A DNA stretch of 64,000 nt from Pseudoduganella violacea (GTDB taxonomy: Bacteria > Pseudomonadota > Gammaproteobacteria > Burkholderiales > Burkholderiaceae_D), in the NCBI RefSeq assembly GCF_014191875.1, contig NZ_JACHXD010000010.1, forward strand, positions 186,001-250,000. The letters are read 5' to 3'. How positions within the stretch are numbered: position 1 is the first letter of the stretch; each line of letters starts with the position of its first letter. The notes under the pieces were generated by a model. The model ran no database searches. It had not been told where the DNA came from and worked only from the letters and a program-made list of their open reading frames with translations. Below, piece by piece: positions 1 to 64,000 of the stretch. The position numbers and the translations under genes were made by a program.

Positions 1-1
1 T

Positions 2-1660
2 ATGGAAGCTTTCATCATTGCGAACATCGCGCCCATCATGTTCGGCGCACTGGTGGTGTTTCTGCTGTCGGGCTTTCCGGTGGCCTTCTCGCTGGCGGCC
101 AACGGCCTGTTCTTCGGCCTGGTGGGCATCGAACTGGGCCTGCTGAAACCCGAACTGCTGCAGGCGCTGCCGAACCGCATCTACGGCATCATGGCCAACG
201 ACACCCTGCTGGCCATCCCCTTCTTCACCTTCATGGGCCTGATCCTGGAACGCTCGGGCATGGCCGAAGACTTGCTCGACACCATCGGCCAGCTATTCGG
301 CCCGATCCGCGGCGGCGTGGCCTATGCCGTGATCTTCGTCGGCGCCCTGCTGGCGGCGACCACCGGCGTGGTGGCGGCATCGGTGATTTCCATGGGCCTG
401 ATCTCGTTGCCGGTGATGCTGCGCTACGGCTATGATCGCAAGCTCGCCTCCGGCGTGATCGCCGCATCGGGCACGCTGGCGCAGATCATCCCGCCCTCGC
501 TGGTGCTGATCGTGATGGCCGACCAGTTGGGCCGCTCGGTGGGCGATATGTATAAAGCCGCCTTCGTGCCCGGCCTGCTGCTGACGGCCATGTACGCCGG
601 CTATGTGCTGGCGGTGTCGATCTTCCGCCCGGCCTATGTGCCGGCGCTGCCGCCGGAAGCGCGCAATCTGCGCGAACCCAATGGCAAGAGCGGCGTGGTG
701 TCGCTGCTGGTGCTGGCGGCCGGTTCGGTGGCGGCGGCGTATCTCTTCGCGCACTTCTACGCCGCGGCGCATCCGAATACGGCGGCCGACGAGGTGGGCA
801 TCTTCGCCGGCGCGGTCGGCATCCTCGGCGCCTATGCCCTGGCGCTGGCCAACCGCTACCTGAAACTGGGCCTGCTTTCGCGCATGGCCGAGAAAGTGGT
901 GTTCGTGCTGATTCCGCCGCTGGCCCTGATCTTCCTGGTGCTGGGCACCATCTTCATCGGCCTGGCCACGCCGACCGAGGGCGGCGGCATGGGCGCCATG
1001 GGCGCCATCATCCTGGCCATCGCCAACCGGCGCCTATCCTGGAGCCTGCTGGTGCAGGCCATGAACTCGACCACCCGCCTGTCCTGCTTCGTGATCTTCA
1101 TCCTGATCGGCTCCACCGTGTTCGCCCTGGTGTTCCGCGGCGTGAATGGCGACCTGTGGGTCGAGCACCTGCTATCGAGCCTGCCGGGCGGCACCACGGG
1201 CTTCCTGATCGTGGTCAACATCATGTTCTTCCTGCTGGCCTTCTTCCTCGATTTCTTCGAGCTGGCCTTCATCCTGGTGCCGCTGGTGGGGCCGGTGGCC
1301 GACAAGCTGGGCATCGACCTGATCTGGTTCGGCGTGCTGCTGGGCGTGAATATGCAGACCTCCTTCATGCACCCGCCGTTCGGCTTCGCCCTGTTCTATC
1401 TGCGCTCGGTGGCGCCGAAGGAAGTCAAGACTTCGGACATCTACTGGGGCGCGATTCCCTTCGTCTGCATCCAGGTGCTGATGGTGGCCCTGATCATCGC
1501 CTTCCCGAACCTGGTCTCGGTCGAGAAGAAAACCGATATGAAGGAACAGATCGAACTGAAGATCGACGCCCCGCCCGACTACGGCACCCCGCCGCCGGAA
1601 GAGAAGAAGGACGAGGAAGCTCCTCAGCTGAACTTCTCCAGTGACGTGGATAAGAAATAA
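2..1660 (+). CDS. TRAP transporter large permease subunit (DctM family)
   Basis: This is the large membrane subunit of a tripartite ATP-independent periplasmic transporter, which imports organic acids at the expense of an ion gradient together with a small DctQ subunit and a periplasmic receptor. The 552-residue product is made almost entirely of hydrophobic helices. It carries the glycine- and proline-rich elements typical of DctM, such as SGTLAQIIPPSL near residue 153 and ATPTEGGGMGA near 324. It is longer than the usual 430 residues, as in the mannitol/chloroaromatic branch, and ends in a charged tail of about 45 residues. The ATG is the second base of the window, so its ribosome site and any dctQ lie outside. 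Two receptors of the matching branch are encoded near 25 and 28 kb, which suggests but does not prove partnership. Confidence 0.9.
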   Translation: MEAFIIANIAPIMFGALVVFLLSGFPVAFSLAANGLFFGLVGIELGLLKPELLQALPNRIYGIMANDTLLAIPFFTFMGLILERSGMAEDLLDTIGQLFGPIRGGVAYAVIFVGALLAATTGVVAASVISMGLISLPVMLRYGYDRKLASGVIAASGTLAQIIPPSLVLIVMADQLGRSVGDMYKAAFVPGLLLTAMYAGYVLAVSIFRPAYVPALPPEARNLREPNGKSGVVSLLVLAAGSVAAAYLFAHFYAAAHPNTAADEVGIFAGAVGILGAYALALANRYLKLGLLSRMAEKVVFVLIPPLALIFLVLGTIFIGLATPTEGGGMGAMGAIILAIANRRLSWSLLVQAMNSTTRLSCFVIFILIGSTVFALVFRGVNGDLWVEHLLSSLPGGTTGFLIVVNIMFFLLAFFLDFFELAFILVPLVGPVADKLGIDLIWFGVLLGVNMQTSFMHPPFGFALFYLRSVAPKEVKTSDIYWGAIPFVCIQVLMVALIIAFPNLVSVEKKTDMKEQIELKIDAPPDYGTPPPEEKKDEEAPQLNFSSDVDKK

Positions 1661-1707
1661 ACGAAGGGGGGTTGCCCCAAGCGCAGGCAAACAACGCTTG
1701 ATTGGCC

Positions 1708-1713
1708 TATAAT
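1708..1713 (+). promoter_or_regulatory. Candidate -10 box ahead of the DUF3800 gene
   Basis: A perfect TATAAT lies 125 bases upstream of the DUF3800 start codon. No good -35 hexamer is seen at the usual distance. If used, transcription would begin near position 1720 and the mRNA would carry a long leader that includes the hairpin at 1789-1811. Confidence 0.35.
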
Positions 1714-1788
1714 TTCCGTATGGGTCGGGAGCGCCGCCCTCTGCGACGCGTTGGACGTTTGTTCCACCTGGCTCACCCGATTTCCCTC

Positions 1789-1819
1789 CGGGCTATCTCT
1801 ACGATAGCCCGTTCTTTAT
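1789..1819 (+). terminator. Intrinsic-terminator-like hairpin in the DUF3800 leader
   Basis: A perfect 9-bp inverted repeat (CGGGCTATC at 1789-1797 and GATAGCCCG at 1803-1811) with a 5-base loop is followed by TTCTTTATT. It sits between the TATAAT box at 1708 and the start codon at 1838. It could be an attenuator of the downstream gene, the 3' end of a short RNA of about 95 bases, or a late terminator for the upstream TRAP gene. Confidence 0.5.
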
Positions 1820-1837
1820 TGACGTCCAGGAGGCAAG

Positions 1838-2638
1838 ATGCACTTGCTCTACGTGGATGAATCCGGTTCCATCGGCGATGCCAGTCAACGCTACTTCGTA
1901 CTGGCTGGGGTATCGGTATTTGAACGGACCACGCACTGGATCGAGCTTGCCCTTGACAATATTGCACTCAGAATAGATCCCGGCTGTCAGAACGAGCTGG
2001 AATTTCACGGTTCCCCTATGCGCTCAGGCAAGGGGATTTGGAGAAAGCTTCCATTAGCTGCCCGCGAGAATCTGATCAAGGAAGCCTTGCACGTCAGTAT
2101 CATTCAGCAAGTAAAAGGAGTACGGCTTTTGGCATGCGTGGTTGAGAGGAATGCAATAGCGGGGAAAGATCCTGTTCACATCTGCTTTGAACAACTTGCT
2201 CGCCGCTTCGATCTTTTTCTTCAGCGCTGCCACACCAAGCATCAAGATCGGCAACGCGGCATCATGCTGTTTGATGAATCCAGCACCGAGCAACGCCTGC
2301 AGACGCTGGCCCGTGAATTCAAGCACAACGGCCATGCCTTTGGCAAAACACATAATTATGCGGAAGTACCGGTCTTTCTGGATTCGCGTGCCACAAGACT
2401 CATCCAGCTCGCCGACCTTGTTGCCTACTCTATTTTTCGCCATTTCGAGAACGGCGATTCCCAATTCTGGGACATTATCAAGGGCCGCTTTGATGAGGAG
2501 GGCGGCGTCAGACATGGCTTCGTTTTATACGATGCGGCACATCCCACGCCTCTACCCATCAATCTTGCCAGTCCTCCAGATACTGTGTCCACCGTCATGG
2601 CCGATGCCTTCGCCGCTGCCAAGGCAACAGCGCCCTAG
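1838..2638 (+). CDS. DUF3800 domain-containing protein
   Basis: The protein (266 residues) belongs to the DUF3800 family, whose members are predicted to have an RNase H-like fold and occur scattered among accessory and defence genes; no biochemical role is established. The family signature is the N-terminal strand MHLLYVDESG with the conserved Asp-Glu pair at residues 7-8. Further acidic positions follow in the MLFDESS segment near residue 147 and in LIQLADLVAYS near 190. A GGAGG ribosome site lies about 7 bases before the ATG. Its base composition is visibly more AT-rich than its neighbours, which fits horizontal acquisition. It ends 2 bases from the convergent ACT-domain gene. Confidence 0.8.
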   Translation: MHLLYVDESGSIGDASQRYFVLAGVSVFERTTHWIELALDNIALRIDPGCQNELEFHGSPMRSGKGIWRKLPLAARENLIKEALHVSIIQQVKGVRLLACVVERNAIAGKDPVHICFEQLARRFDLFLQRCHTKHQDRQRGIMLFDESSTEQRLQTLAREFKHNGHAFGKTHNYAEVPVFLDSRATRLIQLADLVAYSIFRHFENGDSQFWDIIKGRFDEEGGVRHGFVLYDAAHPTPLPINLASPPDTVSTVMADAFAAAKATAP

Positions 2639-2640
2639 CA

Positions 2641-3297
2641 TCAATGCGCGGCGATCTTCGACAGCACCGAGAACGCCGCCCCGGTATGCTCCTTCTCCAG
2701 GATCAGGGTCAGCTCGGTGTGGGTCGAGATGATGTTGACCAGGTTGATCTTGTCCCAGGCCAGCTTCTTCAAGATAGCGTGGAAGATGCCGGGCGTGCGG
2801 TAGGAGTCGGGACGCAGGTATAGCGTGACCGCGTTCAGGCTCTCCAGCCTGGCCAGCTGGCGCTCGCTGCGGAAGGCTTGCTCCACCTGCGGCGTCAGGC
2901 TGCGGCTGCAGATCACCATCAATTCGCTGATGCCGCGCGTGACGGTCAGGAAGGTGCCGTGCTGCGCTTCGGCCAACGTGAGCAACTGACGGTGGCATGC
3001 ATTACTGTAGTCGGACAGCGCAAAGGTGGATTCGATCAGGTCGGTGCGCGCAATCAGCTCGCCGGTGCGCTGGGTCAGCACGATTTCATCGTTGACGGCC
3101 TGCGGCAGGCGCTCGGCGACGCGGCGCAGCGCCATCACCACGGCGGCCTGGCCCACCGGCTTCCATAAATCGCTTTCGAGCTGGGGCTGCAGCTGGCGCG
3201 CCAGTTCCGACAGATTGATGAGACCCCGTCCCAGCCCTTCGCTGAGGAAGGGCGACTCTTTCACAATACGCTCAACTTTCGTAGATATGGAAAGCAT
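2641..3297 (-). CDS. ACT domain-containing protein (aspartokinase-like regulatory fold)
   Basis: This 218-residue protein has no kinase domain. Its C-terminal half contains ACT-like beta-alpha-beta repeats resembling the regulatory tail of aspartate kinase: AQHGTFLTVTRGISELMVIC (about residues 117-136) and, further on, AWDKINLVNIISTHTELTLI (about 181-200). The N-terminal 90 residues are helical and include ALRRVAERLP, which could be a DNA- or protein-binding module. Such stand-alone ACT proteins usually sense amino acids, but neither ligand nor partner can be named. The ATG at 3297 is the only good start. The gene stands alone on its strand, with a 725-bp gene-free region upstream. Confidence 0.6.
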   Translation of the reverse strand: MLSISTKVERIVKESPFLSEGLGRGLINLSELARQLQPQLESDLWKPVGQAAVVMALRRVAERLPQAVNDEIVLTQRTGELIARTDLIESTFALSDYSNACHRQLLTLAEAQHGTFLTVTRGISELMVICSRSLTPQVEQAFRSERQLARLESLNAVTLYLRPDSYRTPGIFHAILKKLAWDKINLVNIISTHTELTLILEKEHTGAAFSVLSKIAAH

Positions 3298-4022
3298 GGC
3301 TTCACACCGCCCTTTTGGGGCAAGGCTCCGGTAATAGGAGTGACGAGCCGGCTCCGCTTTTCACGGCACGGCGGCTGCCCACCCCTGGTTGACGCGCAGA
3401 CGCATACGGCCACCCTCGGGCGCAGGCCTTCGGGGACTGTTGCGGACTTCTTGGGGAACCGGGTGGCGGCGTTTACGCAGGCGGTGAATGCGCAGCCTGG
3501 CGCAGATTGGGGGGAATAACGCGTCGAACAGCTTGACCTGTTGGTTTCATGGTTTCTCGTCCCTGGTGGCGTTCATTGCGCTGTATTGTTGGGCGGAGCC
3601 CGCGCATTTATCGGTATGACAGCCGGTCGCAGTGCGCCGTTGTTCTGCAAATAGTGTAAAACGCAAAATTATGAAAAAGCAACCGAAGCATGCAGCTGAG
3701 CCCTCCAGAGTGTTGCGCCAAGCATGAATTTAGAGGACAAACTCCAGGCTGTGCGGAGAAGCCACAGCTGCGCATATCGTGCGCCACCACGCCTTGTTTT
3801 TGTGTAGATGCTTGCGTCCATTTTTTTGATAAAAATGTCCGATCCATAACAGTTTTCGCACTTTCGACCAATTTTCCAAGATTTTTGACTTCGCCCGATC
3901 GAAGGGAATAAGGTGCGGCCTACCCGGATTTCCAACGTTGGAAAGCGCACCGGGGTGGCCATCCGGCAGCGCGCGGGCAGGTCACACCAGACACCCATAT
4001 ATCGAAAAACCTTGGAGAAGAG
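3298..4022. other. 725-bp intergenic region without a supportable gene
   Basis: The region separates the leftward ACT-domain gene from the rightward metalloprotease. Short open frames on both strands between 3608 and 3998 look like chance products: no ribosome sites and no domain-like composition. A GTG frame at 3340-3519 (59 codons) is also unsupported. The stretch from about 3650 to 3890 is clearly more AT-rich than the surroundings, as expected of a long promoter or regulatory region for the secreted protease. I could not assign a specific operator. Confidence 0.5.
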
Positions 4023-6539
4023 ATGAATCTACGTAAGACTCTGCTTGCCGCATCCATCGCTACCCTGCCGATGGTGCTATCTGCCGCGGTGCATGCCGCC
4101 CCTCAATCCGCGCCCGTGATGGCCGCCCCCGTCAGCGCCCAGTCGCCGCAACAGGTCGATGCCCTGTTCAGCAAGCTGGCCGCGCGCCGCGGCAAGACCG
4201 GCCTCGATGCCAGCCATGGCTACAAGGTCACGGTGCAGCACCCCGGCGTGACCGGCACGCGCATCACGCGCGCCAACCACACCTATAAGGGCTTGCGCGT
4301 GTTCGGCTCGGAGACCGTCATCGTCAGCAGCGACGCCGGTGAAATCCTGAGCGAATCGTCCTCGCATCTGCGCGACAAACTCAATGCCGGCAAGGACAGC
4401 AAATCGGGCTTCAACACCGCCCCGGCGCTGAACGCCACCGCCGCCATCGACAAGGTGACCAAGGAGCTGGCCGCGGGCGGCTTGCACCATGTGCCGCCCA
4501 GCGCCGAGCTGCTGATCTACCCCGTGGTGAAAACCGTGCGCACCGCCGCCGCCGCCAACAAGCAGGAAGGCGCGCTGAACGCGCTGGACGTGGAAGACGT
4601 GGTGGACCGCTACGAGCTGGCCTACCTGGTCCAGGTGCGCATGCTGCAAGGCCAGAATCCGATCTACTACGATTACATCGTCAGCGCCAAAAACGGCGTG
4701 GTGCTGAAAAAATGGAAAGCACTGCAAACCGTGGCCGGCACCGGCAACAGCCAGTACAACGGCACCGTGCCGCTCAACACCTCGCAGTCGGGCTCCACTT
4801 TCAGCCTGAAAGACCCGTCGCGCGGCACCGGCGGCACCTACGGCATGATGGCCATCACCAACGCCAACCATGGCACCTCGCCCGGCAGCGTGTACACCAA
4901 TACCACCAACACCTGGGGTGACGGCCAGCAGTACAACGGCGGCAGCACCACCAACGCCAACGGCCAGACCGCGGCGGTGAACGCGATGTGGGGCTTGATG
5001 AACACCTACGATATGCACAAGAACGTGCTGGGCTGGCAGTCGCTGGACGGCCAGAACACCGCCACCTTCATCGCCGCCCACGTCAACACCTCCTACGACA
5101 ACGCCTACTACGACAGCGGCTGCAAGTGCATGTACATCGGCGACGGCGGCAGCATGTTCAACAACCTCGGCTCGATCGACGTGATCGGTCACGAAATGGG
5201 CCACGGCATCACCGACGCCACCTCGGGCCTGATCTATTCGCAGGAATCGGGCGGCCTGAATGAGTCGTCCTCCGACATCGCCGGCGAATCGACCGAAGCC
5301 TATGCGCGCGGCGGCGGCACCGGCACCACCATCCCGTCCGGCCTGAACGACTGGCAGATGGGCAAGGAGATCGCCAAGAACGGCCAGCCGCTGCGCTGGA
5401 TGTGGAAGCCGAGCAAGGACGGCCGCAGCCCCGACGCCTGGAGCACCTCGATCAAGAACCTGGACGTGCACTACAGCAGCGGCCCGAACAACCGCATGTT
5501 CTACTTCCTGTCCCAGGGCTCCGAGTCCAGCTCCAGCAGCGAGAAGTACAGCTCCTACCTGAACAAGCAGCCGCTGGCCATGACCGGCATCGGCATCGAC
5601 AAGGCTTACCGCATCTGGTTCAAGGCCAACTCGACCAAGTTCACCCAGTCCACCAACTACGCCGATGCGCGCAACAAGGTGCTGCAATCGGCCGAGGAGC
5701 TGTATGGCGTGGGTTCCAAGGAAGCGATCGCCGTGAAGCGCGCTTACGCGGCCATCAATGTGGGCGCCGACGTGGATGAAAATCCAGGACCGGGCACCGG
5801 CGTCAGCATCACCACCCAGCCGGCCAGCATCAACGTGTCGGCCGGCGGCACCGCCACCTTCACCGTGGGCGCCAGCGGCGGCACCACGCCGTACAGCTAC
5901 AAGTGGTACCGTAATGGCGGCGCGATTCCCGGCGCCACCTCGGCCACCTACTCCTTCACCGCGCAAGCGGCGGACAACGGCGCCGTCTTCAACGCCGTCG
6001 TCACCGACGCGGCCAACCCGCCCACCAGCGCCACCTCGCAGAACGCCACGCTGACCGTGGGCGGCGGCGGCACCGGCACCGAGCGCGTGACCAATGGCGG
6101 CTTCGAAAACGGCACCACCGGCTGGTCCGGCACCACGGGCGTGATCGGCGCCCACCAGGGCCAGTCGCCGTATGAAGGCACGCGCTTCGCCTGGCTGGGC
6201 GGCAATGGCCAGAGCGCGACCGAAACGCTGACGCAGGACATCAACATCCCTGCCACCTCGACGTCGGCCACGCTCAGTTTCGCCCTGCATATCGACACCG
6301 CGGAAACCGAGAACGTGGTGTACGACAAGATGGTGGTGACCGTGAAGAGCACCTCCGGCGCCGTGCTGGGCACCCTGGCCACGTATTCGAACCTGAATCC
6401 GGCCTCGGGCTTCCAGATCCGCACCTTCAACCTGCTGCCCTACAAAGGCCAGACGGTGCGCCTGTCCTTCGCCATGACCGAAGACCAGTCGCTGCAGACG
6501 TCCTTCGTGGTCGATAAGGTCAGCGTGATCGCCAACTAA
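4023..6539 (+). CDS. Secreted M4 (thermolysin/vibriolysin-type) metalloprotease
   Basis: This is an extracellular zinc endopeptidase precursor of 838 residues. A signal peptide (about 1-25, ending AVHA) is followed by an FTP/PepSY pro-region to about residue 235. The catalytic M4 domain has zinc ligands His390 and His394 in HEMGH, Glu414 in NESSSD, and the transition-state His483 in DVHYSSG. After the M4 C-terminal helical domain (to about 580) come an Ig-like domain (about 592-677) and a C-terminal beta-sandwich starting NGGFENG. These accessory domains are commonly removed or bind substrate in related enzymes. A GGAG ribosome site precedes the ATG. The gene is monocistronic, with a long upstream region and a hairpin after the stop. 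Confidence 0.95.
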   Translation: MNLRKTLLAASIATLPMVLSAAVHAAPQSAPVMAAPVSAQSPQQVDALFSKLAARRGKTGLDASHGYKVTVQHPGVTGTRITRANHTYKGLRVFGSETVIVSSDAGEILSESSSHLRDKLNAGKDSKSGFNTAPALNATAAIDKVTKELAAGGLHHVPPSAELLIYPVVKTVRTAAAANKQEGALNALDVEDVVDRYELAYLVQVRMLQGQNPIYYDYIVSAKNGVVLKKWKALQTVAGTGNSQYNGTVPLNTSQSGSTFSLKDPSRGTGGTYGMMAITNANHGTSPGSVYTNTTNTWGDGQQYNGGSTTNANGQTAAVNAMWGLMNTYDMHKNVLGWQSLDGQNTATFIAAHVNTSYDNAYYDSGCKCMYIGDGGSMFNNLGSIDVIGHEMGHGITDATSGLIYSQESGGLNESSSDIAGESTEAYARGGGTGTTIPSGLNDWQMGKEIAKNGQPLRWMWKPSKDGRSPDAWSTSIKNLDVHYSSGPNNRMFYFLSQGSESSSSSEKYSSYLNKQPLAMTGIGIDKAYRIWFKANSTKFTQSTNYADARNKVLQSAEELYGVGSKEAIAVKRAYAAINVGADVDENPGPGTGVSITTQPASINVSAGGTATFTVGASGGTTPYSYKWYRNGGAIPGATSATYSFTAQAADNGAVFNAVVTDAANPPTSATSQNATLTVGGGGTGTERVTNGGFENGTTGWSGTTGVIGAHQGQSPYEGTRFAWLGGNGQSATETLTQDINIPATSTSATLSFALHIDTAETENVVYDKMVVTVKSTSGAVLGTLATYSNLNPASGFQIRTFNLLPYKGQTVRLSFAMTEDQSLQTSFVVDKVSVIAN

Positions 6540-6551
6540 GCATCCGCATGA

Positions 6552-6591
6552 CTGGCGGTTTCGCCTTGCAAGCCGAAGGCGGAGCCGCCAG
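6552..6591 (+). terminator. Stable hairpin after the metalloprotease gene
   Basis: Two 16-base arms (6552-6567 and 6576-6591) pair completely if two G-U pairs are allowed, around an 8-base loop, starting 12 bases after the stop codon. There is no following T-run, so it may act as a 3' stabiliser or a Rho-assisted end rather than a classical intrinsic terminator. Confidence 0.5.
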
Positions 6592-6795
6592 CTCCCTGTT
6601 GCGATTTACCACAGCATAAAAAACAATATTGCATTTTAATTATGATCGGTCTAAGGTAACGCTGCGCTACCGCGCGCGGGTACTGGCTGTCGAACCTTTC
6701 TCATTGATTGCGATTTGACCGATGCTTACTCCATCCCTGGGCTCGCCCCTGCCGTCCCCCTTCCCTTTCCGATCGCAGCTGGCATGAGCTGAGCC

Positions 6796-7650
6796 GTGCT
6801 GTTGACCGACACCATTCGCCGCTACTGGCGAGACCAGAGCTTTGCGCGCTCCGCGCTGCATGTACATCTGGCGCCCGGCGAACTCGCATGGCTGGAAAAA
6901 CGCGGCGACCAGCCGGTGGCCAACACGCAAGGCCGGCTGTCCCTGTCCACGATGGATGGCCATTGGCAGGCGGCGCTGGCCGCGCTGCACGTCCTGCTGG
7001 ACGAAGACGATCACAAACATAGGCTGCCGCTGGCGATCAGCGTTGCCAGCCGCTGGTGGCCGGTGCTGATGGCGCCATGGAGCGATGCCTTGCTGCGCGA
7101 GCCGCAAGCCGGCCAGTATCTGAAGACCCAGATGGCAACGCAGTATGGCGAGCCAGCGCGCAGCTGGCATGTCACGGCCGACGACGCGGCCTATGGCGGG
7201 CCGCGCCTGGTCTCCGGCATCGACGCGGCGCTGCTGCAAGGCTTGCGCGAAGCCGCCCGCGAACACGGCAGGCGCTGCCTCTCCATCGAGCCGCTGCTCA
7301 GCGCGGCCTGGCAGCATATGGGCAAGGCCGGTATGCAGGCGCTGGCCCTGCTGGAACCGGGACGCCTGCTGCTTGCCGCCAGCAGCAGGGGACGCATCTA
7401 CGCCATCCACATGCAGCCGTGCAGCGGCACTTGGCTGCGCGAACTGCCGCAGGCATGGCAACGCTGGACCTTGCGCCGGCCCGAGCTCGCGCGCATCGCG
7501 CAGGTGGCAGTATTGAACATGAGCTCCGAAACGATAGCGGCGGCACTCCTGCCCGCCCTGGGCGCGCAATTCCGCATGCTGGACGCGCCAGGCCTGCCGG
7601 GATGGCAAACGGGCGTCGTGCATGCCGAACCGGTGGCGGCATGCGCCTGA
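6796..7650 (+). CDS. PilM/GspL-like protein, first gene of a pilus-like triad
   Basis: The 284-residue protein starts with GTG. I recognise it mainly by context and a weak resemblance to the actin-like cytoplasmic scaffold proteins PilM and GspL, in particular the segment SGIDAALLQGLREAAREHG followed by SIEPLLSAAW near residues 140-175. It has no transmembrane segment. The next two genes encode PilN-like and PilO-like proteins, the order seen in type IV pilus and type II secretion operons. No pilP or pilQ follows, and the ATPase-type phosphate motifs are not obvious. Alternative explanation: an uncharacterised three-gene unit only distantly derived from those systems. It overlaps the next gene by 10 bases. 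Confidence 0.5.
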   Translation: MLLTDTIRRYWRDQSFARSALHVHLAPGELAWLEKRGDQPVANTQGRLSLSTMDGHWQAALAALHVLLDEDDHKHRLPLAISVASRWWPVLMAPWSDALLREPQAGQYLKTQMATQYGEPARSWHVTADDAAYGGPRLVSGIDAALLQGLREAAREHGRRCLSIEPLLSAAWQHMGKAGMQALALLEPGRLLLAASSRGRIYAIHMQPCSGTWLRELPQAWQRWTLRRPELARIAQVAVLNMSSETIAAALLPALGAQFRMLDAPGLPGWQTGVVHAEPVAACA

Positions 7651-8171
7651 GCCGCCTGAATTTTCTGCCCAAGCCGGCGCTGCCGGGCGCCTCCGCCATC
7701 ACCCTGTGCGTCACCGCCTGTCTGGTCTTGCTGCTCTCGGCATTGAACTGGATGGTCCAGCGGCAGGCCGTCGAAAAACTGGAACAGCAGTTGGCGGATG
7801 CCGCGCACAAACGCCCCACACAGCGGACTAGCAACCCAGCGCGACAGCGCGAGCTGGAGCAGCAGACCAAGACCATGGTGGCGGCCGCGCGCGAACAAAA
7901 TCTGTCGGCCGCTCGCCTGCTGCGCCATATCCAGGCGCCGCGCGACCTGCCCATCACCCTGCTGGGCCTGGACCTGAACAGCCAGCGCGATGCGGAAAAC
8001 CGCAAAGCCGGCATTTCCTCCGGCAGCGTGAAGATCAGCGCCGAGGCGGCGACCTTGCTCGATATGCTGAATTACCTGGCCTACCTCAACGAACAGCCCA
8101 TGTTCCAATCGGTCTACCTGGTCAAGCATGAGATGGTGGAAGGCCGCGCAAGCCCACCTGCCGCCGCATGA
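7641..8171 (+). CDS. PilN-like single-pass membrane protein
   Basis: The protein (176 residues) has a short cytoplasmic N-terminus, one transmembrane helix (about residues 19-38), an amphipathic charged stretch rich in Glu, Gln and Ala (about 42-95), and a ferredoxin-like C-terminal domain containing ITLLGLDLNSQ and LLDMLNYLAYL. This is the architecture of PilN and GspL C-terminal inner-membrane proteins. Its start lies inside the end of the PilM-like gene, and its end overlaps the PilO-like frame by 44 bases, so translation is probably coupled. The C-terminal EGRASPPAAA is low in complexity and could result from a frameshift into the wrong frame. Confidence 0.55.
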   Translation: MRLSRLNFLPKPALPGASAITLCVTACLVLLLSALNWMVQRQAVEKLEQQLADAAHKRPTQRTSNPARQRELEQQTKTMVAAAREQNLSAARLLRHIQAPRDLPITLLGLDLNSQRDAENRKAGISSGSVKISAEAATLLDMLNYLAYLNEQPMFQSVYLVKHEMVEGRASPPAAA

Positions 8172-8469
8172 GGCGCTGCCGGAACAGCTTCAGCTGCTCA
8201 TGCAGGCGGCCCGTGACAGCGGCATTTCGCTGGCGAAGGCCGATTACAAGCCGCAGCAGGAAGCCCGCGCCAACGTGCTGCGCTACCAGATCACGCTGCC
8301 GGTGAAAGCCAAGTTCTCCAATGTGCAACTGTTTATCGTCAACGCGCTGCAAAGCATGCCGACGCTGACGCTGGAATCGGTGACCTTCCGCCGCGAGCGC
8401 ATCGAATCGGGCACGGTGGAAGCGCGCATTCAATTCGTCCTGCTGGTGCGCAAGGCGATAACGCGATAA
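8128..8469 (+). CDS. PilO/GspM-like C-terminal domain protein, apparently truncated
   Basis: The product has only 113 residues. It matches just the C-terminal ferredoxin-like part of PilO/GspM: the LPPHEALPEQLQLLMQAA segment, then LRYQITLPVKAKFSNVQLFI and the strand ESVTFRRERI. The membrane helix and coiled coil expected at the N-terminus of a PilO are missing. Its reading frame begins inside the PilN-like gene. Either a deletion has joined the end of pilN to the end of pilO, or a frameshift separates what was one polypeptide with two such domains. The ATG at 8128 has no clear ribosome site. Confidence 0.5.
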   Translation: MRWWKAAQAHLPPHEALPEQLQLLMQAARDSGISLAKADYKPQQEARANVLRYQITLPVKAKFSNVQLFIVNALQSMPTLTLESVTFRRERIESGTVEARIQFVLLVRKAITR

Positions 8470-8625
8470 TAACGCCACTATTTTCGATGCGGCATTTGGC
8501 ATAGTCGAGAAAACGCCGCGAACGCCGCGCCGGCTATTCTGGCAGGCCTTTTTTCGCCCAATCTGGCGGCATCCTGATACAAAATACTGCTATCATGCTG
8601 CGCATTCTTTACACAGGAGCGAGAC

Positions 8626-9849
8626 ATGAGCATCGGCGGCAAGACAATCGAAGAAGCACTGGCAAGCCTCTCCAACATGACGGCGGGCGCCCAGCCCATC
8701 GGCCGGAAAGAACATCTTGAAAGGATAGAAAAAGCGCAGGAATACATGCGCAACAAGGGTTATTCCGCGATCTACGTCAATGCCGGCTCCAACCTGCTCT
8801 ACTTCACCGGCACCAAATGGTATCCCAGCGAACGCATGGTCGGCGCCATCATTCCAGCCGCCGGCCCGGTGCAATACATCGGTCCTGCCTTCGAGGACGG
8901 CACCCTGAAGGACTTCATGCTGGTCGAAGGAACGGTGAACTGCTGGGACGAGCACGAAAGTCCGTACGAGCTGTTCATCAATGTGCTGAAGAAGATGGGT
9001 ATCATGCCGAATTCAGCACAATGTCCGCGCATCGGCATCTGCGAAAGCGCACCCTTCTTCATCTTCGACGGCATCCGTCCGCTGGCCACAGGCTATGCGC
9101 TGGAAAATGCGCGTCCGGTCACGGCCCACTGCCGCACGCGTAAATCGGCCGCCGAAATCGCCCTGATGCAGCGCGCCATGGACATGACGCTGGCCGTGCA
9201 CGTGGCGACGGCCAGCATGCTGCGCGAGGGCATGAAGACGGCCGAGGTGCAAGCGTTTATCGAGCAGGCGCACCGCAAGGTCGGCGCGGCCGGCTCCACC
9301 TTCTGTATCGTGCTGTTCGGCGAGGCGAGCGCTTTCCCGCATGGCGTGAGCTATGAGCAGACGCTCAAGCGCGGCGACGTGGTGCTGATCGATACCGGCT
9401 GCAAGCTACACAACTACAACTCGGACATCACCCGCAGCTATGTCTTCGGCGAGGCGAACGAGCGCCAGCGCAGCGTCTGGGCCAGCGAGAAGGCGGCGCA
9501 GCGCGCGGCGTTCGACACGGCAAAATTAGGTGTTCCCTGCGAAGAGGTGGACCGCGCCGCGCGCCGTTCGCTGGAGGCCGACGGTTTCGGTCCCGGCTAC
9601 AAGCTGCCCGGCCTGCCGCACCGCACCGGCCACGGCATCGGCCTGGACATCCACGAGTGGCCCTATCTGGTGGGCGGCGACAAGACGCCGCTCGACGTGG
9701 GCATGTGCTTCTCGAACGAGCCGATGATCTGCGTCCCCGGCGAATTCGGCATCCGCCACGAGGACCACTTCTACATGACGGCAAGCGGCCCCAAATGGTT
9801 CACCGAACCAGCCCACACCATCGACGATCCTTTTGGTCTCCGCCGATAA
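8626..9849 (+). CDS. M24 family metallopeptidase (Xaa-Pro aminopeptidase/prolidase-like)
   Basis: This cytoplasmic dinuclear metal peptidase of 407 residues probably removes residues next to proline, or acts on a related C-N bond. The N-terminal creatinase-like domain (about 25-165) is followed by the pita-bread catalytic domain. All five metal ligands are present: Asp256 in IDTGC, Asp267 in NSDITR, His336 in GHGIG, Glu365 in NEPM and Glu379 in RHEDH. An AGGAG ribosome site lies 6 bases before the ATG. The gene is monocistronic and convergent with the DUF2071 gene. Within the M24 family, substrate cannot be told from sequence alone. Confidence 0.9.
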   Translation: MSIGGKTIEEALASLSNMTAGAQPIGRKEHLERIEKAQEYMRNKGYSAIYVNAGSNLLYFTGTKWYPSERMVGAIIPAAGPVQYIGPAFEDGTLKDFMLVEGTVNCWDEHESPYELFINVLKKMGIMPNSAQCPRIGICESAPFFIFDGIRPLATGYALENARPVTAHCRTRKSAAEIALMQRAMDMTLAVHVATASMLREGMKTAEVQAFIEQAHRKVGAAGSTFCIVLFGEASAFPHGVSYEQTLKRGDVVLIDTGCKLHNYNSDITRSYVFGEANERQRSVWASEKAAQRAAFDTAKLGVPCEEVDRAARRSLEADGFGPGYKLPGLPHRTGHGIGLDIHEWPYLVGGDKTPLDVGMCFSNEPMICVPGEFGIRHEDHFYMTASGPKWFTEPAHTIDDPFGLRR

Positions 9850-9861
9850 AGACGCTCATCG

Positions 9862-10704
9862 CTAAAGCATGCGTTCGGACAGCACCCGGAAGGCGACAGC
9901 GGGAACCGCGAAGCTGAAGGGGGCGGCGCGGGCGCCGATCACATCCAGGAAGGGGCTGGCGGCGCGGGCTTGCAGGGGCTGGACGGCGGCCAGATCGACC
10001 GGCAGCTCGATGCGGGCGTAGGCCAGGCGATCCACGTCCTCGGCGTAGGCGATGGCGGCATGCTGCAGGCTGAGGAAGGCGATGGACTCATCCCATGAAT
10101 GGAACAGGGCAGCGAAGTCCGGCGGCAGCGCGCGCGTGCCGGTGGCCTGCGCGCTGCATTCGAAGGCGGGGGCGCTGCCCTGGCCCGGATCGATGCGGGT
10201 GTCGTAGCGGCCGTCCTGACACCGGTGCGTGAAGGCGGTGGCGTAGTGCGATGGCAGGGCATCGCTGAAGACACGGGTGCCCACGGCGTGCACGGCGCTA
10301 TCGAGAATATTTTTCACGAAGAGGACGGTCGCCTCATCGCCCGGCCCATCAAGATAAAGGCGCCAGTTCGATTGCAGCGGCGAGGGGAACAGCTTGCGCA
10401 GCGGGCCGGCGAAGGCGGGGCCGAAATGGCCGTGGGTGTAGGTCAGGATGGTGAAGATGGTTTTGCCGTCGCGCTGCCACAGCTTGACGCCCTGCGGCAC
10501 GAGGTGGGCGACGGCTGCCACGTCGACCACCCAGTTGCAGTAGACGACGTCGCGCACATCGCTGGCCAGACGCAGGAAGGGCAGGCGCGACATGATGGCG
10601 CGGCGGCAGGCCAGCAGCAGCGGCGAATTGGCAAGGCGGTTGGCGCAGGCGCCGATGATGCCGGGGACGGGATGGATATAGCGGTTGGTTTGCATGGCCG
10701 CCAT
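9862..10704 (-). CDS. DUF2071/YqjF family protein
   Basis: The 280-residue protein resembles the YqjF/DUF2071 family, a cytoplasmic family of unknown function related in fold to acetoacetate decarboxylase-like proteins. The supporting segment is the conserved early stretch with VVYCNWVVDVAAVAHLVPQG near residue 50, followed by GKTIFTILTYTHGHFGP. Two nearby Met codons (10704 and 10695) could start it. It lies on the same strand as the phenylacetate operon and begins only 31 bases after the paaZ stop codon, so it may be co-transcribed, but nothing links it to that pathway. Confidence 0.65.
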   Translation of the reverse strand: MAAMQTNRYIHPVPGIIGACANRLANSPLLLACRRAIMSRLPFLRLASDVRDVVYCNWVVDVAAVAHLVPQGVKLWQRDGKTIFTILTYTHGHFGPAFAGPLRKLFPSPLQSNWRLYLDGPGDEATVLFVKNILDSAVHAVGTRVFSDALPSHYATAFTHRCQDGRYDTRIDPGQGSAPAFECSAQATGTRALPPDFAALFHSWDESIAFLSLQHAAIAYAEDVDRLAYARIELPVDLAAVQPLQARAASPFLDVIGARAAPFSFAVPAVAFRVLSERML

Positions 10705-10735
10705 CTTGCCACGGATGGCGGCCGCGCGTCAGCGC

Positions 10736-12787
10736 TTAATTGTGCTTGGATACCAGGGTCAGGATGTCGTAACTCGCGACCAGTTCGTCGTTCTGGTTGG
10801 TGACCTGCACGTCCCAGGCGACCACGCCCTGGCCCACGCCCTTGTCGTCCTTGCGGTTGCGGTCGACCTTGCGCTTGCAGGTCAGGCGGGCGCGGATGGT
10901 GTCGCCGATGGCGACCGGGGTGATGAAGCGCAGATTATCCAGGCCGTAGTTGGCCAGCACCGGGCCGGGCGCGGGCGAAACGAACAGGCCGGCGGCGGCC
11001 GACAGCACGAAATAGCCGTGAGCGATGCGCTTGCCGAATTGCGTGTCCTTGGCGGCGATCTCGTCGAAGTGCATATAGAAGTAGTCGCCCGATACGCCGC
11101 CGAAGTTGACGATGTCCGCTTCGCTGACGGTGCGGCGGTGCGTGAGCAGGGAGTCGCCAACCACCAGATCCTCGAAATGCTTGCGGAAGGGATGGACCTC
11201 GCTTTCGCGCACGGCGCCGCCGCGCACATATTCGCCGGTGATGGCGGAGAGCATGGTGGGCGAGCCTTGCACGGCGGCGCGCTGCAGGAAGTGGCGCACG
11301 GCGCGGATGCCGCCCAATTCCTCGCCGCCGCCGGCGCGTCCAGGGCCGCCGTGCTTGAGCTGGGGCAGCGGCGAACCGTGGCCGGTGGAATCGACCGAGG
11401 CTTCGCGTTCCAGCACCAGCACGCGGCCATGCGAAGCGGCGGCCACCGGCACGGCGTAGGCGGCGGTGCGCGGGTCTTTCGTGACGAGAGTGGAGACCAG
11501 GCTGCCTTTGCCGCGCGCGGCCAGGGCCAGGGCTTCGTCGATGTCGGCATAAGTCATCATGGTGCTGACGGGACCGAAGGCTTCCACATCGTGCACGGCA
11601 TCGTTTTCCATCGCATTCCGGCACAGCAGCAGGGTCGGCGCGAAGAAAGCGCCCTGCTCCACGCCCTCGCCGACCGGCTTGAAGCCGTCGCGCGCGCCGA
11701 ACAGCAGCTCGTTGCCGGCGGACAGGCGCTCGACCTGGGCCGCCACGTCGCGCTGCTGGTCTTTCGAGGCCAGGGCGCCCATGCGCACGCCTTCGACCGA
11801 GGGATCGCCCACCGTCACCTTCGACAGGCGTTCGCGCAGGCGCTCGGCCACCGCGTCCGCCTGCGCGGCCGGCACGATGATGCGGCGGATGGCGGTACAT
11901 TTCTGGCCGGCCTTGCCCGTCATCTCGCGCGCCACTTCCTTGACGAAGAGGTCGAACTCGGGATCGTCCGGCGTCACGTCCGGCGCCAGGATGGCGCAGT
12001 TCAGCGAATCCGCTTCGGCCGTGAATGGGATGGAGTTGGCGATCAGATTGCGGTTGGCGCGCAGCTTGGCGGCCGTGTCGGCGGAGCCGGTGAACGTCAC
12101 CACGTCCGGACCTTGCAGACGGTCGAGCAGGTCGCCGGTGCCGCCGATCACCAGTTGCAGCGCGCCCGGCGGCAGCAGGCCGGAATCGTTGACCATGCGG
12201 ATCAGGGCTTCGGTCAGGTAGCTGGTGGCGGTGGCTGGCTTGCCGATGCAGGGCATGGCGGCCAGGAAGCTGGGCGCGAATTTTTCGAGCAGGCCCCAGA
12301 TCGGGAAGTTGAAGGCGTTGATGTGGACGGCGATGCCGCCGCGCGGCACCAGGATGTGGGTGCCGGCGAAGCCGCCGCGCTTGCCCAGCGCCATGGCCGG
12401 ACCTTCGTGCAGCACATTGGACGAGGGCAGCTCGCGGCTGCCCATGCCAGCGTAGGCGAACAGGGTGCCGATGCCGCCTTCCACGTCGACCCAGCTGTCG
12501 GGGCGGGTGGCGCCGGTCAAGTGGGAAATCTTGTACAGCTCTTCCTTGCGCTCCATTAGATACAGGGCCAGCGCCTTGAGGCAGGCGGCGCGCTGCTGGA
12601 AGTCCAGCTTCATCAGGGCCGGGATGCCGGTCTTGCGGCCATACTGCACCGCCTCGGTGAAGTCGATCTGCTCGGCATGGGTGTGATAGATCACGCTGTT
12701 ATTCAGGGCGCTGTAAAGCGGCGTGGCGGCTTCCTTGCCGTGCCAGCGGCCGCCGATGAAGCTTTGCAGGGTAGCTGCGTTGGTCAT
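10736..12787 (-). CDS. paaZ: PaaZ, oxepin-CoA hydrolase / 3-oxo-5,6-dehydrosuberyl-CoA semialdehyde dehydrogenase
   Basis: PaaZ is the bifunctional enzyme that opens the oxepin-CoA ring and oxidises the resulting aldehyde in aerobic phenylacetate degradation. The 683-residue protein has an N-terminal aldehyde dehydrogenase domain (about 1-520) with catalytic Cys297 in GQKCTAIRR, and a C-terminal MaoC-type hotdog hydratase domain. In the hydratase, Asp568 and His573 in GDYFYMHFDE align with the E. coli catalytic Asp561 and His566. Both active sites are therefore intact. It is the last paa gene of the operon, 25 bases after paaY. A bifunctional PaaZ avoids build-up of the reactive aldehyde, which otherwise cyclises to a dead-end product. 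Confidence 0.96.
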   Translation of the reverse strand: MTNAATLQSFIGGRWHGKEAATPLYSALNNSVIYHTHAEQIDFTEAVQYGRKTGIPALMKLDFQQRAACLKALALYLMERKEELYKISHLTGATRPDSWVDVEGGIGTLFAYAGMGSRELPSSNVLHEGPAMALGKRGGFAGTHILVPRGGIAVHINAFNFPIWGLLEKFAPSFLAAMPCIGKPATATSYLTEALIRMVNDSGLLPPGALQLVIGGTGDLLDRLQGPDVVTFTGSADTAAKLRANRNLIANSIPFTAEADSLNCAILAPDVTPDDPEFDLFVKEVAREMTGKAGQKCTAIRRIIVPAAQADAVAERLRERLSKVTVGDPSVEGVRMGALASKDQQRDVAAQVERLSAGNELLFGARDGFKPVGEGVEQGAFFAPTLLLCRNAMENDAVHDVEAFGPVSTMMTYADIDEALALAARGKGSLVSTLVTKDPRTAAYAVPVAAASHGRVLVLEREASVDSTGHGSPLPQLKHGGPGRAGGGEELGGIRAVRHFLQRAAVQGSPTMLSAITGEYVRGGAVRESEVHPFRKHFEDLVVGDSLLTHRRTVSEADIVNFGGVSGDYFYMHFDEIAAKDTQFGKRIAHGYFVLSAAAGLFVSPAPGPVLANYGLDNLRFITPVAIGDTIRARLTCKRKVDRNRKDDKGVGQGVVAWDVQVTNQNDELVASYDILTLVSKHN

Positions 12788-12812
12788 TCCTGTCTCCTAG
12801 ATTTGTATGTAT

Positions 12813-13424
12813 TCAGGCCGATGCGTTCTTGTGCAAATGCAGGGGCAGCGCGGAATCCCAGTGGATGCGCTGGCGGTCCGGTTCTGCCTCGGTCAAGGCC
12901 TCCACCTCGCGCATGGTCTGCATGGAGCGTACGGCCAGCTCGTGGTACTGGCTGGTGCCGGACATCTTCCATTTCAACTCCACGTCGCTGACCTGGCGCA
13001 CCACGCGGGCCGGGGTGCCCATCACCATGCTGCGCGCCGGGATCACCATATTGGCCTTGACGAAGCTCATGGCGGCGATGATGCTTTCCTCGCCGACGAC
13101 GGCGTTGTCCATCACCACGGCGTTCATGCCGACCAGGGAATTGCGGCCGATGCGGCAGCCGTGCAGCACGGCGCCATGGCCGATATGGCCGTCCACCTCG
13201 ACCACCGTGTCGGCGCCGGGAAAGCCGTGCACCACGCAGGTATCCTGCAGATTGGCGCCCTCCTCCAGCACCAGGCGGCCGAAGTCGCCGCGCATCGAGG
13301 CCAGCGGGCCGATATAGCAGCGCGGGCCGACGATCACATCGCCGATCAGCACTGCCGTCGGATGCACGTAGGCGCTTGGATGCACCACCGGGCGGATGCC
13401 ATTGATTTCATACACCTTGACCAT
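12813..13424 (-). CDS. paaY: PaaY, hexapeptide-repeat thioesterase of the phenylacetate pathway
   Basis: PaaY is a gamma-carbonic-anhydrase-like left-handed beta-helix protein that, in characterised cases, hydrolyses dead-end CoA thioesters formed when PaaZ intermediates escape. The 203-residue sequence starts with the family pattern [22 protein letters not shown]. It then shows hexapeptide repeats ([42 protein letters not shown]) with histidines suitable for metal binding. The gene lies between paaJ (10-base gap) and paaZ. Clear co-operon position and full length support the name. Confidence 0.93.
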
Positions 13425-13434
13425 GGCCGCCTCC

Positions 13435-14640
13435 TTACACCCGTTCGATGACGAGGGCGATGCCCTGGCCGACGCCGATGCACATGGTACACAGGGCGTA
13501 GCGGCCGCCGCTGCGTTCCAGCTGGTTCAGGGCCGTCGTCACCAGGCGGGCGCCGGATGCGCCCAGCGGATGGCCGATGGCGATGGCGCCGCCATTGGCA
13601 TTGACGTGGGCGGCATCGTCGGCCAGGCCCAGGTCGCGCGTGACGGCCAGGCCTTGCGCGGCGAAGGCTTCATTCAATTCGATCACGTCCATCTGTTCGA
13701 TGGTCAGGCCAGTCTGGGCCAGCACCTTGCGCGTGGCGGGCGAAGGACCGAAGCCCATGATGCGCGGCGCCAGACCGGCGACGGCCATGCCCAGCACTTT
13801 GGCGCGGGCGCGCAGGCCGTATTGGTCCACCGCTGCGGCGGAGGCCAGCAGCACGGCGCAGGCGCCGTCGTTGACGCCGGAGGCATTGCCGGCAGTGACG
13901 GTGCCGTCGGGCTTGACCACGCCTTTGAGTTTGGCCAACTGTTCGAGCGTGGTGTCGGGACGCGGATGCTCGTCGGTGTCGAACATTTTGGGATCGCCTT
14001 TTTTCTGCGCGATCGTGACCGGCACGATTTCGCTGGCGAAGAAGCCGGCGGCATGGGCGGCGGCCCAGCGCTGCTGGCTGCGCTGGGCGAAGGCGTCCTG
14101 GTCGGCGCGCGCGACGCCGAAGGTCTCGGCCACGTTTTCGGCCGTTTCCGGCATGCTGTCGATGCCGTATTTGGCTTTCATCAGCGGGTTGACGAAGCGC
14201 CAGCCAATGGTGGTGTCTTCGATCTTGGCGCTGCGCGAAAAGGCGCTGTCGGCTTTCGCCATGACGAAAGGCGCGCGCGTCATGCTTTCCACGCCGCCCG
14301 CGATCACCAGTTGCGCTTCGCCCGACTTGATGGCGCGCGCGGCGATGCCGATGGCGTCCAGGCTGGAGCCGCACAGGCGGTTGATGGTGTTGGCCGGCAC
14401 CTCTTCCGGCAGGCCGGCCAGCAGCGCGGCCATGCGGCCGACGTTGCGGTTATCCTCGCCGGCCTGGTTGGCGCAACCGTAGATCACGTCGTCCAGCCGC
14501 TTCCAGTCGACGCCGGGATTGCGCGCCATCAGGGCGGCGATGGGCACCGCGCCCAGGTCGTCGGCGCGCACGCCGGACAGGGCGCCGCCGTAGCGGCCAA
14601 AGGGCGTGCGGACGGCATCACAGATAAAAGCTTCGTTCAC
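13435..14640 (-). CDS. paaJ: PaaJ, 3-oxoadipyl-CoA/3-oxo-5,6-dehydrosuberyl-CoA thiolase
   Basis: This thiolase (401 residues) cleaves 3-oxo-5,6-dehydrosuberyl-CoA and later 3-oxoadipyl-CoA, releasing acetyl-CoA and finally succinyl-CoA. The nucleophilic Cys90 lies in [10 protein letters not shown], and the C-terminal thiolase motifs [14 protein letters not shown] and [11 protein letters not shown] supply the catalytic His and second Cys. The start is GTG at 14640 with a strong GAGGAG ribosome site, 10 bases after paaK. PcaF of the protocatechuate pathway is nearly identical in family terms, so the name rests on position in the paa operon. Confidence 0.94.
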
Positions 14641-14649
14641 TTCTTCTCC

Positions 14650-15975
14650 TCACAATATCTTGGGACGTTTGTCGATGACGCGTTTGGCCTTGCCGGTCAG
14701 CGTGCGTTCGATGCTGTTGGCTGCCAGCAGACGCACCTTGGTGCTCACGCCGACATAGGTTTTGATGCGGTGTTCCAGTTCGCGCGCCAGCGCCTCGGTT
14801 TCGTGCTCGGCCAGCTTGCCGCTCAACTCGGGGCGCAGCTCGCCCACCACGTCCAGCTTGTCCAGATGGCCTTCGCGCGAGACGATGAGCTGGTACTGCG
14901 GCGCCAGCTTGGGCATTTTCAAGATCAGCTCTTCGATCTGGCTGGGGAAGACGTTGACGCCGCGGATGATCAGCATATCGTCCGAGCGGCCGGTGATCTT
15001 GCCCATGCGGCGCATGGAGCGCGAGGTGGGCGGCAGCAAGCGGGTCAGGTCGCGCGTGCGGTAGCGGATGACGGGCATCGCTTCCTTGCTCAGCGAGGTG
15101 AAGACCAGCTCGCCCTCGGCGCCTTCGGGCAGCACCTGGCCCGTTTCGGGGTCGATGATCTCGGGATAGAAATGGTCTTCCCAGATCACGGGGCCGTCCT
15201 TGCTCTCCACGCATTCGCTGGCGACGCCGGGACCGATCACTTCCGACAGGCCGTAGATGTCCACCGCATCGAGGCCGGCGCGCTGCTCGATCTCGGCGCG
15301 CATGGCCTCGGTCCACGGTTCGGCGCCGAAAATGCCCACCTGCAGCGAGGACCGGGCCGGGTCCAGGCCCTGGCGCTGGAATTCCTCGATGATGTTCAGC
15401 ATATACGAGGGCGTGACCATGATGATGGACGGCTTGAAGTCCTGGATCAGCTGCACCTGCTTTTCCGTCTGCCCGCCGGACATGGGAATGACGGTGCAGC
15501 CCAGGCGCTCGGCGCCATAGTGGGCGCCCAGGCCGCCGGTGAACAGGCCGTAGCCGTAGGAGATATGCACCATATCGCCGGCGCGGCCGCCGGCGGCGCG
15601 GATGGAGCGCGCCACCATATCGGCCCACATATCGATATCCCTGGCCGTGTAGCCCACCACGGTGGCCTTGCCGGTGGTGCCGCTGGAGGCATGCAGGCGC
15701 GCGATGCGCGCATTCGGCACGGCGAACAGGCCAAAGGGATAGTTGTCACGCAGGGTTTTCTTGTCGGTGAAAGGGAAGCGGGCCAGGTCGGCCAGGGTTT
15801 TCAGGTCGGCGGGATGCACGCCGGCCGCGTCGAAGGCGGCGCGATAGTGCGGCACATTGTCGTAGGCATGCTTGAGCGACCACTGCATGCGCTCCAGCTG
15901 CAGCGCCTGCAGCTCGTCGCGGCTGGCGCGTTCGATCGGCTCCAGCTCCGACGCGGCGGGATTGCGTTGGACCAT
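14650..15975 (-). CDS. paaK: PaaK, phenylacetate-CoA ligase
   Basis: PaaK activates phenylacetate with ATP and CoA, the entry step of the pathway. The 441-residue protein has the adenylate-forming P-loop HASSGTTGKATVVGYT near residues 92-107. It also has the YGLSEVIGPGVASE motif that contacts the adenylate, the hinge region RTGRSDDM-like IRG...FPSQIE, and a C-terminal lid with the catalytic Lys in GKAKRVIDKRP. The length matches known PaaK proteins. It sits between paaI and paaJ. The repeated sequence GCGATTGCTTTT lies between its start and the end of paaI. Confidence 0.96.
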   Translation of the reverse strand: MVQRNPAASELEPIERASRDELQALQLERMQWSLKHAYDNVPHYRAAFDAAGVHPADLKTLADLARFPFTDKKTLRDNYPFGLFAVPNARIARLHASSGTTGKATVVGYTARDIDMWADMVARSIRAAGGRAGDMVHISYGYGLFTGGLGAHYGAERLGCTVIPMSGGQTEKQVQLIQDFKPSIIMVTPSYMLNIIEEFQRQGLDPARSSLQVGIFGAEPWTEAMRAEIEQRAGLDAVDIYGLSEVIGPGVASECVESKDGPVIWEDHFYPEIIDPETGQVLPEGAEGELVFTSLSKEAMPVIRYRTRDLTRLLPPTSRSMRRMGKITGRSDDMLIIRGVNVFPSQIEELILKMPKLAPQYQLIVSREGHLDKLDVVGELRPELSGKLAEHETEALARELEHRIKTYVGVSTKVRLLAANSIERTLTGKAKRVIDKRPKIL

Positions 15976-15989
15976 CCGTGTCTCCTTGT

Positions 15990-16015
15990 GCGATTGCTTT
16001 TTTGCGATTGCTTTT
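15990..16015. repeat. Short tandem duplication at the paaI-paaK junction
   Basis: The 12-mer GCGATTGCTTTT occurs twice (15990-16001 and 16004-16015) with a 2-base spacer. The second copy contains most of the paaI stop region. It looks like replication slippage and lengthens the spacer before paaK. Confidence 0.6.
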
Positions 16016-16475
16016 ATTCCTGCTGCGGCAGCACCTCTCCGCCGACGCGGTGCGACTTGCCGCGCAACAGGGCGATCAACCGGCCATCCTGGTTGCGCAC
16101 GCTGACATCATAGACGCCAGTCTTGCCGGACAAGACCTGCTCCACCGCTTCGGCGGTCAGCATGTCTTCCTGGCGGCCGGGCGCCAGGTACTCGATGGTG
16201 CAGCCGGCGCCCACCGTGTTGAGATTGTGGCTGTTGCAGGCAAGCGCGAAGGCGCTGTCCGCCAGGGCGAAAATGAAGCCGCCGTGGCAGGTCAGGTGCC
16301 CGTTCAGCATATCTTCCCGCACCGGCATGCTCATACGCGCGTAGCCGGGACGGATCTCCTCCAGCCGCATACCCATGGCCTGGCTGGCGCGGTCGCGTGC
16401 GAACATGGCTTCGCCGGCCGCTTCGGCCAGTTGCTGGGGATCGGCGTGATAACGATGATGCGCGTTCTTATGCAT
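16014..16475 (-). CDS. paaI: PaaI, hydroxyphenylacetyl-CoA thioesterase
   Basis: PaaI is a hotdog-fold thioesterase of 153 residues that rescues CoA from misrouted hydroxylated phenylacetyl-CoA. The signature HLTCHGGFIFALADSAFALA (about residues 65-84) contains the conserved Gly-Gly and catalytic Asp region of the family, and ALLRGKSHRVGG near the end completes the fold. The start at 16475 (MHKNAHH) overlaps the 3' end of paaH by 8 bases, so the two are translationally coupled. A frame open further upstream is an artefact of the high GC content. Confidence 0.93.
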   Translation of the reverse strand: MHKNAHHRYHADPQQLAEAAGEAMFARDRASQAMGMRLEEIRPGYARMSMPVREDMLNGHLTCHGGFIFALADSAFALACNSHNLNTVGAGCTIEYLAPGRQEDMLTAEAVEQVLSGKTGVYDVSVRNQDGRLIALLRGKSHRVGGEVLPQQE

Positions 16476-18021
16476 GGAAGCGCGCTCCCGCCGCCTGTTT
16501 GCGGCGCAGCAGCGGCGAAACGCGGTAGCGGTCCTCGCCGTAAGCGGCAGCCATGTTTTCCAGCACCGTGACGATATGGCCGATGCCCACGGCGTCGGCC
16601 CAGGCCAGCGGGCCGCGCGGATAATTGACGCCCTTCTGCATCGCGGTGTCGGCGGCGGCGGCGCTGCATACACCCTGGTTGACGGCGTCGGCCGCCTCGT
16701 TGGCCAGCATGGCGACGGTGCGCATCACGGCCAGGCCGGGCACGTCGTCCACACGCGTGACGGCAAAGCCGGCGGCCTGGAAGATGCCGACCACGGCGTC
16801 GAAGGCCTCCGGCCGGCATTGGTCGGCGCGGGCCAGCGCGATGCGGGCGGCCTTGCCATAGTCCAGCACCAGGTCGAAGACGATGGTGTCGGCATGCCGG
16901 TTGTCGCGCGCGCGCGCGGTGGCGGTGCGGCCATCGGTGAAGTAGACGGCGGCGCCGTTGCAGTGGAAGGCCGGCGCCTCGTTATGCTGGTGACCCTCGG
17001 CCGATTTGCGGCGCGCCACTTTCAGGCCATGCGCTTCCAGGCGCTGGCACAGGGCGCTGGTGATGGCGTCGCTCTGACCCGGCTCGATGCTGTAGCCCAC
17101 GTAGTCGGGACGCGGCTGCGGCGCTTCGCTGCGCGGCCCGGGATTGGCCGCGCCCTCGCCGTAGCGGAAGAAACCGCGCCCGGATTTGCGGCCCAGGAAA
17201 CCGGCGTTCAGCAACTCCTGCTGCAGCACCGAAGGCGTGTAGCGCGGGTCGTTGTAATAGGCGTTGAAAACGGACTGGGTGACGGAGTAGTTCACGTCAT
17301 GGCCGATCAGGTCCATCAGCTCGAATGGTCCCATGCGGAAGCCGCCGCCCTCGCGCATGACGGCGTCGATAGTGGCGGGATCGGCGGCCTGCTCGTTCAG
17401 CAGGCGCAGGCCTTCGGCGTAGAAGGGGCGCGCCACGCGGTTGACGATGAAGCCGGGCGTGGACTTGGCGTGCACCGGGTTCTTGCCCCAGGCGGCGGCC
17501 GTGTCAAAGACGGTGGCGGCGACGGCGGGATCGCTGGCGACGCCGCTGATCACTTCGACCAGGGCCATCAGCGGCACCGGATTGAAGAAGTGCATGCCGA
17601 CCAGGCGCTGGGGATGGCGCAGGCGGGCGGCAATCGCCGTCACCGAGATCGAGGAGGTGTTGGTGGCGAGGATGGCGCTCTCGCCGACGATGGCTTCCAG
17701 GTCGGCGAACAGGGCGCGCTTGGCGTCGAGGTTTTCGACGATGGCTTCCACCACCAGCGCGGCGTCGGCCATCTCGGCCAGGCCCGACGCGGCATGCAGG
17801 CGGGCGCGCGCGGCGTCGGCATCGGCCGCGCTCATCTTGCCCTTCTCCACCAGCTTGGCGTAGACGGCGCCGATATCGGCGATGGCCTTGAGCGCGGCTT
17901 CGGCGCGCGTGTCGAACAGGCGCACCGTGTGGCCGGCGGCGGCGGCGATCTGCGCGATGCCCGAACCCATGGCGCCGCTGCCGATCACGGCGACGACGCT
18001 GCCAGTGGCGATTGCTGCCAT
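16468..18021 (-). CDS. paaH: PaaH, 3-hydroxyadipyl-CoA dehydrogenase
   Basis: PaaH oxidises 3-hydroxyadipyl-CoA to 3-oxoadipyl-CoA with NAD. The 517-residue protein starts with a Rossmann motif (VAVIGSGAMGSGIAQIAAAAG, close to residue 10), then has the FFNPVPLMALVEVI catalytic-His region and a first dehydrogenase C-terminal domain. The second, diverged copy of that domain carries an inserted linker, as in other long PaaH enzymes. It follows paaG by 2 bases and overlaps paaI by 8. No separate enoyl-CoA hydratase domain is present, so it does not replace the missing PaaF. Confidence 0.95.
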   Translation of the reverse strand: MAAIATGSVVAVIGSGAMGSGIAQIAAAAGHTVRLFDTRAEAALKAIADIGAVYAKLVEKGKMSAADADAARARLHAASGLAEMADAALVVEAIVENLDAKRALFADLEAIVGESAILATNTSSISVTAIAARLRHPQRLVGMHFFNPVPLMALVEVISGVASDPAVAATVFDTAAAWGKNPVHAKSTPGFIVNRVARPFYAEGLRLLNEQAADPATIDAVMREGGGFRMGPFELMDLIGHDVNYSVTQSVFNAYYNDPRYTPSVLQQELLNAGFLGRKSGRGFFRYGEGAANPGPRSEAPQPRPDYVGYSIEPGQSDAITSALCQRLEAHGLKVARRKSAEGHQHNEAPAFHCNGAAVYFTDGRTATARARDNRHADTIVFDLVLDYGKAARIALARADQCRPEAFDAVVGIFQAAGFAVTRVDDVPGLAVMRTVAMLANEAADAVNQGVCSAAAADTAMQKGVNYPRGPLAWADAVGIGHIVTVLENMAAAYGEDRYRVSPLLRRKQAAGARFHA

Positions 18022-18023
18022 GC

Positions 18024-18815
18024 TTATTCCCCCTTGAAGTGCGGCGTGCGTTTATGGATGAAGGCGTCCACGCCTTCGCGGTAATCGTGGCTGTAACCGA
18101 GCTCGCGCATCATCTCGCCTTCCAGCTTGAGCTGGTCCTGCAGCGAGTTGCCGTAGCTGAGCTGCAGCGCTTTCTTGGTGAAAGCCATGCCCTTGGTGGG
18201 CGCCACGGCGAAGTGTTCGGCCATGGCCATGACGTCGGTCATCAGCAATTCGTCGGGCACGCATTTCCAGATCATGCCCCATTGCTCGGCGCGGTCGGCG
18301 GTGAGCTTTTCGCCCAGCATGGCCAGGCCGGTGGCGCGCGCGCGGCCCACCAGGCGCGGCAGAATCCAGGTGCCGCCGGTGTCGGGAATCAGGCCCAGTT
18401 TGCAGAAGGCTTCGATGAAGCAGGCCGATTTGGCGGCGACCACGATGTCGCAGGCCAGGGCCAGGTTGGCGCCCGCGCCGGCTGCCACGCCGTTGACGGC
18501 GCAGATCACGGGCATGGGCAATTCGCGCAGCGCCAGCACCAGGGGCGCATAGTATTTTTCCACCGACTCGCCCAGGTCCACGCCCTGGGCGCCCGGTTCC
18601 ACGGCGCGGTCGGACAGATCCTGGCCGGCGCAGAAGCCGCGCCCGGAGCCGGTCAGGACGAAGACGCGCACCGATTTGTCCTCGCGCACCTTGGCCAGCG
18701 CGTCCTGCACTTCGCGGTGCATGGCCTGGGTGAAGCTGTTCAGCTTATCGGGACGGTTCAGCGTCAGCTTGGCGATGCCGGCCTTGATTTCAAACAGGAT
18801 GTTTTCGTAGCCCAT
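18024..18815 (-). CDS. paaG: PaaG, 1,2-epoxyphenylacetyl-CoA isomerase
   Basis: PaaG converts ring-1,2-epoxyphenylacetyl-CoA to oxepin-CoA and also acts later as a double-bond isomerase. The 263-residue crotonase has GRGFCAGQDLSDR and PVICAVNGVAAGAGANLALA as oxyanion-hole segments, and GLIPDTGGTWILPR, which matches PaaG rather than PaaF. It carries Asp at the position where hydratases such as PaaF have a catalytic Glu. The C-terminal YREGVDAFIHKR is also PaaG-like. It lies 15 bases after paaE, on the same strand. This is the only crotonase in the operon. Confidence 0.95.
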   Translation of the reverse strand: MGYENILFEIKAGIAKLTLNRPDKLNSFTQAMHREVQDALAKVREDKSVRVFVLTGSGRGFCAGQDLSDRAVEPGAQGVDLGESVEKYYAPLVLALRELPMPVICAVNGVAAGAGANLALACDIVVAAKSACFIEAFCKLGLIPDTGGTWILPRLVGRARATGLAMLGEKLTADRAEQWGMIWKCVPDELLMTDVMAMAEHFAVAPTKGMAFTKKALQLSYGNSLQDQLKLEGEMMRELGYSHDYREGVDAFIHKRTPHFKGE

Positions 18816-18830
18816 GTCCAGTCCCTTCGT

Positions 18831-19913
18831 TTATTCGCCCTGGTCGAAATCGACCACGAGCTTGTCCGTTACGGGGAAGCTCTGGCAGCTCAATACGAAG
18901 CCGCGCGCGATCTCGTAGTCTTCCAGAGCGTAGTTGACGTCCATATCGACCTTGCCGTCCACCACCTTGCAGCGGCAGGTCGAGCACACGCCGCCTTTGC
19001 AAGAGTAGCGCATATCGAGGCCGGCGCGCAGGCCCGCGTCGAGCACGGATTCCTTGTCCTTCTCCATGCTGAAGGTGGCCGCGTTGCCGTCCATGATGAC
19101 GGTGACTTCGGTCATGTGGCGCGAGGCAGCGGCGTCGAGCTGGGCGCGCGGCTGGTGCTGGTGCTTGGGAATGCTGGCGGCGAACAGTTCGATTTTGATA
19201 TTCGCCTTCGGCATACCGGCTTCCTGCAAGGCGGCGGAAACGCCGTGCATCATGTCCTCCGGGCCGCAGATGAAGGCCACGTCGTAGTCGGCGATGTCGA
19301 CCCAGTGCTGCAGAAACTGCCGGCACTTCTCTTGCGTGATGCGGCCGTTGAACAGCTCAATGTCCTGCTGCTCGCGGCTCATCACATAGACGATATTCAG
19401 GCGCTCCAGGTATGTGTCCTTCAGCGCCATCAGCTCGTTCTTGAAGATCACCGAGGATGAGGCGCGGTTGCCGTAGAACAGGGTGAAGCTGCTGTGCGGC
19501 TCGGTCAGCAAGGTGGTCTTGATGATGGAGAGGATGGGCGTGATGCCGCTGCCGGCCGCGAAGGCCAGGTAGTTGCGGCGGCTGGCCGCGTCCAGCGCCA
19601 CGTTGAAGTGGCCCATGGGCGGCATGACGTCGACGGTGGCGCCGGCGTGCAGCGTGTCGTTGGCCCAGCTGGAGAACAGGCCGCCCGGCGTGCGCTTGAT
19701 GGCCACGCGCAGCGCGCCGTCCTGCACGGCGGAGCAGATGGAATAGGAGCGGCGCACATCTTCCTCGCCGATCCGGGCGCGCAGGGTCAGGTGCTGGCCC
19801 TGCTGGTAGTGGAAGCTGGACGCCAGTTCCGGCGGCACGGCGAAGGTGACGGCGATGCAGTCGCGCGTTTCCTGCTGCACGCCGGCGACGGACAATGAAT
19901 AGAATTTGCTCAT
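18831..19913 (-). CDS. paaE: PaaE, reductase subunit of phenylacetyl-CoA 1,2-epoxidase
   Basis: PaaE passes electrons from NADPH through FAD and a plant-type 2Fe-2S cluster to the PaaA di-iron site. The 360-residue protein has an FAD-binding domain with RRSYSICSA, an NAD(P) domain with AAGSGITPILSI and CGPEDMM, and a C-terminal ferredoxin with CKGGVCSTCRC and a distant Cys in VLSCQSFP. That gives the four cluster ligands. The gene follows paaD by 4 bases. Residue pattern and length match characterised PaaE. Confidence 0.96.
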   Translation of the reverse strand: MSKFYSLSVAGVQQETRDCIAVTFAVPPELASSFHYQQGQHLTLRARIGEEDVRRSYSICSAVQDGALRVAIKRTPGGLFSSWANDTLHAGATVDVMPPMGHFNVALDAASRRNYLAFAAGSGITPILSIIKTTLLTEPHSSFTLFYGNRASSSVIFKNELMALKDTYLERLNIVYVMSREQQDIELFNGRITQEKCRQFLQHWVDIADYDVAFICGPEDMMHGVSAALQEAGMPKANIKIELFAASIPKHQHQPRAQLDAAASRHMTEVTVIMDGNAATFSMEKDKESVLDAGLRAGLDMRYSCKGGVCSTCRCKVVDGKVDMDVNYALEDYEIARGFVLSCQSFPVTDKLVVDFDQGE

Positions 19914-19917
19914 GGTC

Positions 19918-20448
19918 TCAATGGCACTTGAAGTAGTCGAAAGGCTCCTGGCAGTCCTGGCATTTGTACAGGGCTTTGCAGGGCGTGGAGCCGAACTGGC
20001 TGGTGAGTTCCGTGTGGGGCGAGCCGCAGTGCGGGCAGACGACTTTCAGCGCGGGCTGGGCGCGGCGGCTGACGCCCGCCTTCAGATTGCTGATGTCAAT
20101 CACGCGCTCGGCCGGCGGCGCGATGCCGTAGCCGGTCAGGCGCGCCTTGCCACGCTCGCTCATCCAGTCCGTGGTCCAGGCGGGCGACAGGCGGGTGGCG
20201 ACGGTGACGTAGTCGACGCCATGGCCGCGCAGCGCCTCATGCACGGCCTGCTCGATCACCTGCATGGCGGGACAACCCGAATAAGTCGGCGTGATGGTGA
20301 CGGTGCAGGCCGAGCTGCCCGTGACCTGCACATCGCGCACGATGCCCAGATCGACCACCGAGATCACGGGGATTTCGGGGTCGGACACCTCGTTCAGCCA
20401 GGCCCAGATCTGCTCCGCGTTCAGCGCGGCGGCGGCGTGCGCGTTCAT
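19918..20448 (-). CDS. paaD: PaaD, Fe-S/zinc maturation protein of the phenylacetyl-CoA epoxidase
   Basis: PaaD is a small DUF59/MIP18-family protein thought to help assemble the iron or iron-sulfur centres of the epoxidase. The 176-residue product contains the DUF59 core (NEVSDPEIPVISVVDLGIV and TPTYSGCPAMQ) and a C-terminal zinc-ribbon with CPHCGSPHTE and YKCQDCQEPFDYF. The start at 20448 shares one base with the stop of paaC (TGATG), so it is preferred over the longer open frame that runs into paaC. Confidence 0.94.
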   Translation of the reverse strand: MNAHAAAALNAEQIWAWLNEVSDPEIPVISVVDLGIVRDVQVTGSSACTVTITPTYSGCPAMQVIEQAVHEALRGHGVDYVTVATRLSPAWTTDWMSERGKARLTGYGIAPPAERVIDISNLKAGVSRRAQPALKVVCPHCGSPHTELTSQFGSTPCKALYKCQDCQEPFDYFKCH

Positions 20449-21212
20449 CACCACTCGGCGCCGGGATAGGCGCGCTGCAGGAACTGCATCTCGGCCAGCA
20501 GATAACCCAGGTGCTCGCTGTGGCGGCCTTGCTTGCCGCCGCGCTGCATCCAGGCTTCGACCGGCGGCATGGTCAGCGTGGCCTCGCCGAAGATGTCGGC
20601 CACATGGTCGAACCACTGGCTGCGCAGGCCGGCCGCGGCGGGGGCGATGCCGGCGGCCACCATGGCCTCATCCACGGCGTCGTAGTTGAAGGCTTCGCCG
20701 GTGTACATCCACAGCTCGTTGGCGGCCGTTTGCGCGCGGGCGTGGCTCAATTCCGTGCCGTCGCCCAGGCGCACGATCAGGTCGCCGCTACGGCGCAGGT
20801 GGTAGGTCACTTCCTTCAGCGATTTTTCCGCGATCTGGGCGATGCGCTGGTCGGCCGATTGGCACAGGGCGCCGATCTGGAAATAGTGCCAGGTATCGAA
20901 GTAGAACTGGCGCATCAGCACATCGGCGTAGTTGCCGTTGGGCTGCTCGACCAGCAGCAGGTTCTTGAAGTCGTGGGCGTCGCGCAGGAAGGCGATCTGG
21001 TCTTCGTCGCGGCCCTGGCCTTCCAGTTCGGCGGCATAGCCCAACCACATGCGGGTCTGGCCCAGCAGGTCGAGCGAGACATTGGTCAGCGCCATGTCCT
21101 CTTCCAGCGCCGGCCCTTTGCCGCACAATTCGGACAAGCGCTGGCTCAGCACCAGGGCGTTGTCGCCCAGGCGCAGCAGGTAGGCGATCTTCGAGTCCAT
21201 GGCGGCGCTCAC
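20448..21212 (-). CDS. paaC: PaaC, structural subunit of phenylacetyl-CoA 1,2-epoxidase
   Basis: PaaC is the ferritin-like, non-catalytic partner that forms the stable core with PaaA. The 254-residue protein is helical, with typical segments YLLRLGDNALVLSQRLSELC near the start, EEDMALTNVSLDLLGQTRMW and YFDTWHYFQIGALCQS. The start taken here is GTG at 21212, which overlaps the end of paaB by 4 bases; an ATG four codons further in (21200) is also possible. Di-iron ligands are not expected to be functional in this subunit. Confidence 0.95.
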   Translation of the reverse strand: MSAAMDSKIAYLLRLGDNALVLSQRLSELCGKGPALEEDMALTNVSLDLLGQTRMWLGYAAELEGQGRDEDQIAFLRDAHDFKNLLLVEQPNGNYADVLMRQFYFDTWHYFQIGALCQSADQRIAQIAEKSLKEVTYHLRRSGDLIVRLGDGTELSHARAQTAANELWMYTGEAFNYDAVDEAMVAAGIAPAAAGLRSQWFDHVADIFGEATLTMPPVEAWMQRGGKQGRHSEHLGYLLAEMQFLQRAYPGAEW

Positions 21213-21493
21213 AGGTTTTTCACTTCTTCCGGCATCGGGAAGAAGGTCGGGTGGCGGTATACCTTGCTGTTGGCCGGCTCGAACAGGGCGCCCTTGTCGC
21301 CCGGGCTGCTGGCGACGATGTCGGCGGCGCGCGCCACCCAGATGCTGACGCCCTCATTGCGGCGGGTGTAGACGTCGCGCGCGTTATTGATCGCCATTTC
21401 CGCGTCGGGCGCGTGCAGGCTGCCCACATGCTTGTGCGCCAGACCGTGCTGGCTGCGGATGAAAACTTCCCACAGAGGCCATTCCTTGCTCAT
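21209..21493 (-). CDS. paaB: PaaB, small subunit of phenylacetyl-CoA 1,2-epoxidase
   Basis: PaaB bridges PaaAC heterodimers into the larger epoxidase complex. The 94-residue protein is of normal size and contains the family sequence WEVFIRSQHGLAHKHVGSLH, then DAEMAINNARDVYTRR and EGVSIWVARAADI. It follows paaA by 12 bases and overlaps paaC by 4, so stoichiometric expression by coupling is likely. Confidence 0.96.
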   Translation of the reverse strand: MSKEWPLWEVFIRSQHGLAHKHVGSLHAPDAEMAINNARDVYTRRNEGVSIWVARAADIVASSPGDKGALFEPANSKVYRHPTFFPMPEEVKNL

Positions 21494-21505
21494 CTTGCTG
21501 TCTCC

Positions 21506-22495
21506 TCAGGCCGCAGCCTTTTTATCGCTATGTTTGTCGGCGTAGGCCACCAGCGCGTCGCGGAACCATTCGCCATCCTCATAAGCCTTGACGCGGGTGC
21601 GCAGGCGCTCGCGGTTGCAGGGGCCGTTGCCCTTCAGGACGTTGTGGAATTCGGACCAATCGATCTCGCCGAAATCGTAGCCGCCTTTCGCCTCGTTCCA
21701 TTTCAGGTCGGGGTCGGGAATGGTCAGGCCGAGGAATTCGGCCTGGGGCACGGTCTGGTCGACCATGCGCTGGCGCAGCTCGTCGTTGGAGAATAGCTTG
21801 ATGCGCCATTGGCTCGATTGGGCGCTGTTGACGGAGTCGGCATCCGACGGGCCGAACATCATCAGCGAAGGCCACCACCAGCGGTTGAACGCATCCTGGG
21901 CCATGGCTTTTTGTTCCGGCGTGCCGCGCGCGAGGCTCAGCATGATGTCGTAGCCCTGGCGCGCGTGGAAGGACTCCTCCTTGCAGACGCGGATCATGGC
22001 GCGCGCATACGGGCCGTAGGAGCAGCGGCACAGCGGGATCTGGTTGATGATGGCCGAGCCGTCGACCAGCCAGCCGATGGCGCCCATATCGGCCCAGCTC
22101 AGGGTCGGGTAGTTGAAGATGCTGGAGTATTTGGCTTTGCCGGCATGCAGGGCGGCCAGCAGTTCGTCGCGCGAGACGCCCAGGGTTTCGGCGGCGCTGT
22201 AGAGATACAGGCCGTGGCCCGCCTCGTCCTGGATCTTGGCCAAGAGGATGGACTTGCGCTTGAGCGTGGGCGCGCGCGTGACCCAGTTCCCTTCCGGCAG
22301 CTGGCCCACGATTTCCGAGTGGGCGTGCTGGGAGATTTGCCGGATCAAGGTTTTGCGGTATGCTTCCGGCATCCAATCTTTCGGCTCGATCTTGACGCCG
22401 GCATCGATACGGTCCTGGAAGGCGCGCTCCTCAGCGCCCATCTCGTCCTGGCTGCGGACGGTTTTCAGACCGGTGTCCACCATTTGTGCATACAT
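21506..22495 (-). CDS. paaA: PaaA, catalytic di-iron subunit of phenylacetyl-CoA 1,2-epoxidase
   Basis: PaaA epoxidises the aromatic ring of phenylacetyl-CoA, the oxygen-dependent first committed step. The 329-residue protein shows the di-iron ligand helices [14 protein letters not shown] (Glu and His) and [13 protein letters not shown] (Glu-Glu and His), plus the substrate-side segment [14 protein letters not shown]. It is the first gene of the twelve-gene operon and starts at an ATG behind a GGAGAC ribosome site. The upstream 120 bases are shared with divergent paaX. Confidence 0.97.
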
Positions 22496-22616
22496 GGCAT
22501 GTCTCCGATTTTAGGTATGAAGCGATAATACGATACAAATTTTCGTTTGCATACTGATTTTTTGTGTCACATAAATTTCCCGTATCTCATCAATACTGTT
22601 GTATAGAATGTGGCTT
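22496..22616. promoter_or_regulatory. paaA-paaX divergent control region with candidate PaaX operator
   Basis: This AT-rich region separates the two divergent start codons. It contains an imperfect inverted repeat ATACAAA (22533-22539) and TTTGCAT (22546-22552), and a further TTGTAT at 22599-22604 that could pair with the first arm. PaaX proteins repress the paa promoter until phenylacetyl-CoA binds, so one of these is likely the operator. The exact site is inference. Confidence 0.5.
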
Positions 22617-23543
22617 ATGCAAAATAAACAGAAGATGAGCGAATGGATCGCGGGCTTTCTGGCGGCCGATCCGCCGCGCTCGAAATCCCTGCTGACGACC
22701 ATTTTCGGCGACGCCATCGTGCCGCACGGCGGCACGGCGTGGATGGGCAGCCTGATCGAGCTGCTGGCGCCCTTCGGCGTCAACGACCGGCTGCTGCGCA
22801 CCTCGGTGTTCCGGCTGGCGCAGGAAGGCTGGCTGGGCGCCCAGCGCGACGGCCGGCGCAGCGCGTATGCGATCACGCCCGAGGCCATGCAGCGCTTCAG
22901 CCAGGCTTACCGGCGCGTGTACGCGCCGCTGCACAATGACTGGGATGGCCAGTGGACGCTGGTGCTGGGCAGCAGCGGCCTGGATGCGGCCGAACGCGGC
23001 GCGCTGCGCAAGGAGCTGCTGTGGGAGGGCTATTGCCTGATCGCGCCCGGCATCGCGGGGCATCCGGCCGGCGACGGCGAGGCGCTGCAGGCGCTGCTCG
23101 AACGCACGGGCTTGCAGGGCAAGGTGTTTGTCTGCAAGGCGGCTGAGGCGCCGGGCCTGAAGGCGCGGCCGCTGGGCGAGCTGGTGGCCGAGGGCTGGGA
23201 TTTATCGGGCGTGGTCGATGGCTACCGCCAGTTCCTGGTGCACTTCGCGCCGCTGCTGGATCTGATCGAGGATGGCTTGAAGATGACAGCGGAACAAGCC
23301 TTCGTCGCGCGCACCCTGCTGATCCACGCCTACCGGCGCGTGCAGCTGCACGATCCGCATCTGCCGGTGGCGCTGCTGCCGGAGCCGTGGCCGGGCGCGG
23401 CGGCCTACGAGCTGGCGCGCGCGCTGTACCGCGCGCTGTACCGCGAGGCCGAGGAACACCTGATGCGCGCCCTGCACCGCGAGGACGCCTCCGCGCCGGA
23501 GGCCGACGCCGCGTTCTACCAGCGCTTTGGCGGACTGGATTAG
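22617..23543 (+). CDS. paaX: PaaX, phenylacetyl-CoA-responsive repressor
   Basis: PaaX represses the phenylacetate genes and is released by phenylacetyl-CoA. The product (308 residues from the chosen start) has the N-terminal winged helix with LLTTIFGDAIVPHGGTAWMG and the recognition stretch RLLRTSVFRLAQEGWLGAQR, then the PaaX central and C-terminal domains with YRQFLVHFAPLLD and HAYRRVQLHDPHLP. ATG codons at 22608, 22617 and 22635 are all possible; 22617 is chosen because upstream residues are not conserved-looking. The position opposite paaA is typical. It ends 6 bases from a convergent gene. Confidence 0.95.
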   Translation: MQNKQKMSEWIAGFLAADPPRSKSLLTTIFGDAIVPHGGTAWMGSLIELLAPFGVNDRLLRTSVFRLAQEGWLGAQRDGRRSAYAITPEAMQRFSQAYRRVYAPLHNDWDGQWTLVLGSSGLDAAERGALRKELLWEGYCLIAPGIAGHPAGDGEALQALLERTGLQGKVFVCKAAEAPGLKARPLGELVAEGWDLSGVVDGYRQFLVHFAPLLDLIEDGLKMTAEQAFVARTLLIHAYRRVQLHDPHLPVALLPEPWPGAAAYELARALYRALYREAEEHLMRALHREDASAPEADAAFYQRFGGLD

Positions 23544-23549
23544 TTTTTC

Positions 23550-24014
23550 TCAGTCGGTGCAGCGGCGCGCGACTGATCGGCGGTCGGTGTAAGGCAGCCA
23601 GCGCTCGACCTTGGCCTGCTGGCGCCACAGGGTGGCGCGCACCCAGAGGCCGCGCGCGCCGCGGCGTATCCAGATGTCGCGCCAGGCGTTGCGCACGCTG
23701 CCGGTCACCTGCAAGGCCCAGGCGCGGGGGGAAACCGCTTCGCCGGCATACATCAGGCGGTCGCCGCGCACTTCGGCGTAATACTCGATGCCGTGGTGGC
23801 GCAAGCGCAGCTCAGTGCCATCGGGCAGATACACGTCTTTCCACTGGTAGCCGCGCGGACTCTGGCGGCCGCCGCTGCGCGCGGCCAGCCAGTCGCGCAG
23901 CGCTTCGGACACCACTTCATCGAGCCGGTTACCGTCGCCGGTCTTGTGCAGTTGCACGGCCAGCTCGAAGTAGAGCTTGGGGTTGACCGATACGACCATG
24001 GCCTCGTTTTGCAT
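23550..24014 (-). CDS. Putative DNA-binding protein with RHH-like N-terminus and RAMA/DUF4357-like C-terminus
   Basis: I do not recognise this 154-residue protein as a named family member. Its N-terminal 45 residues (VVSVNPKLYFELAVQLHKTG and LDEVVSEALRDWLAA) read like a ribbon-helix-helix DNA-binding module. The C-terminal half (LPDGTELRLRHHGIEYYAEV, then AWALQVTGSVRNAWRDIWIR) resembles the RAMA/DUF4357 type of domain found with DNA modification enzymes. The start at 24014 is set by a GAGG ribosome site; the frame remains open upstream, but that part lacks protein-like sequence. The DNA just upstream holds repeated GCCTCG motifs that could be its own operators. Domain calls are by eye. Confidence 0.5.
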   Translation of the reverse strand: MQNEAMVVSVNPKLYFELAVQLHKTGDGNRLDEVVSEALRDWLAARSGGRQSPRGYQWKDVYLPDGTELRLRHHGIEYYAEVRGDRLMYAGEAVSPRAWALQVTGSVRNAWRDIWIRRGARGLWVRATLWRQQAKVERWLPYTDRRSVARRCTD

Positions 24015-24155
24015 TTTTTGTGCCTCGCATTGCCTCGTTTGGATAATGGTTGGACGCCCAGTCGCAGAGGGAAGTTCCGGCCATCCCACAAGAAAACGAG
24101 GCAAAAGCGCGGCACGATTAGGCAAAACGAGGCCTTGCCTCGCAGTAGCGAGGCA
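24001..24155. repeat. Cluster of seven GCCTCG/CGAGGC motifs (core TGCCTCGTTTT)
   Basis: Copies are at 24001-24006, 24022-24027, 24032-24037 and 24137-24142 (GCCTCG), and at 24097-24102, 24128-24133 and 24149-24154 (CGAGGC). Several extend to AAAACGAGGCA or its complement. They occur in both orientations with irregular spacing, span the start and upstream region of the putative RHH protein, and are dense for 155 bases. Irregular spacing and very short units exclude a CRISPR array. An operator cluster is the simplest reading. Confidence 0.65.
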
Positions 24156-24194
24156 TACACCCGATCCCCAAATTTTGCTGGGGCAAACCATGAA

Positions 24195-24605
24195 TCAATC
24201 GCAATGGAATTGCAACGAACCGTCTTGCACGACGCCCCGCCGCAAGCGCCACCTCGCAGTGCAGTGCTTTACGGTGTTGGCGTCAAAGCTGATATAGCGC
24301 TCTTCCCCCAGGTAAACGCAATCAACCCGAAAGACATAGGCTGGTGCATCGAAGCCCATGCGCCAGCTTTGATAGAAAAAACCACCCACTTCTTTTTCTT
24401 CAGTGGGCGGCATAGCCCGCGATGAGCCATTATCGGTGGGTGGATCGTTTTTCGGATAAGACAGCACGCGCACGCTGTCCAGTCTTGCGGGCGGTGATTG
24501 CGCGGTCGCCGGCAAAAAGGCCGGGCAACTGATTGCCTGGGTTTCCCCCGCGTGGGCAACCAAGGATCGCGCAAGACTGAACAACACGAACAGCCGCGCT
24601 TTCAT
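24195..24605 (-). CDS. Exported small protein, candidate immunity partner of the amidase gene
   Basis: The product (136 residues) has a signal peptide (MKARLFVLFSLARSLVAHA, cut near residue 19-20) and a Cys-containing mature part with DCVYLGEERYISFD, VKHCTARW and a final FHCD. The several cysteines suggest disulfides in the periplasm. I see a loose resemblance to the STY0301-type proteins found beside small amidases, but this is from memory and uncertain. It overlaps the upstream amidase gene by 4 bases (ATGA), so the two proteins are made together. A periplasmic partner made with a peptidoglycan amidase would fit protection of the producer cell. Confidence 0.5.
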   Translation of the reverse strand: MKARLFVLFSLARSLVAHAGETQAISCPAFLPATAQSPPARLDSVRVLSYPKNDPPTDNGSSRAMPPTEEKEVGGFFYQSWRMGFDAPAYVFRVDCVYLGEERYISFDANTVKHCTARWRLRRGVVQDGSLQFHCD

Positions 24606-24973
24606 TTCACGATCGAGTAGAGTTCGGGCCGGTTCACGCCTGCCGCTGCCGGACGACCGAAAGACAAGATGCGCTTTGCCGGCTTTTGTTTTTTCCATTG
24701 ATCGAATATCTCGATCCCGCCCGCCACACTGCGGATGAAAACCGCCGCGTGATTGCCGCTTGGCAGATTTGGATAACGGCCATTGATAAAGGTGGCAATA
24801 GCGGTGCCGCGAGCGATGGGTTTGCCGCTCGAGAGCAAATTCATAACCTTCTCTCCTTCACGCCATAAGGAAGATGGCGGCGCGCCAGTCAGCTTTTTCA
24901 CCAAGGTGACGCATTGGCCGTTTCCGATCACCTCGGTTTCATCGGTAAATTTTCCGCTTGCGATATAGGGCAT
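24602..24973 (-). CDS. BPSL0067-type small cysteine amidase, candidate peptidoglycan-targeting effector
   Basis: The 123-residue protein lacks a signal peptide. It has a papain-like arrangement: Cys21 in IGNGQCVTLVKK, His75 in SGNHAAVFI and Asp91 in IFDQW, as in NlpC/P60 and CHAP amidases. The sequence resembles proteins annotated as the BPSL0067 family; I recall these as linked to type VI secretion but cannot confirm it here. A strong AAGGAG ribosome site precedes the ATG. The downstream overlapping gene encodes an exported protein, the layout of effector-immunity pairs. No secretion genes are in the window, so export would depend on a distant apparatus. Confidence 0.6.
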   Translation of the reverse strand: MPYIASGKFTDETEVIGNGQCVTLVKKLTGAPPSSLWREGEKVMNLLSSGKPIARGTAIATFINGRYPNLPSGNHAAVFIRSVAGGIEIFDQWKKQKPAKRILSFGRPAAAGVNRPELYSIVK

Positions 24974-25091
24974 GATCTTCTCCTTGTCTGGAAAATTTCA
25001 TGCTAGAGCGCAATGGCAGCGCCATATTGATTAGAGTCATTATGTTGCTTCACACCACCATTGCGCAACACCGTGCCGCATGCTGAACTGC

Positions 25092-26174
25092 TCAGCGGCG
25101 GCCGATGCTGATCAGGTAATTTTGCATGGTCGCCTCGGCCACCGAGGCCCACTGGTTCTGGTCCTGGCGGAAGCGCTTCCACGGTTCGTAAATCTTTTTG
25201 AACTTGGCGTTCTTCGCCGCCTCTTCCTCCATCACGGCAGTCGAGGTCTTATAGGCCGCGTCCATGATCTCTTTCGAGAAGTTGTGCAGCTTGGCGCCGT
25301 TTTTCATCAGGCGCGCCAGGGCGGCCGGGTTCTTGGCGTCGTAGTCGGCCTGCATGCTGACGTGGCATTCGTAGCTCGCCGCTTCCAGCGCGGCCTGGTA
25401 TTCCTTGGGCAGCTTTTCCCACTCCTTGATATTCACGTAAAACGAGAGCTGCGGCCCGGCCTCCCACCAGCCCGGCGTGTAGTAGTGCGGCGCCACGCGC
25501 ACCAGACCGAGCTTTTCATCGTCGTAGGGGCCGACCCACTCGGCGGCGTCGATCGTGCCTTTTTCCAGCGCGGCGTAGACGTCGCCCGCCGGGATCTGCT
25601 GCGGCACCACGCCCATGCGCTCCATCACGCGGCCGGCGAAACCGGCCACGCGCATTTTCAAGCCCTTCATATCGGCCACGGTCTTGATCTCCTTGCGGTA
25701 CCAGCCGCCCATCTGGGTGCCGGTATTACCAGCGAGGAAATTGACGATGCCGTAGCCTTTGTAGAACTCGCGCAGCAGCTCGCGGCCGCCGCCCTGGTCC
25801 ATCCACGCCGTCTGCTGGCGCGAAGTCAGGCCGAAAGGCACGGCGCAGTCGAAGCAGAAGGTGGGGTCCTTGCCGAAATAGTAGTAGGCCGGGGTGTGGC
25901 CCATTTCCACCGTGCCGGCCTGCACCGCGTCCATCACCTGCAGGCCCGGCACGATCTCGCCGGCGGCGAACTGGCGGATCTGGAATTTGCCGCCCGTCAA
26001 CTCGGCCACGCGTTTGACGAACTGGTCGGCCGAGCCGTAAATCGTGTCCAGGGTTTTCGGGAAGCTCGAAGCCAGGCGCCAGTTGACCTGGCCACCCTGG
26101 GCCAGGGCCGGCACGGCCAGCGCGCCGGCGCCGGCGCCGATGGCGGTCTTCTTCAGGAAGGAACGGCGTTGCAT
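25092..26174 (-). CDS. TRAP transporter solute receptor (DctP/TakP type), copy 1
   Basis: This periplasmic binding protein (360 residues) delivers an organic acid to a TRAP permease. It starts MQRRSFLKKTAIGAGAG, a twin-arginine signal peptide, ending ALAQ. The mature protein has the family sequence WRLASSFPKTLDTIYG, the ligand-region TSRQQTAWMDQGGG, and AAEWVGPYDDEKLG. In TakP the Glu-Trp of the last motif helps bind the alpha-keto acid and sodium. A GGAGAC ribosome site fixes the ATG at 26174. It is closely similar to the gene at 27544-28635, and neither has permease genes beside it. The DctM at the left edge could serve both. Confidence 0.93.
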   Translation of the reverse strand: MQRRSFLKKTAIGAGAGALAVPALAQGGQVNWRLASSFPKTLDTIYGSADQFVKRVAELTGGKFQIRQFAAGEIVPGLQVMDAVQAGTVEMGHTPAYYYFGKDPTFCFDCAVPFGLTSRQQTAWMDQGGGRELLREFYKGYGIVNFLAGNTGTQMGGWYRKEIKTVADMKGLKMRVAGFAGRVMERMGVVPQQIPAGDVYAALEKGTIDAAEWVGPYDDEKLGLVRVAPHYYTPGWWEAGPQLSFYVNIKEWEKLPKEYQAALEAASYECHVSMQADYDAKNPAALARLMKNGAKLHNFSKEIMDAAYKTSTAVMEEEAAKNAKFKKIYEPWKRFRQDQNQWASVAEATMQNYLISIGRR

Positions 26175-26350
26175 AGATGTCTCCAATATATTCTTGTGTG
26201 TCATCGAATCGCGCTGCTGCCGGTTCATTGTAGCTGTTTCGGCGGAAAGATTGTCAGATGCATCAGGGGTGTGGATGCGCGCGGCGCGGCGAGGCGGTAT
26301 CATGTCGCCTTTGCGCCGCCGGCGCCTTATCCACCAGCCAGGGACACACA

Positions 26351-27475
26351 ATGTCTATCAAAATCAGCAGCCAGTTCGACGCTGGCGCCATCGACGTCGT
26401 CAGCGTGACCAGCGCCGGCGATATCGACCTGAACATCCGCAAGGATTCCCACGCCGACATCACCCAGTGGTTCTATTTCCGCGTCCAGGGCGCGCAAGCG
26501 GTGCCGCTCACCATCCGCTTCCTCAACGCCGGCCAGGCCGCCTATCCGGACGGCTGGAAGGATTACCAGGTCGTGGCCAGCTACGACCGCGACACCTGGT
26601 TCCGCGTGCCGACCAGCTATGACGGCAAGGTGATGACGGTCGACCATGCGCCCGAGTTCGACAGCGTCTACTATGCCTACTTCGAGCCCTACTCGTGGGA
26701 GCGCCACCTGTCCCTGCTCGACAGCGCCCAGCTGTCGCCGCTGGCCCAGTTGGTGGACCTGGGCAGCACGGTCGAAGGCCGCGACATGAACCTGTTGGTG
26801 GTGGGCGATCCCGAAGCCGAGAAAAAGGTGTGGGTCATCGCGCGCCAGCATCCGGGCGAAACCATGGCCGAGTGGTTCGTCGAAGGCATGCTCGAAGCCC
26901 TGCTCGACCCGGCCGACCCGTTCGCCAGCCAGTGCCTGAAGGACGCCGTGTTCTACGTGGTGCCGAATATGAACCCGGACGGCGCGGTGCGCGGCAATCT
27001 GCGCACCAACGCGGCCGGCGCCAACCTGAACCGCGAGTGGAATACGCCGAGCATGGAACGCAGCCCGGAAGTGTTCCTGGTCAAAGCGAAGATGCAGGAA
27101 ATCGGTTGCGACCTCTTCCTCGACGTGCACGGCGACGAAGGCTTGCCTTACGTCTTCGTGGCCGGCAGCGATTCGCTGGAGAATTTCACGGCCGAGCAGA
27201 AAGCCGCGCAAGACAGCTTCATCGCCGACTTCAAGCTCGCCAGCCCCGACTTCCAGGATGAGTTCGGCTATCCCGACGGCCCGTTCACGCCCGAAGTGCT
27301 GACCATGGGTTCGCCGCACATCACCCACCTGTTCGGCTGCCTGTCGCTGACGCTGGAATTGCCGTTCAAGGACAACGCCAACGACCCGGACGAAGAACGC
27401 GGCTGGAACGGCGCCCGCAGCGCCAAGCTCGGCGCCGCCGTACTGCAACCGATCCTGCGCGCGCTGCGCGCCTGA
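26351..27475 (+). CDS. M14 family zinc carboxypeptidase (cytosolic carboxypeptidase-like)
   Basis: The 374-residue protein has an N-terminal beta-sandwich (about 1-125, containing DITQWFYFRVQGA) followed by the M14 carboxypeptidase domain. This is the layout of the CCP/AGBL branch that trims acidic C-terminal or side-chain residues. Zinc ligands are His167 and Glu170 in HPGETMAEW and His260 in DVHGDEG; the catalytic Glu336 is in TLELPF. There is no signal peptide, so it acts in the cytoplasm. It lies between two paralogous TRAP receptor genes on the other strand and ends before a 49-base palindrome. Confidence 0.9.
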   Translation: MSIKISSQFDAGAIDVVSVTSAGDIDLNIRKDSHADITQWFYFRVQGAQAVPLTIRFLNAGQAAYPDGWKDYQVVASYDRDTWFRVPTSYDGKVMTVDHAPEFDSVYYAYFEPYSWERHLSLLDSAQLSPLAQLVDLGSTVEGRDMNLLVVGDPEAEKKVWVIARQHPGETMAEWFVEGMLEALLDPADPFASQCLKDAVFYVVPNMNPDGAVRGNLRTNAAGANLNREWNTPSMERSPEVFLVKAKMQEIGCDLFLDVHGDEGLPYVFVAGSDSLENFTAEQKAAQDSFIADFKLASPDFQDEFGYPDGPFTPEVLTMGSPHITHLFGCLSLTLELPFKDNANDPDEERGWNGARSAKLGAAVLQPILRALRA

Positions 27476-27483
27476 TGCCACCG

Positions 27484-27532
27484 CTGAGTCCGTGTCCGAT
27501 TGGGGTCAGACCCCAATCGGACACGGACTCAG
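27484..27532. repeat. REP-like perfect palindrome, TGGGGTCAGACCCCA core
   Basis: Two perfect 23-base arms (27484-27506 and 27510-27532) flank a 3-base loop. The arms contain GAGTCCGTGTCC and its complement. It lies between convergent stops and could end transcription from both sides. The outer arm sequence recurs at 32083-32138 and 32164-32216, showing a dispersed element family rather than a plain terminator. Confidence 0.85.
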
Positions 27533-27543
27533 CTGTTGCGGGC

Positions 27544-28635
<1,092 letters not shown>

Positions 28636-28767
28636 GCGATGTGTCTCCTAAGGATTTTTCTGCGTGACGGAAAACCTTACAGCTTTGTTATGCTGGAGAC
28701 AGTGTAGGGAAAGCCCTACCGGCTTGCAATCAAAATATCGGACGCGATCGTTCCTTCGTTACAACGT

Positions 28768-30120
28768 TCAATTACCCGCAACAACCATCTTCTCGATCAG
28801 GATGGAGCCGGTCTGCTTGGTGCCGCGCACCAGCACATCGCTGCCGATGCCGACGATCTGCTGGAACATTTCCTTCATATTGCCGGCGATGGTGATTTCC
28901 TCCACCGGATACTGGATCACGCCATTCTCCACCCAATAGCCGGAAGCGCCGCGCGAATAATCGCCCGTCACGTAATTGGTGCCCTGCCCCATCAGCTCGG
29001 TGACCAGCAGGCCGGTGCCGAGCTTGCGCAGCATGGCTTCGAAATCGTCGCCCTTCCTGGTCAAGGTCGAGGTCAGCGACAGATTGTGCGAACCGCCCGC
29101 GTTGCCGGTGGTTTGCATGCCCAGCTTGCGCGCCGAATAGGTCGACAGGAAGTAGCCCTGCAGCACGCCATCCTTGACCACGTCGCGCTTGACGGTGCGC
29201 ACGCCCTCTTCATCGAAGGGGGCGGAGCCGACGGCGCCCACCACATGCGGGTCTTCCTTGATCTGCACATGGGAGGGGAACACCGACTGGCCCAGGCTGT
29301 CGAGCAGGAAGGTCGATTTGCGGTACAGCGCGCCGCCCGAGGTCGCTTGCACGAAGGCGCCCAGCAGGCCGGCGGCCAGCGGCGCCTCGAACAAGACCGG
29401 GCAGGTGCGCGTGCTCAGCTTGCGCGCATGCAGGCGCGCCAGCGCGCGTTCGGCGGCGTAGCGGCCGATCGCTTCCGGCGAGGCCATCTTGCGCGCGTCG
29501 CGCACCGAGCTGTACCAGTCGTCGCGCTGCATATGCTTGCCCTTGCCGGCGATCGGCGCCACCGACAGGGTGTGGCGCGAATACGGGTAGCCGCCGATGA
29601 AGCCGCGCGAATTGGCGGCCACGAAATGCGACTGCTGCACATGCACGCCGGCCCCTTCGCTATTGGAAACGCGCGCATCGACCGCGAAGGCGGCCGCCTC
29701 GGCGCGCTGGGCCAGGGCCACGGCTTCCTCGGTGCTGATGGTCCAGGGATAGAACAGCTTCAGGTCGCGCGGCGCCATTTCCAGCATGTCGGCGTCGGCC
29801 AGGCCGGCGCAATCGTCCTCGGCCGTGAAGCGCGCGATATTGTAGGCCGCGTCGACCGTGGCGCGCAGCGCGGCGGGGGAGAAATCGGAGGTGCTGGCAT
29901 TGCCGCGCTTCTTGCCGATGAAGACCGTCACGCCCATGCCCTTGTCTTTATTTTGCTCGATCGTTTCGATCGCGCTCTTGCGCACCGAGACCGACAAGCC
30001 GCTGCCTTCGCTGATTTCGACTGCGGCATCGCTGCCGCCCTTCTCGCGCGCAAACGCTAACACGTCGCGGGCAAGCTGTTTCAACTGGTCCTGGCTATGG
30101 GTAAAGACGGAGTCGCTCAT
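28768..30120 (-). CDS. pmbA: PmbA (TldE), metalloprotease subunit
   Basis: PmbA pairs with TldD to form a cytoplasmic protease that degrades unfolded peptides, and was first known for microcin B17 maturation. The 450-residue protein is full length, with the family pattern GLSVSVRKSAIETIEQNKDKG near the start. In the C-terminal half it has GNAGGSHNLSLT, MGQGTNYVTGDYSRGASGYWVENG and YPVEEITIAGN. The zinc-binding HExxxH motif belongs to TldD, not PmbA, so its absence is normal. The gene is divergent from darP with 90 bases between; tldD is not in the window. Confidence 0.95.
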   Translation of the reverse strand: MSDSVFTHSQDQLKQLARDVLAFAREKGGSDAAVEISEGSGLSVSVRKSAIETIEQNKDKGMGVTVFIGKKRGNASTSDFSPAALRATVDAAYNIARFTAEDDCAGLADADMLEMAPRDLKLFYPWTISTEEAVALAQRAEAAAFAVDARVSNSEGAGVHVQQSHFVAANSRGFIGGYPYSRHTLSVAPIAGKGKHMQRDDWYSSVRDARKMASPEAIGRYAAERALARLHARKLSTRTCPVLFEAPLAAGLLGAFVQATSGGALYRKSTFLLDSLGQSVFPSHVQIKEDPHVVGAVGSAPFDEEGVRTVKRDVVKDGVLQGYFLSTYSARKLGMQTTGNAGGSHNLSLTSTLTRKGDDFEAMLRKLGTGLLVTELMGQGTNYVTGDYSRGASGYWVENGVIQYPVEEITIAGNMKEMFQQIVGIGSDVLVRGTKQTGSILIEKMVVAGN

Positions 30121-30210
30121 GGGGTGTTTTTGGTCGGCTAAGCGTTAAAACAGTTATCATAGCAGCCGTTTACTGTTTTTACAGGCAAGTTCACGCTTGC
30201 CCTCTCTATC

Positions 30211-30810
30211 ATGCCAAATGCAAACCGTGGCGCCGTCGGCTTCCAATCCTCCGAATTCCAGGAACAATACGAGCGCCCTTCCAAGACCGAACTCAAACGC
30301 CAATCCGACGCCCTGCAAGACCTGGGCCGGGAACTGGTCGAACAGCCGCGCGACCGCGTCAAGCGGGTGCCGATGCCGGAAGACGTGCGGGATGCCATTT
30401 TGGAATGCCAAAATATCAAGAACCATGAAGGCCGCCGCCGCCAGATGCAATTCATCGGCAAGAAGATGCGCAGCCTGACGGAAGAGGAAGTGGCCGCCAT
30501 CCAGCGCACCATCGAAGGCTGGAAAGGCGCCTCCAAGGCCGACACGGCCGCCCTGCACGCGCTCGAACGCCGGCGCGAGAAGCTGCTGGCCGACGACAAC
30601 GCCCTGACCGTCCTCTTGGCCGAGCACCAGGAACTCGACGCCCAGCACCTGCGCACCCTGATCCGCAATGCGCGCAAGGAGCAGGCCGAGCACAAGCCGC
30701 CCAAGGCTTACCGCGAAATCTTCCAGATCCTGAAAGACCTGGACGCCAAGGCCAAGGCCGCCGCCGCGCCGGCCGGCGACGAGGACGCGTCCGAGGACGA
30801 CGATGAATGA
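30211..30810 (+). CDS. darP: DarP (YjgA/DUF615), ribosome biogenesis-associated protein
   Basis: DarP is a cytoplasmic helical protein that associates with the 50S subunit late in assembly. The 199-residue protein has the DUF615 signature PSKTELKRQSDALQDLG (about 24-40), PMPEDVRDAI and NHEGRRRQMQFIGKKMR. The acidic C-terminal tail DEDASEDDDE is common. Opposite pmbA is the arrangement seen in many proteobacteria. It overlaps the next gene by 8 bases. Confidence 0.94.
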   Translation: MPNANRGAVGFQSSEFQEQYERPSKTELKRQSDALQDLGRELVEQPRDRVKRVPMPEDVRDAILECQNIKNHEGRRRQMQFIGKKMRSLTEEEVAAIQRTIEGWKGASKADTAALHALERRREKLLADDNALTVLLAEHQELDAQHLRTLIRNARKEQAEHKPPKAYREIFQILKDLDAKAKAAAAPAGDEDASEDDDE

Positions 30811-31408
30811 TGCGCCGCTGGTGATCGGCCTGGTGTCGATCTCCGACCGCGCCAGCGGCGGCGTGTACGCCGACCAGGGCATCCCCGCCCTGCAAGACTG
30901 GCTGGCCGGCGCGCTGACCACGCCCTTCCGCGTCGAGACGCGCCTGATTCCCGACGAACGCAGCCAGATCGAAGCGACGCTGGTGGAGCTGGTCGACACG
31001 GCGCGCTGCCATCTGGTGCTGACCACGGGCGGCACCGGCCCGGCGCGGCGCGACGTCACGCCGGAAGCCACGCTGGCCGTGGGCACCAAGGAAATGCCCG
31101 GCTTCGGCGAACAGATGCGCCAGATCAGCCTGCACTTCGTGCCGACCGCCATCCTGTCGCGCCAGCTGGCCGTGATCCGCGAGACGGCCGACCACGCCGC
31201 CTTGATCATGAACCTGCCGGGCCAGCCCAAGGCCATCAAGGAAACCCTGGAAGGCTTGAAAGACGCCGACGGCAAACAGCTGGTGGGCGGCATCTTCGCC
31301 GCCGTGCCCTACTGCGTTGACCTGATCGGCGGGCCGTATATGGAAACCGATCCGGCCGTGAGCAAAACCTTCCGCCCCAAATCGGCCCTGCGCCCTCCCA
31401 AGGAATAA
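30803..31408 (+). CDS. mog: Molybdopterin adenylyltransferase (Mog/MogA)
   Basis: Mog adenylates molybdopterin before molybdate insertion. The 201-residue protein has the MoaB/MogA fold with VSISDRASGGVYADQG at the start, LTTGGTGPARRDVTPEAT (about 72-89) as the substrate loop, and NLPGQPKAIKETLEGL. Its ATG lies inside the end of darP, so the two are co-translated. Other molybdenum cofactor genes are not present here. The protein ends PPKE and is followed 1 base later by the esterase gene. Confidence 0.93.
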   Translation: MNDAPLVIGLVSISDRASGGVYADQGIPALQDWLAGALTTPFRVETRLIPDERSQIEATLVELVDTARCHLVLTTGGTGPARRDVTPEATLAVGTKEMPGFGEQMRQISLHFVPTAILSRQLAVIRETADHAALIMNLPGQPKAIKETLEGLKDADGKQLVGGIFAAVPYCVDLIGGPYMETDPAVSKTFRPKSALRPPKE

Positions 31409-31409
31409 G

Positions 31410-32078
31410 ATGAGCCAAGTACTCGACAATATCGAAATCACGACCGGCGAGCAGCCGACGGTCGCCATCATCTGGATGCACGGCCTGGGCGCCGACGGCA
31501 ACGACTTCGTGCCCCTGGTCGACGAGCTGAATCTGCAAGGCTTGCCCGCCATCCGCTTCATCTTCCCGCATGCCAAGACCATGCCGGTGACGATCAACGG
31601 CGGCTATGTGATGCGCTCCTGGTACGACATCGTGCACACCGACCTGGGCCGCCAGGAAGACGAAGCCGGCCTGCGCGCCTCGCAGTTGGAGGTGGAAGCC
31701 CTGATCGCGCGCGAAAAGGCGCGCGGCATCCCGGCCGAGCGCATCGTGCTGGCCGGCTTCTCGCAAGGCTGCGCCATGACCCTGCAGACCGGCCTGCGCC
31801 ATCCGGAAAAGCTGGCCGGCCTGCTGTGCCTGTCCGGCTATATGCCGCTGGCCGACAAGATCGCGGCCGAACGCCACGCCGCCAACCAAGCCACCCCGAT
31901 CTTCCTGGCCCACGGCCGCATGGACCCGGTGGTGCCGGTGGCGCGCGCCCTCGCCACGCGTGAGCTGCTGCAAACCCTCGGCTACCAAGTCGAATGGCAC
32001 GAATACCCGATGCAGCACTCCCTCTGCCTGGACGAAGTCCAGCACCTCAACGCCTGGCTGCGCCAAATCCTCGCCTAA
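31410..32078 (+). CDS. Carboxylesterase/acyl-protein thioesterase-like alpha/beta hydrolase
   Basis: This 222-residue cytoplasmic serine hydrolase belongs to the phospholipase/carboxylesterase family (EstB of Pseudomonas, APT1 of eukaryotes). Features are the oxyanion region WMHGLGADGNDF, nucleophile Ser118 in GFSQGCAM, Asp in HGRMDPVVP and a C-terminal His in MQHSLC. Typical substrates are short acyl esters or thioesters. It is the third gene of the darP-mog-esterase unit (AAGGA ribosome site in the end of mog). Two REP-like palindromes follow. Confidence 0.9.
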   Translation: MSQVLDNIEITTGEQPTVAIIWMHGLGADGNDFVPLVDELNLQGLPAIRFIFPHAKTMPVTINGGYVMRSWYDIVHTDLGRQEDEAGLRASQLEVEALIAREKARGIPAERIVLAGFSQGCAMTLQTGLRHPEKLAGLLCLSGYMPLADKIAAERHAANQATPIFLAHGRMDPVVPVARALATRELLQTLGYQVEWHEYPMQHSLCLDEVQHLNAWLRQILA

Positions 32079-32082
32079 ACAG

Positions 32083-32138
32083 CTCAGCCCGTGTCCACCC
32101 TGGACCCTGGTGCCAGGCACCAATCGGACACGAACTCA
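32083..32138. repeat. Degenerate REP-like palindrome, TGGTGCCAGGCACCA core
   Basis: The centre GGTGCC-A-GGCACC (32109-32121) is a perfect inverted repeat, while the outer arms (CCGTGTCCACCCTGGACC and CAATCGGACACGAACTC) pair only in part. The left arm looks like the GTGTCCACC type and the right like the ATCGGACAC type, so it appears to be a recombinant or decayed member of the family. Confidence 0.65.
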
Positions 32139-32163
32139 ACGGGAATAATCGCGGCGATGGACG

Positions 32164-32216
32164 GCCGAGTCCGTGTCCACCTTGGTGCCTGGCACCAAGG
32201 TGGACACGGACTCGGC
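32164..32216. repeat. REP-like perfect palindrome, TGGTGCCTGGCACCA core
   Basis: Two perfect 26-base arms (32164-32189 and 32191-32216) surround a single T. The outer GAGTCCGTGTCC is shared with the palindrome at 27484, but the core differs. It is followed by TGTTTTTTT on the plus strand (from 32217), so it can also end transcription of the esterase unit. Confidence 0.85.
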
Positions 32217-32223
32217 TGTTTTT

Positions 32224-32775
32224 TTATGGCAGGGGCGGGGCGCTGCTGGCGGGGGCGGGGGTTTGGGCGACGTTCATGACCATGGCGAGTAGGGCGTAGT
32301 AGCCGTTCAGGCCCGTCAGGTCGGTGACGCCGTGTTCGCCAAACTGGGATAACGCGGCGGCGTAGCTGGCGTCGCTCACGCGCTTGTCGCGCTGGAGTTC
32401 AGTGCAGAAGTCGTACACGGCTTGTTCGTCGGCAGCCAGGCCGGACGGCGCGCGGCGTTGCGCGATGGCGTCGATCACGTCGGGGCGGATGCCGGCCTCG
32501 GCGGCAATCGGGGCGTGGATAGCCCATTCCACCGGCTGGTCCCAGGCGCGCGCCGTGACCAGGATGGCCAGCTCGGACAGGCGGGTGCCGATGGCGCTGC
32601 GGTAGCGCAGGTATTCGCCCAGGCGTTGGGCGCAGCTCATCAGCTCGGGACTGCGCAGCAGCGGCACGAAGGGGCCGTATAGCGAGCCGCGCGGGCCGTC
32701 GATCACGGCTTGCGCCGCGGCCTGCTGCGCCGTTGTCATCTCTGCAAAGGGAATGGGGCCAAGCCGTTCTATCAT
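32224..32775 (-). CDS. Carboxymuconolactone decarboxylase/AhpD-like family protein
   Basis: The 183-residue protein has the helical AhpD-like fold suggested by RGSLYGPFVPLLRSPELMS, LSELAILVTARAWDQPVEWAIH and the repeat-like TDLTGLNGYYALLAMVMN. The Cys-x-x-Cys pair of active AhpD proteins is absent (DQPVEW in its place), so it is not a typical peroxide-linked disulfide reductase. It may be a gamma-carboxymuconolactone decarboxylase-like enzyme of unknown substrate. The start at 32775 (MIERLGP) is chosen over an upstream frame rich in Arg and His. It is divergent from the aminotransferase gene, with a palindrome between. Confidence 0.8.
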   Translation of the reverse strand: MIERLGPIPFAEMTTAQQAAAQAVIDGPRGSLYGPFVPLLRSPELMSCAQRLGEYLRYRSAIGTRLSELAILVTARAWDQPVEWAIHAPIAAEAGIRPDVIDAIAQRRAPSGLAADEQAVYDFCTELQRDKRVSDASYAAALSQFGEHGVTDLTGLNGYYALLAMVMNVAQTPAPASSAPPLP

Positions 32776-32803
32776 CGTCTGCCTGTGGTAGGAATGCGAA
32801 AAA

Positions 32804-32817
32804 TATCGCATACGATA
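32804..32817. promoter_or_regulatory. Palindromic candidate operator TATCGCATACGATA
   Basis: The perfect TATCG-4-CGATA inverted repeat lies in the 111-base region between two divergent genes. The sequence is similar in form to operators bound by FadR-type GntR regulators. No such regulator is encoded nearby. Confidence 0.45.
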
Positions 32818-32886
32818 CCGCAAAAATCAAAATCGCCTTTAGCGGCGGGGCGTATCGTCAGCTCTCCAACACCATAGGAGGGGACC

Positions 32887-34224
32887 ATGAGCCATCTTAT
32901 CCACCGCCAGCTGCGCCACACGCCGCCCGTTGCCGATGGCGGCAGCGGCCTGTATCTGCGCGACAGCGAGGGCCGCCTCTATCTTGATGCAAGCGGCGGC
33001 GCAGCCGTGTCCTCGCTGGGCCACGGCCATCCCGATGTGCTGGCGGCGATGCAGGCGCAGATCGGCAAACTGGCCTATGCGCACACGGCCTTCTTCACCA
33101 GCGAAGTGGCCGAGGATCTGGCGCTGCGCCTGGCCCAGGACGCGCCGGGCGACCTGGATCACGTCTACCTGACCTCGGGCGGTTCGGAAGCGATCGAAAC
33201 GGCGCTCAAGCTGGCGCGCCAGTATTTCGTCGAGCGCGGCGAGCCGCGCCGCAGCGTCTTCATCGCGCGCCGCCAAAGCTATCACGGCAATACCCTGGGC
33301 GCCCTGGCCCTGGGCGGCAACGAGTGGCGGCGCCGCCATTTCGAGCCGCTGCTGATGAAGGTGGCGCGGGTAGCGCCTTGCTATGAATACCGCGACCGCC
33401 GCCCCGGCCAGGATGTGCACGAGTACACGGCCGGCCTGCTGCGCGAGCTCGAAGACGTGATCCTGGAAACCGGGCCGGAACGCGTGATCGGCTTTTGCGC
33501 CGAGCCGGTGGTGGGCGCGACGGGCGGCGCGATTCCGCCCACGCCGGGTTATTTGCGCGGCGTGCGCGCGCTATGCGACAAGTACGGCATCCTGTTCATC
33601 GCCGATGAAGTCATGTGCGGCATGGGCCGCACCGGCACGCTGTACGCCGTCGAGCAGGAAGGCGTGCTGCCCGACCTGGTCACGCTGGGCAAGGGCCTGG
33701 GCGCGGGCTATGCGCCGATCGGCGCGGTGCTGGCGCGTCAGCATATCGTGGAGTGTCTGCGCGCCGGCAGCGGCGCCTTCCAGCATGGGCATACCTATAC
33801 CGGCCACCCGATCGCGGCGGCGGCGGCGCTGGCGGTGCAGAAAGTGATCCGGCGCGATTGCCTGCTGGGCGCCGTGACGGTGCGCGGCGGCGTGCTGCGG
33901 CGCATGCTGCGCGACGCCTTCGGCGGCCATCCGCATGTGGGCGATATCCGCGGCCGCGGCCTGTTGCTGGGGATGGAGCTGGTGCAGGACCGCGAGAACA
34001 AGCACGCCTTCGATCCCGACCTCAAGCTGCATATGGCGATCCGCGAGCAGGCCATGGCCTGCGGCCTGATCGTGTATCCGATGGGCGGCACCATCGACGG
34101 GCGGCGCGGCGACCATATCCTGCTGGCGCCGCCGTTCACCGTGACGGAAAAGGATCTGGGCGAGATCGTCTCGCGCCTGCAGGACGCGCTGGAGCGCGCC
34201 CTGGCCAGCGTGCGCTGCGCTTAG
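32887..34224 (+). CDS. Class III pyridoxal-phosphate aminotransferase
   Basis: The protein (445 residues) is an omega- or beta-amino acid/diamine type transaminase. It has SSLGHGHPDVLAAM, the phosphate-binding TSGGSEAIETALKLARQYF, the cofactor Asp in IADEVMCGMGRTG, and the Schiff-base Lys269 in LGKGLGAGYAP. An AGGAGG ribosome site precedes the ATG. Its substrate is not predictable, but the group includes enzymes for gamma-aminobutyrate, beta-alanine, diamines and other beta- or omega-amino acids. Its stop codon overlaps the stop of the convergent FAH-family gene within TTAG. Neighbours suggest a role in an amino-acid catabolic unit. Confidence 0.9.
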   Translation: MSHLIHRQLRHTPPVADGGSGLYLRDSEGRLYLDASGGAAVSSLGHGHPDVLAAMQAQIGKLAYAHTAFFTSEVAEDLALRLAQDAPGDLDHVYLTSGGSEAIETALKLARQYFVERGEPRRSVFIARRQSYHGNTLGALALGGNEWRRRHFEPLLMKVARVAPCYEYRDRRPGQDVHEYTAGLLRELEDVILETGPERVIGFCAEPVVGATGGAIPPTPGYLRGVRALCDKYGILFIADEVMCGMGRTGTLYAVEQEGVLPDLVTLGKGLGAGYAPIGAVLARQHIVECLRAGSGAFQHGHTYTGHPIAAAAALAVQKVIRRDCLLGAVTVRGGVLRRMLRDAFGGHPHVGDIRGRGLLLGMELVQDRENKHAFDPDLKLHMAIREQAMACGLIVYPMGGTIDGRRGDHILLAPPFTVTEKDLGEIVSRLQDALERALASVRCA

Positions 34225-35072
34225 AACTGCTGGAAGCCGATCACGTCCTGCTGCTGTTCACCCAGGCCGGCGATGCCCAGGCGCAGGAAGTCGCCCTTCT
34301 TCAGGAAGCGCTTCGGCTTGCGCGCCATGCCCACGCCGGGCGGGGTGCCGGTGGCGATGATGTCGCCCGGTTCCAGCGTCATGAAGCGCGACAGGTAGGC
34401 TACCAGCTGCGGCACCTTGAAGATCATGTTCTCGGTGCTGCCGGTCTGCATGCGCTTGCCGTTCAGTTCCAGGTAAAGATCGAGCTGGTTGACGTCCCAC
34501 ACCTCGTCGCGCGTGACCAGCCAGGGGCCGACCGGACCGAAGGTGTCGCAGCCCTTGCCCTTGTCCCACTGGCCGCCGCGTTCGAGCTGGAATTCGCGTT
34601 CGGTGACGTCGTTGACGACGCAGTAGCCGGCGATGTATTTCTCGGCCTCGGCCTCGCTCACATTGCGCGCGCGGGTACCGATGACGATGCCCAGCTCCAC
34701 TTCCCAGTCGGTCTTCTTCGAGCCTTGCGGCAGCATGATGGGATCATCCGCGCCGGACAGGCAGGTGATCGCCTTCATGAAGACGATGGGTTCCTTCGGA
34801 ACCGGCAGGCCCGCTTCGGCCGCGTGGTCCTTGTAATTGAGGCCGATGCCGATGAATTTGCCGACCTTGGCGACCGGCACCCCGAAGCGCGGATTGCCGC
34901 GCACGATGGGCAGGGTTTCAGGGGCGATCTTGGCCAGCTTGCGCATGGCCTTGTCCGACAGCTGCTCGCCGCCAATATCGCCGATCACGCCAGACAGGTC
35001 GCGCAGCTTGCCTTCTTCATCGATCAGGCCAGGCTTTTCTTTGCCGATACGGCCGTAACGAACCAGTTTCAT
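34221..35072 (-). CDS. Fumarylacetoacetate hydrolase (FAH) family protein
   Basis: The 283-residue protein is a FAH-fold enzyme acting on a 2-oxo acid (hydrolase, decarboxylase or hydratase-isomerase). It has GIGLNYKDHAAEAGLPVPKEP, and the metal-binding DWEVELGIVIGTRARN with GYCVVNDVTEREFQ, as well as IIATGTPPGVGMARKPK. The start at 35072 (MKLVRYG) is right; the longer frame upstream belongs to the antisense of the MFS gene. It is the last gene of a likely operon with the MFS carrier and the KamA-like protein. Substrates in this family vary greatly, so no pathway is assigned. Confidence 0.9.
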   Translation of the reverse strand: MKLVRYGRIGKEKPGLIDEEGKLRDLSGVIGDIGGEQLSDKAMRKLAKIAPETLPIVRGNPRFGVPVAKVGKFIGIGLNYKDHAAEAGLPVPKEPIVFMKAITCLSGADDPIMLPQGSKKTDWEVELGIVIGTRARNVSEAEAEKYIAGYCVVNDVTEREFQLERGGQWDKGKGCDTFGPVGPWLVTRDEVWDVNQLDLYLELNGKRMQTGSTENMIFKVPQLVAYLSRFMTLEPGDIIATGTPPGVGMARKPKRFLKKGDFLRLGIAGLGEQQQDVIGFQQF

Positions 35073-35101
35073 AGTCTTCCTCGGAGTTGTACTCCGCCAT
35101 T

Positions 35102-36472
35102 TTACTGGATCGCCAGCGCCCTCCTCGCGCGCCGCGTGCGCAACAGGAACAGGAGCAGTCCGGGAAGCTGCAGCAAGAGCAGCACGCAGAAGGCCGCCTG
35201 ATAGGCGACAACGGGATAGCGGCCCTGCGCATCGAGCGGCCAGAAGGCGACGATCTGGCCAAAGCCGGCCTGCACGACAAAGGCGCCGAGGAAGATCAAG
35301 AGGTTCAGGCAAGTGGCGGCGCGGCCCGTCAACGCGGGCGGCATGGCCTGCGCCACGATGGCGTATTCGATGCCGGTGATGGTGCCGGCCAGCGTGAACA
35401 GCACGGCCAATTGGCTGTAGCCGGCCCGCCAGTTGCATACGAAGCCGAACTGCACCAGCAGGAACAGCGCGATGCCGGCCGCCGCCACATTGAGCGGCGC
35501 GATGCCGCGCCGCGCGGCCCATTCGGTCAGCATGCCGACCGCGATGGCGCCGAAGATCAGGGCCGCCATGGCCAGGTACAGCAGCCAGGCCACACTCTGC
35601 TCCGGATAGTGTCCCGCGTCGCGCAGCCAGCGCGCCACCCACAGGCCCTGGATGCCGAAGAAGACGGTGTGCGGAATGAGCACCAGCGAGGCCGTCTGGC
35701 GGAAGACCGGATGGCGGTAGACGTCGGCCAGCACTTTCCAGCTGAAGGGTTTGGGCGCGGTAGCCGGCGGCGTGGGCGCCAGCAGCAGGATGGCGAGCGC
35801 GGTGACGGCGCAGGCGGCGGCCAGCCAGACGAACAGGCCGCGCCAGTCGGTGAACTGCAAGGCCAGGCGCACCGGCAGCGTGGCGGCGGCGGCGCCCAGG
35901 CCGCCGCCGGCGATCAGATAGCCTTGCACCGAAGGCAGGCGCGCCGGCGCGATCCAGGTCGATACCGCCTTCACCGCCGCCATGAAGCAGCCCGCCAGGC
36001 CGAAGCCCATCAGGGCGCGCGCGCACAGCAGCTGGGCAAAGCTCTGGCCCCAGGCAAAGGCCAGGGTGCCGGCCGCCGCGACCAGCAGCAGCACGCATTG
36101 CACGCGGCGCGGCCCGTGCCGGTCGAGCAGCACGCCCACCGGCAGCTGGAACAGGGCGAAGGCCAGGAAGTAGGCGCTGGTGAGAAGGCCTAGCTGGGCC
36201 GGGGTCAGCGCCACCGACGCCATCATCTGCGGCGCGACGATGGCGTTCACGGTGCGCAGCAGGCTCGATAGCGCATGGCCCAGCGCGAACGGCAGGAAGA
36301 CCAGGAATAGCACCGCCGCGCCGGACAGCGTGCCCGGCACGCGCTCGCGCCCCCGCCATAACTGACGCAGCGCCGGACGCGCCTGGTCGGCCGCTGGCGA
36401 CGCGGGCGGCGCTGGCGCAGGTGCCGGCACAGATGCTGGCGCAATCCGGCGGCAGGCTTCAACACTGGGCAT
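35102..36472 (-). CDS. MFS transporter
   Basis: The inner-membrane carrier (about 456 residues) has twelve hydrophobic segments. The first pair includes LLTSAYFLAFALFQLPVGVLLDRHGPRRVQ, with the GxxxDRxG-type loop of the major facilitator family. The start at 36472 (MPSVEAC) leaves 7 bases after the KamA-like gene; an upstream ATG at 36508 would overlap it. The N-terminal 40 residues are Ala/Pro-rich and may be an extension. Its substrate is unknown; placement between a KamA-like enzyme and an FAH-family enzyme suggests an amino or keto acid. Confidence 0.85.
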   Translation of the reverse strand: MPSVEACRRIAPASVPAPAPAPPASPAADQARPALRQLWRGRERVPGTLSGAAVLFLVFLPFALGHALSSLLRTVNAIVAPQMMASVALTPAQLGLLTSAYFLAFALFQLPVGVLLDRHGPRRVQCVLLLVAAAGTLAFAWGQSFAQLLCARALMGFGLAGCFMAAVKAVSTWIAPARLPSVQGYLIAGGGLGAAAATLPVRLALQFTDWRGLFVWLAAACAVTALAILLLAPTPPATAPKPFSWKVLADVYRHPVFRQTASLVLIPHTVFFGIQGLWVARWLRDAGHYPEQSVAWLLYLAMAALIFGAIAVGMLTEWAARRGIAPLNVAAAGIALFLLVQFGFVCNWRAGYSQLAVLFTLAGTITGIEYAIVAQAMPPALTGRAATCLNLLIFLGAFVVQAGFGQIVAFWPLDAQGRYPVVAYQAAFCVLLLLQLPGLLLFLLRTRRARRALAIQ

Positions 36473-36479
36473 GGCGCGC

Positions 36480-37868
36480 TCAGGCCGCGTTGCTTTGGCT
36501 GCCGGCATGGGCGCGCGCGGCAGCGGCCAGGGACAGCGGAATCACCTTGCGTTCAGGCGCCGCTTCATCGCTCTCGAAGAAGAACTTCTCTTTGCCGAAG
36601 GCGGGCTTCAGGTGGTCGAGCCAGGTGGCGTTCTCATCGAACTTGGCATAGAAAGGCTTGCGCACCCAGTCCGCATTGCGCGCCTGCAGAAACTGCAGGG
36701 CGAACACCTTTTCGCCGGCGATGGTGGCCACGCCGTCGATCACCACCTTGCCGGGGAAGGCGCTCATCGACGGCCCGCGCACGGTGCGCGACAGGCCCGA
36801 CACCATCTGGTAAGCCTGCTGGAAAATCTCATGCGCGCGCGCCAGCGGCAGCTGGAAGTATTCGCGCGGGCCGGTGTCGCGCTCGACGAACATATAGTAG
36901 GGAATCGCGCCCAGGCGCACGCCCGTGGTCCACAGCTCGGCCCAGCTTTTCGGGTCTTCGTTGATGTGGCGGATCAGCGGCCCCTGCATGCGCAGGGTGG
37001 CGCCGGTGCCGACGATACGCTTGACGGCCTTCTGCGCGATCTCCTGGCGCAGTTCAACGGCGTGGTTGTAGTGGCCCATGATGGCCATGTTCTTGCCGGC
37101 GGCGACCACCTTCTCGAACAGGCGCAGCAAGTCGTCGGCGTCGCGGTCGCTGACGAAGCGCTGCGGCCAATACGCCACCGACTTGGTGCCGATGCGGATG
37201 TTCTGGATATGCGCCAGCTCCGGCGCCAGCAGCGGTTCGATGAATTCGGCCAGCGAGCGCGTATTCATGATCATCGGATCGCCGCCGGTGATCAGCACGT
37301 CCGTCACATCAGGATGGCTTTTCAGATAGGCCACCAGTTCATGCGTTTCGCGCGCGTCGAACTTCATATCGTCCATGCCGACGAACTGCGGCCAGCGGAA
37401 GCAGAAGGTGCAGTAGGCGTGGCAGGTCTGGCCGGCGCTGGGGAAGAACAGCACGGTCTCCTTGTACTTGTGCTGCAAGCCTTTGAGCGGCGCGTCGTTC
37501 ACGCGCGGCACATTGTGCGTCATCTGGCCGGCCGGATGGGGATTCATGCGCATGCGGATGCTGTGGGCGTAGCGCGCGATCTCCTCCTCGTCGCGCCGCA
37601 CCAGCACCAGCTCGCGCAGCCGCGCATATTCGTCCTCGTGCAGCATGTCGCGGTGGGGAAAGGTCAGGCGGTAGATCGGATCGTCCGGCACATTGTTCCA
37701 GTCGATCAGGTGGTTCATCACGTATTCATTGGTGCGAAAGGGCAGCACGCGCGACACCACCTGCACCGCTTCGCGCAACTCGAAGGGTAGCCACTCCCAC
37801 TGGCGCGCCTGCTGGATCGATTGCCGGGTATAGGGCTTGAATTTTTCGGGCACGGACAAGGCGCTCAT
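36480..37868 (-). CDS. KamA-like radical SAM aminomutase, probably not lysine-specific
   Basis: This 462-residue protein belongs to the lysine 2,3-aminomutase family, which moves an amino group by radical SAM and PLP chemistry. The cluster cysteines are Cys149, Cys153 and Cys156 in CHAYCTFC; the PLP lysine is Lys374 in AFPGKVVIDG. Aligning by eye with the clostridial enzyme, the two aspartates that hold the lysine side-chain amine (Asp293 and Asp330) are replaced by Arg330 in FVERDTG and Ser367. A basic residue at the first position is known from glutamate 2,3-aminomutase. It is longer than EpmB (about 340). It heads a tight operon with MFS and FAH genes. Confidence is for the family, not the substrate. 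Confidence 0.85.
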   Translation of the reverse strand: MSALSVPEKFKPYTRQSIQQARQWEWLPFELREAVQVVSRVLPFRTNEYVMNHLIDWNNVPDDPIYRLTFPHRDMLHEDEYARLRELVLVRRDEEEIARYAHSIRMRMNPHPAGQMTHNVPRVNDAPLKGLQHKYKETVLFFPSAGQTCHAYCTFCFRWPQFVGMDDMKFDARETHELVAYLKSHPDVTDVLITGGDPMIMNTRSLAEFIEPLLAPELAHIQNIRIGTKSVAYWPQRFVSDRDADDLLRLFEKVVAAGKNMAIMGHYNHAVELRQEIAQKAVKRIVGTGATLRMQGPLIRHINEDPKSWAELWTTGVRLGAIPYYMFVERDTGPREYFQLPLARAHEIFQQAYQMVSGLSRTVRGPSMSAFPGKVVIDGVATIAGEKVFALQFLQARNADWVRKPFYAKFDENATWLDHLKPAFGKEKFFFESDEAAPERKVIPLSLAAAARAHAGSQSNAA

Positions 37869-38070
37869 GACGGGTCTCCTGATGGGGTTGGGCAGTACTC
37901 CATGCTAGGAAATCGGCCGCGCCGCAAATTGCCAAAGATCAATGGCTGCACAGAAATTGCGTGCCTTATCGCAAGCTTGCGCCATCGCAAATTCCAGCGC
38001 ACCGCGACGGCGTACAGTAGCCAATGCAATTGGGAAATACCGTCACCCCCACCTTCACCAAGGAGCTGCA

Positions 38071-38523
38071 ATGAAACACTTACTGACTGGCGCCCTGCTC
38101 GGCCTGGCCTTCGCCACGGCCGCCGCCACCACCGAACCGGGCGAGAAGGAAGCCATCGCCATGGCGGAAAAAGGCGCGGCCTTCCTCAAGGTCCATGGCA
38201 AGGACGAGATGATCAAGAAGATCAGCGCCGCCCATCCCGACTTCGTGCAAGGTTCGCTGTATGTGGACATGCGCGACATCAATACCGGCATCGTGCTGGC
38301 GCACCCGATCAATCCCTCCATCGTCGGCAAGGACCTGGTCGACGTGCCCGACGCCAGCGGCAAGAAATACCGGCGCGAGATCATCGAGCTGGCCGCGAAA
38401 AAGGGCAAGGGCTGGGTCGACTATATGTACAAGAACCCCAGCAGCGGCAAGATCGAGCCGAAGACCACCTATATCCTGCGCGTCGGCGACGTCGTGCTGG
38501 AAGCGGGCATTTACAAAAAGTGA
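38071..38523 (+). CDS. Periplasmic single Cache domain protein
   Basis: The 150-residue protein has a signal peptide (MKHLLTGALLGLAFATAAAT) and one Cache-like sensor domain with LYVDMRDINTGIVLAHPINP, GKDLVDVPDASGKKY and GKGWVDYMYKNPSSGKIEPKTTYI. Such soluble Cache proteins bind small ligands, possibly organic acids. AGGAG lies 5 bases upstream. The chemoreceptor gene starts 30 bases after its stop, so it may serve as a ligand-binding partner of that receptor; this is inference. Confidence 0.85.
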   Translation: MKHLLTGALLGLAFATAAATTEPGEKEAIAMAEKGAAFLKVHGKDEMIKKISAAHPDFVQGSLYVDMRDINTGIVLAHPINPSIVGKDLVDVPDASGKKYRREIIELAAKKGKGWVDYMYKNPSSGKIEPKTTYILRVGDVVLEAGIYKK

Positions 38524-38553
38524 TCTGGATCTGATCCTTGCCGGGAGGGCGCC

Positions 38554-40380
38554 ATGCTAAACAAACTGCGTATCGGTCCTAAACTGCTGCTGGCGCCCGC
38601 GCTGGTGCTGCTGCTGCTCATCGCCACCGCCGGCTGCGCCTGGTTGGGCATGGTGCACCAGAATGCCTCGATGGAAAACCTGGTGCAGGTGCGCGCCACC
38701 CGCCTGCAGGCGGCGGCCGACGCCATGGGCGAGGCGCGCCTCGCCCATGCCGGCATCTACCAGCTGCTGGCATGGATCAATGGCAGCTTCGCCCAGCAGC
38801 GCCTGGATGAACTGGGCCGCCAGATCCGCGCGCGCCATGCGGCGCTGGAAGGCCAGTTGGGCGAGCTGGCCCAGGTCTCCTCGCCGGACGAGGCGCGCAT
38901 CGTGGCCGCCTGCGCGCAGGCGCTGGCGGCCTACCGCAAGGGCGTGGAGGAAACCATGGAGCTGGCGCAGATGGACCAGTCCATCGCCACCAACGCCATG
39001 GCCAAGGCGGAGCACCAGTTCTCGCTGTTGAACGAGGATCTGGCGCAGCTGGCGGCGCTGGAGCGCAAGCTCAGCGAGGAAGCCTATGCCGCCGCCAACG
39101 CCGAATACCATCGCCTCGGCGCCGCCATGGGCGGGCTGGTGGCGCTCTCGGTGCTGCTCTCGCTGCTGGTGTCGATGCGGGTGCGCAGCGTGCTGCTGCG
39201 CGAGATCCAGGCCATCGGCAACGCCGTGCGCAGCCTGGCCGACGGCGATCTGCGCTGCGGCCCGGCCAGCGCGGGGCGCGACGAGATCGCCGAAACCGGG
39301 CGCGTGCTCGACCACAGCGTGGCGCGCCTGAACCATACGCTGCGCCTGATCCAGGACGCGGTGCAATCGATCGACACCGCCTCGCACGAAATCGCCAGCG
39401 GCAACCAGGATCTGTCGGCGCGCACCGAAATGCAGGCCAGCTCGCTGCAGCAGACGGCCAGCGCCATGGCCTGCCTGACCGGCGCCGTGCGCCAGAACGC
39501 CGAACATGCGCAGCAGGCCAGCGCGCTGGCGGCCAGCGCCAGCAGCCTGGCCAGCGACGGCGGCGCCGCCATGGGCCAGGCGGTGGCGGCGATGGAATCG
39601 ATCCGCGGCTGCTCGCGCAAGATCGTGGAAATCATCGGCGTGATCGACGGCATCTCCTTCCAGACCAATATCCTGGCACTGAACGCGGCGGTGGAAGCGG
39701 CGCGCGCCGGCGAGCAGGGACGCGGCTTCGCCGTGGTGGCGGCCGAAGTGCGCACCCTGGCCCAGCGCTCGGCCAACGCCGCGCGCGAAATCAAGACCCT
39801 GATCGCGGAATCGGTGGCCACCATCGACAGCGGCAATGCCTGCGTGGGCCGGGCCGGCGGCAGCATGGACGCCATCGTCGGCTCGGTGCGCGAGGTGAAC
39901 GAGATCATCGCCCGCATCAGCGCCGCCAGCAGCGAGCAGGCGCAGGGCATCAGCGAGGTGAACCAGGCCGTGGGGCAGATGGACGACGCGACCCAGCAGA
40001 ACGCCGCCCTGGTCGAGGAGGCGGCGGCGGCGGCCGAAAGCCTGCAGCGGCAGGCCATCAGCCTGAGCGAGGCGGTGGCCGTGTTCGAATTGGGCGAGGC
40101 CGCGCCGGAGCCGGAGGCCGCCGCGGCGGACGGGCAAGCGCCGGCCGCGCCGGCGGCACAGGAGGACGCGGACGAGGAGTATGCGATGCCGGAGCGGCGC
40201 GCCGGCGGCAGCCGCATGCGCGCGGCGCGACCCGGTTCAGGCGCCCGGGAAGGGCTTGCTCAGAAAGCGCGAACCGGCCAGGCCGAAGCGCCAGGGCAGG
40301 TCCACCGCTTTGGAAATGCCGATGCGCGGGCCGACCGCGATGCGCACCCGGCCGCTGCGCGGCAGCAGTTCAAACGGTAG
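38554..40380 (+). CDS. Methyl-accepting chemotaxis protein with an anomalous C-terminus
   Basis: This membrane chemoreceptor of 608 residues has TM1 (about 11-31), a short helical periplasmic domain, TM2 (about 190-210), a HAMP region and the cytoplasmic signalling domain with the conserved hairpin [20 protein letters not shown] near 369-388. Normal members end soon after [14 protein letters not shown] and a short hydrophilic tail. Here the frame continues for about 65 residues, of which residues 562-608 lie inside the convergent glycosylase gene. That tail (rich in Arg, Ala, Gly) is not chemoreceptor-like, and the true stop has probably been lost by a frameshift. Confidence 0.9.
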
Positions 40381-40809
40381 GGCGTTCAGCGCCAGCGCGT
40401 TATGGGCGCGCGTCACGCCCAGCGCCTGGCACACCCGCCCCGGCCCGGCGCACAGCAAGCGTTCATTGTGCTGGCCGCGCCGCGCGCGCATCGCCTCCAG
40501 CCCGAGCACCGGCTCCAGCGCGCGGATCAGTACCCCGGCCCCATGGCCCTCCTCGCGGCAGACGAAGTTCAGGCACCAGTGCATGCCGTAGGACAGATAC
40601 ACATAGGCGTGGCCCGGCGCACCGAACATGGCCTGGTTGCGCGGCGTCGGCCCGGAAAAACTGTGCGAGGCCGGGTCTTCCCGGTCGTAGGCCTCGGTTT
40701 CCACGATGCGCCCGCCCACGCCGTCCACCAGCACGGTGACGCCGATCAGGCGCCGCGCCACCTCGCGCGACGGGGCGGCAAAATCGATGCCGGCGATGAA
40801 AGTTGTCAT
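40237..40809 (-). CDS. mpg: DNA-3-methyladenine glycosylase (Mpg/AAG type)
   Basis: This base-excision enzyme (190 residues) removes alkylated purines from DNA. It contains [18 protein letters not shown] with the catalytic Glu, [19 protein letters not shown] and [15 protein letters not shown], all hallmarks of the eukaryotic-type AAG family. The start at 40809 ([10 protein letters not shown]) is chosen because the upstream residues look unlike this family. Its last 144 bases overlap the end of the convergent chemoreceptor frame; conservation of the C-terminus [15 protein letters not shown] shows that this gene is the real one in the overlap. Confidence 0.92.
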
Positions 40810-41071
40810 GCCGGCTATTCTAGCCCGGCTGGCGCCAGCCGGCTTGCCGCCGTCCAAGCTATCGTGCCATCCCTTCAAGCTTGCCCATTCTTGCTGTCTT
40901 TTCGCCATGAAATCGCCGCACTTGGACAACAATTCCCTGATTTAGAGGAAATATTCCCCGCTCCGGCCGTCGTCCAGCCGCCAAAACCGGCGATAATCGG
41001 AGCTTGGCCACCCGGGCAATATAGTTGCAGGTAGGCTATAGTTCAGGTACGCCAGTCCACCCCATATCGAT

Positions 41072-41938
41072 ATGACGACAGTTGCAGCCCCCGCCCCGGT
41101 ACAAGAAACATCGGTCGAAGACGCTTTGCTGCGTTCGATCCGCATTCCGCCGCGGCCCAGCCTGCTGGTCGACCTGCAACGCGAGCTGGGGACCGACGAT
41201 CCCTCGCCGCGCCGCATCGCGCGCATCATCGGCAACGACGTCGGCATGTCCGGCGCCCTGCTGAAGCTGGCCAACTCGCCGTTCTTCGGCGCCGCGCGCA
41301 AGGCCAAGTCGGTGGAACAGGCCATCAATTTCCTCGGCCTTAACCAGTGCGCCGCCCTGCTCACCGGGCTGCTGGCGCGCCAGGCCATCGAGGGCCAGCA
41401 AGCCGAATTGAACCAGTTCTGGGAAGTGTCGGCGCGCCGCGCCCAGGCCCTGGTGTTCCTGGCCCGCAAGCTGCGCGTGGCCCCGCCCGACATCGCCCAT
41501 ACCTTCGGCCTGTTCTGCGATATCGGCGTGCCGCTGCTGATGGCGCGCTTCCCCGACTACCGCCAGACTTTCGAGCTGGCCTGCAAATCGGCCACGCGCA
41601 AGATCACCGCCATCGAGGACGAGCACCACACCACCAACCACGCCGCCATCGGCTGCCTGCTGGCGCGCAACTGGGGGCTCTCGCCCGACGTGTCCTGGGC
41701 CATCCTGCACCACCACGATTACGAAGTGCTGGAGGACGACAGCACCGACGACGCCATCCGCTCCCTGGTTGCGGCCTCGGTACTGGCCGAACACGGCATT
41801 CAGCGTTACCATGGCAACCGCGCCTCGCTGGAGTGGGACAAGGGCGGTGAACCGGCTTGCCGCCATCTGGGCCTGAGCCCCGACGAAACCGCCGACCTGC
41901 TCGACGAGCTGCACGAATCCTTCCATTTCGACCACTAA
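41072..41938 (+). CDS. HDOD domain-containing protein
   Basis: The 288-residue cytoplasmic protein consists mainly of an HDOD domain (about 18-220). It has PPRPSLLVDLQRELGTDD, IARIIGNDVGMSGALLKLAN and KSVEQAINFLGLNQCAALL, then WAILHHHDYEVL as a remnant HD-like helix. HDOD proteins are signalling scaffolds often linked to cyclic-di-GMP or chemotaxis, without phosphodiesterase activity. No GGDEF, EAL or receiver domain is fused. It is followed by a DUF2863 gene 28 bases later, likely in one transcript. Confidence 0.88.
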   Translation: MTTVAAPAPVQETSVEDALLRSIRIPPRPSLLVDLQRELGTDDPSPRRIARIIGNDVGMSGALLKLANSPFFGAARKAKSVEQAINFLGLNQCAALLTGLLARQAIEGQQAELNQFWEVSARRAQALVFLARKLRVAPPDIAHTFGLFCDIGVPLLMARFPDYRQTFELACKSATRKITAIEDEHHTTNHAAIGCLLARNWGLSPDVSWAILHHHDYEVLEDDSTDDAIRSLVAASVLAEHGIQRYHGNRASLEWDKGGEPACRHLGLSPDETADLLDELHESFHFDH

Positions 41939-41965
41939 GCCCGCCAACGGGCATTCACGAATCCC

Positions 41966-43168
41966 ATGCCCAAGAATAAGCGCCCCGCCCCGCGTAAATC
42001 CAGCACGCCCCCCGAAGAAAAAGAAGAAGTCCTGAGCCAGGCCTTGTGCGCCCTGGCGCTGGAACTGGCCGAGCAGGAGGATGGCGACAGCCTGGGCGCC
42101 GAACTGCGCGACAAGGAGCAGGACTTCGCGCGCCTGCTGCGCCGCTACCTGAACCAGCAAAAAGACGAGATCCTGTACGGCGCCATCGAACAGGCGCGCT
42201 ATGAAGACGTGGGCGCCTACCAGCTGCTGCGCAGCGCCATCGAGGAAGCCGCCGGCACCGTGCAGCTGCGCCGCGAAGGCGCCCCGGCGCTGGAAATCGA
42301 CGCTTTCGCCATTCCCGTGTTCGCGCGCAGCCAGGGCGGCTTGAAACTGGAGCAATGCTTCCAGGACGACGCCGCCTACGACGCGCTGCTGCAAAGCCTG
42401 CGCAGCGGCGGCCTGGAAAGCCCGCAAGCAAAACTGGTGCTGGTGCGCCACGCCTACGACCTGGGCGAGGCCGAACGCATCAGCTACGGCCAGCTCAACG
42501 CCATGGTGCGCGAAGCGGCGGCCTCGCTGACGGAAAAGAAGATGAGCGAAGCGCCGGCGCTGCAGCGCAGCATCGCCGGCTGGAGCGGCCCCGCGTTCGG
42601 CGCCGGCGACGAGGCGGTCGAGCTGCGCTTCCTGCTCGGCTTCGCGCTGAAGCGGGCCGACGATCCCTTTTACGCCATCCCCGCCGGCGAAGACCAGGCC
42701 GACGCCTACTTCGCCAGCCGTATGGAACGCTACCGCGCCTGGACCCAGCAATACGCGCCGCTGGTGCGGCGCTGCCTGGCCGGCGAGCGCGCGCTGGAAC
42801 TGAACTTCCTGTACCAGGATCTGTTCTTCGGCGCCGTGCAGCAGGGCCAGGCCGAACATGCGATGCTGGCCATGATGGCCGAGCTGGCGCAAGCCCTGCA
42901 GGGCCAGTCCGCCGCCCAGGCCGCGGCCATCGTCGGTCCGGCCGACAGCGGCGGCAGCATGCAACTGCGCGTGAACCTGTACGCGGCGCCGGGCGGCGCC
43001 CTGCTCGCCGCCAGCGCGCGGCCGCTGGACCTGGGCTGCGACCTGGAAGCCGAGGTCGAGGACGTGCGCGACGCCCTGGCCACGCTGGGCGTGCAGGCCG
43101 TCTCTGTGGCGCGCCGCTTCGACGCGCAAGGCCAGCCGGAAGACGTGGTCGCGCTGCCTGCGCAATAA
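41966..43168 (+). CDS. DUF2863 family protein
   Basis: This 400-residue protein of unknown function matches the DUF2863 family, which I know only from betaproteobacteria. A basic N-terminus rich in Lys and Pro is followed by an acidic helical region (DGDSLGAELRDKEQDFARLL) and an alpha/beta C-terminal part (MQLRVNLYAAPGGALLAASA). There are no enzyme motifs and no signal peptide. It lies between an HDOD gene and a lipoprotein gene. The family assignment is from memory of sequence character and should be checked by a profile search. Confidence 0.65.
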   Translation: MPKNKRPAPRKSSTPPEEKEEVLSQALCALALELAEQEDGDSLGAELRDKEQDFARLLRRYLNQQKDEILYGAIEQARYEDVGAYQLLRSAIEEAAGTVQLRREGAPALEIDAFAIPVFARSQGGLKLEQCFQDDAAYDALLQSLRSGGLESPQAKLVLVRHAYDLGEAERISYGQLNAMVREAAASLTEKKMSEAPALQRSIAGWSGPAFGAGDEAVELRFLLGFALKRADDPFYAIPAGEDQADAYFASRMERYRAWTQQYAPLVRRCLAGERALELNFLYQDLFFGAVQQGQAEHAMLAMMAELAQALQGQSAAQAAAIVGPADSGGSMQLRVNLYAAPGGALLAASARPLDLGCDLEAEVEDVRDALATLGVQAVSVARRFDAQGQPEDVVALPAQ

Positions 43169-43227
43169 GCATTTCCTGTTTGACAGCATCTCCCCAGGCG
43201 AGGATACTTTCCCCAGGGAGGTGCATG

Positions 43228-44412
43228 ATGAAACGTCTGATTGTCCTTGTGTGCGCGCTGCTGCTGAGCGCCTGTTCCAGCACCACCATCCACCCGGCCG
43301 CGCCGCCGGCGGCCCAGCTTTTCAGCGACCAAAGCTTTGCCGTCGCCAGCGAAGACGTGGGCGCCGAGCAGATCCTGGCGGCGACGCCGGCCATGAAGCG
43401 CTATGTGGACGAAGCCCTGCGCAGCCAACGCGACAAACCGCCCCACCGCGCCCTGTTCGACGCCCTCTACCGGCGCGACCAGCTCAAGATCGAATACGAT
43501 TCCGCCAACACCCGCACCGCCGCCCAGACTTTCGAGGCGCGCGCCGGCAACTGCATTTCCCTGGTCATCATGACGGCGGCGCTGGCGCGCGAAATGGGGC
43601 TGCAGGTGCAGTTCCAGAACGTGTCTGTGGACGAAAGCTGGAGCCGCTCCGGCAGCCTGTACATCTCCAGCGGCCATGTGAACATTGTCCTGGGCCGCAA
43701 CAAGATGTACCAGGCCAGCTATGACGCCAATGCCTACCTGGTGATCGACTTCCTGCCGCCGGCCGACATCCGCAGCCTGGATGCGCGCCAGATCGACGAA
43801 AAGACCGTGCTGGCCATGTTCATGAACAACCGCGCCGCCGAATCGCTGGTGGCGGGCAAGCTGGACAACGCCTACTGGTGGGCGCGCGGCGCCATCCTGC
43901 AAGACCCGGACTTCTACAGCGCCTACAACACCCTGGGCGTGATCTACAAGCAGCATGGCGACCTGGCGCTGGCCGAGCGCACCATGCGCTATATGGCCCA
44001 GCTGACGCCCTCCAGCACCGTGCCGCTGTACAACCTGGCGCGCATCCTGGACAGCATGGGCCGCGACGCCGAAGCCAAGACCGTGCGCGAGCAGCTGGCG
44101 CGCATGGAGCCCAATCCGCCCTTCCATTACTTCAACCTGGGCCTGAAAGCCATGGAGGAAGGCCAGTACTTCAAGGCGCGCGCCCTGTTCGCGCGCGAAG
44201 TCGAGCGCCAGCCCGGCTACCACGAATTCCACTTCTGGCTGGCCCTGGCGGCCTATAAGCTGGGCGATCTGCGCCTGGCCGACAAGCACCTGAAGCTGGC
44301 GCTGGAAAACAGCACCACGCGGCGCGACCACGAGCTGTACGCGGGCAAGCTGGAACGCTTGCGCGCCGAAGGCATCCGCCTGCGCGGCGGCCGCGGCAGC
44401 GACCCGGATTGA
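43228..44412 (+). CDS. TPR and transglutaminase-like lipoprotein
   Basis: The 394-residue product has a lipoprotein signal (MKRLIVLVCALLLSACSS, modified Cys near residue 16). It then has a transglutaminase-like segment with Cys109 in AGNCISLVIMTAALAREMGL and His150 in SGHVNIVLG, and C-terminal tetratricopeptide repeats (AYNTLGVIYKQHGDLALAER, PLYNLARILDSMGRDAEAKT, FHYFNLGLKAMEEGQYFKAR, FHFWLALAAYKLGDLRLADK). The start at 43228 is 6 bases after GGGAGG; an adjacent ATG at 43225 would be too close. It is probably anchored in the outer membrane and may bind or process a peptide partner; no partner is known. Confidence 0.85.
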   Translation: MKRLIVLVCALLLSACSSTTIHPAAPPAAQLFSDQSFAVASEDVGAEQILAATPAMKRYVDEALRSQRDKPPHRALFDALYRRDQLKIEYDSANTRTAAQTFEARAGNCISLVIMTAALAREMGLQVQFQNVSVDESWSRSGSLYISSGHVNIVLGRNKMYQASYDANAYLVIDFLPPADIRSLDARQIDEKTVLAMFMNNRAAESLVAGKLDNAYWWARGAILQDPDFYSAYNTLGVIYKQHGDLALAERTMRYMAQLTPSSTVPLYNLARILDSMGRDAEAKTVREQLARMEPNPPFHYFNLGLKAMEEGQYFKARALFAREVERQPGYHEFHFWLALAAYKLGDLRLADKHLKLALENSTTRRDHELYAGKLERLRAEGIRLRGGRGSDPD

Positions 44413-44439
44413 GGCGGCGATACGCCGCGCCGGGCAAGA

Positions 44440-44490
44440 TTGCCTTTTCCGTCATACGGTTTACACTGTGGGACTTTCCACCCCACAGTG
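44440..44490 (+). promoter_or_regulatory. CocE gene promoter overlapped by an inverted repeat
   Basis: A TTGCCT (44440-44445), 16 bases, then TACACT (44462-44467) resembles a sigma-70 promoter. A perfect 9-base inverted repeat, CACTGTGGG (44464-44472) and CCCACAGTG (44482-44490), starts within the -10 box and ends 6 bases before the ATG. It may be a repressor operator or, if transcribed, a hairpin hiding the ribosome site. Confidence 0.45.
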
Positions 44491-44496
44491 CCGACC

Positions 44497-46434
44497 ATGA
44501 TCCGACCTCTTTCCGTACTGGCCCTTTCCCTGGCGCTCTGCGGCGCCGCCCATGGCTTTGACCGCGCCGCCGTGCTGGCCGCCGACGACGCGCCCGCAGC
44601 GCCGAAAAGCAGCCCGCGCGAACACTACACCAAATACGAATTCCGCATTCCCATGCGCGACGGCGCGCGCCTGTTCACCACGGTCTATGTGCCGAAAGAC
44701 AGTTCGAAAAGCTATCCCTTCCTGATCGAACGCACGCCCTACAGCGCCGGGGTGCGCGAACAGGGCAAGCTGCAGTACGGCGTGGAGTTCTATCCCAAGT
44801 CGCTCGGCCCTTCGCGCGAATTCGAGCAGGCCGGCTATATCTTCGTGCGCCAGGACGTGCGCGGCCGCTATATGTCGGAGGGCAAATGGCAGGAGATGAC
44901 GCCGCACATCAACGCCCAGCGCGCGCCCGGCGAAGGCAATGAGAGCCAGGACATGCACGACACCATCGAGTGGCTGCTGAAGAATGTGCCGGGCAATAAC
45001 GGCAAGGCCGGCATCTACGGCATTTCCTATCCCGGCTTCTACACCTCGGCCAGCATCATCGATTCGCATCCGGCCATCAAGGCCGCCTCGCCGCAGGCGC
45101 CGGTGACCAATCTGTTCATGGGCGACGACGCCTACCACGGCGGCGCGCTGATGCTGGCGGCGAACTTCGACTTCTACTCCGCCTTCACCAGCGAGCAGAA
45201 TCCCACCGCCCAGCCGAAGAACTGGGAAAGCTTCGACTACGGCATGGCCGACGGCTACGACTATTTCCTCAAGCATCAGAGCCTGGCCAACATCCTGGCC
45301 CAGCTCCAGCCCAAGCAGCGCACCTATCTGGAGCCGACCATTGAGCACAGCTCCTACGACGCGTTCTGGAAGTCGCGCGATATCGCGCCGCACCTGAAAA
45401 ACGTGCGCGCCGCCGTGCTGACCGTGGGCGGCTGGTTCGACGCGGAAGACCTGCAAGGCCCGTTCACCACCTACCAGGCCATCGGCCGCAACAACCCCGG
45501 CATCTTCAACGGCCTGGTGATCGGCCCCTGGTCGCATGGCGGCTGGGCCGGCGGCGAGGGCCGCAATCTGGGTCCGGTGAAATTCGACAGCAAGACTTCC
45601 GAGCACTTCCGCCAGAAGATCCAGTTCCCCTTCTTCGAGCAGCATCTGAAAGGCGTGAAGCCGGAACAGGCCACGGCCAATGTGAACGCCTTCGAAACCG
45701 GCAGCAATGTCTGGCGCCAGTACAGCGCCTGGCCGCCGCAGCAGGCCAAGGCGCGCACGCTCTACTTCGGCGCCAACGGCACCCTGCACTGGCAGCAGCC
45801 GGCGGCCGGCGGCGGCGAGTACGACGAATACGTCAGCGATCCGAAAAAACCGGTGCCGTATATCGGCTACGCGGCCACCGGCGTGCCGCGCGAATACATG
45901 GTGTCGGACCAGCGCTTTGCCTCCAGCCGTCCCGACGTGCTGGTCTACCAGAGCGAGGTGCTGGAAGAAGATGTGACGCTGGCCGGCCCGGTCGCGCCCA
46001 AGCTCTTCGTCTCCACCAGCGGCAGCGACGCCGACTGGGTGGTCAAGCTGATCGACGTCTATCCGCAGGAGTATCCGGCGCCGGCCAAGGAAGACGGCGC
46101 CAGCGCGGTGAAGATGGCGGGCTACCAGCAGCTGGTGCGCGGCAATCCCCTGCGCGGCAAATTCCGCCACAGCTTCGAAAAGCCGGAAGCGTTCACGCCC
46201 GGCAAAGTGGAAGCGCTGAACTTCCAGCTGGGCGACGTCAACCACACCTTCCGCCGCGGCCACCGCATCATGGTGCAGGTGCAAAGTTCCTGGTTCCCGC
46301 TGATCGACCTGAATCCGCAAAAGTTCATGGACATTCCAAAAGCGAAGCCTGAGGACTTCCAGAAAGCCACCCAGCGCGTGTACCGCGCGCCGGCCACGCC
46401 GTCCGGTATCGCGGTGCAAGTGCTGGCGCGCTAA
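44497..46434 (+). CDS. CocE/NonD family hydrolase, exported
   Basis: This is a serine hydrolase of the X-Pro dipeptidyl-peptidase/cocaine esterase family (645 residues), acting on esters or amides. It has a signal peptide (MIRPLSVLALSLALCGAAHG), an alpha/beta-hydrolase domain with nucleophile Ser177 in GISYPGFYTS, and oxyanion-side RTPYSAGV. His is in GPWSHGGW near residue 347. A C-terminal jelly-roll (about 450-645) contains RRGHRIMVQVQSSWFP. Start at 44497 because the signal peptide begins there; no strong ribosome site is visible. Related enzymes process beta-lactam acyl groups, so substrate cannot be named. Confidence 0.9.
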   Translation: MIRPLSVLALSLALCGAAHGFDRAAVLAADDAPAAPKSSPREHYTKYEFRIPMRDGARLFTTVYVPKDSSKSYPFLIERTPYSAGVREQGKLQYGVEFYPKSLGPSREFEQAGYIFVRQDVRGRYMSEGKWQEMTPHINAQRAPGEGNESQDMHDTIEWLLKNVPGNNGKAGIYGISYPGFYTSASIIDSHPAIKAASPQAPVTNLFMGDDAYHGGALMLAANFDFYSAFTSEQNPTAQPKNWESFDYGMADGYDYFLKHQSLANILAQLQPKQRTYLEPTIEHSSYDAFWKSRDIAPHLKNVRAAVLTVGGWFDAEDLQGPFTTYQAIGRNNPGIFNGLVIGPWSHGGWAGGEGRNLGPVKFDSKTSEHFRQKIQFPFFEQHLKGVKPEQATANVNAFETGSNVWRQYSAWPPQQAKARTLYFGANGTLHWQQPAAGGGEYDEYVSDPKKPVPYIGYAATGVPREYMVSDQRFASSRPDVLVYQSEVLEEDVTLAGPVAPKLFVSTSGSDADWVVKLIDVYPQEYPAPAKEDGASAVKMAGYQQLVRGNPLRGKFRHSFEKPEAFTPGKVEALNFQLGDVNHTFRRGHRIMVQVQSSWFPLIDLNPQKFMDIPKAKPEDFQKATQRVYRAPATPSGIAVQVLAR

Positions 46435-46452
46435 GCCGTTTCCCCTCCCTTT

Positions 46453-46486
46453 CCCGGGGCCGGAAGCATCGGCCTTCCGTCCCGGG
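46453..46486 (+). terminator. Hairpin after the CocE gene
   Basis: Paired arms CCCGGG (46453-46458) with CGGAAG (46461-46466), and CTTCCG (46474-46479) with CCCGGG (46481-46486), form a two-part stem around a 7-base loop. There is no T-run, so termination is only a possibility. Confidence 0.4.
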
Positions 46487-46686
46487 CAAGACCTTATGCT
46501 GGTCAGAAAAGGCCGGTGCTGCAAGTGATTTGTATTTTCGCCACTCCGAAATTTTAAGCATGCTTGGCTGCGGTTTTGTGTGGGATGATCGCCGGTGCAT
46601 CTGATTGTGCAGCGCGTCAAACTCCCGCCCTGCAACCCTGTGCACGGGCGGGCCATCCCCGATGTTCGCCACTTAGGAGTCCGAAG

Positions 46687-47751
46687 ATGAAACTGTCATC
46701 CTCGCTTGCCGCTTCCGCCATTCTGCTGGCCGCCGCTCCCTGGGTCCACGCCAGCCCGCCCTTGCCGGCGCTGGGCGCCGACCAGAATGCCACTTCCGTC
46801 TCGGGCCTCTCGTCCGGCGCTTTCATGGCGGTGCAATACCAGGTCGCCTATTCCAATTCCGTGGTCGGCGCCGGCGTGGTGGCGGGCGGCCCTTACTACT
46901 GCGCCGCCAACGGCTTCCTCGCTTATGCCGCCATCTGCATGGGCCAGGTGCCGTTCGTGCCGCCCAATCCGGCCTTGATGGCGTCCGCCGCGCGCAGCTT
47001 CGCCGACGCCGGCCAGATCGACCCGCTCACGGGCTTGAACAAGGCGCGCATCTACGTCTTCAGCGGCACGCGCGACACCGTGGTCTACCAGCAGGCGGTG
47101 AACGCCACCGTGTCCTTCTTCAAACAGGTGGGCGTGGACAAATCGAATGTCCAGTACGTGAACAATGTGCCGGCCGGCCACGCGCTGCTGACGCCCTCCT
47201 TCGGCAATCCCTGCGCCGACAATGCCGCGCCCTATATCAGCCACTGCACCGTGCAGCAGCAGGCCTACGACCAGGCGGGCGCCATCTTCAACCACATCTA
47301 CGGCAATGCCAGGCCGCCGGCCAGCAACCTGTCGGGCCAGATCATCAAGTTCAACCAGCGCGAGTTCGCCAAGGCCGATAGCGGCATGGCGGAGGATGCG
47401 TTCGCCTATGTGCCGAAAGCCTGCAGCGGCAGCGGCAATGCCTGCAAGGTGCACGTGGCCTTCCACGGCTGCCTGCAGTCCGCTGAATCTGTGCAGGACG
47501 ATTTCTACGGCAAGACCAGCTACAACGCCTGGGCCGACACGAATAACATCATCGTGCTGTATCCGCAGGTGAACAAGTCCGACATCCCGTTCAACCCGAA
47601 CGGTTGCTGGGATTGGTTCGGCTACACCGACAGCAATTACGCGCTGAAATCGGGACAGCAGATGGTGGCCGTGAACGCCATGGTCAAGCGCCTGACCGCC
47701 GCGCCGACCAGCGTGCAGGCCGCCGCCGTGACGGACGGCGTGTCGCGCTGA
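46687..47751 (+). CDS. Extracellular short-chain PHA (PHB) depolymerase family esterase
   Basis: The 354-residue secreted protein has a signal peptide (ending WVHA, about residue 23). The catalytic domain carries the lipase box GLSSG with Ser42 near the N-terminus, which is the circularly permuted arrangement of type-2 PHB depolymerases. Other features are FSGTRDTVV for the catalytic Asp and CKVHVAFHGCLQS with WDWFGY. There is no C-terminal substrate-binding domain, so it may be an oligomer hydrolase or polyester esterase. AGGAG lies 7 bases before the ATG. It follows the CocE gene by about 250 bases. Confidence 0.88.
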   Translation: MKLSSSLAASAILLAAAPWVHASPPLPALGADQNATSVSGLSSGAFMAVQYQVAYSNSVVGAGVVAGGPYYCAANGFLAYAAICMGQVPFVPPNPALMASAARSFADAGQIDPLTGLNKARIYVFSGTRDTVVYQQAVNATVSFFKQVGVDKSNVQYVNNVPAGHALLTPSFGNPCADNAAPYISHCTVQQQAYDQAGAIFNHIYGNARPPASNLSGQIIKFNQREFAKADSGMAEDAFAYVPKACSGSGNACKVHVAFHGCLQSAESVQDDFYGKTSYNAWADTNNIIVLYPQVNKSDIPFNPNGCWDWFGYTDSNYALKSGQQMVAVNAMVKRLTAAPTSVQAAAVTDGVSR

Positions 47752-47830
47752 ACCCGCGGGCTGTTGCCGCCGCCGGCTTTTTCTCGTCTGCCGCGCGCAA
47801 GGCGGCGGCGATTCTCGCTACACTGGAGGC

Positions 47831-48802
47831 ATGAACAACTCCAGAAAAATGGCGGCGGCCGCAGGCATGATGGGCTTTGTCTGGGCCGGGCTGACGGCCG
47901 TGGTGGCGGCCAGCCAGCGCAAGCTGCTGTTCAATCCCAACGTCAAGCGCGAGGTGCGCAGCCCGCGCAGCAGCGGCCATCGCACGCGCGCCGTGGTGCT
48001 GCGCGCGGCCGACGGCACCAAATTGGCCGGCTGGCTGATGACGCCGCGCCAGCCCGGCCCCTACCCCGCCGTGATCTATTTCGGCGGCCGCTCGGAGGAA
48101 GTGTCCTGGGTGGCGCGCGACGCCGGCACCCTGTTCCCCGGCATGGCGGTGCTGGCCATGAATTACCGCGGCTACGGCGAATCGCAGGGCGAGCCGGGCG
48201 AAGAACATATGGTGGAAGATGGGCGCATGCTGTTCGACTGGCTGCGCGATAGCGCCAACGCCGATGCGGCGCGCATTGCCGTGGTGGGCCGCAGCCTGGG
48301 CTCCGGCGTGGCGGTGCAGGTGGCGATGGAACGCGCCGTGCATTCGATCGTGCTGATCACGCCCTATGACTCCATCCTGGCGCTGGCGCGGCGCCGCTTC
48401 CGCGCCATGCCGATCGGGATGGTGCTCAAGCACCGCTTCGAATCGGTCAAGCATGCCGAGCGCCTGACCGCGCCGACCTATGTGCTGCGCGCCGCCAGCG
48501 ACGATGTGGTGCCGCACTCGCACACCGATGAACTGGTGACGCGCCTGAACCGCCTGCACCTGGACGAGACCGTGCCCGGCACCGATCACATGAATATTCC
48601 CTATCTGGAAATCACGCAGCGCAAGATCGCGCAATTCCTGTCGACGCAATTTGCCCAGGCCACTGAGCAAGCCGGCGCAAGGCCGGCGGCAACTAGCCAG
48701 GTTTCGCCGCCAGCGCCGCCGGTGCTGGCAGGCGGCGCAGCAGGAATGCTTGCAGGGGTTGCTCCAGCCAGCGATATACCGCCAAAGCAAGCAGCACGGT
48801 AA
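47831..48802 (+). CDS. Membrane-anchored alpha/beta hydrolase
   Basis: The 323-residue serine hydrolase has one N-terminal transmembrane helix (about residues 8-28) and a hydrolase domain. It has NYRGYGESQGEPG, nucleophile Ser155 in GRSLGSG, Asp in DDVVPHSH and His in TDHMNIPY. A typical relative is the S33/BAAT-like group of peroxisomal or bacterial esterases. The last 36 residues (after AGARP, Ala/Pro-rich) are encoded over the end of the convergent acyltransferase gene by 110 bases and look like an overrun rather than a domain. CTGGAGG precedes the ATG. Confidence 0.85.
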   Translation: MNNSRKMAAAAGMMGFVWAGLTAVVAASQRKLLFNPNVKREVRSPRSSGHRTRAVVLRAADGTKLAGWLMTPRQPGPYPAVIYFGGRSEEVSWVARDAGTLFPGMAVLAMNYRGYGESQGEPGEEHMVEDGRMLFDWLRDSANADAARIAVVGRSLGSGVAVQVAMERAVHSIVLITPYDSILALARRRFRAMPIGMVLKHRFESVKHAERLTAPTYVLRAASDDVVPHSHTDELVTRLNRLHLDETVPGTDHMNIPYLEITQRKIAQFLSTQFAQATEQAGARPAATSQVSPPAPPVLAGGAAGMLAGVAPASDIPPKQAAR

Positions 48803-49772
48803 GTACCAGCGTCAGCGCCAGGAAAGCCGATGTCCCGCCATGCCAACCGGCGAGTCCCCAAGCGCGGCCGGCCGGTCCCAGCACGAAACTGTGCGTCAGG
48901 TACAGGCTATAGGACGCGCCGCCCAACAATACAATACCGCGCCGCAGGCTGGATACGCGGCCGGCGCCAATCGACGGCTCCGCAGCCAGGCCGCAAACGA
49001 ACATCGCCCCCAGCGCCGCCAGCGGCGAGAACAGCTGCGCCCCTTGCCACCACTGGATGCCGATGCAGTAGGCCAGGATAAAACTCAGCGCCAATGCTGC
49101 CTGGATCCGGAAGCTGAGCCGCCACACCCGCTGCCCCAGTGCCAGGCGCCACCAGCCCAGCGCCATCCCGGCGCAGAAGCACAGCAGGATGGGGGCGCAC
49201 CAGAATGCCAGCAGCTGTTCAGGTCCGCTGCCCGGCGCCGGATTCAGCCACAGCCCGGCCCCCACGGCAGCGCCCATCAAGAGCAGCAAGCCGGCCACGC
49301 CGCGCCCCAGCTTCTGCGTCAGGGCGAGGGCAAACAGGGCATAAAAGAGCATTTCATAATTCAGGGTCCAGCCCAACCCATAAACCGGATGCCAGTAACC
49401 TTTGGCGTTCTCGTAAGGGATAAACAGCAAGGACTTGAACATGGCAGCCAGCGACGGCGCTTCGCCGCTCAGCGCCAGCTTCAAGGCGTAGATCAGCGTG
49501 GCCAGCCAATACAGCGGCACAACGCGGATGCAGCGGCGCCAGAAAAATGCCAGAGGCTGCGCGCCGGGCGCGCTGCGGTCGCGCGTCGAAATCACCATGA
49601 TGTAGCCGCTGATCATAAAGAACAGTTCCACCCCCAGCTTACCCAGCGCTTCAGCCTGCGCCATATCCACGGTGTCGACACCGGCCTTGCGCTTGATCGT
49701 AAACAGGGCATGGTTCAGCCCCACCAGCAGCGCGGCCACGGCGCGCAGCAGCTGAAGCGAGTCGATTTTCAT
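48693..49772 (-). CDS. Acyltransferase 3 (OafA/YrhL) family membrane protein
   Basis: This inner-membrane acyltransferase (359 residues) probably modifies cell-surface polysaccharide. It starts MKIDSLQLLRAVAALLVGLNHALF, then KLGVELFFMISGYIMVI, the usual first helices with the family His (LNHA) and RxxR region (FFWRRCIRVVPLYW). There are about ten hydrophobic helices and no C-terminal SGNH domain. The start at 49772 lies 1 base after the stop of the upstream esterase gene. Its 3' end overlaps the convergent hydrolase frame by 110 bases. Confidence 0.9.
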   Translation of the reverse strand: MKIDSLQLLRAVAALLVGLNHALFTIKRKAGVDTVDMAQAEALGKLGVELFFMISGYIMVISTRDRSAPGAQPLAFFWRRCIRVVPLYWLATLIYALKLALSGEAPSLAAMFKSLLFIPYENAKGYWHPVYGLGWTLNYEMLFYALFALALTQKLGRGVAGLLLLMGAAVGAGLWLNPAPGSGPEQLLAFWCAPILLCFCAGMALGWWRLALGQRVWRLSFRIQAALALSFILAYCIGIQWWQGAQLFSPLAALGAMFVCGLAAEPSIGAGRVSSLRRGIVLLGGASYSLYLTHSFVLGPAGRAWGLAGWHGGTSAFLALTLVLTVLLALAVYRWLEQPLQAFLLRRLPAPAALAAKPG

Positions 49773-49773
49773 C

Positions 49774-50613
49774 TTATCCGGGCTTGAACGCGCTGCGGAA
49801 GGCACGCAGCGCGGCCGGGTGGTAGACCGTCAGGTGGGTTTCGTCGGGCAGCGGCGCCAACTGCCAGCGCAGGCCTTCGACCTTGCTGCCGGCCAGAGCG
49901 GCCTCCAACTGCTGCGCCAGTTCCGGCATGCCTTTTTCGCCGCTGGCCGCCACGTACAGGGTTTTATCGAGGCGCTTATGGGCGCGCAGCCTGGCGCCGG
50001 CCTGTTGCAGCAGCTGGCGCTTGTTCCACCATAGACTTGGATCGATGGCGATATAGGTGTCGAACAGTTGCGGCTCCTGCAGGAAGGTTTCCATCACGAA
50101 CAGGCCAGCCAGCGACTCGCCGATGATGGCGCTTTCCTGCGTGGTGCGGTAGCGCGCCTTCACCTGCGGCATCAGCTCTTCCCGGATAAAGCTGCGGTAA
50201 GCCGCCGAACCGCCCACCACGGGGGCGATCTTGCGGTCTTCGGCAACTTCGGTGGGGCCGGTCAGGTCGCGCCGGCGCTGGGTGTTTTCTATGCCGACCA
50301 GCATGAAGGAGCGCATGGTGCCGTTGGCCACCGAAACCTGCAGCAGGCCGGCCACATGCAGGAAGTCTTCGGCCAGGCCGCCATCCGGCATATACAGCAC
50401 CGGCAGCGGCGCGTCGGGCGCGTCGTTCCAGCCGCGCGCCATATACACATTGATGCGGCGGGTTTCGCCCAGATGGCGGGAATCGATGGTGAAGGTGTCG
50501 CCGATGGACAGCGGAGCCGCCTTGCTGAATGCCTCCGCCGCCTGCAGCGGGCTGAATGCCGCCGCTGCCACCGTTGCTGCCATTGCTGCCAGAACCTTGC
50601 GTCTTGCCGTCAT
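49774..50613 (-). CDS. Exported esterase (IroE/Fes-like alpha/beta hydrolase)
   Basis: The 279-residue protein has a signal peptide starting MTARRKVLAAMAATVAAAAF. The mature enzyme belongs to the esterase-D/IroE type: RRINVYMARGW, PVLYMPDGGLAEDF, nucleophile Ser167 in GESLAGLF, and a His late in LPDETHLTVYHPAALR. Relatives hydrolyse siderophore esters or short acyl esters. It is followed directly by an acyltransferase gene on the same strand, so they are co-transcribed. No siderophore genes are seen. Confidence 0.87.
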   Translation of the reverse strand: MTARRKVLAAMAATVAAAAFSPLQAAEAFSKAAPLSIGDTFTIDSRHLGETRRINVYMARGWNDAPDAPLPVLYMPDGGLAEDFLHVAGLLQVSVANGTMRSFMLVGIENTQRRRDLTGPTEVAEDRKIAPVVGGSAAYRSFIREELMPQVKARYRTTQESAIIGESLAGLFVMETFLQEPQLFDTYIAIDPSLWWNKRQLLQQAGARLRAHKRLDKTLYVAASGEKGMPELAQQLEAALAGSKVEGLRWQLAPLPDETHLTVYHPAALRAFRSAFKPG

Positions 50614-50728
50614 GCGCCTGCCTCCCGTGTTTTTTGAAGGGCAAGTCTATGAAAAGATGGGGGATTTGTCCACAACGTTCGGCAAGCGGAGATTGTGCTG
50701 GAACGCGTTCTGGCGGATAATTTCGGCC

Positions 50729-50977
50729 ATGAACGATACTACTACCCGCCCCCCACTGCCCGATCACCTGTCCGTCGACCCACGCAGCCCGCACCATGTC
50801 GCGGCCGTGTTCGAGTTCGATATCGGCATCAAATTCAATGACAAAGACCGCTTCGACGTCGAGGAATACTGCATCAGCGAAGGCTGGATCAAGGTGCCAG
50901 CCGGTAAAACCCTGGACCGCAAGGGCCGCCCCATGCTGATCAAGCTGAAGGGCAAGGTCGAAGCCTTCTACCGTTAA
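50729..50977 (+). CDS. DUF3297 family small protein
   Basis: The 82-residue protein is a typical DUF3297 member: PLPDHLSVDPRSPHHVAAVF near the start, followed by DIGIKFNDKDRFDVEEYCIS and GKTLDRKGRPMLIKLKGKVE. The family is widespread in proteobacteria and its function is unknown. It is monocistronic and ends at a bidirectional terminator. Confidence 0.9.
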   Translation: MNDTTTRPPLPDHLSVDPRSPHHVAAVFEFDIGIKFNDKDRFDVEEYCISEGWIKVPAGKTLDRKGRPMLIKLKGKVEAFYR

Positions 50978-50982
50978 TCCAC

Positions 50983-51011
50983 AGGCCACGGCATCCACCG
51001 TGGCCTTTTCA
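50983..51011. terminator. Bidirectional intrinsic terminator
   Basis: A 9-bp stem (AGGCCACGG at 50983-50991 and CCGTGGCCT at 50998-51006) with a 6-base loop is followed by TTT and CATTT on the plus strand. It separates the convergent DUF3297 and nitroreductase genes. Confidence 0.8.
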
Positions 51012-51013
51012 TT

Positions 51014-51631
51014 TCAGGCAAACTCCATCACTTCCGCCAGCGGCCTGCGCGGCTTCTGCGGCCAATTTTCCTGCGTGGCGTAGCCCACCGTCACCAGCAT
51101 CACCGGCACATCGCGCTCGGACAGGCCGAATTCGCGCGCCACGCCCTGCTGATCGAAGCCGCCCATCGGGCAGGTATCCAGACCCATGCCCTCGGCCGCC
51201 AGAATCAGCGTCATGGCCGCCAGCGAGGCGGAGCGGATCGCTTCATCGCGCTGCAGTTGCGGATTGTCGTGGTGCGCGCCGTGCGCCATCCCCACCCAGC
51301 TTTGCAGCATCGAAGCGTTGATGATGCCGGCATCGAGCGAAGGCTGCAGCGCGCCGGCCAGTCCCTCATGCGCGGCCAGCGTGCCGCAGACGATGAAGGT
51401 GACGGCAGCTTCCGCCACTTTTTTCTGGCCATAGGCGACGTCCAGCAGGCGGGCCTTGGCCTGCGGCGAACGCACGGCCACGAATTTCCAGTTCTGGAAG
51501 TTGTAAGCCGATGGCGCCAGCGTCGCCAGGCGCACCAGTTCCGCGACTTGCTGATCGCTCAGCGCGCGGCTGCTGTCGAAGTTGTTGACCGAGGTGCGGG
51601 ATTCAATCAGGTTTTTAATATTTTCGTACAC
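51014..51631 (-). CDS. Nitroreductase family protein
   Basis: This FMN-dependent reductase of 205 residues probably reduces nitroaromatics, quinones or similar with NAD(P)H. It has VNNFDSSRALSDQQVAELVR and LATLAPSAYNFQNWKFVAVR (FMN-binding N-terminal motifs), then AAEGMGLDTCPMGGFD and PVMLVTVGYA. Translation starts at GTG (51631) with AGGAG six bases upstream, located at the end of the EamA transporter gene, so the two form an operon. The divergent MarR regulator is a likely controller of both. Confidence 0.9.
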   Translation of the reverse strand: MYENIKNLIESRTSVNNFDSSRALSDQQVAELVRLATLAPSAYNFQNWKFVAVRSPQAKARLLDVAYGQKKVAEAAVTFIVCGTLAAHEGLAGALQPSLDAGIINASMLQSWVGMAHGAHHDNPQLQRDEAIRSASLAAMTLILAAEGMGLDTCPMGGFDQQGVAREFGLSERDVPVMLVTVGYATQENWPQKPRRPLAEVMEFA

Positions 51632-51632
51632 A

Positions 51633-52514
51633 TCAAGCTCCTAAAACACGTTGTTGTGGCGCGGCGGCTTGCGCCCATTGTACGGCCAGCACGCTGCCGA
51701 ACACAGTAATCAATCCCAGTAGTGACCAGCCGCGCATGCTCTGTCCCAGCAAGGCCCAGCCCAGGATCACGGCGGTCAAAGGGCTGAGCAGGCCAAGCGA
51801 GGACACGGCCACCGGCGACAGGCGCGCAATGCCGCGGAACCACAAGGCGTAAGCGACCAGGGCGCCAGCCAGCGACAGATAGGCATAGCCCATCACCGCG
51901 CCGCTGCCCAGCGCCGGCAGCGGCGGATCGGCCAGCAGCGCCAGCGGCAGCAGCATCGCGCCGCCGGCCAGCAACTGCCAGCCGGTGAAGGCCAGCACCG
52001 GCACATCGGGACGCCAGCGGCGCGCCAGATAGGTGCCGGCCGCCATGCAGGCCGCCCCCGCCAGGGCGGCGGCGATGCCCAGCGCATCCCAGGCGGCGCC
52101 CGGCGTCAGCAGCAGGGCCGCCATGCCGAGCACACCGGCGACGCTGGCCCAGACCGCAACGCGCGCCGGCCTTGCGCCATCCAGCGACCAGGCCATGCCC
52201 ATCACCAGCAAGGGCTGGATGGCGCCGACCACCGCCGCCACGCCACCCGGCAGCCGGTAGGCGGCGACAAACAGCAAGGCCTGGAAGCAGCCGATATTCA
52301 GCGCCGCCAACAGCGCCAGCCGGCCCCAGTCGCGCCGCGCCGGCAGGCGCCGCACGAACAGGCTGAGTAACAGGCCGGCGGGCAGGCAGCGCAGCAGGGC
52401 CGCCGTGAACGGCCGGTCCGGCGGCAGAAAGGTGGTGGTGACGATATAGGTCGAACCCCAGATGACCGGCGCCAGCGCGGTCAGCAAGACATTTCCCCAG
52501 GATATGCGCGGCAT
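51633..52514 (-). CDS. EamA (drug/metabolite) family exporter
   Basis: The inner-membrane carrier (293 residues) has ten hydrophobic helices in two EamA repeats, with APVIWGSTYIVTTTFLPP in the first and PVAVSSLGLLSPLTAVILGW in the second. The start at 52514 (MPRISWG) lies 6 bases after GGAG; ATG codons at 52526 and 52517 are also in frame. It is divergent from a MarR-type regulator and upstream of a nitroreductase, an arrangement typical of drug or aromatic-stress response units. Substrate is not known. Confidence 0.9.
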   Translation of the reverse strand: MPRISWGNVLLTALAPVIWGSTYIVTTTFLPPDRPFTAALLRCLPAGLLLSLFVRRLPARRDWGRLALLAALNIGCFQALLFVAAYRLPGGVAAVVGAIQPLLVMGMAWSLDGARPARVAVWASVAGVLGMAALLLTPGAAWDALGIAAALAGAACMAAGTYLARRWRPDVPVLAFTGWQLLAGGAMLLPLALLADPPLPALGSGAVMGYAYLSLAGALVAYALWFRGIARLSPVAVSSLGLLSPLTAVILGWALLGQSMRGWSLLGLITVFGSVLAVQWAQAAAPQQRVLGA

Positions 52515-52528
52515 CATGCTCTCCATTT

Positions 52529-52577
52529 ATCTTCAATTCAAGATAATTATTCCAGCTTATAATCTTGAGATCAAGAT
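52529..52577. promoter_or_regulatory. Twin MarR-type operators between the EamA and MarR genes
   Basis: Two related 16-base palindromes, ATCTTCAATTCAAGAT (52529-52544, one mismatched pair) and ATCTTGAGATCAAGAT (52562-52577, perfect), lie 33 bases apart centre to centre, about three helical turns. A TATAAT box at 52558-52563 overlaps the second, as expected for autorepression of the MarR gene. Confidence 0.7.
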
Positions 52578-52595
52578 AAATTTAAGGAAAATCCG

Positions 52596-53126
52596 ATGGC
52601 GAAGAAACGGCCGGCCGATGCGGTCGACAAGATACTCGAACAATGGAACCGCGAGCGCCCGGAACTGGACGTGGCCCCCATGGGGACGATCGGCCGCCTG
52701 AAGCGCTGCGCGGCGCTGGTGCAGCGCCGCCTCGACGCGGTGTTTGCCGCCCATGGCTTGAGCAGCTGGGAATTCGACGTGCTGGCGACACTGCGCCGCT
52801 CGGGCGCGCCCTACTGCCTGGCGCCGACCCATCTGTTTTCGGCGCTGATGATCACCTCCGGCACCATGACCCACCGCCTGAAAGGGCTGGAAACGCGCGG
52901 CCTGGTGCAGCGCCTGGCCAATGCAGAGGATGCGCGCAGCATTCTGGTGCAGCTGACGGACGACGGCTTGCTCCTGATCGACCGCGCGGTGGCGGCCCAT
53001 GTGGACAACGAGCGCCGTATCCTGGCGCCGCACAGCGGCAGCGAATTGGCCGCGCTCGATGCCAGCCTGGCGCGCCTGCTGGCGGTGCTGGAGCCGGCCG
53101 ACGACGGTGGAAACAGCCGGACTTAG
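52596..53126 (+). CDS. MarR family transcriptional regulator
   Basis: The 176-residue protein has a winged-helix MarR domain (about 30-150): LSSWEFDVLATLRRSGAPY, the recognition helix LFSALMITSGTMTHRLKGLE and the wing RLANAEDARSILVQLTDDG. A basic leader (MAKKRPADAVDK) precedes it. It is divergent from an EamA exporter and nitroreductase operon, which it probably represses by binding the twin palindromes between the genes. AAGGA lies 7 bases before the ATG. The inducer is unknown. Confidence 0.92.
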   Translation: MAKKRPADAVDKILEQWNRERPELDVAPMGTIGRLKRCAALVQRRLDAVFAAHGLSSWEFDVLATLRRSGAPYCLAPTHLFSALMITSGTMTHRLKGLETRGLVQRLANAEDARSILVQLTDDGLLLIDRAVAAHVDNERRILAPHSGSELAALDASLARLLAVLEPADDGGNSRT

Positions 53127-53194
53127 ATAGCCCCGCTCCGCGCGCCAGGTACGCTCCCTTGCGAAGCCGCGTCGAACAGCCGCAATCCGGCCGC

Positions 53195-56191
53195 TCAACG
53201 GCGGCGCAACCATCCCCAGCGCGCCGCACGGTCGGCTGCGCGGTAAGCCAGGTGCGCGGGGACGATCAGGGCGATCTCCGTCCCGGCATCCGGCGCGCTG
53301 CGGATTTCCAGTTCCGCCTTGAGCGCCGCCGCCCTCTCGCGCATGCCGGGCAAGCCCCAATGGCCGCTGCGACCGCCCGCTTGCAGGATCGCCGGCGCCA
53401 TGCCCCGGCCATCGTCCTTCACGCCAAGGCGCAGACCATCATCCCGGTAGGCCAGCGTGATGTCGACGCGGCCGGCCTGCGCGTGCTGCAGCGCGTTGTT
53501 GAACGCTTCCCTGGCGATGGCCGCCATCTCGTCGCAGACTTGGGCCGGCACATCGCGCGGTGCGCCCGTCACGCCGACCACGCATTCCACCTGCTGCTCG
53601 GCGCGCCATCCCGCCAGTTGCCGCAACGCGCTTTGGAGCCTGTCGCCAGTCTCGGGGCCAAGCCGCAGATCGCTCACCTGGTCGCGCGCTTCGGCGATCA
53701 CCTGGTCCGCCGCATCCAGCGCCTTTTCCATCATCCGCCGTTCCGGCAGGCCGGATGGCAGGGGCGCCATCGCCAGCTGGAAGCGCGTGGTCAGAATCTG
53801 CACGCCTTGCAGCAGGGTGTCATGCAGGGCGCGCGCGATGCGCTCCCGCTCCAGCAGGCGGACGTGATAATGCTCGCGCGCGCGCCGCGTCGCCAGCGCC
53901 AGCCGCCAGCGGTAGAACAGATACAGCGCAAGCAGGAAAGCCGCCGCGCACAGGGACTTGAACCAGATGGTCTGCACGAAGCTGGGCTGAATCGAAAAAT
54001 CCAGGCTGGCGCCGCTTTCGTTCCACAGGCCGTCGTTATTCGAGGCAATCACGCGAAAGCGGTAATGGCCCGGCGCCAGGCCGGTGTAGTAAGCGGTGCG
54101 CCGCGTTCCCGCTTCCTGCCAAGCCTCGTCCACGCCTTCCAGGCGGTACTTGAACTGCATGCGCTCGGGCATGGTCAGGCTGAGGGCCGTGTAATCGATC
54201 TGCGCCGACGTGGAACCCGGCGGCAGTGCCGGCGTTCCCGTGGCGTCGAAGACCATCTCGCCCGAACGCAGACGGCGCACCAGCACGGTGGGACGCAGCG
54301 GATTGCGCGCCATGGCTTCTGGCGCCAGATTGTAGATGCCGAAAGAGGTGCTGAACCACATCCGGCCGTCCGTTCCCATCAGCGCCGTCGGCGTCTGCGC
54401 GTACTGCGCCGGTGTGCCGCGCAAACCATCGAGAAAATCATAGCGGCTGAAGCGCACCTTGTAGGCGCTGTCGCGCCTGGCCGCCGCCAGTTCCGCCGCC
54501 GTGATGCCGCTGATGCCATACAGGCCGTTGATCCACAAGGTGCCTTTCGCGTCGAAGACCAGGCCGGATGCGCCCGAAAACGCATCGCCCGCGCGCGCCG
54601 AGATCGTGGCAAAGCGCTTGCCGTCGTAGACCGCCACGCCATCTTCGCCGCCGATCCAGATCTCGCCGCGGTATTCCGTGAATTGCTTGATGGAGCCGAG
54701 CCGCGGACCATCGGACTCCTGCAGAATGCGCAGCTGTTCGCCATCCAGCAGCGCGATCTCATTGGTGGTGGAGCCGAACCACATGCGCCCTCTGGAATCG
54801 CAAAAGATGGCGATGGCTTTGAAGTCTTCCAGTTGGCGATGGCCGCCGCCCGACTGCCAGACGCCGTTCCGATAACGCTGAAGCCTGGAGCGGATGATCC
54901 ATAGCGCGCCGGTGGCGTCCTTCGCCATGCCGCTGATGGCGGCCTCCTTTTTTTCCGTGGGCGGCAGATCGATGGTCTGGCTCCTCCCATCGACCACATG
55001 GAAAAGCTCGGTGAGGGAGCCGATCCAGAAACTGCCGTCAGGATCGCTATACACATTGGTCACGATGTTCTTGGCCGTGGGCGGCGGACCAATCAAGGTG
55101 GCGGCCTCCCTACCCTGGCCGGGCCGCTCCAGCACATAGCGGTCTACGCGCAGGCTGCCGTTCGGACCGGCGGCGATGGGGCGCGCGTCGGCCAGATAGT
55201 CCGGCACGTCGATCGATTCCAGGCGATTGGCGCGGAAGCGGTCCAGCCCTTTGCCCGTGCCGATCCAGGTATTGCCCTCCCGGTCCACCAGCATGGCGTT
55301 CACGGTGCCGCTCAAGCCTTGCGGCTCGTCCAGCCAGGTGACGCGGTCGGGAGCCTGCGCGCGGCCGACGCGCAGCACGCCGAATTCCTTGCTGGGCGCG
55401 GCCCAGGCATTGCCCTGCTGATCGAAGGCCAGATACGAGATTGCCGGCAAGGCCGGGGGCTGGAACACCGGCCGCCCGGTTGGAGCATGCAGCATCTGCA
55501 GGCCGGCCTTGTCCAGATCGGACATCCAGATGCTGCCGTCCGGCGCCTTGACGATCTGGCCATAGCTGCCGCCATCGGCCGCGCGGCGGAAAGCGCTCTC
55601 GCCGCGCGCGCGGGCAACAGTCGCGTCCACCGTCCGCACCCACAGCGTGCCAGCATCGTCCAGCAGGATGGCGCCCACCCGCGCTTTGGCGGATACGCCA
55701 TCGATTTGGGCCAGGCGCCAGGCTGGCGCGCCCGGCGCGCGGTGATACAGGCCGCTCGCCGTGCCCACCCAGACACCGCCATCCAGATCATGCACGACGG
55801 TACGGACGGTTGACGGTGGCAGGCCGTCCTTGGCGCCAAAGTGGCTCAGCTTTCCGTCCTGCAGCACGCTGAAGCCGCCGAAGCGATAACCGGCCCACAG
55901 CGCGCCGGAAGGCAGAGTGCCGACCGTGAGTACGCTGGATGAGGCGAGCGGCTGCTTGATGTCCTGGTATTTTTCGAAGCTCACGCCATCGAAGCGGAAC
56001 AATCCGCGCGAACTCGCCATCCACAGCCAGCCATCCGGGGTCTGCGCCAGGCCCGTGATCCGTCCCGGCACGCCGTCCTTCGCGCTCCAGGCAGTATGGT
56101 GCTGGGTGATGATGGGGTAGTTGAGTTCAGCGGCAAGCGCGGTTTTGCAGAAGAGCAGGAACGCAAAAAGAAAAATGACCCGTCGGTGCAT
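53195..56191 (-). CDS. Sensor histidine kinase with beta-propeller and Y_Y_Y domains
   Basis: The protein (998 residues) has a signal peptide, two-component propeller repeats (about 30-630, with recurring GxxWIGT-type blades), a Y_Y_Y domain (about 660-735) and one membrane helix (about 741-761). After that come a HisKA_3 dimerisation domain with phospho-acceptor His790 in ARALHDTLLQG and a HATPase with EAFNNALQHAQ and KDDGRGM. This is the NarL-partner class of kinases. No response regulator lies next to it; the adjacent upstream gene is an Lrp regulator. Similar propeller sensors detect saccharides or other extracellular ligands, but no ligand can be named. Confidence 0.9.
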   Translation of the reverse strand: MHRRVIFLFAFLLFCKTALAAELNYPIITQHHTAWSAKDGVPGRITGLAQTPDGWLWMASSRGLFRFDGVSFEKYQDIKQPLASSSVLTVGTLPSGALWAGYRFGGFSVLQDGKLSHFGAKDGLPPSTVRTVVHDLDGGVWVGTASGLYHRAPGAPAWRLAQIDGVSAKARVGAILLDDAGTLWVRTVDATVARARGESAFRRAADGGSYGQIVKAPDGSIWMSDLDKAGLQMLHAPTGRPVFQPPALPAISYLAFDQQGNAWAAPSKEFGVLRVGRAQAPDRVTWLDEPQGLSGTVNAMLVDREGNTWIGTGKGLDRFRANRLESIDVPDYLADARPIAAGPNGSLRVDRYVLERPGQGREAATLIGPPPTAKNIVTNVYSDPDGSFWIGSLTELFHVVDGRSQTIDLPPTEKKEAAISGMAKDATGALWIIRSRLQRYRNGVWQSGGGHRQLEDFKAIAIFCDSRGRMWFGSTTNEIALLDGEQLRILQESDGPRLGSIKQFTEYRGEIWIGGEDGVAVYDGKRFATISARAGDAFSGASGLVFDAKGTLWINGLYGISGITAAELAAARRDSAYKVRFSRYDFLDGLRGTPAQYAQTPTALMGTDGRMWFSTSFGIYNLAPEAMARNPLRPTVLVRRLRSGEMVFDATGTPALPPGSTSAQIDYTALSLTMPERMQFKYRLEGVDEAWQEAGTRRTAYYTGLAPGHYRFRVIASNNDGLWNESGASLDFSIQPSFVQTIWFKSLCAAAFLLALYLFYRWRLALATRRAREHYHVRLLERERIARALHDTLLQGVQILTTRFQLAMAPLPSGLPERRMMEKALDAADQVIAEARDQVSDLRLGPETGDRLQSALRQLAGWRAEQQVECVVGVTGAPRDVPAQVCDEMAAIAREAFNNALQHAQAGRVDITLAYRDDGLRLGVKDDGRGMAPAILQAGGRSGHWGLPGMRERAAALKAELEIRSAPDAGTEIALIVPAHLAYRAADRAARWGWLRRR

Positions 56192-56227
56192 AAGATCCGT
56201 GACGTGGGTTGATCGGGGATGAAAGCT

Positions 56228-56668
56228 TCAGATGAGCGGCGCCGCGATCTGGAGCGAACGCAGCATGATTCGCGTGTTGGTGTCCTGCACGCCGCCGCGC
56301 GCCCTGAGATTTTCGGTCAGCCGCACTAAGGCCTCCTGGTTGGCGCAGGCGACGCGCACCATGTAATCGAAGCTGCCGGTCATCAGGACCGCTTCCACCA
56401 CGCCCGGAATGGTTTGCAGCGTCGCTTCGAACGCTTGCGCCGTCACGCCGGGCAGCATCTTGACGTCGATGACGGCCTGCAGGGACAAGTCGAGCGCATG
56501 CGGATCAAGGCGCGCATGGTAGCCCAGGATCACGCCAGCGGTTTCCATACGCCGCATCCGTTCGGCCACCGCATTGGCCGACAGATGGATGCGTTCCGCG
56601 ATCTCCTTGTAGCTGATTCTGGCGTCGTTGCGGAGAATGGCAGCGATTTTCGCATCGATTTGATCCAT
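56228..56668 (-). CDS. Lrp/AsnC family transcriptional regulator
   Basis: The 146-residue protein has an N-terminal helix-turn-helix (AKIAAILRNDARISYKEIAE, then RIHLSANAVAERMRRMETAG) and a C-terminal RAM ligand domain (LSLQAVIDVKMLPG, VVEAVLMTGSFDYMVRVACA). Such proteins sense amino acids. It is divergent from an S41 peptidase gene with 151 bases between, so it may regulate that gene as well as itself. Confidence 0.92.
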   Translation of the reverse strand: MDQIDAKIAAILRNDARISYKEIAERIHLSANAVAERMRRMETAGVILGYHARLDPHALDLSLQAVIDVKMLPGVTAQAFEATLQTIPGVVEAVLMTGSFDYMVRVACANQEALVRLTENLRARGGVQDTNTRIMLRSLQIAAPLI

Positions 56669-56819
56669 GACTGAGTTTATCTCGGAAAAACCCGGATATT
56701 ACACAGAAAATCCGCAGAAAAAACAAGCGGGGATTGCTATGATCGACGGCACGGCGGCAATGCCGCGCAATCATTCAATAATCACTCAAACGACCATCGA
56801 AGAGACAAAGGAAGGTTCT

Positions 56820-57887
56820 ATGCCCCGCATGCTAATCACGCTCTTGCTCGCCGCCGCCGCCCACGCATCCGCACACGAAGCGCCATCGCCCAGCGCGGCG
56901 CTGGATGCCGCGGCGCGCCAAGCCATCGTCAAGGAACTGGCACAATCGGTCGAAGACAATTACGTGTTCCCGCAGGTGGCAAAGAAAGTAGCCGCGCACC
57001 TGCGCGCCAGGCATGCGAAGAACGCCTATGCCAGCGCCGATACGGCCGCCGCGCTGGCAGATTTTTTAACCGCCGATCTGCGCAGCGTCGGCCAGGATTT
57101 GCATTTTAGCGTGCGCTTCGATCCTGAGTTCAAAGCGGTGCCGGAAGACGTGGCGCCCAGCGCCGAAGAACTGGACCAGCAACGCCGACAGGCCGAGCGG
57201 GTGGCGGGTGGCGTATTCCGGGTCGAACGCCTGCCGGGCAATGTGGGTTATCTGGAACTGCGCGGTTTCGAACCGGCCTCGTTTTCCGCGGCGTCCATCA
57301 GCGCGGCGATGACGCTATTGAAGAATACCGAGGCAATCATTCTGGATTTACGCAAGAACGGCGGTGGAGAGGGCGAAACCGTTGCCTACCTGATGAGCCA
57401 CTTTTTCGCCGAGGGCGATCAGCGGCATTTGAACGATATGGTCTTCCGCAAAGCCCATCGCAACAAACAGCACTGGACCAGCACCGCCGTTGCCGTGCAC
57501 TACACGCGTCCAGTATATGTACTGACGTCCAAACAGACCTTCTCGGCGGCCGAGGAATGCGCCTACAATTTTCAAACGCAGAAACGCGCCACCCTCGTCG
57601 GCGAAGTGACCGGCGGCGGCGCCAATCCCGGCGATTCCTTTCCGATAGGCGCGGGCCTGGTCGCCTTCATTTCGACCGGCCAATCGATCAACCCGGTCAC
57701 GCAGAAAAATTGGGAAGGGGTCGGCGTCAAGCCGGATGTGGCCACGCCGGCAGATCGCGCATTCGATGTCGCCAACGCCAGGATCCTGCGCGAGATCGTC
57801 ATTCCAAAAACCGGCGACGACAGAGCACGCGCGCAACTGACTGCGCAGGCGGAGCGGCTGGAGAAAGGGGCGGCAGCGCCGAATTGA
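56820..57887 (+). CDS. S41 family peptidase, exported
   Basis: The 355-residue protein has a signal peptide (MPRMLITLLLAAAAHASAHE) and an IRBP/tail-specific protease domain. It has NVGYLELRGFEPASFSAAS, ILDLRKNGGGEGETVAYLM and the catalytic Ser in LTSKQTFSAAEECAY, followed by GGGANPGDSFPIGAG. The PDZ domain of classical CtpA proteases is absent; this is the interphotoreceptor-retinoid-binding-protein-like subgroup. Start at 56820 because a ribosome site (AAGGAAGG) and signal peptide fit; an upstream in-frame extension lacks both. Confidence 0.9.
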   Translation: MPRMLITLLLAAAAHASAHEAPSPSAALDAAARQAIVKELAQSVEDNYVFPQVAKKVAAHLRARHAKNAYASADTAAALADFLTADLRSVGQDLHFSVRFDPEFKAVPEDVAPSAEELDQQRRQAERVAGGVFRVERLPGNVGYLELRGFEPASFSAASISAAMTLLKNTEAIILDLRKNGGGEGETVAYLMSHFFAEGDQRHLNDMVFRKAHRNKQHWTSTAVAVHYTRPVYVLTSKQTFSAAEECAYNFQTQKRATLVGEVTGGGANPGDSFPIGAGLVAFISTGQSINPVTQKNWEGVGVKPDVATPADRAFDVANARILREIVIPKTGDDRARAQLTAQAERLEKGAAAPN

Positions 57888-58075
57888 AACGGGAGTGGAG
57901 GCCGGGCGTTATGCCGGTCACTTGCAATATCAAGAGCCAGAAGTTGAGTGAGGTTTTCGTTAATTTTGACACCCGATACACAGTCCTAGCGCAGCACTCC
58001 AACGCAACGCCAGGAAATGTAAATGCAAGTGATGTATGATGGATAATGCCTGAAGCTCAAGCTAAGGAGAGAAAG

Positions 58076-58309
58076 ATGCGCACCACTTTAGCAATCGACG
58101 ATGATGTGCTCGCTGCCGCGAAAGGGCTTGCTGCGCTTCATCGCAAAAGCGTCGGTCAGGTCATCTCTGCGCTCGCCCGACAGGCACTTCAACCGCAGAA
58201 GCCCAGTTACACCACGCGCAACGGTGTACCGCTACTCAAGCCGCAAACGGGGGCCGTACCGGCCTCACTGGAAATAGTCAACAAATTGCGCGACGAGCTC
58301 CCAGGATGA
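58076..58309 (+). CDS. VapB-like ribbon-helix-helix antitoxin
   Basis: The 77-residue protein begins MRTTLAIDDDVLAAAKGLAA followed by the SVGQVISALARQAL helix, the RHH/CopG DNA-binding form of VapB antitoxins. The C-terminal half (TRNGVPLLKPQTGAVPASLE) would wrap the toxin. The start has a strong AAGGAG ribosome site. It overlaps the downstream PIN-domain toxin gene by 4 bases (ATGA). Composition is more AT-rich than neighbouring genes, consistent with mobile origin. Confidence 0.9.
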   Translation: MRTTLAIDDDVLAAAKGLAALHRKSVGQVISALARQALQPQKPSYTTRNGVPLLKPQTGAVPASLEIVNKLRDELPG

Positions 58310-58740
58310 CCTACCTGCTGGACGTAAATGTTTTGATCGCACTGGTTGATCCCAGCCACGTCCAGCACGACATTGCGCATGAGTGGTTCGCGAGGGATGG
58401 GAAAAAAGCATGGGCCACCTGCCCTATCACAGAAAACGGCGCGTTGCGCATTATTGGTCACGCTAGCTATCCCAACTCGCCTGGAAGTCCAGCTGCGGTG
58501 GCCCCCTTGTTACGCACCATGCGCTTGCTCAACGGGCACGTATTTTGGAGCGATGATATCAGTCTGCTGGACAGTGGGAAAATCGATACCATGCGTTTAC
58601 TGAATGCGGCGCAGACTACCGATAGTTATCTGCTTGCGCTGGCTCAAACCCATGGTGGCCAGCTAGCGACACTCGATCGCCGCCTTGTCGTGACTGCCGT
58701 TCATGATGGAGCCAGCTCTCTGTGCCTGATCGGCGACTAG
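58306..58740 (+). CDS. VapC-like PIN-domain ribonuclease toxin
   Basis: The 144-residue protein is a PIN-domain nuclease. Its acidic metal-binding residues are Asp6 in YLLDVNVLIALVD, Glu43 in ITENGALRI, Asp106 in TTDSYLLALA and Asp124 in TLDRRL. VapC toxins cleave tRNA or rRNA; the target here is unknown. It is co-translated with the VapB-like antitoxin and ends 13 bases from the convergent glycosylase gene. TA class II fits both genes. Confidence 0.92.
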   Translation: MTYLLDVNVLIALVDPSHVQHDIAHEWFARDGKKAWATCPITENGALRIIGHASYPNSPGSPAAVAPLLRTMRLLNGHVFWSDDISLLDSGKIDTMRLLNAAQTTDSYLLALAQTHGGQLATLDRRLVVTAVHDGASSLCLIGD

Positions 58741-58753
58741 CCATAGCCAGCAA

Positions 58754-59266
58754 TCAATCGCCCCGCAGCACCTGCCACTGCCGCAATTTTTCTGCGTATG
58801 GCACCGTATAGGCCGGGCTGCTCGATGGCAGTTGCAGGATGCGGTAGCGCGTGGCGTGCTGGCCCAAGGCTTTGAGGCCAAGTTTGCCCGCCGTACCGCC
58901 GTTAAAGGCGATCGCGGTTATCCCGGGATAGCGGGTCAGCAGGTCCAGCAGGTCGTTGTCGTCACGATTGCGAATATTGCTGTCCAAGCTGCCCGCGCGG
59001 TGCGCTTCCGCCACCACATCCCACAGGCCAATGCCGTGCCGCAGCAGCGTTGCCAAGCGCTCGGCATAGACCAGCGGCGTCATTTTCTCATCGATCACGT
59101 CCGACATCAGCTGCCAGAATTTGTTTTGCGGATGGCCGTAATACTGCTGGAGCGCCAGCGACTTCTCGCCCGGCAGGCTTCCCAATATCAGGAGGCGGGT
59201 GCGCTCGTCAACGACCGGATCGAAGCAGCGCTTGCGCAGGTTTAAGTCTGGGGCGGGTTTGCTCAT
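58754..59266 (-). CDS. DNA-deoxyinosine/mismatch-type uracil-DNA glycosylase family protein
   Basis: This 170-residue member of the uracil-DNA glycosylase superfamily probably removes deaminated bases such as hypoxanthine or uracil. It has LILGSLPGEKSLALQQYYGH with the GSxPG motif, PQNKFWQLM, GIGLWDVV and LQLPSSSPAYT with the C-terminal SSSP motif. The start at 59266 (MSKPAP) is preferred; the upstream extension has an unlikely hydrophobic start. The divergent DUF962 gene lies 119 bases away. Confidence 0.85.
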   Translation of the reverse strand: MSKPAPDLNLRKRCFDPVVDERTRLLILGSLPGEKSLALQQYYGHPQNKFWQLMSDVIDEKMTPLVYAERLATLLRHGIGLWDVVAEAHRAGSLDSNIRNRDDNDLLDLLTRYPGITAIAFNGGTAGKLGLKALGQHATRYRILQLPSSSPAYTVPYAEKLRQWQVLRGD

Positions 59267-59384
59267 TCGCAGAATTCTACTTGAAGTGCGGCGGCAAGCA
59301 GCTACCATGATGTCCACGGATTTAGCAATAGCTCGCCTGAGCGGGTGTAGAATTAATGCCATAAAAGCAAACAGGAGATACGCC

Positions 59385-59822
59385 ATGCCCGAAGCCAGAG
59401 CGATCGATACCCTGCTCGCCCGTTATAGCGAAAGCCATCTGCATCCCGTGAACGAACTGATTCACTTCGTTTGCGTGCCGGTGATTATGTTTACTGTGCT
59501 TGGCCTGCTGTGGGCCGCGCATCCCCTGCTTGCGCTGGTGGCGGTGGGGCTGAGCATGGTCTATTACTTCAAGCTGTCGCCGCCCTTCGCCGCCGGCATG
59601 CTGCTGATGGCGGCGGCGATGCTCGCCATCCTCGCCGCGCTGCCGCCGCGCGCCGTGCTGCCGCTGTCCTTGCTGGTCTTTGTGTTGGCCTGGATCGGGC
59701 AGTTTATCGGGCATAAGATCGAGGGCAAGAAGCCTTCCTTCTTCGAGGATCTGCGCTTCCTGCTGATCGGCCCCCTGTTCGTCCTGAGCTTCCTGTACCG
59801 CCGCCTGAAACTGGCCTACTGA
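59385..59822 (+). CDS. DUF962 (Mpo1-like) membrane protein
   Basis: The 145-residue membrane protein has four hydrophobic helices and the DUF962 signature: YSESHLHPVNELIHFVCVPV near residue 20 and GQFIGHKIEGKKPSFFEDLR near 110. In yeast, Mpo1 is an iron-dependent dioxygenase for 2-hydroxy fatty acids; the conserved His residues (SHLHP, IHFV, GHKIEG) suggest metal binding here. AGGAG lies 7 bases before the ATG. An EamA gene follows by about 45 bases in the same direction. Confidence 0.88.
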   Translation: MPEARAIDTLLARYSESHLHPVNELIHFVCVPVIMFTVLGLLWAAHPLLALVAVGLSMVYYFKLSPPFAAGMLLMAAAMLAILAALPPRAVLPLSLLVFVLAWIGQFIGHKIEGKKPSFFEDLRFLLIGPLFVLSFLYRRLKLAY

Positions 59823-59865
59823 GCCGCTTCATGTAGGGAGCGGAGAAAGACCGTATACTGAGGGG

Positions 59866-60810
59866 ATGTCTTCTCCTGTCCTCTTTATTCTCGCTTCCCT
59901 GATCTGGGGTTCCACCTTCTTCGCCATCACGCTGCAACTGGGTGACGTGCCGCCCGCCGTTTCGGTGGTCTACCGCTTCGCGCTCGCCTCGGCGGCGCTG
60001 TTTGCCTGGTGCGCGCTGCGCGGCCAGCGCCTGCGCGTTTCCTGGCCCGCCCAGCGCTGGACCTTCCTGCAGGGCAGCAGCACCTTCGCCCTCAGTTATA
60101 TCTGCACCTATTCGTCGGAGCAGTATCTGGTATCGGCCCTGGTGGCCGTGCTGTATGTGCTGATGGTATTCTGGACGCCGCTGCTGGGCCGCATCGCTTT
60201 CGGCACACGGATCAGCAAGCGCACCTGGAGCGCCGGCGCCGGCGCGCTGGCCGGGGTTTCGCTGCTGTTCCATGAATCGATCTGGGCGGCCTGGCAGGAA
60301 ATCCTGCGCGGCGGCGATGGCCACTTCCTGCTTGGCCTGGGACTGGCGCTGACCGGCACTGTCGCCAGCTCGGTCGGCAATCTGCTGGTGGTGAAAGTGC
60401 GCGAGCATGATTCCAACGTGCTGCTGACCATGGCCTGGGCCATGCTCTGGGGCACGCTGCTGGTGGTAGTGTGGGCCGTGGTCAGCGGCGCCTCGTTCCG
60501 CCTGCCGCCTTCGCCAACTTACTGGGGTGGCTTGGTCTACCTTGCGCTGTTCGGTTCCGTGATCGCCTTCGCCTGCTACTTCACGCTGATCCACCGCCTT
60601 GGCGCGCAGAAGGCGGTGTATATCGGCGTGGTGACGCCGGTGATCTCGGTGCTGCTGTCGATCCGGATGGAGAATTTCCGGCCCGGCCCCGTGCAGTGGC
60701 TGGGCATGGTGGTCTGCCTGGCCAGCGTGGCCTGGGCGCTGCATACGCCAGCCGCAGCGCCCAGGCCAGCCGGTCAGACCGATGTTGAAGAATTAGAGCA
60801 GGCTTCATAA
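59866..60810 (+). CDS. EamA (drug/metabolite) family exporter, second copy
   Basis: The 314-residue inner-membrane protein has two EamA repeats: LIWGSTFFAITLQLGDVPPA in the first and GSVIAFACYFTLIHRLGAQK near residue 237 in the second. It ends with a hydrophilic tail (about 290-314). It is downstream of the DUF962 gene and may be co-transcribed. It is not closely similar to the EamA protein near 52 kb. Substrate unknown. Confidence 0.9.
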   Translation: MSSPVLFILASLIWGSTFFAITLQLGDVPPAVSVVYRFALASAALFAWCALRGQRLRVSWPAQRWTFLQGSSTFALSYICTYSSEQYLVSALVAVLYVLMVFWTPLLGRIAFGTRISKRTWSAGAGALAGVSLLFHESIWAAWQEILRGGDGHFLLGLGLALTGTVASSVGNLLVVKVREHDSNVLLTMAWAMLWGTLLVVVWAVVSGASFRLPPSPTYWGGLVYLALFGSVIAFACYFTLIHRLGAQKAVYIGVVTPVISVLLSIRMENFRPGPVQWLGMVVCLASVAWALHTPAAAPRPAGQTDVEELEQAS

Positions 60811-60835
60811 GCGGCGCCGGGCAACGTCACGCTGC

Positions 60836-62056
60836 CTATTGAGCCGTGCTCGGCACACCAAATTTGCTGAGAACCGGGAAGTTTTGCAGTTTGAGGAAGA
60901 CTTTGGCTTTGACGTCGTCCACTTCCATATTCTTGACAATCGCACCCGTCGATTCGCGCAGCGCGGCGATCATGGTGGTGCCGTCGGCGGCGCTCACCTG
61001 CTTCATGGCGACCATATTCAGAATCCTGCCGAGCATCTCGAAGGAACGCTGGGCCAGATCTATCTGCAACTCGGCGCGCCTGACCGCGGCCTCAGCCAAC
61101 CGCGCATCCTGATCCAGGAAATGCAGGCAGGACTTGCGCAGTGCTTCCGCGTTCTGCAGCAGCTCTTTTTTACGCTCCGTGACGGACTGCGAAATCATCT
61201 GGCCGAACAGCGTGGTGCAGACCTCGCGGCCAAAGCCCAGTTCCAGCGTGGATTCCACGATTTTCGTGACCGCCTGGCTGATATGCTGCGCCGTTGCCGC
61301 ATCCACCGGCGCGCGCGCGGGCTCCACGGCGAATACCGCGTTCGACATGCTGCCGCCCGTCGTTCCAGCCGCCGCCCGTACAGCCTTAGCTTCCGCCAGA
61401 TCCGTGCGTCGCGTCTGCGTCAGCTCCTTTGCGGTCTTCAATGTGGCGTCGGCCTTGTCAGCCTTGGTTTTGGCCGCGATGTAATCGTCGCTGCTGGTAT
61501 CGGCCGGATTCTTTTTCTTGAAGTCCTCCAACTCCTGCTTCGCGGTCTTGGCATTGGCGGCGGCGCTGTCCTCGCTGCTTTGCGCCGCCTGCAAGGAAGC
61601 GCTGGCCACTTCAACCAGCTTGATCGCATCGCCCAGCACATCGGCATTGGTGCCGCCGGCCTGGCCGCTGATCGTCACCGCCGGCGCCTTCACCGCACCG
61701 GTCAGCTGCTCGATGGCCAGCACCGCCACCATCGTGCTCTGGAAGCGTCGCTGCAGCGTTTCCAGGCCGAATTCGGTCACGCCAGCGTTGATGAAGGCCT
61801 CGCAGTTGGTGAACATGATGTCGCGCAGCAGCTGGATGCTCTGCGTGCGCAAGCCTATGCTGGCCGCGCCCTCCGAGAAAGCTTGCGAATAACCGATGTC
61901 GCCCTTGGTCGGAACCGAGACATCCAGGCCGGCCTTGGCGGCGAAGGCGGACAAGGCGTCCGGACTGGGTTCGGCGCAGTAGCGGCGCAAAGGCTTGTTG
62001 TCCTTGTCGTAAGCTATATTGGTCACCACGGCGCGCTGCTTGGCATCGACAAACAC
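60836..62056 (-). CDS. Hypothetical protein resembling a lipoprotein with a lost signal peptide
   Basis: I do not recognise the family. From the GTG at 62056 the product has 406 residues: a globular start (VFVDAKQRAVVTNIAYDKDN), a predicted coiled-coil middle rich in Ala, Lys, Asp and Glu (about residues 155-225), and a helical C-terminal half. The frame continues upstream of the GTG through CASWSTYNKEREFEGEK, preceded by VSAC, a lipobox, but only about 15 codons remain before an in-frame stop and there is no start codon or hydrophobic segment. An intrinsic terminator of the upstream gene lies exactly where the signal peptide would be. The ribosome site before the GTG is 14 bases away, too far, so expression is uncertain. 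Confidence 0.5.
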   Translation of the reverse strand: MFVDAKQRAVVTNIAYDKDNKPLRRYCAEPSPDALSAFAAKAGLDVSVPTKGDIGYSQAFSEGAASIGLRTQSIQLLRDIMFTNCEAFINAGVTEFGLETLQRRFQSTMVAVLAIEQLTGAVKAPAVTISGQAGGTNADVLGDAIKLVEVASASLQAAQSSEDSAAANAKTAKQELEDFKKKNPADTSSDDYIAAKTKADKADATLKTAKELTQTRRTDLAEAKAVRAAAGTTGGSMSNAVFAVEPARAPVDAATAQHISQAVTKIVESTLELGFGREVCTTLFGQMISQSVTERKKELLQNAEALRKSCLHFLDQDARLAEAAVRRAELQIDLAQRSFEMLGRILNMVAMKQVSAADGTTMIAALRESTGAIVKNMEVDDVKAKVFLKLQNFPVLSKFGVPSTAQ

Positions 62057-62140
62057 CGCCGCGGCTTTCTCTCCTTCGAACTCTCTCTCCTTGTTGTAAG
62101 TGGACCAGCTGGCGCAGGCGCTTACACGCGGACGCCAGGC

Positions 62141-62174
62141 AAAAAAAATCCCGCGTCAGCTTGCGCTGCGCGGG
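62141..62174 (-). terminator. Intrinsic terminator of the ABC transporter gene
   Basis: On the minus strand a 10-bp stem (CCCGCGCAGC and GCTG-A-CGCGGG, one bulged base, 4-base loop) is followed by A and eight T residues. It lies about 110 bases after the stop of the fused ABC transporter gene. Confidence 0.8.
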
Positions 62175-62285
62175 GCGGAACCCATTGTCAAGTGGGAGGG
62201 GAGATGAATCAACGAGTTCACTATATTCCTGCCCTTTGACGAAATCCCGGTCCTTTACAATTCCTTACCAACAGTCGCATCTTCC

Positions 62286-63824
62286 TTACATCTGCTGGCT
62301 TGAAATCCGGCGACGCGGCACCACCATGCGCTCGGCCAGTTCGAACAAGCCTTGCGTCAGCAGGGCCAGTGCGGCGGCGGGCAAGGCGCCGGCCAGCAAC
62401 ATATCGTTGTCGTTCAAGGCCAGGCCGGTGGTAATGCGCTCACCGTAACCGCCCGCGCCGATAAAGGCGGCAATGGTGGCCGTGCCCACGCTCATGACCG
62501 CCGCCGTCTTCACCCCTGCCAGGATCACGGGCAAGGCCAGCGGCAGTTCAATATGCAGCAGGCGCTGATTGGGCCTCAGGCCCAGCGCCAGCGCGGCGGT
62601 CTTTAATCCCTTTGGCACGCCGAGAATGCCGGTGCATGTGTTGCGCACAACAGGCAGCAGCGCGTATACAAATAGGGCGATCAGCGCCGGCAAGGTGCCG
62701 ATGGCGCCCAGCAGCGGGATCAGGATCGCCAGCAGGGCCAGCGAAGGCACGGTCTGCAACACGCCAACCACCGCCATCACAGCCTGGCGCAGGCGCGGCG
62801 CATAGGCCGCCAGCACGCCGAGCGGAATGCCCACGGCACAGGCCAGCAGCACGGACAGCGCCACCAGCGTGACGTGCTGGCGCGTCAGCGGCCACAGATT
62901 GTCGTCAAAAATCTTGGCGAGCAGGCCGGGACGATCGGCCTTGGCTGGCGTCGCGCGCGGCGGCGCAGCGTCCGCAACGGCGCTTTTGGCTGCTTGCGCG
63001 GCGAGCCAGTCGCGCGCCACGGCGCTGAAGCTTTTGCCTTCGATTTCGGCGGCGGCGTTCATCGCGATCATGTCTCCGGCGGCGATGCGTCCCTCCAGGC
63101 CGCGCATGGCCTGCCAGGCGGCGGGGAAGCGCTTGGCCGCGTCCAGCCGGTACAGCAGCACGGCGTCGTAACGCGGGAAGTAGGCGCGGTCGTCGTCCAG
63201 CACGCGCAAGCCGTATTGACTGATCTTGGCGTCGGTGGAGTAGATGTCGATCACGTCGACCTGGCGCTGTGCCAGCGCCTCATACGCGATGCCGTGATCG
63301 AGACCGGAGGGCCGCTGGCTGATGCCGTAGCTGCGCGCCAGCCCCTGCCAGCCGTCGGCGCGGCCGATGAATTCATGCGACAGGCCGAACTTCAATTCCT
63401 TGTGCCGCGCCAGATCGCTCAGCGCGCGCAAGTCCGCCGCATCGCCACGTACAGCCAAGGCATAGGTATTGTTGAAGCCCAGCGGCTGCGATACCCCCAG
63501 TCCCTGCTGCGCCAGCTCGCGCCGGATCTCGTCCAGCGTGGCGGGCTTGGCATGCTTGAGGATTTCCTGGTCGATGGTGCCGACGTACTCGGGATAGACG
63601 TCGATGCTGCCCGCTTTCAGCGCGGCCAGCACGATGGCGGTATTGCCCAGCCCCTGGCGGTGTTCGGTCCGGGCATGCGGCGCGGCCGTCTGCGCCAGCA
63701 CCTCGCCCAGCACATACGATTCGGTGAAGCGCTTGGAGCCGATGCGCAAAACCGCGTCATCGGCCAGCGCCGGCGCCGCGGCGGATAAAAGCGCGGCGAC
63801 CAGCCAGGGACGCGCGCTTCCCAC
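62286..63824 (-). CDS. Fused ABC transporter receptor-permease (osmoprotectant/OpuC-like)
   Basis: The 512-residue protein fuses a substrate-binding domain and a permease. A signal peptide (ending APALA, about residue 21) is followed by the receptor (about 22-275: IGSKRFTESYVLGEVLAQ, TIDQEILKHAKPATLDEIRR, and VIDIYSTDAKI). The C-terminal permease (about 300-512) has SVLLACAVGIPLGVLAA and the ATPase-contact EAA-type loop around GLKTAALALGLRPNQRL. The usual fused relatives bind choline, betaine or ergothioneine and place the permease first. The start is GTG immediately after the stop of a hutI-like gene, so it belongs to a hut operon. No ATPase gene is in the window. Confidence 0.88.
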   Translation of the reverse strand: MGSARPWLVAALLSAAAPALADDAVLRIGSKRFTESYVLGEVLAQTAAPHARTEHRQGLGNTAIVLAALKAGSIDVYPEYVGTIDQEILKHAKPATLDEIRRELAQQGLGVSQPLGFNNTYALAVRGDAADLRALSDLARHKELKFGLSHEFIGRADGWQGLARSYGISQRPSGLDHGIAYEALAQRQVDVIDIYSTDAKISQYGLRVLDDDRAYFPRYDAVLLYRLDAAKRFPAAWQAMRGLEGRIAAGDMIAMNAAAEIEGKSFSAVARDWLAAQAAKSAVADAAPPRATPAKADRPGLLAKIFDDNLWPLTRQHVTLVALSVLLACAVGIPLGVLAAYAPRLRQAVMAVVGVLQTVPSLALLAILIPLLGAIGTLPALIALFVYALLPVVRNTCTGILGVPKGLKTAALALGLRPNQRLLHIELPLALPVILAGVKTAAVMSVGTATIAAFIGAGGYGERITTGLALNDNDMLLAGALPAAALALLTQGLFELAERMVVPRRRISSQQM

Positions 63825-64000
63825 TCAGCCGCCGGAGCTGGTCCGGGCCGCCGCCAGGCTGGCCATATCCAGCAGCGGCTGGCGCCATACGCCGCCATTG
63901 ACCACGGCGCGGCAGGGATTGAAGCCGAAGGCATAGGACAGGTCGGCCGGACGGGCGATCCGCCACAGCGCGAAGTCGGCGCGCTTGCCCACTTCCAGGC
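63825..64000 (-). CDS. hutI: Imidazolonepropionase (HutI), C-terminal end only
   Basis: Only the last 57 codons are in the window. They read [20 protein letters not shown], then [20 protein letters not shown] and a short tail. This matches the C-terminal end of imidazolonepropionase and related amidohydrolases, which open the imidazolone ring in histidine degradation. The frame runs off the right edge. Other amidohydrolases share similar ends, so the name is likely but not certain. The fused ABC transporter GTG follows the stop directly (TGAGTG). Confidence 0.7.

Follow-up and report, generated by a model that had tools for sequence, protein, structure and literature searches.

Ribbon-helix-helix (RHH) proteins, among them NikR and SvtR, read bases with their ribbon. 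Published RAMA-DNA structures are presented as backbone-only and sequence-independent; in the MPND RAMA domain, Ser113, Ser115, and Trp135 are reported to contact DNA with no contacts to bases, and recognition is called possibly sequence-independent (PMC9963953). The SAND domain protein DEAF1 reads TTCG half-sites that recur 6–11 bp apart and acts as a repressor of its own promoter (PMC4274154). Within the open-licence full text no paper combining “ribbon-helix-helix” and “RAMA domain” was found, and the open-licence literature, judged by title and the start of the abstract, yielded no paper on a family joining RHH-like and RAMA-like parts. Such a protein is encoded in the window, the whole 64-kb stretch of DNA analysed here, with repeats upstream of its gene whose word changes between relatives together with residues of the RAMA/SAND-like domain.

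The window gene, its predicted fold, and its repeat array

The gene occupies 23550..24014 on the minus strand (ATG at 24014, stop at 23550) and encodes 154 aa, comprising an RHH-like N-terminus and a RAMA/SAND-like domain. The ATG at 24014 was picked as the start because GAGG lies 8 nt upstream and MQNE is common to the close orthologues L009, L030, and L031. The AlphaFold2 model of the protein (mean pLDDT 88) places the RHH-like part at codons 1–47 (23874..24014, minus strand), with helices at residues 12–25 and 31–46, and the RAMA/SAND-like domain at codons 55–138 (23601..23852, minus strand); an AlphaFold model of L126 alone (pLDDT 41) was left out. The best matches in structure comparison are RAMA domains, namely MPND (Z 8.2), MPND bound to DNA (Z 8.1), and CcrM (Z 7.6), over 74–78 residues, a Z near 8 being moderate, and the next best are the SAND domains of GMEB1 (Z 6.3) and SP140 (Z 5.4). 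Foldseek alone places CcrM at E 0.13, and finds nothing at E≤0.001. For the N-terminal part, the structural matches to NikR (Z 4.7) and SvtR (Z 4.4) are weak, and its ParD/CopG-type profile matches are likewise weak (E 0.08 and 0.13), with two helices rightly placed and no strand assigned in the monomer model. The first-pass annotation of this DNA had read the protein as RHH-like at its start and RAMA-like at its end; the predicted fold agrees well with the RAMA-like end and weakly with the RHH-like start.

The Pfam RAMA model (PF18755) does not reach its curated cut-off, with one of 61 family domains matched at E≤1 (best E 0.025) and no full-length protein out of 64 matched at E≤0.1. Domain-only scanning also gave weak Pfam matches to SAND in two of the 61 domains (best E 0.021) and to DUF2924 in four, along with more than 20 further single weak matches, and each curated model in Pfam, NCBIfam, and PHROGs matches at most a single member out of 64 at E≤0.1. 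The SAND motif KDWK occurs in none of the 195 family proteins. Aspartate decarboxylases, the main matches of the domain profile against PDB sequences (from E 0.048), were judged to be chance.

Residue 97 comes after [S/T]P at the start of helix 96–104 in the model, and Ser113-Pro-Ser115 of MPND may be the counterpart of the family's [S/T]95-Pro96-X97. Codon 97 (Arg; 23724..23726, minus strand), second in this helix, is the proposed main specificity residue, being the top column in our scans and singled out in a clade test, with codon 101 (Leu; 23712..23714, minus strand), one helix turn on, proposed as the second from the separation of AT and CT words in the N97 clade.

Exactly seven copies of GCCTCG/CGAGGC lie in the 154 bp from 24001 to 24154, about −140 to +14 from the ATG. 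The same motif occurs 70 times across the 64-kb window, no other 154-bp stretch of which reaches seven copies, with a Poisson probability of 7e-10 per stretch for seven or more. The proposal that the cluster is denser than expected by chance is borne out by this count. The total of 70 is lower than the mean of the window's own shuffles (86). Read in the direction of the gene, the array opens with a forward copy (24149..24154, minus strand), a reversed copy (24137..24142, plus strand), and a forward copy extended to GCCTCGTTTT (24128..24133, minus strand), followed 10 bp later by a degenerate copy, GCCTAA, recognised by eye (24118..24123, minus strand), and by a second forward copy extended to GCCTCGTTTT (24097..24102, minus strand), the last ahead of the promoter-like element GAACTT-N16-GTCCAA (24050..24077, minus strand). 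This element, of RpoE/ECF type by sequence match and family enrichment, is read in the gene's direction and has the array on both sides, with three reversed copies beyond it, one in the 5′ leader (24032..24037, plus strand), one containing the GAGG 8 nt ahead of the ATG, a candidate Shine-Dalgarno sequence (24022..24027, plus strand), and one, again extended, within codons 3–5 (N E A; 24001..24006, plus strand). A sigma-70 scan of 23400–24700 gave no promoter-like site. Both orientations are thus present, as had been noted, but they do not simply alternate irregularly: copies ahead of the promoter-like element point forward and those beyond it are reversed, with the copy at 24137..24142 the one exception. 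The description of many copies as extended to AAAACGAGGCA was overstated, with AAAACGAGGC found in three of the seven copies and the final A as well in only one. Exact GCCTCGTTTT occurs 15 times in the gene's own genome (reversed-pattern control 8), with three copies in the window array, one at the paralogue L002, and 11 elsewhere.

The six recognisable copies upstream of the orthologue L009 (84% identical) are all GTCTCG, compared with GCCTCG in the window. In the orthologue L031 the upstream array mixes GCCTCG copies like those of L030 with GTCTCG copies like those of L009, as if blocks of the array had recombined.

The window gene is solitary among chromosomal genes. A Pfam scan identifies a PaaX regulator gene adjoining it on one side and two short ORFs on the other, beyond which the neighbour scan finds a DctP protein. 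These ORFs (167 and 123 aa; 24195–24973, minus strand), neither of which receives a Pfam name, separate the array from the DctP-type solute-binding gene, and the 123-aa product may resemble small amidase-like effectors. The DctP-type gene of L009 ends ~240 bp ahead of the start codon of the family gene, so that the two short ORFs look like an insertion in the window or a loss in L009. Two adjacent and similar DctP-type solute-binding proteins (Pfam PF03480) are encoded at 25092–26351 and 27544–28635 (minus strand), near a PaaX gene.

Arrays and promoter-like elements across the family

The gene's own genome (6.25 Mb) holds eight family matches, the window gene included, and relatives occur in 64 of 74 genomes of the genus at E≤1e-10, single genomes having as many as 15; identical proteins entered the counts once. 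Among sampled genomes of the taxonomic family, 34 of 392 matched at E≤1e-25 and 47 of 294 at E≤1e-14. A 64-sequence profile matched four of 250 sampled genomes of the order at E≤1e-12 (the gene's own, one of the same family, and two of other families), and two of 299 sampled genomes of the phylum at E≤1e-8, one of them its own. Named relatives come from Massilia, Duganella, Pseudoduganella, Aurantimonas, and one Rhizobium plasmid. With the window protein as query, 72,556 plasmid records returned one match (35% identity) and 50,697 phage records none, and none of 36 candidate stretches in viral contigs was confirmed as a relative. The first set of 143 loci, less nine without a located gene (134 genes) and seven duplicates, gave 127 genes, and a new test set of 88 loci, less 17 without a located gene and three duplicates, gave 68.

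The commonest 8-letter word, with one mismatch allowed, beats all 25 shuffles of its own region in 89 of the 127 upstream regions, with a mean count of 5.6 compared with 2.9 in the shuffles. The general word of the family is CT-NN-TTT in copies ~10 bp apart, NN varying between members, with 10 bp the commonest spacing (146 cases) and 12–13 and 20 bp less frequent. At 95 labelled loci, 293 copies are forward upstream and 230 reversed downstream of the promoter-like element against 19 in the wrong orientation, and the proportion obeying the rule (523/542) is inflated because the labels were chosen using the orientation rule. Among the 123 labelled genes, 32 have a reversed copy lying across their first codons, and 23 of these 32 carry CG. 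Homologues lacking the upstream motifs had been put forward as a refutation of the first-pass annotation; that check fails as stated because in many homologues the array is built from a different word. The main point, which the annotation missed, is that the word varies between relatives and does so together with the protein. In the N97 members L025, L085, and L116, CTAT and CTGC are mixed within one array, a pattern suggestive of two registers or two readers.

The promoter-like element takes the form GAACTT-N15/16-GTCYAA across the family and has the features of an RpoE/ECF-type promoter, namely a GAACTT −35 and a GTC..AA −10 placed 15–16 bp apart. In its strict form, GAAC[TC]-N15-17-GTC[TCA]AA, it is found in 114 of 194 family upstream regions and in one of 1545 control stretches, and RpoE promoters of like kind appear in PMC4336711. 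A sigma factor would presumably use this element. The gene's own genome contains five matches to the element, not above control (10), three of which lie at family genes.

Covariation of the repeat word with residues 97 and 101

Residue 97 is the top protein column against NN in the MI scan of the 127-gene set, for which simple YCTNN counts served as labels (91/127 labelled). A stricter word count was tried and labelled few loci; later analyses use phase-weighted labels, whose thresholds were fixed from the 127-gene set, leaving 34 of 127 genes in the first set, 38 of 68 in the new set, and 72 of 195 pooled without a label. With the first-set labels (93/127), R97 is accompanied by CG (34/37), H97 by CT (11/11), and S97 by A- (10/10), N97 being mixed. 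With the pooled labels (123/195), the corresponding counts are 35/42, 11/11, and 14/15, and the N97 members divide by residue 101, with CT in 11 of 13 members carrying R101, AT in ten and GC in two of 17 carrying Q101, and GA in 13 of 20 carrying other residues. The labelled G97 members L158, L175, and L226 have the word TT (3/3), a possible extension of the code. Four distant relatives assigned to the S type by eye have CTAT/ATAG four, seven, six, and two times within 100 bp upstream of the gene (shuffle P of 0.008, 0.0005, 0.0015, and 0.14, the first and last tied with other words), and a distant A-type relative has it zero times in the same span.

The two-residue code (97, 101) was fixed before the 68 new genes were scored, 30 of which were labelled and 26 of these had a prediction. 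It was correct at 16 of the 26 loci, compared with a permutation mean of 6.3 and with none of 20,000 permutations as high. Correct predictions were unevenly spread over the classes, at 1/5 for R, 4/5 for S, 6/7 for N97 with Q101, 4/4 for N97 with R101, and 1/5 for N97 with other residues. The failures among new R members have AA (two, in the same genome), CA, and TA, and the GA predicted for N97 with H101 was wrong, with AT in all three new loci. Failure at four of five R and four of five N97-plus-other loci indicates that positions besides 97 and 101 matter, and these two residues do not account for every word.

An alternative, which we consider unlikely, is that the arrays are operators whose word is read by the RHH ribbon, with residues 97 and 101 mostly following by descent. 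Base reading by the ribbon is established, and columns 3, 4, and 11 of the RHH side rank high. Among pairs 40–85% identical, 28 of the 489 that share a word differ at residue 97, as do 665 of the 1327 whose words are unequal, and in this close-pair scan column 97 is first of 143, with columns 4 and 3 second and third and column 11 also high. Columns 3 and 4 are in part tied trivially to the word, through the 32 of 123 genes noted above in which a reversed copy reaches into the start of the coding sequence. Within the N97 clade, column 101 separates ten AT members (all Q) from ten CT members (all R), the best separation among 102 variable columns. However, AT (K or N) and CT (F) are also told apart by column 3 here, without a copy over the codons, so that the RHH part may have a share in word recognition; over the whole clade (26 members, rarer words included) column 101 is third, after columns 3 and 107.

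In a clade of nine with the words AT and GA, only column 97 of 77 variable columns separates the words fully, the next reaching 0.5, and L042 and L043 have few differences in the RHH part, yet differ in word and in residue 97, which argues against the ribbon as the reader. A third clade, with one odd member, is fitted by several columns. Fifteen independent pairs differing in residue class were drawn from a tree built without codons 94–106 and include loci that had served to form the code; 14 agree with the code, none is swapped, and one is tied (sign P 0.00012), and 200 random pairings gave means of 10.0 for the code and 0.04 swapped. No independent pair contradicts residues 97 and 101, again in disagreement with reading by the ribbon. 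Sign tests within single classes have too few pairs to reach 0.05, a lack of power that favours the ribbon, with a mean of 0.0 the other way in each of four classes.

Competing explanations, a proposed mechanism, and known systems

A further possibility is that the RAMA-like domain serves as a sensor of array methylation, the unit reporting on a methylase. We consider this very improbable, since although RAMA domains have been proposed as 6mA readers, MPND binding is reported in the same paper to be unchanged by 6mA (PMC9963953), and the words vary so widely (CTCG, CTCT, CTAT, CTGA) that no single methylase explains the arrays.

The suggestion in the first-pass annotation of a plasmid-partition site left in the chromosome, equivalent to a ParR/parC-like centromere, has become barely credible. 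ParR is typically an RHH protein that binds 10–11-bp direct repeats in some plasmids, and iterons flanking a promoter, a feature of ParR/parC, are present in the family. The window gene, however, is solitary in the chromosome with a PaaX neighbour, the repeats are inverted across the promoter, up to 15 matches occur per genome, relatives in plasmids, phages, and viruses are almost absent (one plasmid match), and no ParM or mobile-element partner is found among the ORFs scanned beside the window gene and the 14 (10 and 4 in two scans) beside seven own-genome paralogues. The neighbours vary by member, and include genes for RNA polymerase beta′, UvrD, COQ7, DapB, an aldolase, and others. Two genes away from the paralogue L004, on the opposite strand and past an ACP phosphodiesterase gene, a ParE toxin gene (Pfam PF05016; L247:5039-5347) is accompanied by a small partner ORF, so that the absence of a toxin nearby is not strictly true; we take the two as an unrelated pair. 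That the arrays are functionless tandem repeats arising by slippage and inherited by descent is scarcely plausible, for although some arrays are very regular, their helical phase, the reversal of orientation across the promoter, and the way their words correlate with protein residues all speak against it.

It is evident from comparison of the family members that the array flanks a promoter-like element, that many relatives retain this layout while the word changes, and that the changing letters track residues 97 and 101. The earlier idea of a protein acting on its own upstream region gains support from this comparison, through the arrays of relatives, the shared layout, and the joint change of word and protein. 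The unit is probably an autoregulated DNA-binding protein with its own operator array, and there are good grounds in sequence comparison, from which binding and repression are read, to expect autoregulation by a sequence reader of RAMA/SAND type. In the mechanism that we propose, the RHH part would form a dimer and the RAMA/SAND-like domains would sit one per repeat, on the same face of the DNA and about a helical turn from each other, with helix 96–104 reading the letters of CT-NN (for example, Arg for CG and Gln for A). The two filled arms would then repress, switch, or set a threshold for the gene's own RpoE/ECF-type promoter. Differing residues at 97 and 101 would give paralogues differing words, which we propose would lessen cross-talk within one genome without wholly removing it.

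Four R-type paralogues of the gene's own genome share CTCG with different neighbouring letters, and their words are therefore not fully private and their separation is partial. In a search for further targets limited to the R-type word, the tandem CTCGTTT-N3-CTCGTTT (at most one mismatch) turned up in this genome only at two family genes and, a single time, within a different ORF (C17), and at two mismatches 23 matches are not above the control of 21. The tandem CTCGTTTTAGCTCGTTC near the start of an unrelated ORF (L252:1954-1970; C17:30453-30469 in the gene's own genome) is probably a coincidence of coding.

A bolder reading, to which we assign a probability of roughly 0.57, is that a bacterial RAMA/SAND-type domain reads bases through residues 97 and 101 by a swappable code, and that the family has thereby expanded, within single genomes, into numerous switches, each controlling itself and largely separate from the rest, that share one RpoE/ECF-type promoter design. 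Cognate pairs with one fold and changing words lend themselves to the study of a protein-DNA recognition code, which would here concern RAMA, a fold called sequence-independent in the structure paper (PMC9963953). If the code holds, word specificity would be predictable and changeable from two residues, and the question would arise why single genomes keep up to 15 family genes.

The family resembles several known systems in part. As in ParR/parC of plasmid R1, it combines a small RHH-like protein with phased iterons of ~10–11 bp flanking a promoter and with cognate-pair specificity (PMC9426499); unlike ParR/parC, it has a RAMA/SAND-like domain, repeats inverted across the promoter, no ParM among the scanned neighbours, and many chromosomal paralogues. 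With RHH antitoxins and autorepressors of the ParD/CopG kind it shares an RHH-like N-terminus (E 0.08 to ParD chains) and an expected autoregulation, however no toxin lies directly beside the scanned family genes and the C-terminal domain is RAMA/SAND-like. The RAMA domains of MPND and CcrM are the closest solved folds (Z 8.2 and 7.6), but these are described as backbone binders without base contacts (PMC9963953), whereas word and residue co-vary in the family. DEAF1 may be regarded as a close functional parallel, its SAND fold ranking just after RAMA for the model of the window protein; in contrast to the family, DEAF1 is eukaryotic and has the KDWK motif and an adjacent zinc finger, in place of which the family carries its RHH-like part.
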